From positions 1 to 46,508 of IMG/VR virus record IMGVR_UViG_3300010885_022261: a stretch of 46,508 nt of DNA. One strand, 5' to 3'. The stretch is from a virus. Position 1 is the stretch's first letter. Each line of letters starts with the position of its first letter. The position numbers and the translations under genes are program-made. Under the pieces are notes generated by a model. That model was given only the letters and a program-made list of their open reading frames with translations. It searched no databases and was not told the origin of the DNA. This document shows positions 1-46,508 of the stretch, in pieces.

Positions 1-123
1 GTTAAAGGTAACATTTGCGCTAAGGTTATGGGTAAATCTAGTTTAGGGCGTTTAGGCTTAGATGTAACCGTTGGTGACGTAGGGCATTGTGAACCGAACT
101 TTGAAGGCTCATTAGTTATTGAA
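1..123. repeat. Left copy of terminal direct repeat
   Basis: These 123 bases are identical to 46386-46508. The repeat lies inside the dCTP deaminase-like gene and the reading frame continues exactly when the ends are joined. This is most simply the overlap left when a circular or circularly permuted molecule is written as a line. A genuine short terminal repeat is possible but would cut a coding gene. Confidence 0.95.
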
Positions 124-288
124 CTTGCAGCTAAACAGCCTACTATTATATATCCGAACATGAAAATAGGACAAGTACTGTTTTATTACATTGACGGAGA
201 AATTGAGCGTTATTATTCAAAAGTGAAAGGCAGTAAATACATGAATCAAACAGGCGTACAAACTTCTTTGAATCATTTGAATTTTTAG
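1..288 (+). CDS. dCTP deaminase/dUTPase-like protein, C-terminal part (gene spans the ends)
   Basis: This is the 3' part of a gene that starts at 46137; joined across the 123-base overlap the product is 178 residues, close to the usual 180-190 of dCTP deaminases. It carries the family signature GKSSLGRLGLDVTV followed by an acidic segment and GSLVIEL, where the Glu matches the catalytic general base of the dCTP deaminase fold, and then a YPNMKIGQVLF strand. The family deaminates dCTP to dUTP (sometimes also hydrolysing dUTP) in the cytosol, feeding thymidylate synthesis during phage replication. Which activity applies here cannot be told from sequence alone. It closes the rightward module that begins at 39.7 kb and is followed by a promoter for the helicase genes. 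Confidence 0.85.
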   Translation, partial: VKGNICAKVMGKSSLGRLGLDVTVGDVGHCEPNFEGSLVIELAAKQPTIIYPNMKIGQVLFYYIDGEIERYYSKVKGSKYMNQTGVQTSLNHLNF

Positions 289-298
289 AGTATATTTG
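267..298 (+). promoter_or_regulatory. Bacteroidota-type promoter for the helicase-methyltransferase gene
   Basis: TTTG at 267-270 and TATATTTG at 291-298 are 20 bp apart and fit the Bacteroidota -33/-7 consensus (TTTG, TAnnTTTG). The promoter overlaps the end of the dCTP deaminase-like gene. Initiation near 304-306 would give a leader of about 109 nt before the ATG at 414. Confidence 0.6.
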
Positions 299-319
299 CC
301 GAACAGTTAGTTTATTGAA

Positions 320-405
320 GGGACGCTTTAAACTAATTTAAAAACATTGGTTAATCTTTAACCGAGCCTCTTTTTTGCACGTCCCGCAGATTAGGGGCTT
401 TTTTA
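320..405 (+). promoter_or_regulatory. Structured leader with pseudoknot and terminator-like hairpin
   Basis: Three pairings can be seen. GGTTAA (349-354) pairs with TTAACC (358-363). AGCCTC (365-370) pairs with GGGGCT (394-399, one G-U) and is followed directly by a T-run, like an intrinsic terminator. GGGACG (320-325) pairs with CGTCCC (380-385), which lies inside the loop of that terminator hairpin, so the two together make a pseudoknot. The start codon is at 414, only a few bases past the T-run. A leader of matching design precedes the next helicase gene. This looks like attenuation control, but no known riboswitch class is recognised. Confidence 0.55.
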
Positions 406-413
406 TTTTTATT

Positions 414-2639
414 ATGGAATATTCAGAATTTTTAAAAAGTAAACAAAAGAATTATATCGAAAGTGGTTTCGATGTTCCTATTGAATGGTTAAACAAAAAC
501 CTATTCCCATTTCAAGAGTTCAGCCTTAAACGTGCATTAAAAGCAGGAAGATTTGCGCTTTGGTTTGATTGTGGATTAGGCAAGACAATAACGCAACTTA
601 GTTGGGCTTATTGCGTAAGTAAACACACAAATAAACCAGTGTTAATACTTGCACCTTTGGCAGTAGTAGGTCAAACAATACAAGAGGGCGAAAAGTTTGG
701 GATAGAAGTATTTACATATAATAAAGATTGTACACCACTTACAAATGAAAATTGTATTTTCATATCAAATTACGAGCAACTAGATAATATTGAATGCAGT
801 TTATTTAGTGGTATTGTTTTGGACGAAAGTAGCATCCTGAAAAACTTTACAGGTGAAACAAAAAAACAGATTTTAGAAAGTTTTAAAGATACACCATACA
901 AATTAGCTTGTTCAGCGACTCCAAGTCCAAACGACTTGAATGAGATTGGCAACCATAGTGATTTTCTAAATATCCTCGATGCGCAAGACATGAGGGCTAA
1001 ATGGTTTGTTCGTGATGAAGGTATGAATAACTATAGGCTAAAATCTCACGCTAAAACAGACTTCTTTGCATGGGTAAGCGGTTGGGCTATTATGGCTACA
1101 CATCCACGTGATATTGGGTTTGAAATGGATGGATATAAATTGCCAGAACTGTTATTTAATCAGCATGAAATTAAAACTGATGCTAAAGATGGCAGATTAT
1201 TTAATGAAGGTAATTGTAATGCTACTAATTTCAATGCAGAAATAAGGGCAACTCAACCACAAAGATTAGATAAGGTAATTGAAATTGTGCAATCAATACC
1301 AGAAAATGAAAGTATAATTATTTGGGTAAAACAAAATGATGAAGGGCGGGATCTGCAACGACTTTTAAAAGAAAATAATATCACTTCATTTTTTGAAATT
1401 AAAGGAAGCGATACTGTAGAATGGAAGAAAGATAAAGCATTAGAATTCGCAAATGGTGAGTTCAGAATATTAATATCGAAAGCTAAAATATTAGGCATGG
1501 GTATGAACTTTCAAACTTGCCATAACCAAATATTTTCAGTTCCTGATTTTAGTTTTGAAATGACTTACCAAGCTATTCGCAGAAGTTATCGTTTTGGGCA
1601 GCTATTCCCTGTTAATATTCATGTGGTAATAACTGACACTATGGAAAATGTACAAAAAGTATTTTTACGTAAACAAAAACAATTTATTGAAATGCAAAAT
1701 GAGATGAACAAAAACATAAATGCAAAGCAGTACGGACTTTTGAATGAGTATGATTTTAAAGAATACAAAAACGATAACTTCCACATAATGAAGGGTGATA
1801 GTTGTATTGAGATTAAACGAATACCAGATAATAGCGTTGATTTAATTATCTTCTCTCCACCTTTTAGTAGTCTATTTACCTATTCAAATTATATTCATGA
1901 CATGGGTAATAATGACGACCATGATGCGTTTTTTAAACAATATTCATTTCTATTGAAAGATCTTTACAGAATATTAAAGCCAGGACGTTTGATGTGTTGC
2001 CATACTAAAAACTTAGGAGTGTATAAAAATAGCAGCGGCTATACTGGCGTTTATCCTTTTACGATGGAGCATACTCAACACGTACTAACAGATAGTGATT
2101 TTAAACTACATTGCGACCCTATTACTATTTGGTGCGACCCCGTTTTAGAAATGCAAAGGACTAAAACGCAAAGGCTACTTTATAAGACTGTAAGAACAGA
2201 TAGTAGTTTTACGGGTACTGGAATGTGCGAAACTATTACTGTATTTAAAAAATGGGAAGGTAATCAAGAAGATTGGATACCTATTAAGAACTTAAACAAA
2301 GATAACTTTCCATTAGAAGCGTGGCAGCGTTGGGCATCTCCTGTTTGGATGGATATAAAAAGAACTGACGTTTTAAATAATAAAGAGGGTACAGATATAG
2401 GAGACGAAAAACACATTGCACCGCTTCAGCTAGAAGTTATTAATAGACTTGTAAACCTTTGGAGTAATGAAGGTGAAACAGTATTTACTCCTTTCTTAGG
2501 AATAGGTAGCGAAGTATATCAAGCATTAAAATGTGGTCGCAAAGGGATAGGGATTGAACTAAAGGATAAGTACTTCGAAACAGCTTATAAGAACTTATTA
2601 AAGGCTGAAAGAAAAAACAATCAGATAAGTTTATTTTAA
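414..2639 (+). CDS. SF2 (SNF2-like) helicase fused to a beta-class DNA methyltransferase
   Basis: A 741-residue two-part protein. The N-terminal half is a helicase motor: Walker A DCGLGKT at about 52-58, motif II DESS at 137-140, SATP at 167-170, and a C-terminal lobe with QAIRRSYRFGQ near 386-396. The C-terminal half is an amino-methyltransferase: SPPF catalytic motif near 481-484 comes before the AdoMet-binding FTPFLGIGSE near 691-700, the order typical of beta-class N4/N6 enzymes. No nuclease domain is seen, unlike single-chain type ISP restriction enzymes. It probably methylates phage DNA while translocating, as protection from restriction or for replication. I chose ATG 414 over the upstream TTG 375 because 375 lies inside the terminator hairpin. 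It heads the replication module. Confidence 0.85.
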   Translation: MEYSEFLKSKQKNYIESGFDVPIEWLNKNLFPFQEFSLKRALKAGRFALWFDCGLGKTITQLSWAYCVSKHTNKPVLILAPLAVVGQTIQEGEKFGIEVFTYNKDCTPLTNENCIFISNYEQLDNIECSLFSGIVLDESSILKNFTGETKKQILESFKDTPYKLACSATPSPNDLNEIGNHSDFLNILDAQDMRAKWFVRDEGMNNYRLKSHAKTDFFAWVSGWAIMATHPRDIGFEMDGYKLPELLFNQHEIKTDAKDGRLFNEGNCNATNFNAEIRATQPQRLDKVIEIVQSIPENESIIIWVKQNDEGRDLQRLLKENNITSFFEIKGSDTVEWKKDKALEFANGEFRILISKAKILGMGMNFQTCHNQIFSVPDFSFEMTYQAIRRSYRFGQLFPVNIHVVITDTMENVQKVFLRKQKQFIEMQNEMNKNINAKQYGLLNEYDFKEYKNDNFHIMKGDSCIEIKRIPDNSVDLIIFSPPFSSLFTYSNYIHDMGNNDDHDAFFKQYSFLLKDLYRILKPGRLMCCHTKNLGVYKNSSGYTGVYPFTMEHTQHVLTDSDFKLHCDPITIWCDPVLEMQRTKTQRLLYKTVRTDSSFTGTGMCETITVFKKWEGNQEDWIPIKNLNKDNFPLEAWQRWASPVWMDIKRTDVLNNKEGTDIGDEKHIAPLQLEVINRLVNLWSNEGETVFTPFLGIGSEVYQALKCGRKGIGIELKDKYFETAYKNLLKAERKNNQISLF

Positions 2640-2670
2640 ACAAACTTCACTATTTTAACCGATTGTTTTG

Positions 2671-2678
2671 TATATTTG
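2671..2678 (+). promoter_or_regulatory. -7 box TATATTTG upstream of the second helicase
   Basis: TATATTTG matches the TAnnTTTG element and lies just after the stop of the helicase-methyltransferase gene. No convincing -33 TTG is found at the usual distance, so this is weaker than the other promoters. Initiation near 2685 gives a leader of about 104 nt, nearly the same length as the leader of the preceding gene. Confidence 0.45.
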
Positions 2679-2682
2679 CAAT

Positions 2683-2782
2683 GTAGGGTAGCAACTACAA
2701 TTAATAACATATTATGGCTTAAAAGGGAGGGTGTACCTGTTTAACAGGGTGCTACTACATCTTCCACTTTTAAGCCTTTTTT
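2683..2782 (+). promoter_or_regulatory. Second structured leader with pseudoknot and terminator-like hairpin
   Basis: GGCTTAAAAG (2716-2725) pairs perfectly with CTTTTAAGCC (2767-2776), followed by six T, so it looks like a strong intrinsic terminator only 6 bases before the ATG region at 2789. An inner CCTG/CAGG hairpin sits in its loop. Upstream GTAG (2683-2686) and TAGC (2689-2692) can pair with CTAC (2755-2758) and GCTA (2751-2754) in the terminator loop, making a pseudoknot. GTAG can alternatively pair locally with CTAC 2695-2698, giving a possible switch. The design parallels 320-405. Confidence 0.6.
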
Positions 2783-2788
2783 ATTTTT

Positions 2789-4231
2789 ATGAAACAACTT
2801 AGACCGTATCAAAAAAAACTATTAGATAATGTAAATTTATCTTTATCGAAAAATAGTAAAATAATTGCTTGCATGGCAACGGGTGGAGGGAAAACCGTTG
2901 TATTTACTACCATTACAAAAATGGCAATATCTAAAGGCAAAACAGTCCTTTTACTTACAGAAAGCCGAAAAATATTTAATCAAATAAGCAGCGAAAACAT
3001 AAGCGTATTAATTAATGCAGGAGTAAAATTTATTGAGGTTAAACCAAACGTTGTTTATTGCGCAATGTCTCAAACACTTGCAAATCGTGATTTTATTATT
3101 TCTCAGTTTAAAAACCTTAAAAATAACTTAATTGTTATTTATGATGAATGTCATTGCGGGATAGCTACCAAATTATTAAAAAGATTACCTGACGCTTATT
3201 TAATTGGTTTTACCGCAACACCTGACTATAGAGTGGCTAAACATCTACCACTTTTATATAATGATATTGTTGTTGGCGCGCAACCGCAAGAACTATTGGA
3301 AGGCGGTTTTCTTTCTCCTTATTATCATTATGAAAGACAGTCGGCAGACCTTAAAAGTCTAAAAAAAGATAGTAAGGGAGAATTTTCTGAACAATCACAA
3401 TTTGAAGCATTTGAAACTCCTAAAGTATTTGCAGGGTTACATGAAGACCTTAAAAAATTTCACAACAAAAAGACTATCGTATTTTGTTCGTCAATTAAAC
3501 ATTGCAGCACATTATCCAATGAACTAAGAAGCGTTGGTTATGAACTTGCAGAAGTGCATTCTAAGAATGATAAATCAGATATTGAACTTTCATTATTTAT
3601 GAATGGCAATATTGATATTTGTGTTTCAGTTGGAATTTTGACAAAAGGTTTTGATTTTCCAGCTATTGACTTAGTAATATTACAACGTGCTACAACTTCA
3701 CTTGCACTTTATATGCAAATGGTAGGTCGTGGTAGCAGAATTTACCCTAATAAAGACCGCTTCACTGTCTTAGATTATGGTGGCAACGCATCACGTCATG
3801 GATTATGGAACTTTGAATTTGAATGGAATAAAATGTGGAATAAGCCCCAAAAGAAAAAGAAAGACGGCGTTGCACCTATTAAAGAATGCCCTAACTGTTT
3901 TTTGATAATTGCGCCTAGAGTAATGGAATGCCCCGAATGCGGTCATATATTTGAGGCGAAAGAAAAAGAATACATTGAGGGTACAATGGTTGAAGTTACA
4001 GAAGAATACAATAAACTTCGTGGCAAATATATCGGAGAACTTACAGCGGAAGAACTTGCACAATACGCTAAGATAACTAATAAAAAACCATTTGCCATAA
4101 GAGTTGCCAAAGCAAAGCAAGATGAATTATTTTTACAATCCTTCGCAAATTATATGGGATATAAAAGCGGATGGGTAAAACATCAAGATATAAGCGAACC
4201 GATTGAATTTTTTAATATTAAAATAAGATAA
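2789..4231 (+). CDS. SF2 DEAD/DEAH-type DNA helicase with C-terminal zinc-binding motif
   Basis: A 480-residue helicase of the type III restriction/UvsW-like SF2 group: an N-terminal RPYQ Q-motif-like start, Walker A MATGGGKT at 29-36, DECH at about 118-121, FTATP near 147, and motif VI QMVGRGSR at about 310-317. After the motor come CPNC (about 367-370) and CPEC (about 380-383), a likely zinc ribbon. It probably unwinds or remodels DNA during replication or recombination. It starts directly behind a terminator-like hairpin, and its stop codon at 4229-4231 abuts the ATG of the primase gene, so the two are co-translated. Confidence 0.88.
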   Translation: MKQLRPYQKKLLDNVNLSLSKNSKIIACMATGGGKTVVFTTITKMAISKGKTVLLLTESRKIFNQISSENISVLINAGVKFIEVKPNVVYCAMSQTLANRDFIISQFKNLKNNLIVIYDECHCGIATKLLKRLPDAYLIGFTATPDYRVAKHLPLLYNDIVVGAQPQELLEGGFLSPYYHYERQSADLKSLKKDSKGEFSEQSQFEAFETPKVFAGLHEDLKKFHNKKTIVFCSSIKHCSTLSNELRSVGYELAEVHSKNDKSDIELSLFMNGNIDICVSVGILTKGFDFPAIDLVILQRATTSLALYMQMVGRGSRIYPNKDRFTVLDYGGNASRHGLWNFEFEWNKMWNKPQKKKKDGVAPIKECPNCFLIIAPRVMECPECGHIFEAKEKEYIEGTMVEVTEEYNKLRGKYIGELTAEELAQYAKITNKKPFAIRVAKAKQDELFLQSFANYMGYKSGWVKHQDISEPIEFFNIKIR

Positions 4232-6697
4232 ATGACGACACTTTTTGAAACGACTTGGAAAGAATGCGAATACTATTTAGATAATGGAATTTCAGTTATA
4301 CCTGTTAGAGATAAACCGCAAACATGGAACGGTAGAGAATATCCTATTAAATCCGCTTACCCTTGGAAAAAATGGCAAAATGAAATAATTAGTAAAGCTG
4401 AGTTACTTTATCTTATGACTGAAAAATACGATACTATAGGCTATGGTATTGTTGCGGGTAAGGTAAGCGGAAACTTAGAAATAATTGATGTAGATGTTAA
4501 GAATTGGCAAGGAATAGATGCGATGCTATTTCAAGATATAAAAGCACTTTATCCTGATATTTTTAACAGACTTAGAATTACACAAACACCATCCAAAGGG
4601 TATCATATATTTTACAGAATTTCAGACCATGAACCCGCAGGAAATTTAAAGTTTGCTTGGAAAGAAGACGCTAAAGAGGCGGCTATTGAGTCAAGGGGGG
4701 AAGGTGGATATGTAGTTGCAGCGTCTCAAATGTCTTATAAAGTTGTAAAAGACAACCCAATACCTACCATTACATGGAATGAGCGTTGCAGTATCATTGC
4801 GATTTGCGAAGGATATAATCAAAAGAAAAAGATTGCAGCAATTACGCCTACAACTACATCAAATGACTATTACGACCAAAATCCATTCGAACATTTCAAT
4901 GGTAGTGCAGCAGCGGAAAGAGTACTAACTGATAATGGATGGACTTTATGTGGCAGTAATAATAACTTTATTTGGTTTACACGTCCTGGTAAAAATACAG
5001 GCGTTTCCGCTTCTTGGAATCGTACTAAAAGATGCTACTTTATATTTACTTCGTCTACTGATTTAGATCCGTCAAAAGGCTATAATCCTGTTACTTTATT
5101 ATCAATACTTCAACATGGAAGTGATAGAAAGAAGACTTATAAATGGCTTTGTGATAATGGGTATGGTGTAATAAAAGAAAAAAAGCAAAAGCAACTTGCA
5201 CAAAATGCAGCAAGAAAAGGTTATAATTTACCCGCAAATGTATCCGCAGAAACAAAACAACTTGCAGTTTCAATACAAGGCGAATTATTAGAACTGCATC
5301 CGCATGGCACTTTTTGGGATTATGATACGGAGGATGGAAAGGTTATTATTAACCGTGAAAAACTAATGCTAGTTGCTAATTATTTAGGTTTTAGATATTA
5401 CAAAGGGAATGTTGTAAGAATTATTGATTATTTGATTTATAAGATTGAAGAAAGAGAATTTCAAGACGTTTTAAAAGATTATATCCGTGAACCAGATAAC
5501 GAAGAATGTATTAAAATTTTAAATGCAATAGAATCATTTTTAGAATCTCATGGTAAATATACAATGAAACGTTTGCCGATACTTACAGAAGATTTGATAT
5601 TAAAAGATACCGAGACTACTTGCTTTAAATTCTTCTTAAATGGGTATTTAATTATAGATAGAACACATATAACATTCGCTGAATATGATGCTTTAGAAAT
5701 GCTTATTTGGGCTGAAAGATTGCAGCAAAGAAACTATAATAAAGGCGAAGGAGGTAAATATGTAGAATTTTTAAAACTAGCTATTGGTGAAGAACATTTA
5801 CAACACGTTAAATCTGTACTTGGGTTTCTTTCTCATGAATACAAAGATGAAACTACAGGCTACATAATTGTTTTAACTGAACAATGCCGTAATCCAAAGG
5901 ACGGTGGTGGTAGTGGAAAAAATGTATTTTGTTCTCTTTTAAAATCAACTACAACATATACTTCTAAGCCCGGAGCGCAAACTAAATTCGATGAAAAATT
6001 CTTTCAATCTTGGAACGGTCAAAAAATATTTTGCATTAGTGATGTACCTAAAAATTTCGACTTCGCATTTTTAAAAGAACCATCAACAGGTAGTTTTATT
6101 TGGAAGAAATTATTTAAGGATGAAGTAGAGGTTAGTAACGAAGAAGCCCCAAAATTCATAGTACAAACTAATTTCTCTTATGAAGTTTCAGACGGAGGAC
6201 TTAGACGCCGTATCATACCAATTGAGTTTACTGATTTTTTTACTAAAGTGGGTGGGTTAGATGTTCATTTTGGATGCCATTTCCCTAAAGGATGGACTAA
6301 AGATGATTGGGCTGGATTTGATGATTTTATTGCTAAAAGTGTTCAAACTTGGTTATTGACTAATAAGAAATTAAAAGCACCTGAGTTGACTAATGGAGGT
6401 TGGCTTAAGCAGTTTGAGCAAACTTATGGAAGTGTTGTATTTAATTTTATTGAGCAAAACTTTAATCATTGGTGCGAACGGGTAGAAATTACTAATGATA
6501 CCTTTAAAAGTTATCTTGAAAGCTACTACTTAGAAAACAATATACCTAAGCAGTACCACCCATCTACTCAACGAATTAACGCCGCCATCCGTGAGTATGC
6601 AATAAAAAATAATATAGAATTTGAAAGCGATATGCAAAAAAGGAATAACGGAGTTGTAGTAAAATATAGAAATTTCTTTGTAAAAGTACCATTTTAA
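4232..6697 (+). CDS. Primase-polymerase/SF3-type helicase replication protein
   Basis: An 821-residue protein. The N-terminal region is a bifunctional primase-polymerase domain with catalytic DVD at 86-88 (in EIIDVDV) and a conserved SRGEGGYVV strand (about residue 150). The C-terminal region is a D5/DUF5906-type helicase with Walker A GGGSGKN near 559-565, Walker B-like KIFCISDVPK and a sensor-like KFIVQTN, then an arginine-rich LRRRIIP. It would prime and unwind the phage genome and is the core replisome protein. It follows the helicase gene with no gap, and the iteron-containing candidate origin starts immediately after its stop codon. Confidence 0.88.
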   Translation: MTTLFETTWKECEYYLDNGISVIPVRDKPQTWNGREYPIKSAYPWKKWQNEIISKAELLYLMTEKYDTIGYGIVAGKVSGNLEIIDVDVKNWQGIDAMLFQDIKALYPDIFNRLRITQTPSKGYHIFYRISDHEPAGNLKFAWKEDAKEAAIESRGEGGYVVAASQMSYKVVKDNPIPTITWNERCSIIAICEGYNQKKKIAAITPTTTSNDYYDQNPFEHFNGSAAAERVLTDNGWTLCGSNNNFIWFTRPGKNTGVSASWNRTKRCYFIFTSSTDLDPSKGYNPVTLLSILQHGSDRKKTYKWLCDNGYGVIKEKKQKQLAQNAARKGYNLPANVSAETKQLAVSIQGELLELHPHGTFWDYDTEDGKVIINREKLMLVANYLGFRYYKGNVVRIIDYLIYKIEEREFQDVLKDYIREPDNEECIKILNAIESFLESHGKYTMKRLPILTEDLILKDTETTCFKFFLNGYLIIDRTHITFAEYDALEMLIWAERLQQRNYNKGEGGKYVEFLKLAIGEEHLQHVKSVLGFLSHEYKDETTGYIIVLTEQCRNPKDGGGSGKNVFCSLLKSTTTYTSKPGAQTKFDEKFFQSWNGQKIFCISDVPKNFDFAFLKEPSTGSFIWKKLFKDEVEVSNEEAPKFIVQTNFSYEVSDGGLRRRIIPIEFTDFFTKVGGLDVHFGCHFPKGWTKDDWAGFDDFIAKSVQTWLLTNKKLKAPELTNGGWLKQFEQTYGSVVFNFIEQNFNHWCERVEITNDTFKSYLESYYLENNIPKQYHPSTQRINAAIREYAIKNNIEFESDMQKRNNGVVVKYRNFFVKVPF

Positions 6698-6753
6698 GCA
6701 ACTTGTAACGATATTTTTCGTTACAAACTAATTTTTCGTTACATTTTTCGTTA

Positions 6754-6783
6754 CGCTGAAACCTTTACTAGCATTGAGTTTTA
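6754..6783 (+). repeat. 30-bp direct repeat, copy 1
   Basis: Begins CGCTGAAACC and ends TTGAGTTTTA. It is identical to 6942-6971 and follows a TTTTTCGTTAC iteron directly. Together the iteron and repeat form a composite unit used twice. Confidence 0.95.
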
Positions 6784-6941
6784 TAATTTTGTAACGAATA
6801 TTTATTCTTTTTTTCTATTAATTGTATAGAAAGAAATAAAAATAAAATAGTAAATGTTATTTTATAACACTATTAGTAAAATGTAAAATGTATAAAAGTA
6901 AATATAAGATAGATAAATTTTTCGTTTTTTCGTTACAGAAT

Positions 6942-6971
6942 CGCTGAAACCTTTACTAGCATTGAGTTTTA
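6942..6971 (+). repeat. 30-bp direct repeat, copy 2
   Basis: Identical to 6754-6783, 188 bp downstream from start to start, and again preceded by an iteron (6926-6936). The segment between the copies is almost entirely A and T. Confidence 0.95.
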
Positions 6972-7015
6972 GCTGTATCAAACTTTTTAATGACCTTTAT
7001 TTTTTTCGTTACATT

Positions 7016-7390
7016 ATGACTAAACAACAATTTATAACACAATCTTATGCCAACGAAGACCAATTTACGGCGGCAGTCCATAAATACATCAATCATAATT
7101 ACCCGCAGTTAAGAAACTTTTATTTTCATGTGGCTAATGAATCGGTTACATCTATGCAAATGAGGCTTAAACTACATAGCATGGGCGTACTTGCAGGAGT
7201 TCCAGATATATTATTTGTATATCCTAAATTTTGGGCATTAGAGTTAAAGATGCCTAATGGTAAACTATCGGATAAACAGAAATATCTGCACAATCATTGG
7301 CAGTCTAAATGTATTACAGTTGAAACCGCATACAACGCCGAGCAAGTTATTACCGCTATAGAAAAAAATATTTGCCTATTCACCGATTAG
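7016..7390 (+). CDS. VRR-NUC domain nuclease
   Basis: A 124-residue protein with the VRR-NUC core of the PD-(D/E)XK superfamily: GVLAGVPDILF supplies the PD, ALELKMPNGK the ExK, and a following helix KLSDKQKYLHNHW completes the pattern. Stand-alone phage VRR-NUC proteins are structure-selective nucleases, likely for Holliday junctions or replication forks. I start it at ATG 7016, since the upstream extension to 6962 runs through the 30-bp repeat and an iteron. The start codon lies 2 bases after the last iteron, so anything bound there could affect its expression. Confidence 0.85.
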   Translation: MTKQQFITQSYANEDQFTAAVHKYINHNYPQLRNFYFHVANESVTSMQMRLKLHSMGVLAGVPDILFVYPKFWALELKMPNGKLSDKQKYLHNHWQSKCITVETAYNAEQVITAIEKNICLFTD

Positions 7391-7394
7391 TTTA

Positions 7395-7424
7395 TTGATG
7401 TAACCAAAAATAACGCTATCTTTG
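7395..7424 (+). promoter_or_regulatory. Bacteroidota-type promoter
   Basis: TTG at 7395-7397 and TATCTTTG at 7417-7424, 19 bp apart. It overlaps the end of the nuclease gene region and drives the small-gene cluster starting at 7448. A similar upstream sequence (TTCACCGATTA then ATGTAACC) recurs before the box at 7957. Confidence 0.6.
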
Positions 7425-7447
7425 TGTCAACAAAAAAAGGAAATAAA

Positions 7448-7666
7448 ATGAACACAACAACTATCACAAAAGTATTAAACAAAGTAAATCAACAGCCTAC
7501 TGAGTATTCATTAGGATTTAAAAGAATAACCGTATTGCCTACAAATGTAAGACGCAATATAAATTTAGCTTGTGTGTTAAAAGGTGAAAGCAATGATAAT
7601 TCAATGAAAGAGTTTTTAAACAACCTTACAGAACAAGAATATATAAATTGGCTTAAAATTAATTAA
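7448..7666 (+). CDS. Small hypothetical protein, 72 residues
   Basis: No family recognised. The sequence starts MNTTTITKVLNK and ends NLTEQEYINWLKIN, with an acidic/amphipathic C-terminal helix. It has its own promoter (7395-7424) and A-rich leader. An in-frame earlier start at 7424 is rejected because it lies in the promoter -7 box. It is the first of a run of small genes between the nuclease and the DnaA-like protein. Confidence 0.6.
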   Translation: MNTTTITKVLNKVNQQPTEYSLGFKRITVLPTNVRRNINLACVLKGESNDNSMKEFLNNLTEQEYINWLKIN

Positions 7667-7708
7667 TCACTCAGGGGTGCAGCATCCTAATAACTGCAAA
7701 TAAATAAC

Positions 7709-7906
7709 ATGATACAATGTAAAATTTACAACAAGTTCAGCGATAAGTACGGTAACGAATACAGCTTCGATAATTACATAGATTTTGCTACCTTTTGGTT
7801 TAAGCTAAGTAGAAAAGTTGCAATGAGTTATTTCACTGCAAATTTTACAATACTTCAAAATTGTGCAGCAAACTCAAAAGAAGCAAGGACTAAAGTAATT
7901 TTATAA
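7709..7906 (+). CDS. Small hypothetical protein, 65 residues
   Basis: No family recognised. It is rich in aromatic residues (NEYSFDNYIDFATFWFKL). The spacer before it contains a GCAG...CTGC inverted repeat (7680-7699 region), as does the spacer before 8196. Its start is the first ATG after that hairpin. Confidence 0.5.
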   Translation: MIQCKIYNKFSDKYGNEYSFDNYIDFATFWFKLSRKVAMSYFTANFTILQNCAANSKEARTKVIL

Positions 7907-7956
7907 TTTTTTCCCTTATTCACCGATTAATGTAACCAATAATAAAAATAAACCTT

Positions 7957-7964
7957 TATCTTTA
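7957..7964 (+). promoter_or_regulatory. Promoter-like -7 box TATCTTTA
   Basis: Near-match to TAnnTTTG (last G replaced by A), 27 bp before the ATG at 7992, in a context resembling the promoter at 7395-7424. No clear -33 TTG. Confidence 0.35.
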
Positions 7965-7991
7965 CACCATCAAATTAAAAAAATAGAAAAA

Positions 7992-8147
7992 ATGAAAAGA
8001 GAAATTATCTACAACAACAGAACAATTATTGAAGGCACAAATGGTTTATTTACTGCTTATTATTCAAACTATTCAAGTAATCTAACTAAAGACTTCAAAA
8101 CTTTATCGGCTGCTAAAAAGCAAATAGATAAATGGCTATCTAAATAA
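7992..8147 (+). CDS. Small hypothetical protein, 51 residues
   Basis: An open frame of 51 codons starting MKREIIYNNRTIIEG and ending KKQIDKWLSK. It looks like a compact beta-then-helix domain: two beta-rich segments, then a lysine-rich helix (LSAAKKQIDKW). It fits the otherwise empty 290-base space between neighbours and has a promoter-like box in front. Function unknown. Confidence 0.5.
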   Translation: MKREIIYNNRTIIEGTNGLFTAYYSNYSSNLTKDFKTLSAAKKQIDKWLSK

Positions 8148-8195
8148 TTTAATCACCCTCACAAGTTAGCAGACCTTCAAAACTGCCTAGTTATT

Positions 8196-8384
8196 ATGAA
8201 AAAATTATTTTTAGTTAGAATGTCAAAAAAACACATGGAAGGTGTTAGAGTAGTTGCAAGATGCTTAAATGAAAAGCAAGCTATAAAGTTTGTAAACCGT
8301 GAACATTGGTCTTATTGCATCGACAGTGTTACTGAAATTACTGATAATGACGTTTATTTAACTGAAACTATTAATGTAATCTAA
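8196..8384 (+). CDS. Small hypothetical protein, 62 residues
   Basis: MKKLFLVRMSKKHMEGVR begins a beta-strand-rich small domain, followed by an NEKQAIKFV helix: a pattern like the 51-residue protein just upstream (strand-strand-helix), although clear homology is not visible. The preceding spacer has a GCAG/CTGC inverted repeat. Function unknown. Confidence 0.55.
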   Translation: MKKLFLVRMSKKHMEGVRVVARCLNEKQAIKFVNREHWSYCIDSVTEITDNDVYLTETINVI

Positions 8385-8394
8385 AAATTAAATT

Positions 8395-8553
8395 ATGACC
8401 CCAAGAAAAAGCAATGCAGGACGAAAGCAACTGCCGTATAAATCAGTGCCTCTTAATGTGAGAGTGCCTGATCCTATTAAAATGGAAATAGTAGAGTTAG
8501 TAAAATTAAAAATTAAGTTATGGAAAGTACAACAGAAAAAAGAAGCTATTTAA
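8395..8553 (+). CDS. Small ribbon-helix-helix-like protein, 52 residues
   Basis: Starts MTPRKSNAGRKQLPYKSV and continues VPLNVRVPDPIKMEIVELV, a strand-plus-helix segment reminiscent of ribbon-helix-helix DNA-binding proteins (basic N-terminus, short strand with RVP, then a helix). The protein at 41904-42071 has the same RVPEDIHAKII style. It overlaps the next gene by 34 bases. DNA binding is inferred, not shown. Confidence 0.5.
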   Translation: MTPRKSNAGRKQLPYKSVPLNVRVPDPIKMEIVELVKLKIKLWKVQQKKEAI

Positions 8554-8876
8554 TACAAGGACTTCACGCTTTGCGAATTGCCAAAGAATGCTTCCAAGAT
8601 GTTCAAAGAGAAAGTAAAGGAGGATTGGGCGAAAAACTTTGCAAGCGTTACGAAAAGCAAATTGACGCTATTTATTTAGACTTCATATCTACTCCACAAT
8701 TTCCAAAAGAAGTGCGTGACGGAGTTAGAACTGAATGGAATAGCGATGTATTTGCAGTTGGTGCAATAGCTGAGAAATTAGCATTAGTCCCACCAAGTGA
8801 AAGAGATATGATAGAAAATATAATTGATGGAATTTTAAACGGAGAAAAGATTAGTATTTATGAAACAACAGATTAG
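8520..8876 (+). CDS. Hypothetical protein, 118 residues
   Basis: A largely helical acidic protein (KECFQDVQRESKGG, LCKRYEKQIDAIYLDF, PPSERDMIENIIDGIL). No family recognised. It overlaps the preceding small gene by 34 bases and the following DnaA-like gene by 17, so it belongs to a translationally coupled group in the replication module. Confidence 0.65.
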   Translation: MESTTEKRSYLIQGLHALRIAKECFQDVQRESKGGLGEKLCKRYEKQIDAIYLDFISTPQFPKEVRDGVRTEWNSDVFAVGAIAEKLALVPPSERDMIENIIDGILNGEKISIYETTD

Positions 8877-9342
8877 TACACCAAAGGATCTACTCACAGC
8901 TATTTGCAATGAATTAGGGTGCAATGAGACGAAAATTAAGTCTAAAGTGCGTAAGCGTGAACTTGTAACGGTTAGACATATTTACGCCTACATTGGTAAA
9001 ATATACTTTTACTTTACATTAATGTCATTAGGTGATGCGCTAGGTAAAAGAGACCACACAACGATTATCAGTTCTATTAACTCAGTACGTAACTTTGTTA
9101 AGTCTAAAGATGCCCTTGTATGCGAGATGTTAGCGATAGTAATGGATAGTTTAGGATTAGCCGAAAACGACAAAAAAAATTATCAACATTTGCAAAGACA
9201 ACATACTGAACTTACTAACGCCTATAATTCTTTAAAGTTAAAATATGCTAATCTTTGCGCTGATAACAAATATTTAGAAAAGAAAATATCTAACCTTGAA
9301 ACGCAAATCAAACTTTATAAAACTAATGCGTTGGTAGTTTAA
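8860..9342 (+). CDS. DnaA domain IV-like DNA-binding protein with coiled-coil tail
   Basis: 160 residues. Residues about 31-83 match the C-terminal DNA-binding domain of DnaA: RKRELVTVRHIYAYI then SLGDALGKRDHTTIISSI, including the DnaA signature RDHTT at 64-68. There is no AAA+ ATPase domain, so it is not a full initiator. Residues about 110-150 are predicted coiled coil (QHTELTNAYNSLKLKYANLC), suggesting a dimer or partner binding. It could bind DnaA-box-like sites in phage or host DNA, or act at the iteron region upstream. It is the last gene before the terminase genes. Confidence 0.75.
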   Translation: MKQQISTPKDLLTAICNELGCNETKIKSKVRKRELVTVRHIYAYIGKIYFYFTLMSLGDALGKRDHTTIISSINSVRNFVKSKDALVCEMLAIVMDSLGLAENDKKNYQHLQRQHTELTNAYNSLKLKYANLCADNKYLEKKISNLETQIKLYKTNALVV

Positions 9343-9378
9343 TTTCACTACACTTTTTTTTATTTCAATATTTAGTTG

Positions 9379-9386
9379 TAGTTTTG
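9379..9386 (+). promoter_or_regulatory. -7 box TAGTTTTG for the packaging genes
   Basis: Matches TAnnTTTG and ends only 4 bases before the ATG at 9391. With initiation about 5-7 bases downstream of the box, the transcript would start at or next to the start codon (leaderless). No clear -33 element. Confidence 0.45.
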
Positions 9387-9390
9387 GGGT

Positions 9391-9759
9391 ATGATAAGTA
9401 ACAGTAATAAAAGTAACAATCACAAAGACGCTATGATAATTGCATTGCAAGAATCATTGGGGGTTGTTACGACTGCTGCGAAAAAAGCCGATATAAATCC
9501 AAAAACTCACTACGAATGGCTTAAAAATGATGCTGAATATGCAGAACGTGTAAGAATGGTAGCTGAGGAAGCTATCGACTTTGTTGAAACTAAAATGTTT
9601 GATGCAATTAGCAATAGTGATAGCGGTCTTATAAAATACTATCTTTCTACCAAAGGAAAATCACGTGGGTATGTTGAACGTGTGGAAGCTAGGCAAGTAG
9701 ACGAGCAAGGCAATACTGTAGCAGCTAACGAAACAAACATTACAATCACATTCGAATAA
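9391..9759 (+). CDS. Terminase small subunit
   Basis: 122 residues. The N-terminal half is a helix-turn-helix region (ALQESLGVVTTAAKKADI, then PKTHYEWLK) and the C-terminal half has GLIKYYLSTKGKSRGYVER, a pattern typical of phage small terminases. It would recognise the packaging site and recruit the large subunit. The stop at 9759 abuts the ATG of the large terminase at 9760, confirming the pair. Confidence 0.82.
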   Translation: MISNSNKSNNHKDAMIIALQESLGVVTTAAKKADINPKTHYEWLKNDAEYAERVRMVAEEAIDFVETKMFDAISNSDSGLIKYYLSTKGKSRGYVERVEARQVDEQGNTVAANETNITITFE

Positions 9760-11079
9760 ATGAATGTAAAAATAAAATGTCCAGAAGTTTATCGAATACT
9801 TTACAACCTTCCAAAAGATACACACACGATAGTATTATTGGGAGGTCGTGGTAGTGGTAAGACTTACCAAGTTAGTCAATTTATCGCTTATATGGCTACA
9901 ATGCACCGCAAACGTTGTGTAGTTATTCGTGATGAAAAGGCATTGATTAAAGAAACTATTTTAAATGAAATTTGGGAGCGTTACAACACCGCAAACGATA
10001 ATAGTAACGGCTATTTAGATAAATTGTTTCTTAAAAATGAAACTGAACTTAAAGATCGCAAAACAGGCAAAACGCTAATTTATACTAAAGGTTTTCGGGC
10101 ATCAGATAATAAAAAACGTGCTAATTTAAAGGGGGCATCTGATATTGATATTGCTATAATCGAGGAAGGGGAGGACATTAGAGACGAAGAAAAGTTTAAT
10201 ACGTTTGTAGATAGCTTGAGAAAAGAAGGTTGTTTAGTTATTATTATTCTAAATACTCCAGATATTGGACACTTTATCCTTAAAAATAATTTCAATCTGC
10301 TTCCATCCGAACATGATGGATATTTTCAGCCGCAACCAAAACAACTAAAAGGCGTTGTTCAGATTTTCACTACATACAAAGACAATACATATCTACCACA
10401 AAATGTTATTGATAGATACGAGGCTTACGGAGAAAGACCAGATAAACACTATTATTACACAGCTATCAAAGGGCTTGCGTCTAGTGGTAGGCAAGGACAA
10501 GTTCATAAGAACTTTAAGCCAATTAAGCGAGCCGATTACATGAAACTACAATTTAAAGAATATTATGGGCAAGATTTCGGGAATCCTTCACCCGCTGCAT
10601 TGATAGGCGTCAAATTTGACGGGCAAAAGGTTTATTGCCGTGGTATTAACTATAAGCCAATGAGTAGCTTAGAAATAGGTAAATTGTACTGTACTTTAGG
10701 ATTTGGCAATAATGATAAGATAATAGCTGATAATGCCGATGCAATGTCAATTATAAAGCTAAAGAACGGATTTAAACGTCAAGAATTAACAGATGATGAC
10801 GTAAAGCGTTACCCTAGATTACTGCAAGGATTCTATGTAGTGCCTTGTGTAAAAATCGGAATAAAAGAATCTATTGACCTAGCAAACAATCATGAGTTAT
10901 ATGCAGTTGAGGAAGATGTCGAGTTATGGGATGAAATTAATAACCGTATTTATGAGAAAGACAAAAACGGAGATTTAACAAATAACCCCGAAGCAGGGCA
11001 TGACCATTATTTAGACGGATTGCTTTATTGTATAGTAGACCAACGTGGTAAAAGAAAATTATCTATAACTTCGCAATAA
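9760..11079 (+). CDS. Terminase large subunit
   Basis: 439 residues with both parts of a DNA packaging motor. The ATPase part has Walker A GGRGSGKT at 28-35 and Walker B IDIAIIEEGEDI at about 129-140, with coupling motif ILNTP. The RNase H-like nuclease part has acidic residues in YYGQDFG (near 270), IIADNAD (near 325) and GHDHYLDGL (near 411). It cuts and translocates phage DNA into the prohead through the portal. Similar to the PBSX-type terminase family in length and layout. Confidence 0.93.
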   Translation: MNVKIKCPEVYRILYNLPKDTHTIVLLGGRGSGKTYQVSQFIAYMATMHRKRCVVIRDEKALIKETILNEIWERYNTANDNSNGYLDKLFLKNETELKDRKTGKTLIYTKGFRASDNKKRANLKGASDIDIAIIEEGEDIRDEEKFNTFVDSLRKEGCLVIIILNTPDIGHFILKNNFNLLPSEHDGYFQPQPKQLKGVVQIFTTYKDNTYLPQNVIDRYEAYGERPDKHYYYTAIKGLASSGRQGQVHKNFKPIKRADYMKLQFKEYYGQDFGNPSPAALIGVKFDGQKVYCRGINYKPMSSLEIGKLYCTLGFGNNDKIIADNADAMSIIKLKNGFKRQELTDDDVKRYPRLLQGFYVVPCVKIGIKESIDLANNHELYAVEEDVELWDEINNRIYEKDKNGDLTNNPEAGHDHYLDGLLYCIVDQRGKRKLSITSQ

Positions 11080-11085
11080 TTTATA

Positions 11086-11093
11086 TAATTTTG
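11086..11093 (+). promoter_or_regulatory. -7 box TAATTTTG before the portal gene
   Basis: Matches TAnnTTTG and ends 5 bases before the ATG at 11099, so a transcript would begin at the start codon, as for the small terminase gene. Confidence 0.4.
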
Positions 11094-11098
11094 CTTTT

Positions 11099-12880
11099 AT
11101 GCTCAACTACTTAGATATTTTTTTACATAACCCAATGAAGATGCAGTTAGCTGATGCAGTAGAACAGTCTGCGAGGCTAAATATGCACATCACAGGTAAA
11201 AACCTAAAGCAAGCCATTCAGACAATGGATGAGTTTGAAAGTGAAAGTAAAAAGAATATTCGACAAAAATACGCCCGTAGCAATAAAGACCTTATGAAGC
11301 GTGTTCACGCTCCTATTGAAAAAATATTTAGCGCAAAAGGTGGAAGCCAAATAATCAATTTACCAGATACACAACTGAAAGAATACACAGCATATTTATT
11401 GAATGTCAAAAAGAACCAGTCTATTTACCAATGGATGCAAACCACAGGTTTAGACGGTTATAATATTGACCCTAATGGATTGTTATTTGTTGAAATAGGA
11501 AAAGACGGCAAACCATACCCTACTTACAAAAGCAGTAGTGATATATTTTATTATGAGTTAGACGGGCGTAAATGCAATGTTGTTATATTCAAGCTAACAC
11601 CTAAACAAGCAAGTCAATACGGATTAGAGGGTGGGTTACCTACAAGCATTACAGACAGGATGCAAAGTATGCAAAACAATACAAAATACTTTCGCATAGT
11701 TGATGAAGTAAGCGATAAGATAGTTGAGTTTGACGGCAACCAATTAAAAGAAATAGCCGGATTAACATTGCCAAACTATTTTATGACGTGTCCTGCCGTA
11801 TCTTTATCGGACATTTACGAATTTGATAGTCAACTATTTATTAGTCCTGATTATTTCGTTGTAGAACTATTAAACGCAACATTAACACAGAATAGCATCT
11901 TTGAGATTTGGAAAAATTTACACATGTTCCCCAAACATTGGACTATTCAAAGTGTTTGTCCGAGTTGCGAAGGCGCAGGAACTAAGCAAGGCGAGGATTG
12001 TACAGATTGCAACGGCACAGGATATAAGACACGTTCAAGTGTAAGAGATGAGTTAGTAATTGCGCCGCCTGAATCAACAGACGGCAAAATTTCGCTCCCT
12101 TCTGCATTTGATGGATATACAACGCCGCCGATAGATGCGTGGACATTGGCAACCGATGACATGAACCGTTTCGAAATGCTGATATATTTCACTAAGTGGA
12201 ATACGATGCCCGAAATGAAGAATAATGTCAAGTTTGATAAAGGAGATAAAACAGCAACGCAAGTAGTACAAGAATACGAGGGTATGATAAACGCCTTAAA
12301 AGCTTATACAATGTGGTATGAAAGCACTATGACGTTTTATATCGACCTTACAGCTGGCTTTATGTACCCTACTACTTACAAAGGGTGCAGTTTCAAAGGT
12401 GGTGACAGATATGCAGTAGAGCCGCCTAATGCTTTGTGGGATAAATACGCTAAAAGTAGGGTAGACGGGGCAAGTCAAGCGGTTTTGGATAGCCAATTAA
12501 GAGACTACTACGAAGCTAAGTTTCAAGGAAATGCAGTTATGTTAGAAATTGCATTAAAACAAATGAGAGTAGAACCTTTCGTTCATTTAACAGTTCAAGA
12601 GGTTTCAGATTTACCCGATATTACGCCGCAGGATAAAGCTACTAAGGTTTATTTTAGCGAATGGAAGTCTACTTTAAACGACATGGATTGGATCACCAAG
12701 GATGATAAGTTTCTTAGAGATTCATTAAACGAATACGCAAAGCCGAAAGTAGTACAGCCAATTACAGCGGGTGCAGACCCTAAAGCGAAGCAAGATTTAG
12801 AGCAACAGATGGCACAAGCGAAAACGCCAGAAGAAAAGAAAGCTATTCAAATTAAATTAGATAAGATTAATGTAGATTAA
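11099..12880 (+). CDS. Portal protein with DnaJ-like Cys motif
   Basis: 593 residues, directly behind the large terminase, with the size and position of a portal. It has a long helical C-terminal region (HLTVQEVSDL, then a glutamine- and lysine-rich coiled tail). It should form the dodecameric DNA channel at the capsid vertex. Unusual: residues 287-308 hold CPSCEGAG and CTDCNGTG, the CxxCxGxG pattern of DnaJ zinc fingers, suggesting a zinc-binding knob inserted in the portal. The identification rests on size, context and general pattern, since no portal motif is diagnostic. Confidence 0.75.
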   Translation: MLNYLDIFLHNPMKMQLADAVEQSARLNMHITGKNLKQAIQTMDEFESESKKNIRQKYARSNKDLMKRVHAPIEKIFSAKGGSQIINLPDTQLKEYTAYLLNVKKNQSIYQWMQTTGLDGYNIDPNGLLFVEIGKDGKPYPTYKSSSDIFYYELDGRKCNVVIFKLTPKQASQYGLEGGLPTSITDRMQSMQNNTKYFRIVDEVSDKIVEFDGNQLKEIAGLTLPNYFMTCPAVSLSDIYEFDSQLFISPDYFVVELLNATLTQNSIFEIWKNLHMFPKHWTIQSVCPSCEGAGTKQGEDCTDCNGTGYKTRSSVRDELVIAPPESTDGKISLPSAFDGYTTPPIDAWTLATDDMNRFEMLIYFTKWNTMPEMKNNVKFDKGDKTATQVVQEYEGMINALKAYTMWYESTMTFYIDLTAGFMYPTTYKGCSFKGGDRYAVEPPNALWDKYAKSRVDGASQAVLDSQLRDYYEAKFQGNAVMLEIALKQMRVEPFVHLTVQEVSDLPDITPQDKATKVYFSEWKSTLNDMDWITKDDKFLRDSLNEYAKPKVVQPITAGADPKAKQDLEQQMAQAKTPEEKKAIQIKLDKINVD

Positions 12881-12883
12881 TAC

Positions 12884-12891
12884 TATCTTTA
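12884..12891 (+). promoter_or_regulatory. Promoter-like box TATCTTTA
   Basis: Near-match to TAnnTTTG, 15 bases before the ATG at 12907. Same sequence as the box at 7957. Confidence 0.3.
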
Positions 12892-12906
12892 CAAAAATTA
12901 GATATT

Positions 12907-13128
12907 ATGACAAAAACAGAAACAGTACAAGGCAATTTAACCAAGCATGAAGAAGCAAAAGATAGATTGATTAAATCTTTGCCTATTGGCTCAAGTGTTA
13001 GCTATTGCGAATTTACTAGGAGTAATAAGAATTACGAATTTATAAAACACAAAGGCATTGAAATAATTAAACATACATTTGGCGGCAGTGGCGGAGGTGC
13101 TACTGAATATTCAATAGATTATAATTAG
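12907..13128 (+). CDS. Small hypothetical protein, 73 residues
   Basis: No family recognised. It ends in a glycine-rich GGSGGGATEYSIDYN. It sits between portal and scaffold regions with its own promoter-like box and is closed by a terminator-like hairpin, so it may be expressed separately from the head genes. Confidence 0.55.
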   Translation: MTKTETVQGNLTKHEEAKDRLIKSLPIGSSVSYCEFTRSNKNYEFIKHKGIEIIKHTFGGSGGGATEYSIDYN

Positions 13129-13137
13129 TAAACGTTG

Positions 13138-13157
13138 GCGGTCGTAACCGCTTTTTT
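13138..13157 (+). terminator. Terminator-like hairpin directly before the next start codon
   Basis: GCGGT (13138-13142), loop CGTA, ACCGC (13147-13151), then six T. The ATG at 13163 follows 5 bases later. As at 394-414 and 2767-2789, a terminator sits immediately in front of a coding start, so it may attenuate rather than simply end transcription. Confidence 0.65.
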
Positions 13158-13162
13158 ATAAC

Positions 13163-13534
13163 ATGGGCAGACCTAAGAAAATACTCCCTACAGCGGAGAT
13201 AGCACAAGCACAAGAAGAACACGAGCATTATAAAAAATATGACGTGTTTCATGCTAGAATACAAAAAGAAAATAGATACAACCCTTACACGGAGGGAGAA
13301 AGGGTAGTTATTACAGGATGGCAGCTTTTTGAATTAGCGCAACCGCACCCCGCATTTATTGAGGAAGATATTGTGTTAGACTTCAATAGCTACGTTACTA
13401 ATGATGCGCCTGTTCATAAGATTTATTTGCCTATGGGTAAATATGGTATTGGAAACATTTTAAGCTATGTTGATTATGCCGAAATGATGGGACTAGATAC
13501 GTCTAAAGACTTGAATATATTATTAAACAAATAA
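13163..13534 (+). CDS. Hypothetical head-region protein, 123 residues
   Basis: Begins MGRPKKILPTAEIAQ, a basic then helical N-terminus, followed by a beta-rich region (ERVVITGWQLFELAQPHPAF). No family recognised. It lies between portal and putative scaffold and is 8 bases upstream of the latter, so a head-assembly role is likely from context. Confidence 0.6.
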   Translation: MGRPKKILPTAEIAQAQEEHEHYKKYDVFHARIQKENRYNPYTEGERVVITGWQLFELAQPHPAFIEEDIVLDFNSYVTNDAPVHKIYLPMGKYGIGNILSYVDYAEMMGLDTSKDLNILLNK

Positions 13535-13542
13535 ACTATGTT

Positions 13543-14379
13543 ATGGCAATAAAGAATTTAAGCGCACTAAAAAAGACTTTAAAGGGCTTCGATGTAGATG
13601 CCTTACTTGAAGCAATAAAAAGCACTGAAGAAGTAGAAGTTTCTATCCCTGATGTGTTAGTTGTTACCAATGCTGAGTTATCTGTTAGAGATGAACAAAT
13701 AAAAGCTACCAATATAAATGTTGGAAAAGAGTTGCTAATTAAGGAACTAAAAACAAAAGCGGGACTTGATTATACGGGCGAAGGAAGCAAAGACCCTGAT
13801 AAGTTCATTTCAGAATATGCAAAGAAAGTTTCTACCGATTTAGGTAAAAGTGAAGAAGAAAAGGTTAAAGAACTAAATAGCGTAGTTGAAAAATTGCGTA
13901 AGAACTTAGAGCAAGAGCAAAAAGAAAAGACTGAGTTAATCACATCGCAAAAACAATCGGCTATCAAACAAAAGTATATCGAAAATACTATTGATAAAAA
14001 GCCAGATAATTACACTAACGAAGAATGGATAACATTACTTTCAATGGGTGTACAGATTGAGGAAGTGGACGGCGTGGAGGTTGTTAAAAAAGGTGGTGAA
14101 ATATTGAGAGATAAAATAACGCAAAAGCCTTTGCCAATTAAAGATGCTCTATCTAGCTACATCGACGAAAGGAAATTAGGCAAGACGATAGAAACTACTA
14201 AGCCTAATGGTCGTGGAGGTGTTGATAGTAAAACACCATCTTACACAGGTATTGCAAATATGCGACAATACATGGAACATCTTAAAACAAATGGCATATC
14301 CGAAAACGGACAACAAGCGGCAACGTTACTAAAAGATATAGTTGACACTAACCCTAACTTCGATTTCTCTACTAAATAG
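13543..14379 (+). CDS. Putative capsid scaffolding protein
   Basis: 278 residues, charged and mostly helical, with a long coiled-coil stretch at about 95-145 (KSEEEKVKELNSVVEKLRK) and a short flexible C-terminus rich in glycine, asparagine and threonine. It lies directly before the major capsid gene, the usual place of a scaffold. It would guide prohead assembly and leave before packaging. There is no visible protease domain. The next 35 bases lead into a terminator. Confidence 0.65.
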   Translation: MAIKNLSALKKTLKGFDVDALLEAIKSTEEVEVSIPDVLVVTNAELSVRDEQIKATNINVGKELLIKELKTKAGLDYTGEGSKDPDKFISEYAKKVSTDLGKSEEEKVKELNSVVEKLRKNLEQEQKEKTELITSQKQSAIKQKYIENTIDKKPDNYTNEEWITLLSMGVQIEEVDGVEVVKKGGEILRDKITQKPLPIKDALSSYIDERKLGKTIETTKPNGRGGVDSKTPSYTGIANMRQYMEHLKTNGISENGQQAATLLKDIVDTNPNFDFSTK

Positions 14380-14413
14380 TTTTCATATTTTCTGGTTTTT
14401 GTTATAATAAATT

Positions 14414-14440
14414 GCCTGTATTTCTATACGGGCTTTTTTT
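14414..14440 (+). terminator. Intrinsic terminator after the scaffold gene
   Basis: GCCTGTA (14414-14420) pairs with TACGGGC (14427-14433, one G-U), loop of 6, followed by seven T. It separates the scaffold transcript from the capsid promoter. Confidence 0.75.
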
Positions 14441-14442
14441 AT

Positions 14443-14474
14443 TTGTTTAATTCAAACATTATCCTATAACTTTG
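14443..14474 (+). promoter_or_regulatory. Major capsid gene promoter
   Basis: TTG at 14443-14445 and TAACTTTG at 14467-14474, 21 bp apart, fit the Bacteroidota consensus. It lies right after a terminator and gives a leader of about 95 nt before the ATG at 14576. Confidence 0.65.
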
Positions 14475-14483
14475 CTTTTGCCG

Positions 14484-14546
14484 ATAGTTTGTAACTATAG
14501 CAGCGATACGGGTAGGTTACCCGAAGAATTTAAGGTTAGTAACCTT
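14484..14546 (+). promoter_or_regulatory. Capsid mRNA leader with three tandem short hairpins
   Basis: Three successive perfect 6-bp stems each with a 3-nt loop: ATAGTT/AACTAT (14484-14498, loop TGT), CGGGTA/TACCCG (14509-14523, loop GGT) and AAGGTT/AACCTT (14532-14546, loop AGT). The regular design in front of what should be the most strongly expressed late gene suggests mRNA stabilisation or a protein-binding site. Confidence 0.55.
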
Positions 14547-14575
14547 GTTAATTGTGATTTAAAAAATTAAACACA

Positions 14576-15619
14576 ATGGCAAATTTCGTATCATCAAATT
14601 TACTTGCATATCAGGCTAAAAACACACCTGATTTCAACAAAGCGGAAGTAAGAGAGCTTCAAAACCCTATCCTTAGGCAAGCATCTACTTACGCTCCATT
14701 CTTAGTAGGAGACGTTCAAGCAATCAAAGAATCAGACAAAAGAGCAGTCTACACTTACTACAAAAAAAGACGTACAGCAACAAACGGAACTGCACGTAGT
14801 TATGCCCCAACAGGTACTAACTCAGACAGTGGACAAGTAACCCTTTCATGGGTAACATTTAGCGAGACTTTCGGTATTCCATTACAAAGTGGTGCTGATA
14901 ACGTGTTTGCACAAGAAGAACAGTTTGCACACAACATGAAGGAAGTACAAAGGATATTGCGTGAGCGTATAGGTACTTATATTGTGCAACAACTTCACTC
15001 TTTGAGAACGCAAGTGGTAGGGGCAAATCCAAAGTTAATGACTTGGAACGCAACTAATTACGCTTTCGAGAACGATGCGTCACAAATTGATTTGTTTTAT
15101 GAAAACGCTCAAAGCATCATGAAGCAAAACAAGTACTACAACAAGTTTGATGTTATCGTTGACCCTATCTTATCAAAAAGAGCAAACTTTGATATGTATC
15201 AAAGTACAGGTAATGCTCAAAACTTAGCGTTTCAGTTTCAATCGTTCAATCCTAAAGGTATTATGTTCCACAGTACATTAGGTAATGAAGTTGCTACTGC
15301 TTACAGCGGTGGTACTGCTATTGTATTGCCAGAGGCTAGTTTTGCGATGATCCCTTGGATTCCAATGATTAATCGTAAAGGACAAGGAGATTTCGAAAGT
15401 TTCAACGGTGGATTTGGCACTATTGCCGATGACAGTGGATTGCCTTTAACTTACGCCGTAAGAGGTTGGGCGCAGAAACAAGATGCTAGTGCATTGGGTG
15501 GTACAGTCCAGGATATTCATGTTGACATGGAGCTTTCTGTAAATATTGCGTTTAATGCTGCTCCAATGAGTACAAGCGGTGAAACTCCTATCTACGAGTT
15601 CGGTCAGTTGCAATCTTAA
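14576..15619 (+). CDS. Major capsid protein
   Basis: 347 residues starting MANFVSSNLLAYQAKNT. It follows a scaffold-like gene, has its own strong promoter and structured leader, and has the size and composition of an HK97-fold capsid protein (helical N-arm, beta-rich P and A domains such as KFDVIVDPILSKRANFD, and IVLPEASFAMIPWIP). It would form the icosahedral shell. The call rests on position and style, as capsid sequences diverge strongly. Confidence 0.8.
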   Translation: MANFVSSNLLAYQAKNTPDFNKAEVRELQNPILRQASTYAPFLVGDVQAIKESDKRAVYTYYKKRRTATNGTARSYAPTGTNSDSGQVTLSWVTFSETFGIPLQSGADNVFAQEEQFAHNMKEVQRILRERIGTYIVQQLHSLRTQVVGANPKLMTWNATNYAFENDASQIDLFYENAQSIMKQNKYYNKFDVIVDPILSKRANFDMYQSTGNAQNLAFQFQSFNPKGIMFHSTLGNEVATAYSGGTAIVLPEASFAMIPWIPMINRKGQGDFESFNGGFGTIADDSGLPLTYAVRGWAQKQDASALGGTVQDIHVDMELSVNIAFNAAPMSTSGETPIYEFGQLQS

Positions 15620-15645
15620 TTTTTAACTTTTAAAACTTCTAAAAA

Positions 15646-16116
15646 ATGAAGCGATTATTTTCAATTTTACTTTTATGCTTAGCTATAAGCTTTGCATCAA
15701 AAGCGCAAACAGGTAGAGCGTATGTTTTCCCGACCATTGCAGGTGATACGTTAGTAAACACAGATACAGCATTGAGAGTTATACCAGCAACCGCAGGATA
15801 TAGCGCAATGGAAATATCTGTAAACGTAACTAAGCTAACAGGTTCTGCAATTACAGGTACTTGTTATTTGTATGAGTCATTAGACGGCGTGAATTGGGGC
15901 AGCGCAACAGATACAGCAGCGTATCAAGTTAACCCACAGTTTGCGGCTAATTATTCGGGAGGAACTATTGTACCTACTTACACATCAACTGCTAAATTCA
16001 AGAAATATACAACTCCCGCCGTTTATTATATGGTGGTAGCTATTTCTAGCGGTACAGTTTCAGAGAAAGTGCAGTTCCTTTACACAGCGAAGCAATATTT
16101 CATTACACGCCCATAA
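15646..16116 (+). CDS. Secreted-type head-region protein with signal peptide
   Basis: 156 residues. MKRLFSILLLCLAISFASKA at 1-20 is a classic Sec signal peptide with predicted cleavage before Q21, as in Bacteroidota. The mature part is beta-rich with serine and threonine, including CYLYESLDGVNWGSATD, a pattern seen in Ig-like or carbohydrate-binding decoration proteins. It lies 26 bases after the capsid gene and 6 bases before a structural gene. Either the virion carries a protein exported through the host envelope, or this is a secreted factor expressed with the late genes. Confidence 0.7.
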   Translation: MKRLFSILLLCLAISFASKAQTGRAYVFPTIAGDTLVNTDTALRVIPATAGYSAMEISVNVTKLTGSAITGTCYLYESLDGVNWGSATDTAAYQVNPQFAANYSGGTIVPTYTSTAKFKKYTTPAVYYMVVAISSGTVSEKVQFLYTAKQYFITRP

Positions 16117-16122
16117 CTTTCT

Positions 16123-17280
16123 ATGTCAAGCGCAATTAAATATACAAATGGTTTTAGGGTTGACGACGTAGTGCCTGTTCTTTTGAATAGGCGCAAATTT
16201 CGTCAGCCCACTAGAACCGATTTCCCTTTTACTTTATCTAGTGATAACGTTTGGGCAAGCGGTGATAATTATAGCCCTGTATTTGAGAGCGTTCACACAG
16301 TTGTAAGCCCTTATAATATATGGGTTACACAAGAAGATGACGGGATTAGTGAAGCTGATTTCAATGCCTTACTACTTGCAAAGAGAACCGATGTAGTATT
16401 GAAAGTACTAGCTGGCGTGTTAGATGTTCGTGAGGATTTAGAAAGAAAGTTGATGTTTGAACGCTTTGGGCGAAACGACTATCTAAACATAAATAGCGGA
16501 TACTTTTGCGGTGTAAGAATTAAGCCCGCAAAGAAGTTTGACGTTACTTGTGTGATCGAAAACGTAGCTTTAAAGTTTGATAGAGACGTTACTTTTAATC
16601 TTTATCTATATCACGACACAATGCCAACGGTAAAGTTAGCCACTTATCCTGTTGCAGCCTTAGCGAATCAACAAACGATAGTTAATATTGGTAAAATGGT
16701 TAGCTATGCGGGCGAAGTTAATAAGGGTGGTAGTTATTACTTTGGGTACTTTCAGACAGAGTTAAACGGCGCACAGGCAATAAACGAAATTATTACATCT
16801 ATCAATCAATGTAACTATTTCGGGTTAAACCCCGTTGAATTGTCAACCGTAAATAACAACACGGGCATCAATGTAAACAATGTAGCCTTTACCATTAAGA
16901 CTCATGGTTTTAATATGCAAATGTTCGCCTTTCGTGACCATACGCAGAAAATCATTAACAGTCCATGGCTATTCGATAACCTTATAGGATTACAAATGGC
17001 AGCAGACGTTATAGAAATGATGCAGAACAACACGAGGACAAACAAAGATCAGCGTATTAGTCAAGAGATGTCGCAAAAGTTGTACAACGATTTAAACACT
17101 TCAAAAGCTACCGAGATGCACCCTTTCAGTGTCGGATTAAAACAACGGATTGAAAACGAGGCGGCAAGAGTAAAGAAAGAATTGTACAAGAAAAACAAAG
17201 TTGCGAGCATTACACACGATACGGATAATGATTTAATTTATGGCATTCCGCCTATTATACCTGTACCTTTTACTTACTAA
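16123..17280 (+). CDS. Putative neck/virion structural protein, 385 residues
   Basis: No family recognised by motif. A beta-rich N-terminal two-thirds (for example VTFNLYLYHDTMPTVKLATYP) is followed by a helical basic C-terminus (MHPFSVGLKQRIENEAARVK). Its place between capsid and tail-tube genes suggests a head-tail connector or head-associated protein. The next gene starts 2 bases after its stop. Confidence 0.6.
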   Translation: MSSAIKYTNGFRVDDVVPVLLNRRKFRQPTRTDFPFTLSSDNVWASGDNYSPVFESVHTVVSPYNIWVTQEDDGISEADFNALLLAKRTDVVLKVLAGVLDVREDLERKLMFERFGRNDYLNINSGYFCGVRIKPAKKFDVTCVIENVALKFDRDVTFNLYLYHDTMPTVKLATYPVAALANQQTIVNIGKMVSYAGEVNKGGSYYFGYFQTELNGAQAINEIITSINQCNYFGLNPVELSTVNNNTGINVNNVAFTIKTHGFNMQMFAFRDHTQKIINSPWLFDNLIGLQMAADVIEMMQNNTRTNKDQRISQEMSQKLYNDLNTSKATEMHPFSVGLKQRIENEAARVKKELYKKNKVASITHDTDNDLIYGIPPIIPVPFTY

Positions 17281-17282
17281 CA

Positions 17283-17843
17283 ATGGGATTAGTTTTAAAA
17301 AATAACCCTGTAGGGATAGATTTAAGGATAAGCGAATTTGCAACGGTGTTGTATAATCATCTTTTGGCAAAATGGAATTTGAACGCTAATACTTTAAATG
17401 TTTTCGGGCGTGCATATCGCAATCAGACAGTAGACGGATATATTCCAGAGGTTTTTATGGGTAAAGATTACAGAGACGTATTTATAGATGACAAGGTTAG
17501 CGCAACTGTTTTTTTTGGTACTAAAGAGACATATAAAATGGATAGCGCAGGTTATGACACAGTAGAAGTTTTCTGCATTGTTATGACGAACCTAGACAAA
17601 ATAAAGCTGGTGGGGCAAAGACAGGACGAAGAAACTAAGCTAGATGTTGAACTAATTGCAAATAAAGGTTTGTACGGGTTTCAGCCTACTAGCACAATGA
17701 CAGGCTTAGATACAGTTTTCAGCGAGTATAGTGGATGGAGAAAGAAAGACGGGATTAAATATCGTGACCAACATCCTTTCTATAATTTCCGTTTAAATTT
17801 CAACGTCACATACAAGCTAAACAATAAATGTGGTATTAATTAA
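17283..17843 (+). CDS. Putative tail-completion/neck protein, 186 residues
   Basis: Size and place (immediately before the tail tube gene) fit a tail terminator or neck protein. The sequence is beta-rich with SATVFFGTKETYKMD and DTVEVFCIVMTNLDKI. No diagnostic motif. It is coupled to the upstream gene. Confidence 0.55.
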   Translation: MGLVLKNNPVGIDLRISEFATVLYNHLLAKWNLNANTLNVFGRAYRNQTVDGYIPEVFMGKDYRDVFIDDKVSATVFFGTKETYKMDSAGYDTVEVFCIVMTNLDKIKLVGQRQDEETKLDVELIANKGLYGFQPTSTMTGLDTVFSEYSGWRKKDGIKYRDQHPFYNFRLNFNVTYKLNNKCGIN

Positions 17844-17862
17844 CAATTAAAAATTTTAAATT

Positions 17863-18804
17863 ATGGCAGCAGTTAAAGCGTGCGGAAGCACTAATGCACC
17901 GTTAAACAGTGGTAGCGATTGCAATATAACGCAACGTTACATTTCTATGATTATAGCTGTTCCAAAGCAAGGGTTCAGTTTTACTTTAGCCAACTTAACA
18001 AGTGGCTTAACATGGTTCACCCCATTACTTCACGCAGCCTTAGGCAGTCGTGTATATCCTTTGTTTGGGTATAATGCAAGAATTAGCGACATCAAAAACG
18101 ATGCAGGAACAAGTATCGTTGAAAAATTGGCTAATGGTATTGACGTATTTGTAAAGTACGGCGTTTTGGGTATGACTTTCGAAACTACTGAAGGTGGCGA
18201 ATGTTATACAAAAATACTTGAATCGTTTGTAGGCAAACATTCTCAATTTAGCTTTTTGTTTATTGACGAACAGGGCATTTTAAAATGTAAAGACAACGGT
18301 AACGGTACTTTTAGCGGTATTGATGTTGCAAGTATTATAGGTGAAAACCCTACACTTGCAGATTTTAAGAGCGTTTATAAGTCAATGATTCAATTAAAGT
18401 TTACTAATGATGAATGGGTTAAGAACTCTACACTACTAACAGGAGGTGACGTTTTGTTATCTTCTATTGGATTGATTGGCGCAGATGTTACAGTAGGTAC
18501 AGCAGGCGCAAGTTCTACAACTAAATTAAAGTTCCAAACTTTAACAGATTGTGGGAACAGTGATTTGACTGTTCTTTTCCCGTCAACTATTGCATTACCC
18601 GCAAACTATGTTGTTACTAAGGTGAGTGACGGAACAGTAGTAACTATCAGCGCAGGGGCGGTAGTAGGTACGCACGTTGAACTTACAGGAACGTTTACGA
18701 GTGGAAGTTCTTATTTGATTACACCAGTTGCAGCAGCTACATTGCTAACCAATGGTGTTATTGGGTATGAGTTTATCAATACACTAAGTATAACTATTCC
18801 GTGA
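17863..18804 (+). CDS. Putative major tail tube protein with C-terminal Ig-like part
   Basis: 313 residues. The N-terminal two-thirds (with SMIIAVPKQGFSFTLANL and FKSVYKSMIQLKFTNDEW) fit a tube protein. The last 100 or so residues are threonine, valine and serine rich with alternating strands (NYVVTKVSDGTVVTISAGAV), like the Ig-like domains often appended to tail tubes. It ends with TGA and is followed by a terminator-like hairpin. It would polymerise around the tape measure. Confidence 0.65.
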   Translation: MAAVKACGSTNAPLNSGSDCNITQRYISMIIAVPKQGFSFTLANLTSGLTWFTPLLHAALGSRVYPLFGYNARISDIKNDAGTSIVEKLANGIDVFVKYGVLGMTFETTEGGECYTKILESFVGKHSQFSFLFIDEQGILKCKDNGNGTFSGIDVASIIGENPTLADFKSVYKSMIQLKFTNDEWVKNSTLLTGGDVLLSSIGLIGADVTVGTAGASSTTKLKFQTLTDCGNSDLTVLFPSTIALPANYVVTKVSDGTVVTISAGAVVGTHVELTGTFTSGSSYLITPVAAATLLTNGVIGYEFINTLSITIP

Positions 18805-18879
18805 CCCGCAAGGCTACTGTCTGAGGATGGTAGCTACTTAGTTACCGAATCAAATAATAATTTAACGGTTTAACAAATA

Positions 18880-18900
18880 GGGGCTGCATTTTGTAGCCCC
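18880..18900 (+). terminator. Strong hairpin after the tail tube gene
   Basis: GGGGCTGCA (18880-18888) pairs with TGTAGCCCC (18892-18900), loop TTT, with only a weak T-run (TTATTA). A smaller GCTAC/GTAGC hairpin lies at 18813-18834. The gap 18805-18917 otherwise holds nothing recognised. Confidence 0.6.
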
Positions 18901-18917
18901 TTATTAAAATATACAAT

Positions 18918-19364
18918 ATGGCAGATATTAAGATTTCAGATTTACCAAGTTATAGCGGCGATATTCGAGACGGGGTATTGCCTATAGTTGCAAGTGGGGT
19001 AACTAGTAAGATAAGCGGGGCTAATTTATTGCCGTATAAAGTTTATAGTGCTTTATTGACACAGCAAGGTGGTAGTGGTACACCTAGTGTAATTGTATTA
19101 CAAAATACAATAGGAATAATAACATGGGGAAGGGTGACAGGGGGAGTTTATTCTGCGACCTGTTCTACTAGCGTTTTTACTGATATTAAAACAATTTCAC
19201 CACAAGATTCTACTGTAATTAAAGGGAATGGCATAGCTTACTCTACTTTAACTGTTTATAGAGTAGATGCAAATACCGTTTATGTTGAAACAGATAACCT
19301 TTCAAATTCTCCTGTAGATGGTCAATTAACTTATAAATTTATTGAAATAAGAGTTTACCCTTAA
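18918..19364 (+). CDS. Tail-fibre-like small protein, 148 residues
   Basis: The N-terminus MADIKISDLPSYSGD and VLPIVASGVTSKISGANLL resembles the short adaptor segment found at the start of many tail fibre proteins (ISDLP, then a value or switch, then a strand). The rest is beta-rich (VYSATCSTSVFTDIKTISP). It could be an accessory fibre or tail-tube decoration. Confidence 0.5.
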   Translation: MADIKISDLPSYSGDIRDGVLPIVASGVTSKISGANLLPYKVYSALLTQQGGSGTPSVIVLQNTIGIITWGRVTGGVYSATCSTSVFTDIKTISPQDSTVIKGNGIAYSTLTVYRVDANTVYVETDNLSNSPVDGQLTYKFIEIRVYP

Positions 19365-19375
19365 AATTATTAATT

Positions 19376-19555
19376 ATGGATAAGTACATAAATATTGCGG
19401 GCGTTTGGATTTTAAAGGAGGCAACACAATCAGCTAAAGAGATATTCTCACACCTAGAAGGAGAAATACTGAAAGCAGCGGTTGATGCCTTTAAGGAAGC
19501 TACTAAGCCGCACGCAAAACAGGAAGTTGCAAAGCAAGATGCACCAGCGCAATAA
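19376..19555 (+). CDS. Small hypothetical protein, 59 residues
   Basis: Starts MDKYINIAGVWILKEATQ and ends in a charged KQEVAKQDAPAQ tail. Entirely helical by composition. No family recognised. It sits 11 bases after the previous gene and ends 5 bases before a terminator, so it closes that transcript. Confidence 0.55.
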   Translation: MDKYINIAGVWILKEATQSAKEIFSHLEGEILKAAVDAFKEATKPHAKQEVAKQDAPAQ

Positions 19556-19560
19556 AAAAA

Positions 19561-19591
19561 AGCCCTTAATGTAAAAGTTAGGGGCTTTTTT
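19561..19591 (+). terminator. Intrinsic terminator
   Basis: AGCCCTTAA (19561-19569) pairs with TTAGGGGCT (19578-19586, one G-U), loop of 8, followed by a run of T. A promoter-like TACCTTTA (19594-19601) follows before the lipoprotein gene. Confidence 0.75.
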
Positions 19592-19616
19592 ATTACCTTT
19601 ATGCAAAATTAGAAAT

Positions 19617-19988
19617 ATGAAAAAATTAATTATCGCAGTGGCTTTATTTGCCACAAGTTGCGTAAAAGTTGCACCTTATAATGGTGTATTTACAATGTCA
19701 GTTCGTGCCAATATTCAATATGGAAGTATTAGTATTCGGGCTAACAATACAAGTTTGCTTGCTAAAATAGACAGTACTTTTATTAATGGCAATATATTGT
19801 TATCTATTAATAATAAGGGCAAAAGGCGAACCGATACGATACCGTTTTCTATGTATTACAATACTACGCAAGCTAGTAAGTATTTAGATATGAGCATTAA
19901 GCCGTACCCAATTGCCGATTCATTGGAAGGTGTAATATTAGGCGATTTAACTACAAATGACAGCAGGTACACTTTAATTTATAAGTAA
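19617..19988 (+). CDS. Putative lipoprotein, 123 residues
   Basis: MKKLIIAVALFATSC is a lipoprotein signal peptide with lipobox-like ATSC and the lipidated Cys at 15. The mature part is beta-rich. It sits inside the tail gene block behind its own terminator and promoter-like box, so it may be expressed independently. Phage lipoproteins of this size often block superinfection by masking a receptor; that role is inferred only. The ATG of a tiny membrane protein overlaps its stop codon. Confidence 0.65.
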   Translation: MKKLIIAVALFATSCVKVAPYNGVFTMSVRANIQYGSISIRANNTSLLAKIDSTFINGNILLSINNKGKRRTDTIPFSMYYNTTQASKYLDMSIKPYPIADSLEGVILGDLTTNDSRYTLIYK

Positions 19989-20071
19989 TGGTAAAAATTA
20001 TAATTATATTATTAAACATCGCAAACGTGATTATGTTTTTATACGCATTATATTTGTCACATGGCATTTGA
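19988..20071 (+). CDS. Tiny membrane protein, 27 residues
   Basis: MVKIIIILLNIANVIMFLYA is a single hydrophobic segment followed by a short polar end. It starts at the stop of the lipoprotein gene (TAATG) and overlaps the next gene start by 11 bases. The tight packing favours a real gene, but its small size leaves doubt. Confidence 0.4.
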   Translation: MVKIIIILLNIANVIMFLYALYLSHGI

Positions 20072-20525
20072 TGACTTACAAAATAAGATTAAGGCTTTCG
20101 GAGCGTTAGATTTTAACGCTGAGTTGTTTAATGTTGTTAATAATAATACTAATTTATTATCCACATTGCAAAAGGAACAAATGGCAACGGGTTTAGATGC
20201 TAATAACGAACCTGTTTTAGCCACACAAGGCGCATTTTATACACCCTATACAAAACAGATAAAAAAAGCAGCAGGAGTAGGATTAGGCGCTGAAATAAAT
20301 GTCGTTACTAACTACATGAATGGTAATTTCTATAATACATTGAAAAAACAAGTTTACGATAATGGCGCAGTAGAAACGGTTAGCAATGTTGATTACTTCG
20401 AAGATATATTGAACAGGTCGGGAGAGGTTGCGCTAGATTTAAACGAGGAACACCGCAAAGAGTTTGCAGAAGAAAAAGTTATCCCACATATTCAAAAAGT
20501 AGTTAATGACGTTTTTAGCAAATGA
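20061..20525 (+). CDS. Hypothetical tail-region protein, 154 residues
   Basis: Starts MAFDDLQNKIKAFGALDFNA. It is mixed helix and strand and ends in EEKVIPHIQKVVNDVFSK. It lies two genes before the tape measure, where tail assembly chaperones are usual, but no motif decides. The next small gene overlaps its end by 20 bases in another frame. Confidence 0.6.
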   Translation: MAFDDLQNKIKAFGALDFNAELFNVVNNNTNLLSTLQKEQMATGLDANNEPVLATQGAFYTPYTKQIKKAAGVGLGAEINVVTNYMNGNFYNTLKKQVYDNGAVETVSNVDYFEDILNRSGEVALDLNEEHRKEFAEEKVIPHIQKVVNDVFSK

Positions 20526-20673
20526 AAAACAAGTAGCACACATAGCTAATGAAGTTGCTCGTATTCATGTTTTGCGCACCTTAGATGAGATTGAAATATG
20601 GATTAAATCTGGCAAAACTATCGAGCAATATCTATTAATAAAACGAAATTTATTTACTACATCAAATAACTAA
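20506..20673 (+). CDS. Small overlapping tail-region protein, 55 residues
   Basis: Open frame starting MTFLANEKQVAHIANEVARI and ending LLIKRNLFTTSNN, overlapping the previous gene by 20 bases and ending 2 bases before the next ATG. It fills the space exactly, which supports it. Its helical, small character and position before the tape measure recall tail assembly chaperone components. A frameshift from the upstream gene rather than an independent start is possible. Confidence 0.55.
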   Translation: MTFLANEKQVAHIANEVARIHVLRTLDEIEIWIKSGKTIEQYLLIKRNLFTTSNN

Positions 20674-20675
20674 CT

Positions 20676-21251
20676 ATGGACTTTACCGAATGCACCATAA
20701 CTACGTTTATGGATGCCGCCTTTAATAGTAATTTTACTGTAATTAGCAAAGAAGAATATATTCATATAAATATGCAATATATGGATGCAAGCGGGTTGTT
20801 CCTTACTCGTGAATATGAATTGCAAATTTCTATCCAGTCAATGCGTAATAAGATTAATTGCGTAATGTTAGGCGTTAATTTGCAAAGGGAGTTCATTAAA
20901 GAGTTTGGACTGCCATATTTGCCCGCATTAAGCGAATTTAATAAATACGGTTATCGCCTAACATGGGATAGCGATTTAAAAGACTTCGAAACGCAATTAC
21001 AACGCATTGAGGCGAATATTCAAAGCTATATAACACTAGCTAATAGAAAAGAAAAAGACCTAAAAACAACGATTGAAAACGCTGAAATTATAGATATTAA
21101 ACAAAGTAGAGCGCAATTCAATAAAATGCTAATATCTTTACAAAAAATGAATTATCATATCGACAAATCTAAGACAACAATGGAGGATTTAGCGACTATG
21201 ATAGTATTAAATAAAGAAATGGCAAAAGAAAATGGCACAAAACATAGTTGA
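20676..21251 (+). CDS. Hypothetical tail assembly protein, 191 residues
   Basis: N-terminal half has MDFTECTITTFMDAAFNS and strand-like segments; the C-terminal half is a long helix with coiled-coil character (DFETQLQRIEANIQSYITLA). It overlaps the tape measure start by 20 bases. By place it may be a chaperone or a tail-tip component. No family recognised. Confidence 0.6.
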   Translation: MDFTECTITTFMDAAFNSNFTVISKEEYIHINMQYMDASGLFLTREYELQISIQSMRNKINCVMLGVNLQREFIKEFGLPYLPALSEFNKYGYRLTWDSDLKDFETQLQRIEANIQSYITLANRKEKDLKTTIENAEIIDIKQSRAQFNKMLISLQKMNYHIDKSKTTMEDLATMIVLNKEMAKENGTKHS

Positions 21252-24200
21252 GTTAGGCTTTAATGTCGAAAGTTTCAGCGCAGAACAAAAGCAAGTTTTA
21301 AAAGCTATGCAAGAGGTTTTCGATAAATGGCAGCAAATGAACGTCATTATGGGTAAACCTATTCCCGCCGATGGACTTGTTTCTTTCGCAGAACAACAAA
21401 AACAAACTAAGATTATAGTAGACCAAATGACAGGGGCAACTACAAATCTTACTAAGGCTCAAATTGAGCATAGTAACGCTTTAAAAGCCGCAGCGCAAGC
21501 AGAAGCAGCGCAACAAAAAGCGCAACAAGAGACTTTAAAGACTAGTAATCTAAAGGAAAAGCAACTTAAACAAGAAGCAAGAGCCGCAGCCGATGCAGCT
21601 AATGAATATAAAAAACTATCGGATGCAAGCCGTGAAGCAGATTTAAAGTATAAAAATCTAAAAATACAATCTGACAAAACAGGTAGTTCTACGGATATTG
21701 AGGCAACTAAAGCAGCATTAAAGGAATCTCAAGAACTAAAAAGCTATTTATTAGCCCTAGACGCCGCAACGGGCAACTATTCTCGCAATGTAGGTAACTA
21801 CTCCAGTGCATTAACAGGTTATGCAAATACTTTGCGTGGGTTACGAGGACCTACTAAACTATTAGGTGAAGCATTAGGATTAGGAGCGCAAGAAGCAGAC
21901 CAATTAAGGTTGGTTATTGAACACTCTTTGCAAGGGTTGGCGGCGTGGTTTAAGGGGCAGAATGCAGCCAAAGAAGCAACGGTTACTAATACAGCCGCAA
22001 CAGTTGAATTTACTACAGTTGAAGGACAAGCAACAGCAGCGACGGCATTGAATACAGAGGCTGAAACAGCTAAAGCAGAAGCTACAGTTTTAAGTACGGA
22101 GGCTACAGAAGAAGCTACAGCCGCCACAGGTTTATTTATTGGTGTTATTGCCCCATTTGTTGCAATATTATCCGCAGCCGCTATACCTGTAATGTTCTTG
22201 ATAGATGCAATTAAATCATGGGTTAATGCTAATGAAGATGCTATGAAGGCAGAAAAGGCATTAGCAGAAAGTTTAGAAAAAAACATAGGCTTAGAAAAAG
22301 AAGCAGTTTCGATAATTAAAGAAAAAAACGAACTATTAAATAAAGGCTTAAAAGATGATATTGCCAATGCTAATGCAGCTGGCGTAAATAAACAGCAAAC
22401 TTTAGAACTAGAACAAAGATTGGCTAAATCCCAACTTGAAAGCGCAGAAGCTATAAAACTTAAATACGGCGTTACTACTGAAACTGTAAACAAAGCATTG
22501 AAAGAAGAACAGGACGCTTTATTAGTTCAACAAGGGTTTCAACGTAGGATTGACGAAGCTAATAGAATAGAGCGTGAAAATGCAGGGAAAACAGTACTCG
22601 AAAGACAAAGCCATGAAGATATTGAAAAACTAACGGCAATGGCTGCCACTGCTGAATCAGCACATAAACTAGCTAAAACCAATCTTGATTTTCAAAAAAA
22701 TATTCTTGATGATAGCGATAAAGCGCAACAAGACGCAACGGCAAAAGGTATTGAGATTGAGAAACTAGCAGCCGAAACAAAAGCAAAAGTTGAAGCAGAA
22801 CACAACCAACAAATCTATGAGTTAAGGAAGGCTCATAATGATAGGATATTGAATGATGAAAGAAGCACTTACAAGCAAAAGCAAGATGCCTTATTAGGCA
22901 ACTTAAACGCTGAATTGAGGCTATTGGATACACAAGTAAAAGCGCAGTCCGAATTAAGGAAAAGAGATATTATTGATAAAGAAGAATACGAGGCATCTAT
23001 AAAAGCTATTAACGTCAAACGAACACAAGCTATCAACGCCGAAAGCGAAGCATTGCGTAAAATGAAGGTGCAAGAAACTAACGATATAAGGGCGGCGGTA
23101 TTATCTAAAGAGAAAGCAGAACTACAAGGCGAGATAGACACAAACGATGCTATCACTAAGAATGTAGAGAAAGAGTTAGAAGCTAGATTGAACGCTTACG
23201 CTGATAGTGTCACTGAAAAGACTACTTTAATAAACAAAGATTTTGACGCTCAAAAACTTCATGAGCAAGAAAACGGCAACATGAAGGAAAAGTTAGATGC
23301 TATTGAAGCGAATAGAAAATTATCTTTAGTTAAACTAACCGCCAACAGCGAGAAAGAAGTCTATGATATTACTAAAAGCTATCTGGATAAAAAAGCTAAA
23401 GCGATTGAGGAGGCTAATAAAGCTACTTCTAATAGTGGCAATACTGAACAATACCAAGCCGATACTATACGCTTAAATGAATCGCTAAAAAACAATCTAA
23501 TATCTTACAATGAATATTTACGTCAAAAGAAAGCATTAGACGAAGGATATGCAATATCTACAGACGAGGCGCAAGTTAATGACGATGCAAAGAAATTAGC
23601 AGACTTAGAAGCCTTTGGCGAGGAGTTATCTTTAAGGAAATTAACCGCAAAGCAATCTGAATTAAAAGCGATTGAGGATGAAGAAACCTTGAATAATGCG
23701 AAGATTTTAAACGGTAAAGAGAAACTTGCAGCGGACGAAGTGAAGCTAAGTAATGAAAAAATGCGCAAGGAATTGGAAGGACGCAAAAAATTAGCCGAAG
23801 CAGAAAAGCAAATTGAAACGCAAATAGTAAACTTCGTTAAGACTGCCGTAGATGCAAGTTTTCAAAAGAAAGAGGACGCTATTCAAAAGCAAATAGAGAT
23901 AACTAATCAGCTTTATGATAATGAGATTGCAGCCGTGCAGCGTTCATCATTAAGCCAACAAGATAAGGCTGCTTTAGAAATACAATTACAAGCGCAAAAA
24001 CAGCAATCGGATAGAGAAGCAGCGAGAGAGGAAAGGAAGCTAAAGCATGATAAGGCGAAGATGGATAAAGAAATTTCTATCGCTCAAATTACTATGGCTA
24101 CAGGCGTTGCAATCATGAACGCTTTAAAAGATTTCCCTGGTCCAGTTGGTATAGCTTTAGCCGCTGCCGAAGGTGCATTAGGTGCAATACAACTAGCTAC

Positions 24201-24555
24201 AGTTATTGCAACCCCACTACCTTCTTACGCCGAAGGTACAAATTACCATAAGGGAGGTTTAGCTAGATTTGGCGAGGCGGGGGCTGAGTTGATTGTTGAA
24301 CCTAATAAAAAGCCGTGGATTGCTTATGCTGAAACTATTAGCTATTTGCCACAAGGTACTAAGGTTATACCAATGAGTGCAAATATTAAAGAGCAAGGCA
24401 AAAGCGATGGATTAGGATGGGAACAGGTTAAATATTTAGGTATGATGATTAAAAAGAATAAGCCTAATATTAACAATGTAGTTAACACGCCGCCACCTGT
24501 AATGAATATTGATTTTGACGTGTATTATAATCAGAAACTTAAAGGATATAATTAA
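21232..24555 (+). CDS. Tape measure protein
   Basis: 1107 residues, by far the most helical and alanine, lysine, glutamate-rich product, with long coiled-coil regions (for example KQLKQEARAAADAANEYKKL). A hydrophobic stretch LFIGVIAPFVAILSAAAIPV lies near 300-325 and a glycine-rich hydrophobic area (about 965-985) near the end, both usual in tape measures. It sets tail length (at about 0.15 nm per residue, roughly 165 nm) and is probably ejected into the host envelope. Its stop overlaps the next ATG (TAATG). Confidence 0.9.
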   Translation: MAQNIVELGFNVESFSAEQKQVLKAMQEVFDKWQQMNVIMGKPIPADGLVSFAEQQKQTKIIVDQMTGATTNLTKAQIEHSNALKAAAQAEAAQQKAQQETLKTSNLKEKQLKQEARAAADAANEYKKLSDASREADLKYKNLKIQSDKTGSSTDIEATKAALKESQELKSYLLALDAATGNYSRNVGNYSSALTGYANTLRGLRGPTKLLGEALGLGAQEADQLRLVIEHSLQGLAAWFKGQNAAKEATVTNTAATVEFTTVEGQATAATALNTEAETAKAEATVLSTEATEEATAATGLFIGVIAPFVAILSAAAIPVMFLIDAIKSWVNANEDAMKAEKALAESLEKNIGLEKEAVSIIKEKNELLNKGLKDDIANANAAGVNKQQTLELEQRLAKSQLESAEAIKLKYGVTTETVNKALKEEQDALLVQQGFQRRIDEANRIERENAGKTVLERQSHEDIEKLTAMAATAESAHKLAKTNLDFQKNILDDSDKAQQDATAKGIEIEKLAAETKAKVEAEHNQQIYELRKAHNDRILNDERSTYKQKQDALLGNLNAELRLLDTQVKAQSELRKRDIIDKEEYEASIKAINVKRTQAINAESEALRKMKVQETNDIRAAVLSKEKAELQGEIDTNDAITKNVEKELEARLNAYADSVTEKTTLINKDFDAQKLHEQENGNMKEKLDAIEANRKLSLVKLTANSEKEVYDITKSYLDKKAKAIEEANKATSNSGNTEQYQADTIRLNESLKNNLISYNEYLRQKKALDEGYAISTDEAQVNDDAKKLADLEAFGEELSLRKLTAKQSELKAIEDEETLNNAKILNGKEKLAADEVKLSNEKMRKELEGRKKLAEAEKQIETQIVNFVKTAVDASFQKKEDAIQKQIEITNQLYDNEIAAVQRSSLSQQDKAALEIQLQAQKQQSDREAAREERKLKHDKAKMDKEISIAQITMATGVAIMNALKDFPGPVGIALAAAEGALGAIQLATVIATPLPSYAEGTNYHKGGLARFGEAGAELIVEPNKKPWIAYAETISYLPQGTKVIPMSANIKEQGKSDGLGWEQVKYLGMMIKKNKPNINNVVNTPPPVMNIDFDVYYNQKLKGYN

Positions 24556-27500
24556 TGGGATTACAATCTAAACAATACTACTTTTGGCTATTAGACGCAA
24601 ATGGAAAGTTTCTATATGCAACTTATGATTTAACGGGGAAGCCTGTTATTAAAAAGCAATCGCAGCCGATACCGTTGCAATATTCGCCGTCTGATTTGAT
24701 TAAGTCGAAATTATCTTTTGCAACTAATCAAAAGTATTTTTCTTTAAATAGAACTATCACTTACCCTTTAAAGTTCATCAAAGATGGGGCGGACATTTTA
24801 CGTTGGATGGATTATAACGGTAACGGTTATGAATCTATTTGTTATCTAGTTGTTACTAAGCTAAATACTGCGACGGGAATTAATGAACTTGCCTATCGTG
24901 GTAAGATTGATTTTAGCCGCAAAGTAGATGATCCAAGAACGGGTTACACCGTTAGCACATTAGATGAATCCGCATGGAGTATATTATCGGCAAATGAAAG
25001 CGTATTGTATCAAATTGACTGCTCTCCTACTAATCCGAAGGCAGTAAGGGTATTGTTTGACGGGGTGACGCTTAGGAATAAAGTTACTTATCAAAGTATA
25101 GGCTCACAGTTTCAGATTAGAAGTTATGGAGGTTGGACTGTTATACCTTTTTCATTAATCAATCAAGACGGTGATAGTGCTGGAGTTGTTTATAACAATC
25201 AGATATTAACCAACTATGAAAGAGTTGCAGTAAATGAATCTAATGGATTAATTAACGGCGAGTTAATTTACTCAGTATATCCTTTAAATGGTTTTCGCAT
25301 TACAGGAACTTATAGTTATCGTGCTAATTGCCCAGGCGGTTTTACAGGTTTATGGTTTAAATTAGTTACGGTAATTGGCGGCATTACTAATCGAATAATA
25401 ATGATTAAAAATGTTAATTACAGAGACCCGAATATTAGAATTAATGATGAAAATATAAAGGACATTGTAAATATCGACATTACATTAGATTTGGCAGCTA
25501 GTGAACGTGTATTTTTATTTGTTCAAGCTACTGAGAATGGATTTGGAAATGTACCTGTAATTATACCCGAACCTTCAAACTTATTCGTATCCGTCCAAAC
25601 AGTCACCAAACCCCAAATATGCTACGGATTGCGGGCGTTTGATTTATTGCAGGGGATAGTATCAAAAGCAACTAGAAATAAATACACTATACGAAGCAAT
25701 TATTTTGAAAACAATGATAACCTAGATATTTGTTTCAGTGGTGATGCTATTCGTCAAATACCTAACGCTTATATTCAATCTTCTTTTAGCGATTGGTTTA
25801 AGTCGTTCGATTGTGATAAGTACCTAGCAATGCGAATAATAAACGGGGTATTGTGGATTGAACCCGCTACAACTGTTTACGCTATTGGCGATACTTTAAT
25901 GGATTTGGGCGAAATTAGCAACCTTAACTTAATGCCCGCTATTGAATACGTTTGCAATGAGGTTAAAGTAGGTAGCACAAAACAAGATTACAGGCACTCA
26001 AACGGGCGTTATGAGTTCAACTCTACAAATAGTTTTTCATTGCCTGTAAAAACGGTTCAAAAGTCGTTAGATTTGGTGAGTAAATATAGGCGTGATAGTT
26101 ATGGCATTAGTTTCCTTATTTTAGATTACCAAGGTAGCAGTACTAAGGATAATTTAGGGGATACAAATGTATTTGTTGTAAGGATTACAAACGAGCAAGC
26201 AAGTGCAACGACTAATGTAGAAACATTTATACAATTAACAGTTGACAACGCCCCACTAGCACCATTTATACGCTACCCTTTTCAAGGGGCATGGATTACA
26301 AATGATAAGCCGACTATTCAAGGCGTTGCACCCGCAGGAAGTACAGTGAATATTTATGCAGACCACTCATTAGACGGAGGTACTACAGCAGATAGTAACG
26401 GTAATTGGAGTTACACTTTAGTAAATGCCTTATCTTCTTTTGCCTACACTGTAAACCCAGACGGTAGTATTACAGTAACAGCAAGCGGGCAGCATACTAT
26501 AGACGCTACTTTTACCGATGACGGCGCAGCGGTAAATAGCGTAACTATAACGGTAGATACAACGTCTACTACATCAACGGCGATTACTTCACTTGCAGAT
26601 CGTCAGAATATTTACGACAATAAGCCACTATTAAAAGGCGTTTCCCAGACAGGAGACACAATAACGATAAAGGTTGATAATATTACTATTGGTACTACTA
26701 CAGCCGATGGGAGCGGACTATGGTTTTATCAACTACCTAGATTAACTAACGCCACACACAAGATTGAGGCGAACGCTATTGCGATAAACGTAAACGTTAA
26801 TAATGCAGTAGACTATCCTTTAGTAACTTCATTTAGTGATGGATTTGTAGAAGTGAATAACTTACCTACTATTAGTGGCGTATCAATGCCAAACGAAACG
26901 GTTACTTTATATCTGAACTATCAAGTACCTACTATTCTAGCAAGTACAAGGGCTGATAGTTATGGTAATTGGAGCGTAACAGTAGTACCACAACCTTATC
27001 CTATCAATCCGCCTATACCCTATATTCCAAATGGGCTTAATATAGTTTCTACATCATTAACTAATCAGATTGTGCAGATTGCAGTTAGTGGGTATAAATT
27101 AGACAGACCTACATTTAGCGAGATTAGCGGCGTAATTGATAACACTGTATTTAATACGCATTATTCGCCAAAAAGGATGTTACAATCTAGGGGTGCATTT
27201 TGGAAGTCTATTTTATGGCAAATACCACAAGCGCAATTGTCATTCGAGGCGGCAGATAAAAACGCATTATTAAAGACAGTCCTAAACGGAATCACTACCC
27301 AAGAAAATACGCCTTTAAAATTAAGCGATGTATCTGATAGTGCTTTATTTTTGCCGATAAAGGCGAAGTTTAGAACTCGTGTTCCCGCTACGTTTAATCA
27401 GATACTTTACGATTTCAATAGCGGCGGCGTAATACAAGGGGAGTATAGGGGTAACGTTATTTACTTTATGCCTGTAGGGCAAATGACACAGGCTAACGTG

Positions 27501-28523
27501 ACTGATGAAGTGCAAGAATGGGAGTTATTACTATCGCCTTTGAATGACTTGAATAATATTATGCAGTTGTCGAGAGATAACACAACTTTAGATATGATGA
27601 AAAACGCAATTTCAATAAGTGACTATAACCCGCTACATTTTGTGGTGTATAATTTCGAGAAAAACGAAAAATATAACACCTACCAAATGTTTGAAGAATG
27701 GTTTAAAGATAGAAACTTACAATATATTACTCAGCCTGACTACTTGCAAAAGTGGCAAACTAGCGATAATATTACTATTCAGATAGTAAACGATAATCTT
27801 AGCGGGTTGAAGCTAAAAATGTATAATTGCTATACAGGCACGCTAATAGATACAATTGATTTTGCAGCAGTACCAACACAGCCGACAGTATCGCCTAAGA
27901 TTACATTAGAGGCATTGATTACGCTATCAGATTACGGGGAAGGTGAGTATTTCTTTGTAATTTACACTAATACTACACCTATTGCAATTTCGGAAAGAAT
28001 AAATGTTAAGGACGTTTGGAGTAACACAATATTGATAGAAGCAAACGATATTAATAATAAGCCTGATACTTTCTTTTCTACAGGTTTTACTCCTACGTTA
28101 AGAGTTGAAGGATTGGTAACAAACTTTATTCCAGAGATAGTAACATGGCAAAATAAGGACGAAATAGGCAATAACCAAATGCTTCATTCTATCCCGTCAA
28201 AGAAAAAAACTATCTATTTCGGAGACCCTACAGGATTGCCAGATTACATGGCTAATAAAATAAGTCTGTTTACTCAGCTATCAAATTGCAATATCGAAGG
28301 GCAACAATTTGTAATGATTGCAGATAGCAAACTAGAACCTAATGAAACAGACGGTTATCCAATGTTTTATTATAAGTTAGATTTGGAACTAGCTAAAAAT
28401 AGAACTTCAAATATATTTGCAGTAGAAGGCGGTAATGTATCGGTAGTAACATTAGCGGTTGATGCCAGCGCATTTAATGGCAATCAAGGAACAATAATAA
28501 ACGTAGAACTAACAAACGAATAA
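24555..28523 (+). CDS. Large tail-tip/baseplate protein with Ig-like repeats
   Basis: 1322 residues. The N-terminal half (starting MGLQSKQYYFWLLDANGKFL) is beta-rich with tail-tip style. Three Ig-like repeats follow from about 567 to 835, each with an NKP/NLP strand and a DSNGNWSY, DGSGLWFYQL or DSYGNWSVTV turn. The C-terminal part is again beta-rich. Ig-like repeats in tail proteins commonly bind cell-surface glycans weakly. It probably works as the central tip protein linking tube and fibres. Confidence 0.75.
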   Translation: MGLQSKQYYFWLLDANGKFLYATYDLTGKPVIKKQSQPIPLQYSPSDLIKSKLSFATNQKYFSLNRTITYPLKFIKDGADILRWMDYNGNGYESICYLVVTKLNTATGINELAYRGKIDFSRKVDDPRTGYTVSTLDESAWSILSANESVLYQIDCSPTNPKAVRVLFDGVTLRNKVTYQSIGSQFQIRSYGGWTVIPFSLINQDGDSAGVVYNNQILTNYERVAVNESNGLINGELIYSVYPLNGFRITGTYSYRANCPGGFTGLWFKLVTVIGGITNRIIMIKNVNYRDPNIRINDENIKDIVNIDITLDLAASERVFLFVQATENGFGNVPVIIPEPSNLFVSVQTVTKPQICYGLRAFDLLQGIVSKATRNKYTIRSNYFENNDNLDICFSGDAIRQIPNAYIQSSFSDWFKSFDCDKYLAMRIINGVLWIEPATTVYAIGDTLMDLGEISNLNLMPAIEYVCNEVKVGSTKQDYRHSNGRYEFNSTNSFSLPVKTVQKSLDLVSKYRRDSYGISFLILDYQGSSTKDNLGDTNVFVVRITNEQASATTNVETFIQLTVDNAPLAPFIRYPFQGAWITNDKPTIQGVAPAGSTVNIYADHSLDGGTTADSNGNWSYTLVNALSSFAYTVNPDGSITVTASGQHTIDATFTDDGAAVNSVTITVDTTSTTSTAITSLADRQNIYDNKPLLKGVSQTGDTITIKVDNITIGTTTADGSGLWFYQLPRLTNATHKIEANAIAINVNVNNAVDYPLVTSFSDGFVEVNNLPTISGVSMPNETVTLYLNYQVPTILASTRADSYGNWSVTVVPQPYPINPPIPYIPNGLNIVSTSLTNQIVQIAVSGYKLDRPTFSEISGVIDNTVFNTHYSPKRMLQSRGAFWKSILWQIPQAQLSFEAADKNALLKTVLNGITTQENTPLKLSDVSDSALFLPIKAKFRTRVPATFNQILYDFNSGGVIQGEYRGNVIYFMPVGQMTQANVTDEVQEWELLLSPLNDLNNIMQLSRDNTTLDMMKNAISISDYNPLHFVVYNFEKNEKYNTYQMFEEWFKDRNLQYITQPDYLQKWQTSDNITIQIVNDNLSGLKLKMYNCYTGTLIDTIDFAAVPTQPTVSPKITLEALITLSDYGEGEYFFVIYTNTTPIAISERINVKDVWSNTILIEANDINNKPDTFFSTGFTPTLRVEGLVTNFIPEIVTWQNKDEIGNNQMLHSIPSKKKTIYFGDPTGLPDYMANKISLFTQLSNCNIEGQQFVMIADSKLEPNETDGYPMFYYKLDLELAKNRTSNIFAVEGGNVSVVTLAVDASAFNGNQGTIINVELTNE

Positions 28524-28527
28524 TAAT

Positions 28528-29907
28528 ATGGCAACTTGCACTTTAAACGCAGCTAGTACAGCTTTTCCTTTAATAACAAACAGAACAAGGGCGGAACTTT
28601 ATAAAGTATCTGACCCCGTTGCATTGTACGCTTCAATAATTGATACTACAAGCGGACACCCCGCAAGAAGTTGGGCGTTTACAGGATTAGACCGTACTAA
28701 CTATTTATTTCAAATTACCGAAATAGACGGTAGTGGGAATATATTGTCGGTATTATCAGAGCCTATGACGGTAGTCCCTGACCAATTAGACGGGCTACAA
28801 TTCAGAACACCAGAACAAATTAAAGTAGGTACTACAATAGGACTAACAGCGGGTGCAAGTATCGCAACATTTGACGGAACAGGCGGCGCACCTGACTATC
28901 GTGGTTGGGAAATTAGACCATGCGTTATTGGTGGGCAAAACTATTTAATAAAAGGAGTAGACTATAGTTATAACATATCTACAGGGTTATTTTCCTTACT
29001 TCAAAGTGGCGATGTTTTTGCAGATATGCAAGTTTATAATATCCAGTTTGATGATAGAATTAACCCAGCAGGAGGCAGTACGCCTACTACTTTTGATTTA
29101 ACTACAATGTTAATTACGAACAATACTACATTAACGACTAATGATATAGGTAAGCAGCTAATAGTTGAACCAAGTGGAACATATTTAGAAATAACACTGC
29201 CTTCAATATCGAGTGTAGTTAGTGGGAGGGAGACGCATATAGATGTTAGCGTAGCAGCTAGTAATTTGTGCGTTAAATTAGTTTCTTATGGAACTGACGC
29301 AATTAACTTTTTTACAGGCAATTGTTTCATATTGCCTAATGAGACATTGACATTATATAAGTTCACAAGGTCGGCGGGCGTTTATGAATGGCGTGTTAAA
29401 AATGCAGTAGGTAATTATGGCAAAATAGGGGCTTTTATTTATAGTGATGCAGATAACGCATCTACTTTTAATATGATTGAAAGTAACGGCAGCAGCTTAG
29501 ATACTTCGCAATATGCAAGGCTATACAATGATTTTGTATTGAATCTGCCATCTACCCAAGTGTGTAATTATGATGATTGGGCTACGGGTGATAATAAATA
29601 TAAATTCAGTTATGCTAACTCAGCTAACCCAAGTTATGCAAATCAATTTCTAATACCAGACAGGAGAGACTTATTTATTCGATCTACTTCATCAACAGGA
29701 CAACCAAGCGACTATCAAAACGATGCGATAAAAGCACATGCCCATGAACAAAGGACATTTACAGCGGTAGGCGATGGAGGAAATAAGCCAGTAGGTTTTA
29801 ATAATACGTCAGGTAGTCTTACGGGGCATGGATATAATACAGCCAATTTTGGTGACACAGAAACACGCCCTAAAAACTTTTCTTCACGATTATATATTTT
29901 AATCTAA
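28528..29907 (+). CDS. Tail fibre protein with tail-collar-type C-terminus
   Basis: 459 residues. The C-terminal 100 or so residues follow the phage tail-collar pattern: LIPDRRDLFIRSTSSTGQPS, then DAIKAHAHEQRTF with paired His, and a final TETRPKNFSSRLYILI. The central part is beta-rich. Collar domains trimerise and fold the fibre tip, so this is a likely receptor-binding fibre. It ends where a promoter-like box for the next gene lies. Confidence 0.78.
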   Translation: MATCTLNAASTAFPLITNRTRAELYKVSDPVALYASIIDTTSGHPARSWAFTGLDRTNYLFQITEIDGSGNILSVLSEPMTVVPDQLDGLQFRTPEQIKVGTTIGLTAGASIATFDGTGGAPDYRGWEIRPCVIGGQNYLIKGVDYSYNISTGLFSLLQSGDVFADMQVYNIQFDDRINPAGGSTPTTFDLTTMLITNNTTLTTNDIGKQLIVEPSGTYLEITLPSISSVVSGRETHIDVSVAASNLCVKLVSYGTDAINFFTGNCFILPNETLTLYKFTRSAGVYEWRVKNAVGNYGKIGAFIYSDADNASTFNMIESNGSSLDTSQYARLYNDFVLNLPSTQVCNYDDWATGDNKYKFSYANSANPSYANQFLIPDRRDLFIRSTSSTGQPSDYQNDAIKAHAHEQRTFTAVGDGGNKPVGFNNTSGSLTGHGYNTANFGDTETRPKNFSSRLYILI

Positions 29908-29912
29908 ATTTG
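29905..29912 (+). promoter_or_regulatory. -7 box TAAATTTG
   Basis: Matches TAnnTTTG, overlapping the stop of the fibre gene and ending 6 bases before ATG 29919, so again a leaderless transcript is predicted. No clear -33 element. Confidence 0.35.
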
Positions 29913-29918
29913 TAAAAT

Positions 29919-31553
29919 ATGAGGTATTTAATAGCATTTTTATTACTTTGTTCGACAGCCTACGGGCAAATATATCAGCCGTCAATAGCTACGGTTTATG
30001 GTAGTCATAACTTACGATTAAAAGCCGATAGCGTTCAGCATTTGCCAGAGTATAACGATAGTTTATTTCACTCTACCGACCATTCAGCGCAAATAAGGGT
30101 AATTAATGGCAACATGTACTATTATAGTGCATCATTATCACATTGGATTAAGCTATTATCAGGATCATCCACCACCCCATCCCTCCAACAAGTAACCTCA
30201 GTTAGCGATACTACTAACATAGGAATTAGGATTAATGATAATACAGGGCGAGAGGTTACAAGGTTAAAAAATGACGGTAGCGGGCATTTTGGATATAATA
30301 ATGAGATAGTATGGGATTCAATCCAACGAATGACGGTTAATTATTTATGGATGCAAAAGGGTGGTTATTTTCCTTTCGATACTATTCAGCCTCAGTGGTT
30401 TATAAATACTAGGTACGGCAATGGTATAGCCTTTCACGCCGATACGCCTTATTATTCAAAGGGTGACGGGCATTTTTATCCGTTTACAATAGGTTTATCG
30501 AGCGGTTACGAACCTAAAATAACCTCACCAAATACAGTTAATAAATATTGGACAGGTTATAAGACTTTCGCTACACTTTTAACAGATAGCGTAAATGAAG
30601 GAAGCACTAATTTATACTACACAGACTTAAGGGCAAGGGGTAGTTTATCCGCAACCCGTAACGCTTCAACAGGATCTATATTTACCTATAATTCGTCTAC
30701 AGGGGCATTTAATTTAGATACTACAAAATACCAAGCCCCATTAGTCAGCGCAACCAATATCAAAACAATAAACGGTAGTAGCATATTAGGTAGCGGTGAT
30801 TTAACTGTTAGTGGTGGTTTAACAGGTGCAGGATCTGTGAGTAGTTCAATAGTCCCAGTTGCATTATGGAGTGTAACGAATAGTAAACTAACATCACCAA
30901 CTAAGGGGGCTAATAACAACGATTACATTGCTTTTGATACAACAAATAAAGATATTTATTTGGCTAACAATGGTACGAACAGTAATGTTTATGTGGTTAA
31001 TACAATAACAGGAAGAAAATCATTTGGGCTGCATACTAATAGTGATGGGAGTGGTGCATTATATATGTACGATGGAACGGTAAGTGCTAACATTAAAGGG
31101 TACTTCAGCTACGACCAAGCAACGTTTACAAGTAATGGTATTTATGGTTGGACAAACTCAACGTCTACTGCCAATGGTAGTATGACAACGGGCATATCAA
31201 GAACTGCCAACGCAACAATAGCTGTAGGGAATGGAACGGCGGGGAATACGAGTGGAACGATTGTAGCTGCAAATTACAACTCTACAGCGACACAAACAAC
31301 GGTATCAGCATCTAGCAGTGGCAGCGTGGTATTTAGTCAGCCATTCGCAGGAACTAGCTATAAGAAAGTAATGATCTATTGCAATGCTGCAACGGGTACG
31401 GCAACTTATACTTTCCCAACGGCATTCACAAATACGCCTACGGTATTATCAACTAATGGATTAGCTACATCATTAGTCACATCATTAAGCACAACGGCAA
31501 CAACAATTACAGGCACATCATCAACAGGCATTCTTATTATTGAAGGATATTAA
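29919..31553 (+). CDS. Fibre-like protein with Sec signal peptide
   Basis: 544 residues. [16 protein letters not shown] at 1-16 is a signal peptide with the typical G|Q cleavage. The mature protein has tail-fibre hallmarks: [15 protein letters not shown] and [14 protein letters not shown], both common in phage tail fibres, then a repetitive glycine, threonine, serine-rich tip ([20 protein letters not shown]). A signal peptide on a fibre protein is odd, since virions assemble in the cytosol. It could be exported and displayed, or the signal may have another use. Confidence 0.75.
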
Positions 31554-31563
31554 AATTAAACAC

Positions 31564-31971
31564 ATGAAAAAAGTATTATTAGGATTAAGTTTATTGTTAG
31601 CATCTATTAGTTACGGTCAATTAGTTCCGGTAGTTGACGCAAGTTTTACCCCTACCATTGACACTTCAGTACACAGCACATTGGCGTGTAAGGTTAATTC
31701 AATAGTTTCTACGTTAGATAAAGATACTATAACAAGAGTATCAATTACTACGCTATACGATAATAATGTATCGGATAGTATCAACGGTATTGCTAATGTT
31801 CAAATTAATCTGTTAGACGCTAAATTAAAGGCAGTTAAATCGTATGGGTTTACCTTTCAAGGCATTAATCACTACTATTGGTATTACATCGGTAATGAGT
31901 ACGCTTTTAAGGTTGCAGCCACTTATTTAAAAAATAGTCCTGATATTTCACTAACATTAACTTTTAAATAG
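31564..31971 (+). CDS. Secreted-type hypothetical protein, 135 residues
   Basis: MKKVLLGLSLLLASISYG at 1-18 is a signal peptide with predicted cleavage before Q19. The mature part is beta-rich (VDASFTPTIDTSVHSTLA). It follows the fibre-like protein by 10 bases and shares the same export feature. ATG 31564 is chosen because the upstream in-frame start overlaps the previous gene and would bury the signal peptide. Function unknown. Confidence 0.65.
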   Translation: MKKVLLGLSLLLASISYGQLVPVVDASFTPTIDTSVHSTLACKVNSIVSTLDKDTITRVSITTLYDNNVSDSINGIANVQINLLDAKLKAVKSYGFTFQGINHYYWYYIGNEYAFKVAATYLKNSPDISLTLTFK

Positions 31972-32012
31972 TATTTTCGAATCCAATTAACCCCCTACGA
32001 GAATGAAATTAA

Positions 32013-32225
32013 ATGATAACACTAAAAGAAAATTCAATGATACACCATGTTAAAGAGACATTCGAAGGGATTGTTTTGGGTGTAATTGGAATATTCAACT
32101 TCTCTATATCGTGGAATACGATTGATAATTCGATGAAAGTAATAGCCTTTCTTTTAGGCTGCATTTGTACTATTGCTACAACTAGATATTATATTAAGGC
32201 ATCAAAGAAATTAGATAAAAAATAA
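32013..32225 (+). CDS. Small membrane protein, holin-like, 70 residues
   Basis: Two hydrophobic segments (GIVLGVIGIFNFSISW and KVIAFLLGCICTIATT) and a lysine-rich C-terminus KASKKLDKK, the layout of a class II holin. It is 5 bases before a second two-helix membrane protein and close to lysozyme and spanin genes. Which of the two forms the lytic hole is not clear. Confidence 0.6.
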   Translation: MITLKENSMIHHVKETFEGIVLGVIGIFNFSISWNTIDNSMKVIAFLLGCICTIATTRYYIKASKKLDKK

Positions 32226-32230
32226 ATAAA

Positions 32231-32476
32231 ATGAAAGAATTACTACAAAGGTTATCAGCACCTACACCCGACTTCTTCAAGGGCATTATAGTAAAAGCTA
32301 TTGCCATTGGTGCAGTTGGCGGCGTATTAGTTGGATTGCCAGCAGCAGTACCTTTTATTGCTTTCCCTCCTGTATTAACTACAATAGGCGGCTACATGGT
32401 AGCAATTGGGTTAGTAGCAGGCAGTGTGGCTAAAACCGCTAAGGTTGATGTACCGAAAGATGATGTAGCGCAATAA
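32231..32476 (+). CDS. Small membrane protein, holin-like, 81 residues
   Basis: Two hydrophobic glycine- and alanine-rich segments (IVKAIAIGAVGGVLVGLPAA and TIGGYMVAIGLVAGSVAK) with a charged C-terminus. Paired with the preceding holin-like gene, so holin and antiholin are possible. It is followed by a terminator. Confidence 0.6.
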   Translation: MKELLQRLSAPTPDFFKGIIVKAIAIGAVGGVLVGLPAAVPFIAFPPVLTTIGGYMVAIGLVAGSVAKTAKVDVPKDDVAQ

Positions 32477-32483
32477 ATAATTA

Positions 32484-32527
32484 TCACGGGAAGCCTCTCA
32501 ACGATGCTCACTTGCCCGTGACTTTTT
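32484..32527 (+). terminator. Terminator after the holin-like genes
   Basis: TCACGGG (32484-32490) pairs with CCCGTGA (32515-32521); AAG/CTT extends the stem inward past one bulged G. Five T follow. It ends the tail/holin transcript before the Tad2-like gene. Confidence 0.65.
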
Positions 32528-32555
32528 AAGTTTATTAACAATTAAAAATAGGATT

Positions 32556-32786
32556 ATGAGTACAGAAAATTTAAGTTTTGGAGGGGCTATTGAATCATTA
32601 AAACATGGTGAAAAAGTTGCACGTATAGGGTGGAATGGGAAAGGTATGTTTTTGGAATTACAAGTAGTAGATGAACATTCAAAAATGGGTCATAACTATG
32701 TTTACATGAGTGATGTTAATGGCAAATTGTTTCCATGGAATCCTAATAACTTGGATATTCTTGCAGAAGATTGGTGTATTTTGTAA
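32556..32786 (+). CDS. DUF2829/Tad2-like protein (candidate anti-Thoeris)
   Basis: 76 residues matching the DUF2829 pattern: SFGGAIESLKHGEKVARIGW, then WNGKGMFLELQ, a YVYMSDVNGKLFPWNP strand and a final DILAEDWCIL. The conserved RxGWNGKGM and PWxxxxxDxLAEDW are all present. DUF2829 includes Tad2, which sequesters the cyclic ADP-ribose-type signal (1''-3' gcADPR) of Thoeris defence, and some members also affect CBASS. It forms a tetrameric pocket protein in known cases. Membership is clear; anti-defence activity is inferred. Confidence 0.82.
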   Translation: MSTENLSFGGAIESLKHGEKVARIGWNGKGMFLELQVVDEHSKMGHNYVYMSDVNGKLFPWNPNNLDILAEDWCIL

Positions 32787-32819
32787 AGTAAATGTAGTAA
32801 AAGGCATACCGTAAGAACT

Positions 32820-32908
32820 GCCCTATACTCCTTTCAAAGCACCCATATTAATTAGGTGCAAGCCGTAGGGCGATTAACTTGCCGCAGTGGATGAAATTGA
32901 AACTGCGG
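32820..32908 (+). other. Structured non-coding region before the spanin gene
   Basis: GCCCTA (32820-32825) pairs with TAGGGC (32866-32871), enclosing GCACC (32839-32843) paired with GGTGC (32855-32859). A second hairpin CCGCAGT (32882-32888)/ACTGCGG (32902-32908) follows, 19 bases before ATG 32928. It may be a terminator region, a leader or a small RNA. No known RNA family is recognised. Confidence 0.45.
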
Positions 32909-32927
32909 TACTTTTAACTTTACATTT

Positions 32928-33416
32928 ATGAAATCTCTATCAATACACATTTTTCTAGTGATATGCTTTTTAACGGCGTGCATGACTATGCCGAAAGCTA
33001 TCCGAAAAGTAATTAATAGTCCAGAGGCTACCAACGAAGTATTGGCACTACATCCCTGTAAGGAAATAGCGGATAGTATTATAAGCAAAACAGATACTTT
33101 ACTGCATACCGATACTATCACTAACGTAGGCTTTTATATTGATACCGTTCATCATTGGCGATATGATACAGTTGTCCGCAATATTCGGACAGTTCAATTA
33201 ATTCATAAAACAGATAGTATTTTTGGTATAGACCAAAGGAAGTTAGATATACTGAATAATAGTATTCAAATAAGAGATAATCAGATAATAGGACTAGACC
33301 AACAGTTATCCGACAAATCAGCAGAAAATAAAGCTAAAGACAAATGGCTTTATTTATTCATTGGGTTATTTGTTATTGACTGTATTTATTTAGCTTTTAA
33401 ATTGTTTGTGAAATAA
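32928..33416 (+). CDS. Candidate unimolecular spanin (lipoprotein plus C-terminal membrane segment)
   Basis: 162 residues. MKSLSIHIFLVICFLTAC has a lipobox LTAC with Cys18; near the end WLYLFIGLFVIDCIYLAF is a transmembrane helix (about 140-158). The periplasmic middle has regular D-T repeats and a coiled region (NNSIQIRDNQIIGLDQQLSD). An outer-membrane lipid anchor plus inner-membrane helix in one chain is the u-spanin design (as in phage T1 gp11), which fuses the two membranes at lysis. It is beside lysozyme and holin-like genes. Spanins have little sequence conservation, so this rests on architecture. Confidence 0.72.
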   Translation: MKSLSIHIFLVICFLTACMTMPKAIRKVINSPEATNEVLALHPCKEIADSIISKTDTLLHTDTITNVGFYIDTVHHWRYDTVVRNIRTVQLIHKTDSIFGIDQRKLDILNNSIQIRDNQIIGLDQQLSDKSAENKAKDKWLYLFIGLFVIDCIYLAFKLFVK

Positions 33417-33586
33417 TGCAAGAATACACAGTTAAAATAAACGGCGGTAATCCTATTACGGTATTAGCTAATACTATTGATGAAGCAGCGCAAAAAGCAA
33501 TGAACTACAACATGATAGGTGATTGCGATGCAGTAGAATTTTTGAGTAATATGTTTAATTTGAAAGGTAATGAACACAGTAAATAA
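33416..33586 (+). CDS. Small hypothetical protein, 56 residues
   Basis: Starts MQEYTVKINGGNPITVLANT at the spanin stop (TAATG) and runs through a helix TIDEAAQKAMNYNMIGDC. It overlaps the lysozyme start by 17 bases. The overlaps on both sides support a real gene. No family recognised. Confidence 0.6.
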   Translation: MQEYTVKINGGNPITVLANTIDEAAQKAMNYNMIGDCDAVEFLSNMFNLKGNEHSK

Positions 33587-34031
33587 GGCAACTATAGACT
33601 TAATTAAGTCATTTGAAGGGTTCAGTGCAAAAGCTTATCATGACAGTATTGATCCGCCAAATGTGGACACAATCGGATATGGAAGTATACTTTATGAGGA
33701 TGGAAGAAAAGTAAAGGTAGGTGACCAAGATATAACGGAACAAAGAGCCATTCAATTATTAATGTGGGAGGTAAACTTAAAATCTAAAGCAGTAAGTAAA
33801 CTAATTACATCGAAAGTAAACGATAATCAATTCGGGGCTTTGGTTTCATTTGCCTATAATTTAGGCGAAGGCAACTTATCTAGCAGCACATTATTAAAGA
33901 AAGTAAACATTAATCCAAACGACCCTAGTATTCAGCTTGAATTTGATAAATGGATATACTCTAACCACTTGCCCGTTAAAGGCTTAGAACGCAGGCGTAG
34001 AGCAGAATGGACACTATATAATACTAAGTAA
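33570..34031 (+). CDS. T4-type lysozyme (GH24 endolysin)
   Basis: 153 residues. Catalytic Glu16 in KSFEGFSAKAYHD, Asp25 and Thr34 in DTIGYG match the E-D-T triad of T4 lysozyme, with a slightly longer D-to-T spacing. The second half has FGALVSFAYNLGEGNL and a final GLERRRRAEWTLY, both typical. It cleaves peptidoglycan between MurNAc and GlcNAc. There is no signal peptide, so release needs a holin, consistent with the holin-like genes upstream. Confidence 0.9.
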   Translation: MNTVNKATIDLIKSFEGFSAKAYHDSIDPPNVDTIGYGSILYEDGRKVKVGDQDITEQRAIQLLMWEVNLKSKAVSKLITSKVNDNQFGALVSFAYNLGEGNLSSSTLLKKVNINPNDPSIQLEFDKWIYSNHLPVKGLERRRRAEWTLYNTK

Positions 34032-34091
34032 TATGCCTACTCCTATAATTCGCTTTGAACCTTTGAAGATTATTAACACAATGTCTAAAAT

Positions 34092-35339
34092 ATGTCTACC
34101 GATAAGGAAAAAAGTAAAGGGAAAGTTGAATTAATAAAGGAGTATTATCTAGCTAATCAGTCAGAAGATTTACAAGTAATTGCAGATAAGTTTAAGAGCA
34201 GTAGACCAACGGTATCGAATATAGTTTCGTCACTTAGAAAAGAGGGCAAAGTGCCACCATTGCCCGAAAACTATAGACAGAAGCCGAAGTTGGAAAGTAA
34301 ACACGCAGCGTTAGAGCAAGAATGTGAAGTAACAGGATTACCCGCTGAAAGAGTCTCGCATTATTGGTGGAAAACAAAAGACGCATCTATATTTGTCAAA
34401 TGTGAACCAAATGAAGAAAGCGATATATTAAAGCAAATAGAGACTATAATAACCGAAAGACTTACTACAAGAATAACAATACCTACAATATCTACAGAAA
34501 CATGCCAAAAAGCCTTAAAAGTAACCATATCAGATGCACACGTTGGACTAGACCCAAACCCGAACGGATATGGAATTTACAACTACAAATACAACGCCGA
34601 CATATTCTTTCAGAACTTAGATAGCGTTTATAATTCTGTAATGGCTAAATATAATCAGTTTGGTAAATTTGACACTTTATTTATAGATGATTTAGGCGAT
34701 GGCTTAGACGGATGGAACGGGTTAACGACTAGGGGAGGTCACGACTTGCCACAGAATATGAGTAACGTAGATGCCTTTAAAACTTTCGTAATGGGCAAAC
34801 TAAACCTAATCGAAAGGCTGATAGCTGCCAATGTATCGGACAATATAGAATGTCGTAATGTCTCAAACGATAATCATAGCGGTGATTTTGCTAGGATAGC
34901 GAATGAAACCATTAAAATGATACTAGATAGAATTTATGGAAGCGGGCAAATAGGATTTAAAATACTCAATAAGTTTGTTGAGCATTTCTTTTACGGTGAT
35001 CATTGTTTTATCCTTACACACGGCAAAGACGAAAAGCAACGTGTTAAGAATTTATCGTTAGATTTAACCCCAGCTATTGTAGAATTTTTTAGAAGCTACA
35101 TTGATTATCACGGTATCAATTCAAAATTTATTCATGTAGATAAAGGCGACTTGCACCAATTGGGCTACAAACGTTGCAATAAATTCGACTACAGAAATTA
35201 TATGTCATTTGCGCCGCCGTCATTCCACAGTAGTCATAATTATAATGGTTCTTATAGTGGCTACTCAATACAAGTAATAGATAAACATTCGGCACAAGTA
35301 AGCCACGAAGATTATTTTTTTGATTTGACAAAGTTGTAG
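34092..35339 (+). CDS. Metallophosphoesterase with N-terminal helix-turn-helix
   Basis: 415 residues. The N-terminal 50 or so are a helix-turn-helix-like segment (LQVIADKFKSSRPTVSNIVS). The rest is a calcineurin-like phosphoesterase: DAHVGLD (motif I), DDLGDGLDG (motif II), RNVSNDNHSG (motif III, GNHD-like but altered), LTHGKDEK and KGDLHQLG. It would hydrolyse phosphodiesters, perhaps in DNA processing. Similar genes are found in other phages. An alternative short open frame 34033-34134 overlaps its start and is judged unlikely. It ends just before a bidirectional terminator. Confidence 0.75.
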   Translation: MSTDKEKSKGKVELIKEYYLANQSEDLQVIADKFKSSRPTVSNIVSSLRKEGKVPPLPENYRQKPKLESKHAALEQECEVTGLPAERVSHYWWKTKDASIFVKCEPNEESDILKQIETIITERLTTRITIPTISTETCQKALKVTISDAHVGLDPNPNGYGIYNYKYNADIFFQNLDSVYNSVMAKYNQFGKFDTLFIDDLGDGLDGWNGLTTRGGHDLPQNMSNVDAFKTFVMGKLNLIERLIAANVSDNIECRNVSNDNHSGDFARIANETIKMILDRIYGSGQIGFKILNKFVEHFFYGDHCFILTHGKDEKQRVKNLSLDLTPAIVEFFRSYIDYHGINSKFIHVDKGDLHQLGYKRCNKFDYRNYMSFAPPSFHSSHNYNGSYSGYSIQVIDKHSAQVSHEDYFFDLTKL

Positions 35340-35365
35340 TCAAGTAAAATGTACATAATGATTAA

Positions 35366-35421
35366 CAACTTTATCGTTGCGAAAACGATGGTATTTATAT
35401 TAAAATTCAACTTTATCATTG
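35366..35421. repeat. Near-identical 14-bp direct repeats
   Basis: CAACTTTATCGTTG (35366-35379) and CAACTTTATCATTG (35408-35421) differ by one base. They lie in the non-coding region 35340-35520 after the metallophosphoesterase gene. ATCGTT/AACGAT can also form a hairpin around the first copy. Confidence 0.6.
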
Positions 35422-35482
35422 AACTCCCTATAAATTTCCTATAAATATGGGGAACTTCAACCCGTTTCAATTTGTAACGGTT

Positions 35483-35520
35483 TACTCTTAAAATACTCTT
35501 AATTTACTCTTTTTACTCAT
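35483..35520. repeat. Phased TACTCTT repeats
   Basis: TACTCTT at 35483, 35494 and 35505 and TACTCAT at 35514, spaced 11, 11 and 9 bases, about one helical turn. They sit just before the bidirectional terminator. This spacing suits cooperative protein binding on one DNA face. Confidence 0.6.
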
Positions 35521-35525
35521 AAAAA

Positions 35526-35551
35526 AAAGCGTCACCCAGTGGTGACGCTTT
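35526..35551. terminator. Bidirectional terminator between convergent modules
   Basis: AAAGCGTCACC (35526-35536), loop CAGT, GGTGACGCTTT (35541-35551): a perfect 11-bp stem flanked by A-run and T, so it can stop transcription from both sides. It lies between the rightward metallophosphoesterase and the leftward operon. Confidence 0.85.
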
Positions 35552-35611
35552 AAAATATAGAAAAGTAAACAAACGGCGCACAAGTAATAGACGCATCATG
35601 TTATTGCAAAT

Positions 35612-35863
35612 TTAATCTTTTCTATTCATCAACTTAACTTTATTTCTTACTTCAGTTTGTAAATTTCTTAATAATTTGCAATAACCTCCTTCTTTATGTG
35701 GTATACTTTTATACTTTTCGAAAACTTTATCAATATCCAAAAGCATTTTTTTATAATGCAACTCATTTATAAGTTCTACCATTCTGCTGAAAGATATTTC
35801 TTCGCTTGAATATTGTTTATAAATTTCTTTTATCTCGCAAATATTAAATTTTTCTATACTCAT
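35612..35863 (-). CDS. Small hypothetical protein, 83 residues (last gene of leftward operon)
   Basis: Helical, lysine- and glutamate-rich (ICEIKEIYKQYSSEEISFS). No family recognised. It overlaps the neighbour's end by 4 bases (ATGA type) and is followed by the bidirectional terminator. Confidence 0.6.
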   Translation of the reverse strand: MSIEKFNICEIKEIYKQYSSEEISFSRMVELINELHYKKMLLDIDKVFEKYKSIPHKEGGYCKLLRNLQTEVRNKVKLMNRKD

Positions 35864-36060
35864 TTCCCCAAATTTAAAACATCATAAAATTCTTGAACCG
35901 CTTCTTCTTGCAAGTTGTATTCATCATATAACTCGTCTAAGTGAACCTTTGTATTGTATATTATGTCTGGGTGAGCATCTACTATACATTGATTATCACC
36001 AACTACTATATAATGCTTACTAAATAGCACTAGCAGTATTGCTGTAAGGCGCTGTTTCAT
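35860..36060 (-). CDS. Small hypothetical protein, 66 residues
   Basis: A mildly hydrophobic start (RLTAILLVLFSKHYIVVG) precedes an acidic helical tail (ELYDEYNLQEEAVQEFYDVL). The start could be a weak membrane segment or signal. It overlaps both neighbours by 4 bases, typical of this operon. Confidence 0.55.
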   Translation of the reverse strand: MKQRLTAILLVLFSKHYIVVGDNQCIVDAHPDIIYNTKVHLDELYDEYNLQEEAVQEFYDVLNLGK

Positions 36061-36371
36061 TGTTTACTATATTTATAGTCAGCAAATTGTATACCTTCGC
36101 TTTTAGCCTGTTTTATAGCCTTTTCACGATAGATACTTTCGGTTAATACTTGTAACTTGCTTAGAAACTTTAAGTCAAATGGATAAGCACCTACGATAAC
36201 ATTACTAAAGTTATTCGGATCAATATCCAACTTTTCGCATAGTGTTTCTATTGGTAATCCCTCACGATTGTAAAGGTTTCTAACTTGCCTTGCAACGTGT
36301 AAATGTAGTTCAAGTGTAACGAAATCTACATCTCTCAACTTCGCTAACTGTTTTAAAAATGGTTTGTTCAT
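36057..36371 (-). CDS. Cro/C1-type helix-turn-helix protein, 104 residues
   Basis: The centre has NREGLPIETLCEKLDIDPNN followed by FSNVIVGAYPFDLKFLSKL, which fits a Cro/C1-type helix-turn-helix (turn around LDIDPNNFSNV). ATG 36371 is preferred; the frame extends upstream but would overlap the small gene at 36376-36486. It is the only clear DNA-binding regulator candidate in the leftward operon and might act on the palindrome in the divergent promoter at 39656-39670. That link is inference. Confidence 0.65.
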   Translation of the reverse strand: MNKPFLKQLAKLRDVDFVTLELHLHVARQVRNLYNREGLPIETLCEKLDIDPNNFSNVIVGAYPFDLKFLSKLQVLTESIYREKAIKQAKSEGIQFADYKYSKQ

Positions 36372-36375
36372 ATTA

Positions 36376-36486
36376 TTAATATTTGATTTTAACTGAAAAA
36401 GTTCCGTCACTGTGAAGGGTAATAATAAAGTCACCGTGGTAAATTATTTTATCTGGAGTTATTGTTGTTAGAAGTTGTATTGCCAT
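36376..36486 (-). CDS. Tiny hypothetical protein, 36 residues
   Basis: Open frame MAIQLLTTITPDKIIYHGDF ending SDGTFSVKIKY, beta-strand-rich. It fills the gap between neighbours, ending 4 bases before the preferred start of the helix-turn-helix gene. The neat fit supports it, though size limits confidence. Confidence 0.45.
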   Translation of the reverse strand: MAIQLLTTITPDKIIYHGDFIITLHSDGTFSVKIKY

Positions 36487-36490
36487 GTTG

Positions 36491-36676
36491 TTATTGTTTG
36501 TAATTTTCGTTGTAATATTGTTCCGCCGTCAAATATTCCCCTTTTGCTTTCTTGTCCATTAATGAAGTTGAGGTGATAAAGCCATTATTATAGGCATCTA
36601 TTATTTGTTGCTTAAATATTTCTTTTGCTTCATTTACTTCTAATTTTAATTCGTTACTTTCCATTATATTTACCAT
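36491..36676 (-). CDS. Small hypothetical protein, 61 residues
   Basis: Helical and charged (SNELKLEVNEAKEIFKQQII) with a C-terminal YLTAEQYYNENYKQ. The annotated ATG overlaps the stop of the upstream gene; an internal ATG at 36664 is also possible. A common type of small phage protein. Function unknown. Confidence 0.6.
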   Translation of the reverse strand: MVNIMESNELKLEVNEAKEIFKQQIIDAYNNGFITSTSLMDKKAKGEYLTAEQYYNENYKQ

Positions 36677-36816
36677 TGAATTGATGTAGAAATTTTAATG
36701 TTTATTATCGACTCGCCATCCCATTTTTTATGAAATATTCGCCTTGCTTCACCTTCTGATTTAGCAAAGACTATTGATCCGTGAAATGTTCCTGTAACTG
36801 CATACTGATTATCCAT
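36670..36816 (-). CDS. Small hypothetical protein, 48 residues
   Basis: Open frame MDNQYAVTGTFHGSIVFAKS, then EGEARRIFHKKWDGESIINI: a strand, a helix with EARRIF and a strand, a pattern seen in small phage proteins of this kind. It overlaps its neighbours by 7 or 8 bases on each side, which strongly suggests a translated gene in this operon. Confidence 0.55.
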   Translation of the reverse strand: MDNQYAVTGTFHGSIVFAKSEGEARRIFHKKWDGESIINIKISTSIQW

Positions 36817-37099
36817 TATCTTCTAATTTAATTATGATAGGTTGGGTGAGGTAGTCATCTTTATATTCTCCAAAATATCCCGCTGTAATTCCTTTCTCAA
36901 AAGCCTCACTAACTATCGGCTCGATAGGGAATAGTTGTTGTTCTAAATGCGTGATAAATTCTAGCATATATTGACTATACTGTACTATGTGAGTACTGCT
37001 ATTCTTTATATTACTTTCACACGTTCTTTTCTTACTTTCAATCCACTCCTTACTAATGCCGTAAGTGTCTGATAGGGTTATTTGTTTAGTGTTGCTCAT
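36809..37099 (-). CDS. Hypothetical protein, 96 residues
   Basis: Starts MSNTKQITLSDTYGISKEWI with serine-rich helices and a C-terminal DYLTQPIIIKLEDNG strand. The central EAFEKGITAGYFGEYKD recalls small phage proteins of unknown function. Overlaps the next gene by 8 bases. Confidence 0.65.
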   Translation of the reverse strand: MSNTKQITLSDTYGISKEWIESKKRTCESNIKNSSTHIVQYSQYMLEFITHLEQQLFPIEPIVSEAFEKGITAGYFGEYKDDYLTQPIIIKLEDNG

Positions 37100-37107
37100 T
37101 GGTTTAT

Positions 37108-37284
37108 TTAATTTTCAGATTTACATTTAGATTCAGAACTATATATATCATCGGGATAATGATTCCAACCATCATCGCACCAAACTTCTTTTTTATCAAA
37201 ATCAATTTCTTCAATTATAAGTTGTTTTGGGAACTCTTCCATTACCCATATTTTTTGACCTATTTTTAATTTTTCTAAAATCAT
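37108..37284 (-). CDS. Small SH3-like/DUF-type protein, 58 residues
   Basis: Begins MILEKLKIGQKIWVMEEFPK and continues with strands and a HYPDDIYSSESKC end. This resembles a small phage protein class with a KIGxKVWV start and a turn before DIY/DIF (compare the gene at 38681). It overlaps 37211-37483 by 74 bases in a different frame, so one of the two may be mis-ended. Function unknown. Confidence 0.55.
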   Translation of the reverse strand: MILEKLKIGQKIWVMEEFPKQLIIEEIDFDKKEVWCDDGWNHYPDDIYSSESKCKSEN

Positions 37285-37483
37285 TATTTCTCATTTTAGG
37301 GTAAGGTAAATTGGGGCGGTGTCCTTTGGGGTAGATGATGCAAATGGTTTGAGTATTACAATTATTAGAAAAATAATAATATCCAAAAAAGTTAAAAAAA
37401 TTATCATTCCACTTAAATAACCCTAAGTCTTTTTTTTGTGACTTATGAATTTCTAACATTACTATTTTATTCATATATCGCAT
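37211..37483 (-). CDS. Hypothetical protein, 90 residues (C-terminal part overlaps next gene)
   Basis: Aromatic-rich middle (WNDNFFNFFGYYYFSNNCNT) and a basic, low-complexity C-terminus (KMRNNDFRKIKNRSKNMG) that reads over the next gene in another frame for 74 bases. The part up to about residue 65 is the more credible. A frameshift or lost stop near the overlap is possible. Its start overlaps the stop of the upstream gene. Confidence 0.4.
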   Translation of the reverse strand: MRYMNKIVMLEIHKSQKKDLGLFKWNDNFFNFFGYYYFSNNCNTQTICIIYPKGHRPNLPYPKMRNNDFRKIKNRSKNMGNGRVPKTTYN

Positions 37484-37964
37484 TTAAAGTTTTCCATAAA
37501 TAATTGTTACCATCGAAATCAACCTCAATCGTGTGAGGGTAGATAGCTTTAGAATACACTTCTTTAAGCCAATATTCAAGCATATCACTATCGGCATAAT
37601 GAAACCAAATTTCGGCATTATCTTCTACATCTTCTTTTTGTAACCACTTAGCAAAAGAAATCATATCATCTTTTGAATATACTTTATCGCCGAATGATTT
37701 GCGACCAGCTAGGAAAGAACTATAACGCAACTCTTTTATATCCTCAAACGATTTGTAATACACCTCCGCTAATTCTTCATCACTCTTTTGTTTGCGAATG
37801 AGGGTGAATGGCAAGTCATACAGTTTTTTGCCGAAAGCATAGTTTTCTTCTTTTGGTAAATTACTAGCTATGCATCTCATTTGTTCATTGTATAGCCCTA
37901 TGTAATTATTTTCTTCATCTATTATAATGTTACCATCCTTCACACTAAATACTTTCTTTTCCAT
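37467..37964 (-). CDS. Hypothetical protein, 165 residues
   Basis: The C-terminal half has SKDDMISFAKWLQKEDVEDN and SDMLEYWLKEVYSKAI, a tryptophan- and acid-rich pattern of small phage proteins. The N-terminus MEKKVFSVKDGNIIIDEE is strand-rich. It overlaps the upstream gene by 20 bases. Function unknown. Confidence 0.65.
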   Translation of the reverse strand: MEKKVFSVKDGNIIIDEENNYIGLYNEQMRCIASNLPKEENYAFGKKLYDLPFTLIRKQKSDEELAEVYYKSFEDIKELRYSSFLAGRKSFGDKVYSKDDMISFAKWLQKEDVEDNAEIWFHYADSDMLEYWLKEVYSKAIYPHTIEVDFDGNNYLWKTLNAIYE

Positions 37965-38322
37965 TTGTTTGTTTTAATTGATTGATAAATTGTATTGCGT
38001 TGAATAGGTTTTTAAAAGTCAATTCTTTATCATTGTTAATAATGCCTGTTTCAATAGCTATTCTATGCCATTTCATTTCAACTATATTATCATTTGTATG
38101 TACAAAATTTTGAACCATAAACTTCTCACATACTTCATGAAGCCAATCCCATGAGGGCAACTCATTAATATAAATTATCAGTTTAAAAGACGTATAAAAA
38201 TGTTTAGTCATATACCCTAATGTAATTATTTCTTTATCCATATACTCCGCTATCACCTCACTCATTGAGGCTATTTGTTCGGGGGTTAATTCTTCACCCT
38301 TACTTGTTGTTATTGTTATCAT
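37945..38322 (-). CDS. Hypothetical protein, 125 residues
   Basis: Starts MITITTSKGEELTPEQIASM; the middle is helical and ends TFKNLFNAIQFINQLKQTNG. No family recognised. It overlaps both neighbours by 20-23 bases, so translation is likely coupled. Confidence 0.6.
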   Translation of the reverse strand: MITITTSKGEELTPEQIASMSEVIAEYMDKEIITLGYMTKHFYTSFKLIIYINELPSWDWLHEVCEKFMVQNFVHTNDNIVEMKWHRIAIETGIINNDKELTFKNLFNAIQFINQLKQTNGKESI

Positions 38323-38668
38323 TGATAATATCTTTAAATAATCTAATTAATTCTTTTGTTGTCTCAATTTCTATTTCTTTTTGATAGTTGCTAAGCGTTG
38401 ATGTGCTTTTATTCGAGCAGTCATAACTAAATATTCTTTCAGTTTCTTGCTTAATGAAAAAAGTTAAATGTTCTTTTTTATCACTTTCAGCGTTCAATAT
38501 TTTAGTTAATGTGTCTATAATTTGATTGCATCTTAACAACTTATCGCAATCCCACGAGAACCGATAATTAAAATTATTTAATAATGATTGCTCAATAGTG
38601 GCTTTTCTATTTTTATTGTCATCTAGCCAAAACTGCAACTTGTATATTATTTCTTTATTGTTAGCCAT
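38300..38668 (-). CDS. Hypothetical protein, 122 residues
   Basis: Almost entirely helical (KEIIYKLQFWLDDNKNRKAT and IDTLTKILNAESDKKEHLTF), so a bundle or coiled coil is likely. No family recognised. Confidence 0.6.
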   Translation of the reverse strand: MANNKEIIYKLQFWLDDNKNRKATIEQSLLNNFNYRFSWDCDKLLRCNQIIDTLTKILNAESDKKEHLTFFIKQETERIFSYDCSNKSTSTLSNYQKEIEIETTKELIRLFKDIINDNNNNK

Positions 38669-38680
38669 TGTTAGTTAGTT

Positions 38681-38923
38681 TTAAAGTGAATCTAATAACC
38701 TTTTTTTTGTAGTAAAAATTTCATCTTCTTTTTTCAATAACGATATAGGCTCATAACAGTTAGAAGCATCACCAAGCCCGTATAATATTTCAGTAATCAT
38801 TTTAATATGATTAGAATCTGGATAAAATCTAATACGTATTTCTCTAATTCTTAACTCTAATGGTTTGTTATCAAACATTACCCATGCAGGGGTATTCTCT
38901 TTATACTTTGTTTTAAATTCCAT
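38681..38923 (-). CDS. Small beta-rich protein, 80 residues
   Basis: MEFKTKYKENTPAWVMFDNK followed by PLELRIREIRIRFYPDSNH, ending IFTTKKRLLDSL. The start (YxxxxxAWVMxxNKP) and end (FxTKxxLLxSL) fit a widespread small phage protein class with an SH3-like look. Function unknown. It overlaps the next upstream gene by 11 bases. Confidence 0.65.
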   Translation of the reverse strand: MEFKTKYKENTPAWVMFDNKPLELRIREIRIRFYPDSNHIKMITEILYGLGDASNCYEPISLLKKEDEIFTTKKRLLDSL

Positions 38924-39098
38924 TGCTATTTTGTTTTAAACTTTTTATCACCTTTTTAGTTTGAAATATATTTTTCCTTAAATACGATTTGTGAGCGTAA
39001 GATTTAGGCTTTTTAAATAACGTCTCCAAATTTTCTAATCTCTTTTCGTAGTGTTCTAAAGTTAGAACGGGGTCAGAAAGAAACTCGGTTGGGGTCAT
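38913..39098 (-). CDS. Small hypothetical protein, 61 residues
   Basis: Helical and very basic (NLETLFKKPKSYAHKSYLRK). No family recognised. Overlaps neighbours on both sides. Confidence 0.55.
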   Translation of the reverse strand: MTPTEFLSDPVLTLEHYEKRLENLETLFKKPKSYAHKSYLRKNIFQTKKVIKSLKQNSNGI

Positions 39099-39264
39099 AT
39101 TTTCTCAATTTTCTATTTTTCAATATATTATAAATATCTTCCACAGTATCGTATTTGTCAATATTAAAAACAAATCTAGCCCAATAGTAAAAGGTGTATA
39201 GAATTAAACATACAAGCAAAAAAGGGCTTAAAATTAACCTTACTAATATTGTCTTATTTGTCAT
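39073..39264 (-). CDS. Small membrane protein, 63 residues
   Basis: One strong hydrophobic segment, VRLILSPFLLVCLILYTFYY, then a charged cytosolic tail (DKYDTVEDIYNILKNRKLRK). The only clear membrane protein of the leftward operon, so it may act on the host membrane or block a membrane-borne defence. Function unknown. Confidence 0.6.
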   Translation of the reverse strand: MTNKTILVRLILSPFLLVCLILYTFYYWARFVFNIDKYDTVEDIYNILKNRKLRKYDPNRVSF

Positions 39265-39571
39265 CTTTACTCGGTTTATTTGTTATCAATACTTGTTTCA
39301 AAAACTCCATATCTACTTTGCCTTCCAACAATACCACTGCATTCAAATTCTGCCATAGGTTTTCGCATTTCTCGAAAAGGGTAGGCGTTTCGGTGATTTG
39401 GATTTCTGGGTGTTCGGATAGGTAAATGCGTAAAGTGTCATCAATAGATAGCCATATAGTGTTATTTGGATTATCTATTTTGTATTTATTAATAAGGCTG
39501 TAATTATCCTTTTTGCTTAATTCATTCAACCACCATTCATCAGATCTCTTAATCGCTTCTTTCTTGTTCAT
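39254..39571 (-). CDS. Hypothetical protein, 105 residues (first gene of leftward operon)
   Basis: Starts MNKKEAIKRSDEWWLNELSK; includes WLSIDDTLRIYLSEHPEIQI and a C-terminal helix. It is the first gene after the leftward promoter (TACATTTG box at 39593-39600). No family recognised. First-gene position suggests early expression. Confidence 0.65.
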   Translation of the reverse strand: MNKKEAIKRSDEWWLNELSKKDNYSLINKYKIDNPNNTIWLSIDDTLRIYLSEHPEIQITETPTLFEKCENLWQNLNAVVLLEGKVDMEFLKQVLITNKPSKDDK

Positions 39572-39592
39572 ATTTCTTTGTTTTATTTACTG

Positions 39593-39622
39593 CAAATGTA
39601 GGGTAATATTTGAATAATACAA
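39593..39622 (-). promoter_or_regulatory. Leftward promoter of the divergent pair
   Basis: On the minus strand TTG (39622-39620) and TACATTTG (39600-39593) are 19 bp apart, a good Bacteroidota -33/-7 pair. It would start the transcript of the whole leftward operon. Confidence 0.7.
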
Positions 39623-39646
39623 AAATAATAAAAAATAAATATTTTT

Positions 39647-39678
39647 TTGTGACTTGTCATTTAAAATGACTATATTTG
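39647..39678 (+). promoter_or_regulatory. Rightward promoter of the divergent pair
   Basis: TTG at 39647-39649 and TATATTTG at 39671-39678, 21 bp apart (a second TTG is at 39654-39656). It drives the small-gene module starting at 39695. A palindrome lies between the boxes. Confidence 0.7.
39656..39670. promoter_or_regulatory. Operator-like palindrome GTCATTT-A-AAATGAC
   Basis: A perfect 7-bp inverted repeat with a 1-base centre (GTCATTT at 39656-39662, AAATGAC at 39664-39670) lies between the -33 and -7 elements of the rightward promoter and touches the -7 box. Such placement is typical of a repressor site. I saw no second copy in the window. Confidence 0.6.
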
Positions 39679-39694
39679 TAAAAAATTAGAAAAT

Positions 39695-39859
39695 ATGAAA
39701 AGTTTTAGCGAAGTAATTGAAGAAAAATTTTTAAGCCTTAAAAAAGACGGTAAATATTATCAAGAATTTATCACAATGTTTGGTAGTACTAAGTTTTGGG
39801 CTATGAGTGATGAAATGTTAAACTCAATATCAGATTACCTTACTAATAAAGGATTTTAA
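39695..39859 (+). CDS. Small hypothetical protein, 54 residues
   Basis: Starts MKSFSEVIEEKFLSLKKDGK and ends ISDYLTNKGF; helical. It is the first gene after the regulated rightward promoter, so may be among the first products in infection. No family recognised. Confidence 0.6.
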   Translation: MKSFSEVIEEKFLSLKKDGKYYQEFITMFGSTKFWAMSDEMLNSISDYLTNKGF

Positions 39860-39876
39860 ACAAACAATAAACATAT

Positions 39877-40116
39877 ATGAGTAGACAATTAGAAGCAATT
39901 AAGCACAAGTTAAGCATCATTATAGAGGATGTATTACCCGACGATAGGCAAGCGGTTTTGGATATTAAAAAGGTCGATGAAGGATATATATGTGGGGCTA
40001 ATTCGCTAAACACATATTTGAAATTGAAAGGTACTGATTACCGTATTTACAAAAAGTTATACGAATTTCTTAACGCTAGAATAGAAGCTAGATTAGCTGA
40101 ACTAGATAAACTTTAA
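39877..40116 (+). CDS. Small hypothetical protein, 79 residues
   Basis: Mixed: strand-rich centre DIKKVDEGYICGANSLNTYL and a C-terminal helix YKKLYEFLNARIEARLAELD. No family recognised. Followed by the next gene after 3 bases. Confidence 0.6.
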   Translation: MSRQLEAIKHKLSIIIEDVLPDDRQAVLDIKKVDEGYICGANSLNTYLKLKGTDYRIYKKLYEFLNARIEARLAELDKL

Positions 40117-40119
40117 ACT

Positions 40120-40356
40120 ATGAAAACAATGAATAAGCTAGCTACTATATTAGCGATGGGCGCAATGTTTGAAAGTGATATTCCTATGTTTGGTAGTAAT
40201 AGAAGTAAAATAAACATAAATAATGTTACAGGTAATTTACCTGAACCACCTTTACCTAATGGCTGCAAATGGTATTATTTTAATGATGGATATAAATGTA
40301 TTGCATCTAGTCAAAAATCAGCTAATAGAAAGCATATTAAACAATTAAATAAATAA
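40120..40356 (+). CDS. Small hypothetical protein, 78 residues
   Basis: A short hydrophobic N-terminus (MNKLATILAMGAMFE) is followed by a proline-rich turn LPEPPLPNGCKWYYFNDG, seen in several small phage proteins. It is compact and 2 bases from the next gene. Function unknown. Confidence 0.55.
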   Translation: MKTMNKLATILAMGAMFESDIPMFGSNRSKININNVTGNLPEPPLPNGCKWYYFNDGYKCIASSQKSANRKHIKQLNK

Positions 40357-40358
40357 CT

Positions 40359-40772
40359 ATGTCACAATTAACACTAGAACACGTATCGGCTTATTTGCCG
40401 TATAAGGTGAAGTTATTACGTTCTTATAATAAAGAAATTATGCTACTTTATGGATTGTCTGGAAATGGGGTAATTGAAGCCGTAGATATTGAAGACAATG
40501 AACTTTGTTCATTATTAGTTTATAAATCAGATATAGGGATAGATGATGATGAAAAATTTAAACTTATCCTTCGCCCATTATCAGATTTAAAAGAAGATGT
40601 AAATTATATAGGAGGAAGAACGCCCGCTTTTGTTTATCATTTATTTGAACGTGAAGGCAATATTAATCATTTGCCATTTGATATAATAATAGATTTATTA
40701 AAATATCATTATGACATTTTCAACCTTATTCAAGACGGATTAGCTATCGACATTGACACTTTAAACAAATAA
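40359..40772 (+). CDS. Hypothetical protein, 137 residues
   Basis: Strand-helix mixture; contains LEHVSAYLPYKVKLLRSYNK and FDIIIDLLKYHYDIFNLIQD. The phrase HYDIFNLIQDGLAIDIDTLN at the end resembles the end of many Bacteroidota phage/mobile-element hypothetical proteins. Function unknown. Confidence 0.6.
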   Translation: MSQLTLEHVSAYLPYKVKLLRSYNKEIMLLYGLSGNGVIEAVDIEDNELCSLLVYKSDIGIDDDEKFKLILRPLSDLKEDVNYIGGRTPAFVYHLFEREGNINHLPFDIIIDLLKYHYDIFNLIQDGLAIDIDTLNK

Positions 40773-40776
40773 AAAA

Positions 40777-41181
40777 ATGCAAAAAACAAACTTAGAATTA
40801 GCACACGAAACAGCTGCTTTAATTGGCTGCATCGAGGACAATTATAGCCTATTCGATGGAATGGATATTGATAAAAGTAAACTCATTAGTGAGTCATTAG
40901 CGACTATTCAGAAGAACATCGCACATCTTAACAGCGTCTATAATAGCGAAATGGTAGAGATGAAATCAGTAGTTGAAATAGCCGAAGAAATGCATCGAAT
41001 GACGCAAGAGGAGTTTGAGGCTATATGTGAAAATTTCTTTGATAATGAACTACGTTATGATGAAGTAGAATATGATGGGCATATATTAGAAGTTACAAAC
41101 GTTGATAAATCAGATGGTCTTGTTTATCTTTCTATGGGATTCGGTTGGCAAAATTTCGATTCATGTAAATTAATTAAGTAA
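40777..41181 (+). CDS. Hypothetical protein, 134 residues
   Basis: Helical N-terminal half (NLELAHETAALIGCIEDNYS) and strand-rich C-terminal end (HILEVTNVDKSDGLVYLSMG). No family recognised. Two bases separate it from the YopX-like gene. Confidence 0.6.
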   Translation: MQKTNLELAHETAALIGCIEDNYSLFDGMDIDKSKLISESLATIQKNIAHLNSVYNSEMVEMKSVVEIAEEMHRMTQEEFEAICENFFDNELRYDEVEYDGHILEVTNVDKSDGLVYLSMGFGWQNFDSCKLIK

Positions 41182-41183
41182 CT

Positions 41184-46508: not shown

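Follow-up and report, generated by a model that had tools for sequence, protein, structure and literature searches.

The DNA analysed here, referred to as the window, is a stretch of 46,508 bases from the IMG/VR virus record IMGVR_UViG_3300010885_022261. Two SF2 helicase genes lie in it and each of them is preceded by the same order of parts, namely a promoter element reading TATATTTG, a first hairpin, a terminator hairpin with a T-run, and the ATG (Table 1). TAnnTTTG is the -7 element of Bacteroidota promoters and transcription starts 4-5 nt downstream of it (PMC6847099), which would place the first hairpin at or near the 5' end of the RNA. The original prediction had described T-run terminator hairpins just before both helicase ATGs (414 and 2789) and leaders of about 109 and 104 nt; apart from minor corrections the hairpins are present, and with the start set 4-5 nt past the -7 element the leaders come to about 110 and 105 nt.

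Table 1. Parts of the two leaders and the helicase genes behind them, in window coordinates.
Feature	Position	Strand	Basis or remark
Leader 1 promoter -7 element TATATTTG	291..298	+	fits Bacteroidota consensus TAnnTTTG; predicted start ~303-304
Leader 1 5' hairpin, arms 305-314 / 329-338	305..338	+	MFE fold; inverted repeat
Leader 1 kissing segment GGGACG, inside 5' hairpin loop	320..325	+	complement of 380-385; position as in family
Leader 1 terminator hairpin, predicted 7-nt loop ACGUCCC 379-385	364..400	+	MFE fold, terminator scan
Leader 1 kissing partner CGTCCC, in terminator loop	380..385	+	complement of 320-325
Leader 1 T-run, ending 404-405	399..405	+	sequence
SF2 helicase fused to N6/N4 DNA methyltransferase, 741 aa, ATG 414	414..2639	+	Pfam SNF2-rel_dom, ResIII, Helicase_C, N6_N4_Mtase
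Leader 2 promoter -7 element TATATTTG	2671..2678	+	fits TAnnTTTG; predicted start ~2683-2684
Leader 2 5' hairpin, arms 2682-2686 / 2695-2699	2682..2699	+	MFE fold
Leader 2 kissing segment GTAGCA	2688..2693	+	exact complement of 2750-2755; unpaired loop in MFE
Leader 2 terminator hairpin, unpaired 7-nt segment GUGCUAC 2749-2755	2716..2776	+	MFE fold
Leader 2 kissing partner TGCTAC	2750..2755	+	unpaired loop in MFE
Leader 2 T-run	2777..2782	+	sequence
SF2 helicase (ResIII/Helicase_C), 480 aa, ATG 2789	2789..4231	+	Pfam; homologues in other phages

Each leader had also been predicted to carry an upstream segment complementary to the loop of its terminator hairpin. For leader 1 this was confirmed, with GGGACG (320-325) in the 5' loop facing CGTCCC (380-385) in the terminator loop. 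For leader 2 the complementarity itself holds, but the segments proposed (2683-2692 and 2751-2758) match imperfectly and overlap a second complement, between ATGTAG (2681-2686) and CTACAT (2755-2760). Both leaders are far more stable than their shuffled versions (z of -4.5 for leader 1 and -5.7 for leader 2), and pseudoknot-free folding returned both hairpins in each of them, with the words GGGACG/CGTCCC and GTAGCA/TGCTAC essentially unpaired in loops. Because both segments sit in loops of folds computed without the kiss, we replaced the pseudoknot of the original prediction by loop-loop kissing of two hairpins, an interaction compatible with the local 5' hairpin. No convincing case of this build other than leaders 1 and 2 was seen in the window, and taken alone their complementarity is only suggestive; in one family set, 12% of mismatched 5' and 3' leader halves matched the score of leader 2. 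Since a single leader is weak evidence, we collected relatives without using complementarity as a criterion.

Plain intrinsic terminators near the next ATG that lack a kissing partner were also seen in the window, at 13135-13163 and at 19560-19617 (before 19617), the latter resembling the end of leader 1 (79% over 48 nt), and a terminator close to an ATG is therefore not diagnostic by itself. Elsewhere in the window, an AT-rich gap past the Prim-Pol primase gene (6703-7013) holds a perfect 30-bp direct repeat (6754-6783 and 6942-6971) as well as iteron-like TTTTTCGTTACA repeats that run in both orientations, and is a possible replication origin.

A first scan of IMG/VR for TATATTTG, a spacer of 75-105 nt and TTTTTTATTTTTATG yielded 53 contigs, and the matches, together with window leader 1 and two leaders of contig L010, gave a first set of 33 distinct leaders. 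In 29 of these the region past the promoter contains a word of 6-9 nt that can pair without mismatch with part of the terminator hairpin, and the mean complementarity score in the set is 17.6 for a leader's own halves compared to 11.8 (sd 2.4) for halves of different leaders. The remaining four (L021, L025, L050 and L061) look like chance matches to the pattern. For a second scan of IMG/VR we used a pattern that started with the promoter and ended in GGGCTTTTTTAT, with no ATG required; 104 distinct sequences were present among the matches listed, and 74% of them reached a score of at least 15, compared to 12% of mismatched ones. When candidates were pooled, 103 of 117 (among the matches listed) had an ORF of at least 40 codons starting 5-28 nt past the last T-run; in leaders with the tail TTTTTTATTTTTATG, 12 nt separate the end of the hairpin from the ATG. 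As complementarity had served as a filter for the pooled set, the unbiased statistics come from the 33-leader and 104-sequence sets. The 103 pooled IMG/VR leaders, again among the matches listed, contain at least 57 distinct kissing words, whose duplexes have a mean energy of -12.6 kcal/mol with their own partners versus -3.2 when crossed, and both segments are free in the MFE fold of 81 members, compared to 8.5% of random windows, the kiss itself lying outside the energy model. A helicase similar to the 480-aa one of the window was found in L046 and L049, with a leader of its own and the kissing word CGGGCAGG. The leader of the L010 helicase (2480-2631) is an architectural outlier with a longer, branched terminator and, as judged by eye, a 7-nt partner (GCTTAAC) in the linker past the 5' hairpin, outside its loop.

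Relatives of two downstream proteins, of the Lin1244_N type and DUF6291, were in addition fetched by protein similarity alone. The kiss is present in 82 of the 96 distinct upstream regions obtained in this way, one of the 82 words (TAAAATAT) being probably a product of chance. A T-run of at least five was detected in 79 of the 82 kissing leaders, while most kiss-less regions have none; as this set was chosen by downstream protein only, the T-run is conserved without having been a selection criterion. In most family members, the finds by protein homology included, the -7 element is directly followed by the first hairpin. The element reads TATATTCG in place of TATATTTG in L239, L265, L271, L274-L276 and L280. 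Upstream of the matched gene in L281 and L282 the kissing leaders are mirrored (e.g. GGTCTCAC / GTGAGACC) and the T-run is interrupted (GGGCTTATTTATT), and their terminators are possibly weakened.

For covariation analysis we aligned 23 distinct, homologous DUF6291 leaders that had been gathered solely through the downstream protein. In this alignment the kissing helix is paired throughout (161 of 161 cells). Its two outer pairs on each side (GU...AG) are invariant, whereas the three central pairs hold 29 compensatory double changes, and its covariation score is 0.51 compared to 0.12 for shuffled and 0.03-0.20 for slid controls. Two coarser measures (pairs with a double change, and further pair types) were not above shuffles in the same set, as expected with only three variable pairs. 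Over the whole structure 128 cells are double-changed versus 38 after shuffling, and RNAalifold, which is unable to model the kiss, returned two hairpins whose 7-nt loops coincide exactly with the kissing words. Covariation, the check proposed with the original claim of selection on RNA structure over sequence, gives strong support to the fold and strongly confirms that claim. Since pairing is kept while the letters change, we conclude that the leader is a real control element, apparently one that has not been described. The GU...AG frame with its free centre was counted in the DUF6291 group alone; in other groups GU is common to one end or the orientation is mirrored (e.g. CTCTCAC in the 5' loop). 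The MAFFT alignment of Lin1244-type leaders has the kissing loop off by one column, and that alignment was therefore left out of the counting.

The element occurs in many uncultured viruses whose hosts are Bacteroidota-type bacteria, and in at least two Flavobacterium phages that are in culture. The genes behind it match the Pfam families Lin1244_N, DUF6291 and HTH_36, HNH and GIY-YIG endonucleases and SF2 helicases; several other downstream genes gave no Pfam match, including that of L019, which is HNH-like by eye, and in other phages the annotation of some downstream relatives is that of a replication initiation protein. As the element precedes many replication, endonuclease and other genes, helicase dose as such, the target named in the original prediction, is not what it serves. 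Among 13 regions upstream of helicase 1 homologues in IMG/VR, most have no leader and only L010 has one, with a different word, which indicates that the element comes and goes while the gene stays. Another phage, L074 (6430-6850), has window leader 1 together with the dCTP deaminase-like gene upstream of it; identity is 92% and ends at the start codon, and the genes that follow are a different set from that of the window, among them an HNH gene, a primase-like gene and one that is unrelated. Leader and gene are thus separable.

The Flavobacterium columnare phage FCV-1 carries the element at 35865 and 40354, almost identical in dozens of related isolates. The T-run of its first leader is offset or interrupted, and FCOV-S1, a near relative, has 7 pairs versus 8. 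In the Flavobacterium phage snusmum9-1 one element is located at 13024, upstream of an endonuclease gene, and a second at 14059, followed by a small gene and then a helicase. The FCV-1 element at 35865 and the snusmum9-1 element at 14059 are homologous (70.7% identical) and show a paired replacement of words, GTAGAGAG/CTCTCTAC in the former versus GTGGAACG/CGTTCCAC in the latter. A convincing member was not found in the isolates phi46:1, P12024S and lotta8-2. When the first pattern was run on 84,980 bacterial and archaeal genomes (257 Gb), it gave 28 matches in unrelated phyla, none with the architecture, and the second pattern, run on 395 genomes of one class, gave 5 matches versus 2 in the reversed control, none of them real. 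With pattern matches lacking the architecture in both genome scans, a bacterial origin was rejected; such scans are blind to variant sequences, so that the term virus-specific is valid for these patterns.

Computation establishes the fold and its conservation, along with the promoter element, the T-run and a placement in front of genes; we infer termination, the direction in which the kiss acts and any release factor. The anatomy of an attenuator is present, with the promoter 5' of the terminator and the terminator 5' of the ORF, and the predicted terminator consists of a stable GC-rich hairpin and a U-run. We consider it probable, with moderate confidence, that the elements are a phage family of cis-acting transcription-attenuation leaders, and most likely each acts in cis as an attenuator, with the kiss locking the terminator fold and some release factor opening it. 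Transcription would start at the TAnnTTTG promoter, and the first ~25-45 nt would form a hairpin presenting a loop word of 6-9 nt (typically 7); ~30-50 nt further an intrinsic-terminator hairpin would follow, its loop kissing the first loop. RNA polymerase would then mostly stop in the T-run, a few nt short of the AUG, so that a compact leader RNA of ~90 nt results, and mRNA would come from read-through only, which may limit or time the replication and endonuclease genes. Release could involve capture of either loop, or of the kissing helix, by a phage protein or a trans RNA; among the protein genes common to the window phage, FCV-1 and snusmum9-1 an obvious regulator was not found.

Because the kiss engages the terminator loop and leaves the arms untouched, it should stabilise or speed the terminator fold. 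A conserved antiterminator was not detected, as complementarity of the 5' regions to their own terminator arms gave z values of 0.6 and -1.1, compared to 6.9 for the terminator stem used as positive control. A classical competing antiterminator was rejected on the grounds that 5' regions have no excess complementarity to their own terminator arms over those of other leaders, and for the same reason the two mutually exclusive states suggested for leader 2 are not a feature of the family; kiss and terminator can thus coexist, and the simplest reading is that the former stabilises the latter or speeds its formation. An opposite effect is possible, early pairing of the nascent loop delaying stem closure and so favouring read-through. 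In Flavobacterium johnsoniae, structure within -20..+20 lowers initiation (PMC6847099), and since read-through mRNA would still have structure at ~20 nt or less from the AUG, an effect on translation is possible as well. A phage attenuator, as put forward originally, is still the best reading. A riboswitch of the ligand type is not supported: judged by eye, the subfamilies share the architecture and have no common conserved unpaired core. A box C/D or k-turn-like internal loop (GATGA/CTGA) occurs in one subfamily and is not shared, and mimicry of a tRNA anticodon by the CUNNNAC loop (its U33-N3-A37 likeness) was dismissed, since homologues of one and the same gene have different words and the pattern does not hold in other subfamilies.

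The closeness of the hairpin end to the AUG, mostly 8-28 nt, together with the effect of structure within -20..+20 in F. johnsoniae, would also fit translational control, in which ribosomes are kept out or let in by the kissed structure and the T-run serves mainly as a U-rich region for initiation. We regard this as rather unlikely, because a GC-rich stem followed by T5-T7 is the signature of an intrinsic terminator, the T-run recurs in 79 of 82 leaders found by protein, and A, not U, is favoured in F. johnsoniae initiation regions (PMC6847099). Having its own promoter, its own terminator and a compact fold, the element could instead yield a phage small RNA, the terminated RNA of ~90 nt being the product and the adjacent gene being expressed through leaky termination. 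To this we give little credence, however, as the ORF starts at most 28 nt from the T-run in nearly all convincing members and the leader stays with homologous genes, an association for which a free-standing RNA has no need.

It has further to be considered whether the words act between molecules, terminated leaders kissing nascent leaders with the same word in autoregulation or exclusion and the variable centre setting specificity. The number of distinct words (at least 57), the difference between own and crossed duplexes (-12.6 versus -3.2 kcal/mol), the fixed GU...AG ends around a free centre in the DUF6291 set and the different words in the two leaders of each phage examined are all in line with such a trans-acting code, but the intramolecular kiss should outcompete trans pairing at ordinary concentrations and drift under complementarity explains the same diversity, which makes this reading highly improbable. 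Viewed as a recognition code, the kissing loops would place a leader under the control of RNAs with the matching word, which could be its own terminated transcript or the terminated leader of a coinfecting phage, for gene-specific feedback or phage-phage exclusion; a protein of phage or host might read the invariant GU...AG frame. We rate this idea as improbable. Finally, chance complementarity in AT-rich leaders would have a modest probability for the window leaders alone, given the 12% of mismatched pairs that reach the score of leader 2, but for the family it is refuted by the compensatory changes and the family-wide statistics, and its likelihood is practically negligible.

The cis-acting attenuator that we favour has likenesses among known systems. 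In ColE1, control involves kissing of RNAI and RNAII and the protein Rop. As in the phage leaders, the 7-nt complementary loops are free to change together and a protein may read their shape, but in ColE1 two RNAs interact in trans and on a replication primer. Terminator-type riboswitches with loop-loop contacts, exemplified by the purine class, likewise combine a cis leader, kissing loops and an intrinsic terminator, whereas the phage leaders have no conserved ligand core, their kiss joins the terminator's own loop and their sequences covary freely. In pT181-type systems the repC leader of a staphylococcal plasmid is under antisense attenuation. Here too a leader terminator stands before a replication gene, control is by loop-loop contact and the loop sequence gives specificity, but the partner is a separate antisense RNA, while the phage leaders carry the partner loop themselves, at the 5' end of the same molecule. 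Engineered orthogonal attenuators of the pT181 type have been described (PMC3753616).

Attenuators and kissing loops are known as such, and what appears to be new is the intramolecular kiss of a 5'-terminal hairpin with a terminator loop as a recurring viral leader; neither a prior description of a kissing leader nor transcript records for these phages were found in the searchable part of the open-access literature. At gathering score, Rfam 15 detected only a tRNA in the window and nothing in 14 loci carrying the element, and in the leader region there was nothing above chance. This absence from Rfam may be due to pseudoknot-free models missing the defining kiss and to a sequence that is free to change. 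We appear to be dealing with a widespread RNA family, so far undescribed, which viruses put in front of genes for replication and endonucleases. Since our search patterns did not recover the architecture from any of the bacterial genomes scanned, the regulatory logic looks viral and not borrowed from the host. The family also constitutes a natural set of orthogonal kissing-loop terminators, and as cultured Flavobacterium phages carry it, its role in gene control is testable in a phylum in which little is known about phage regulation.
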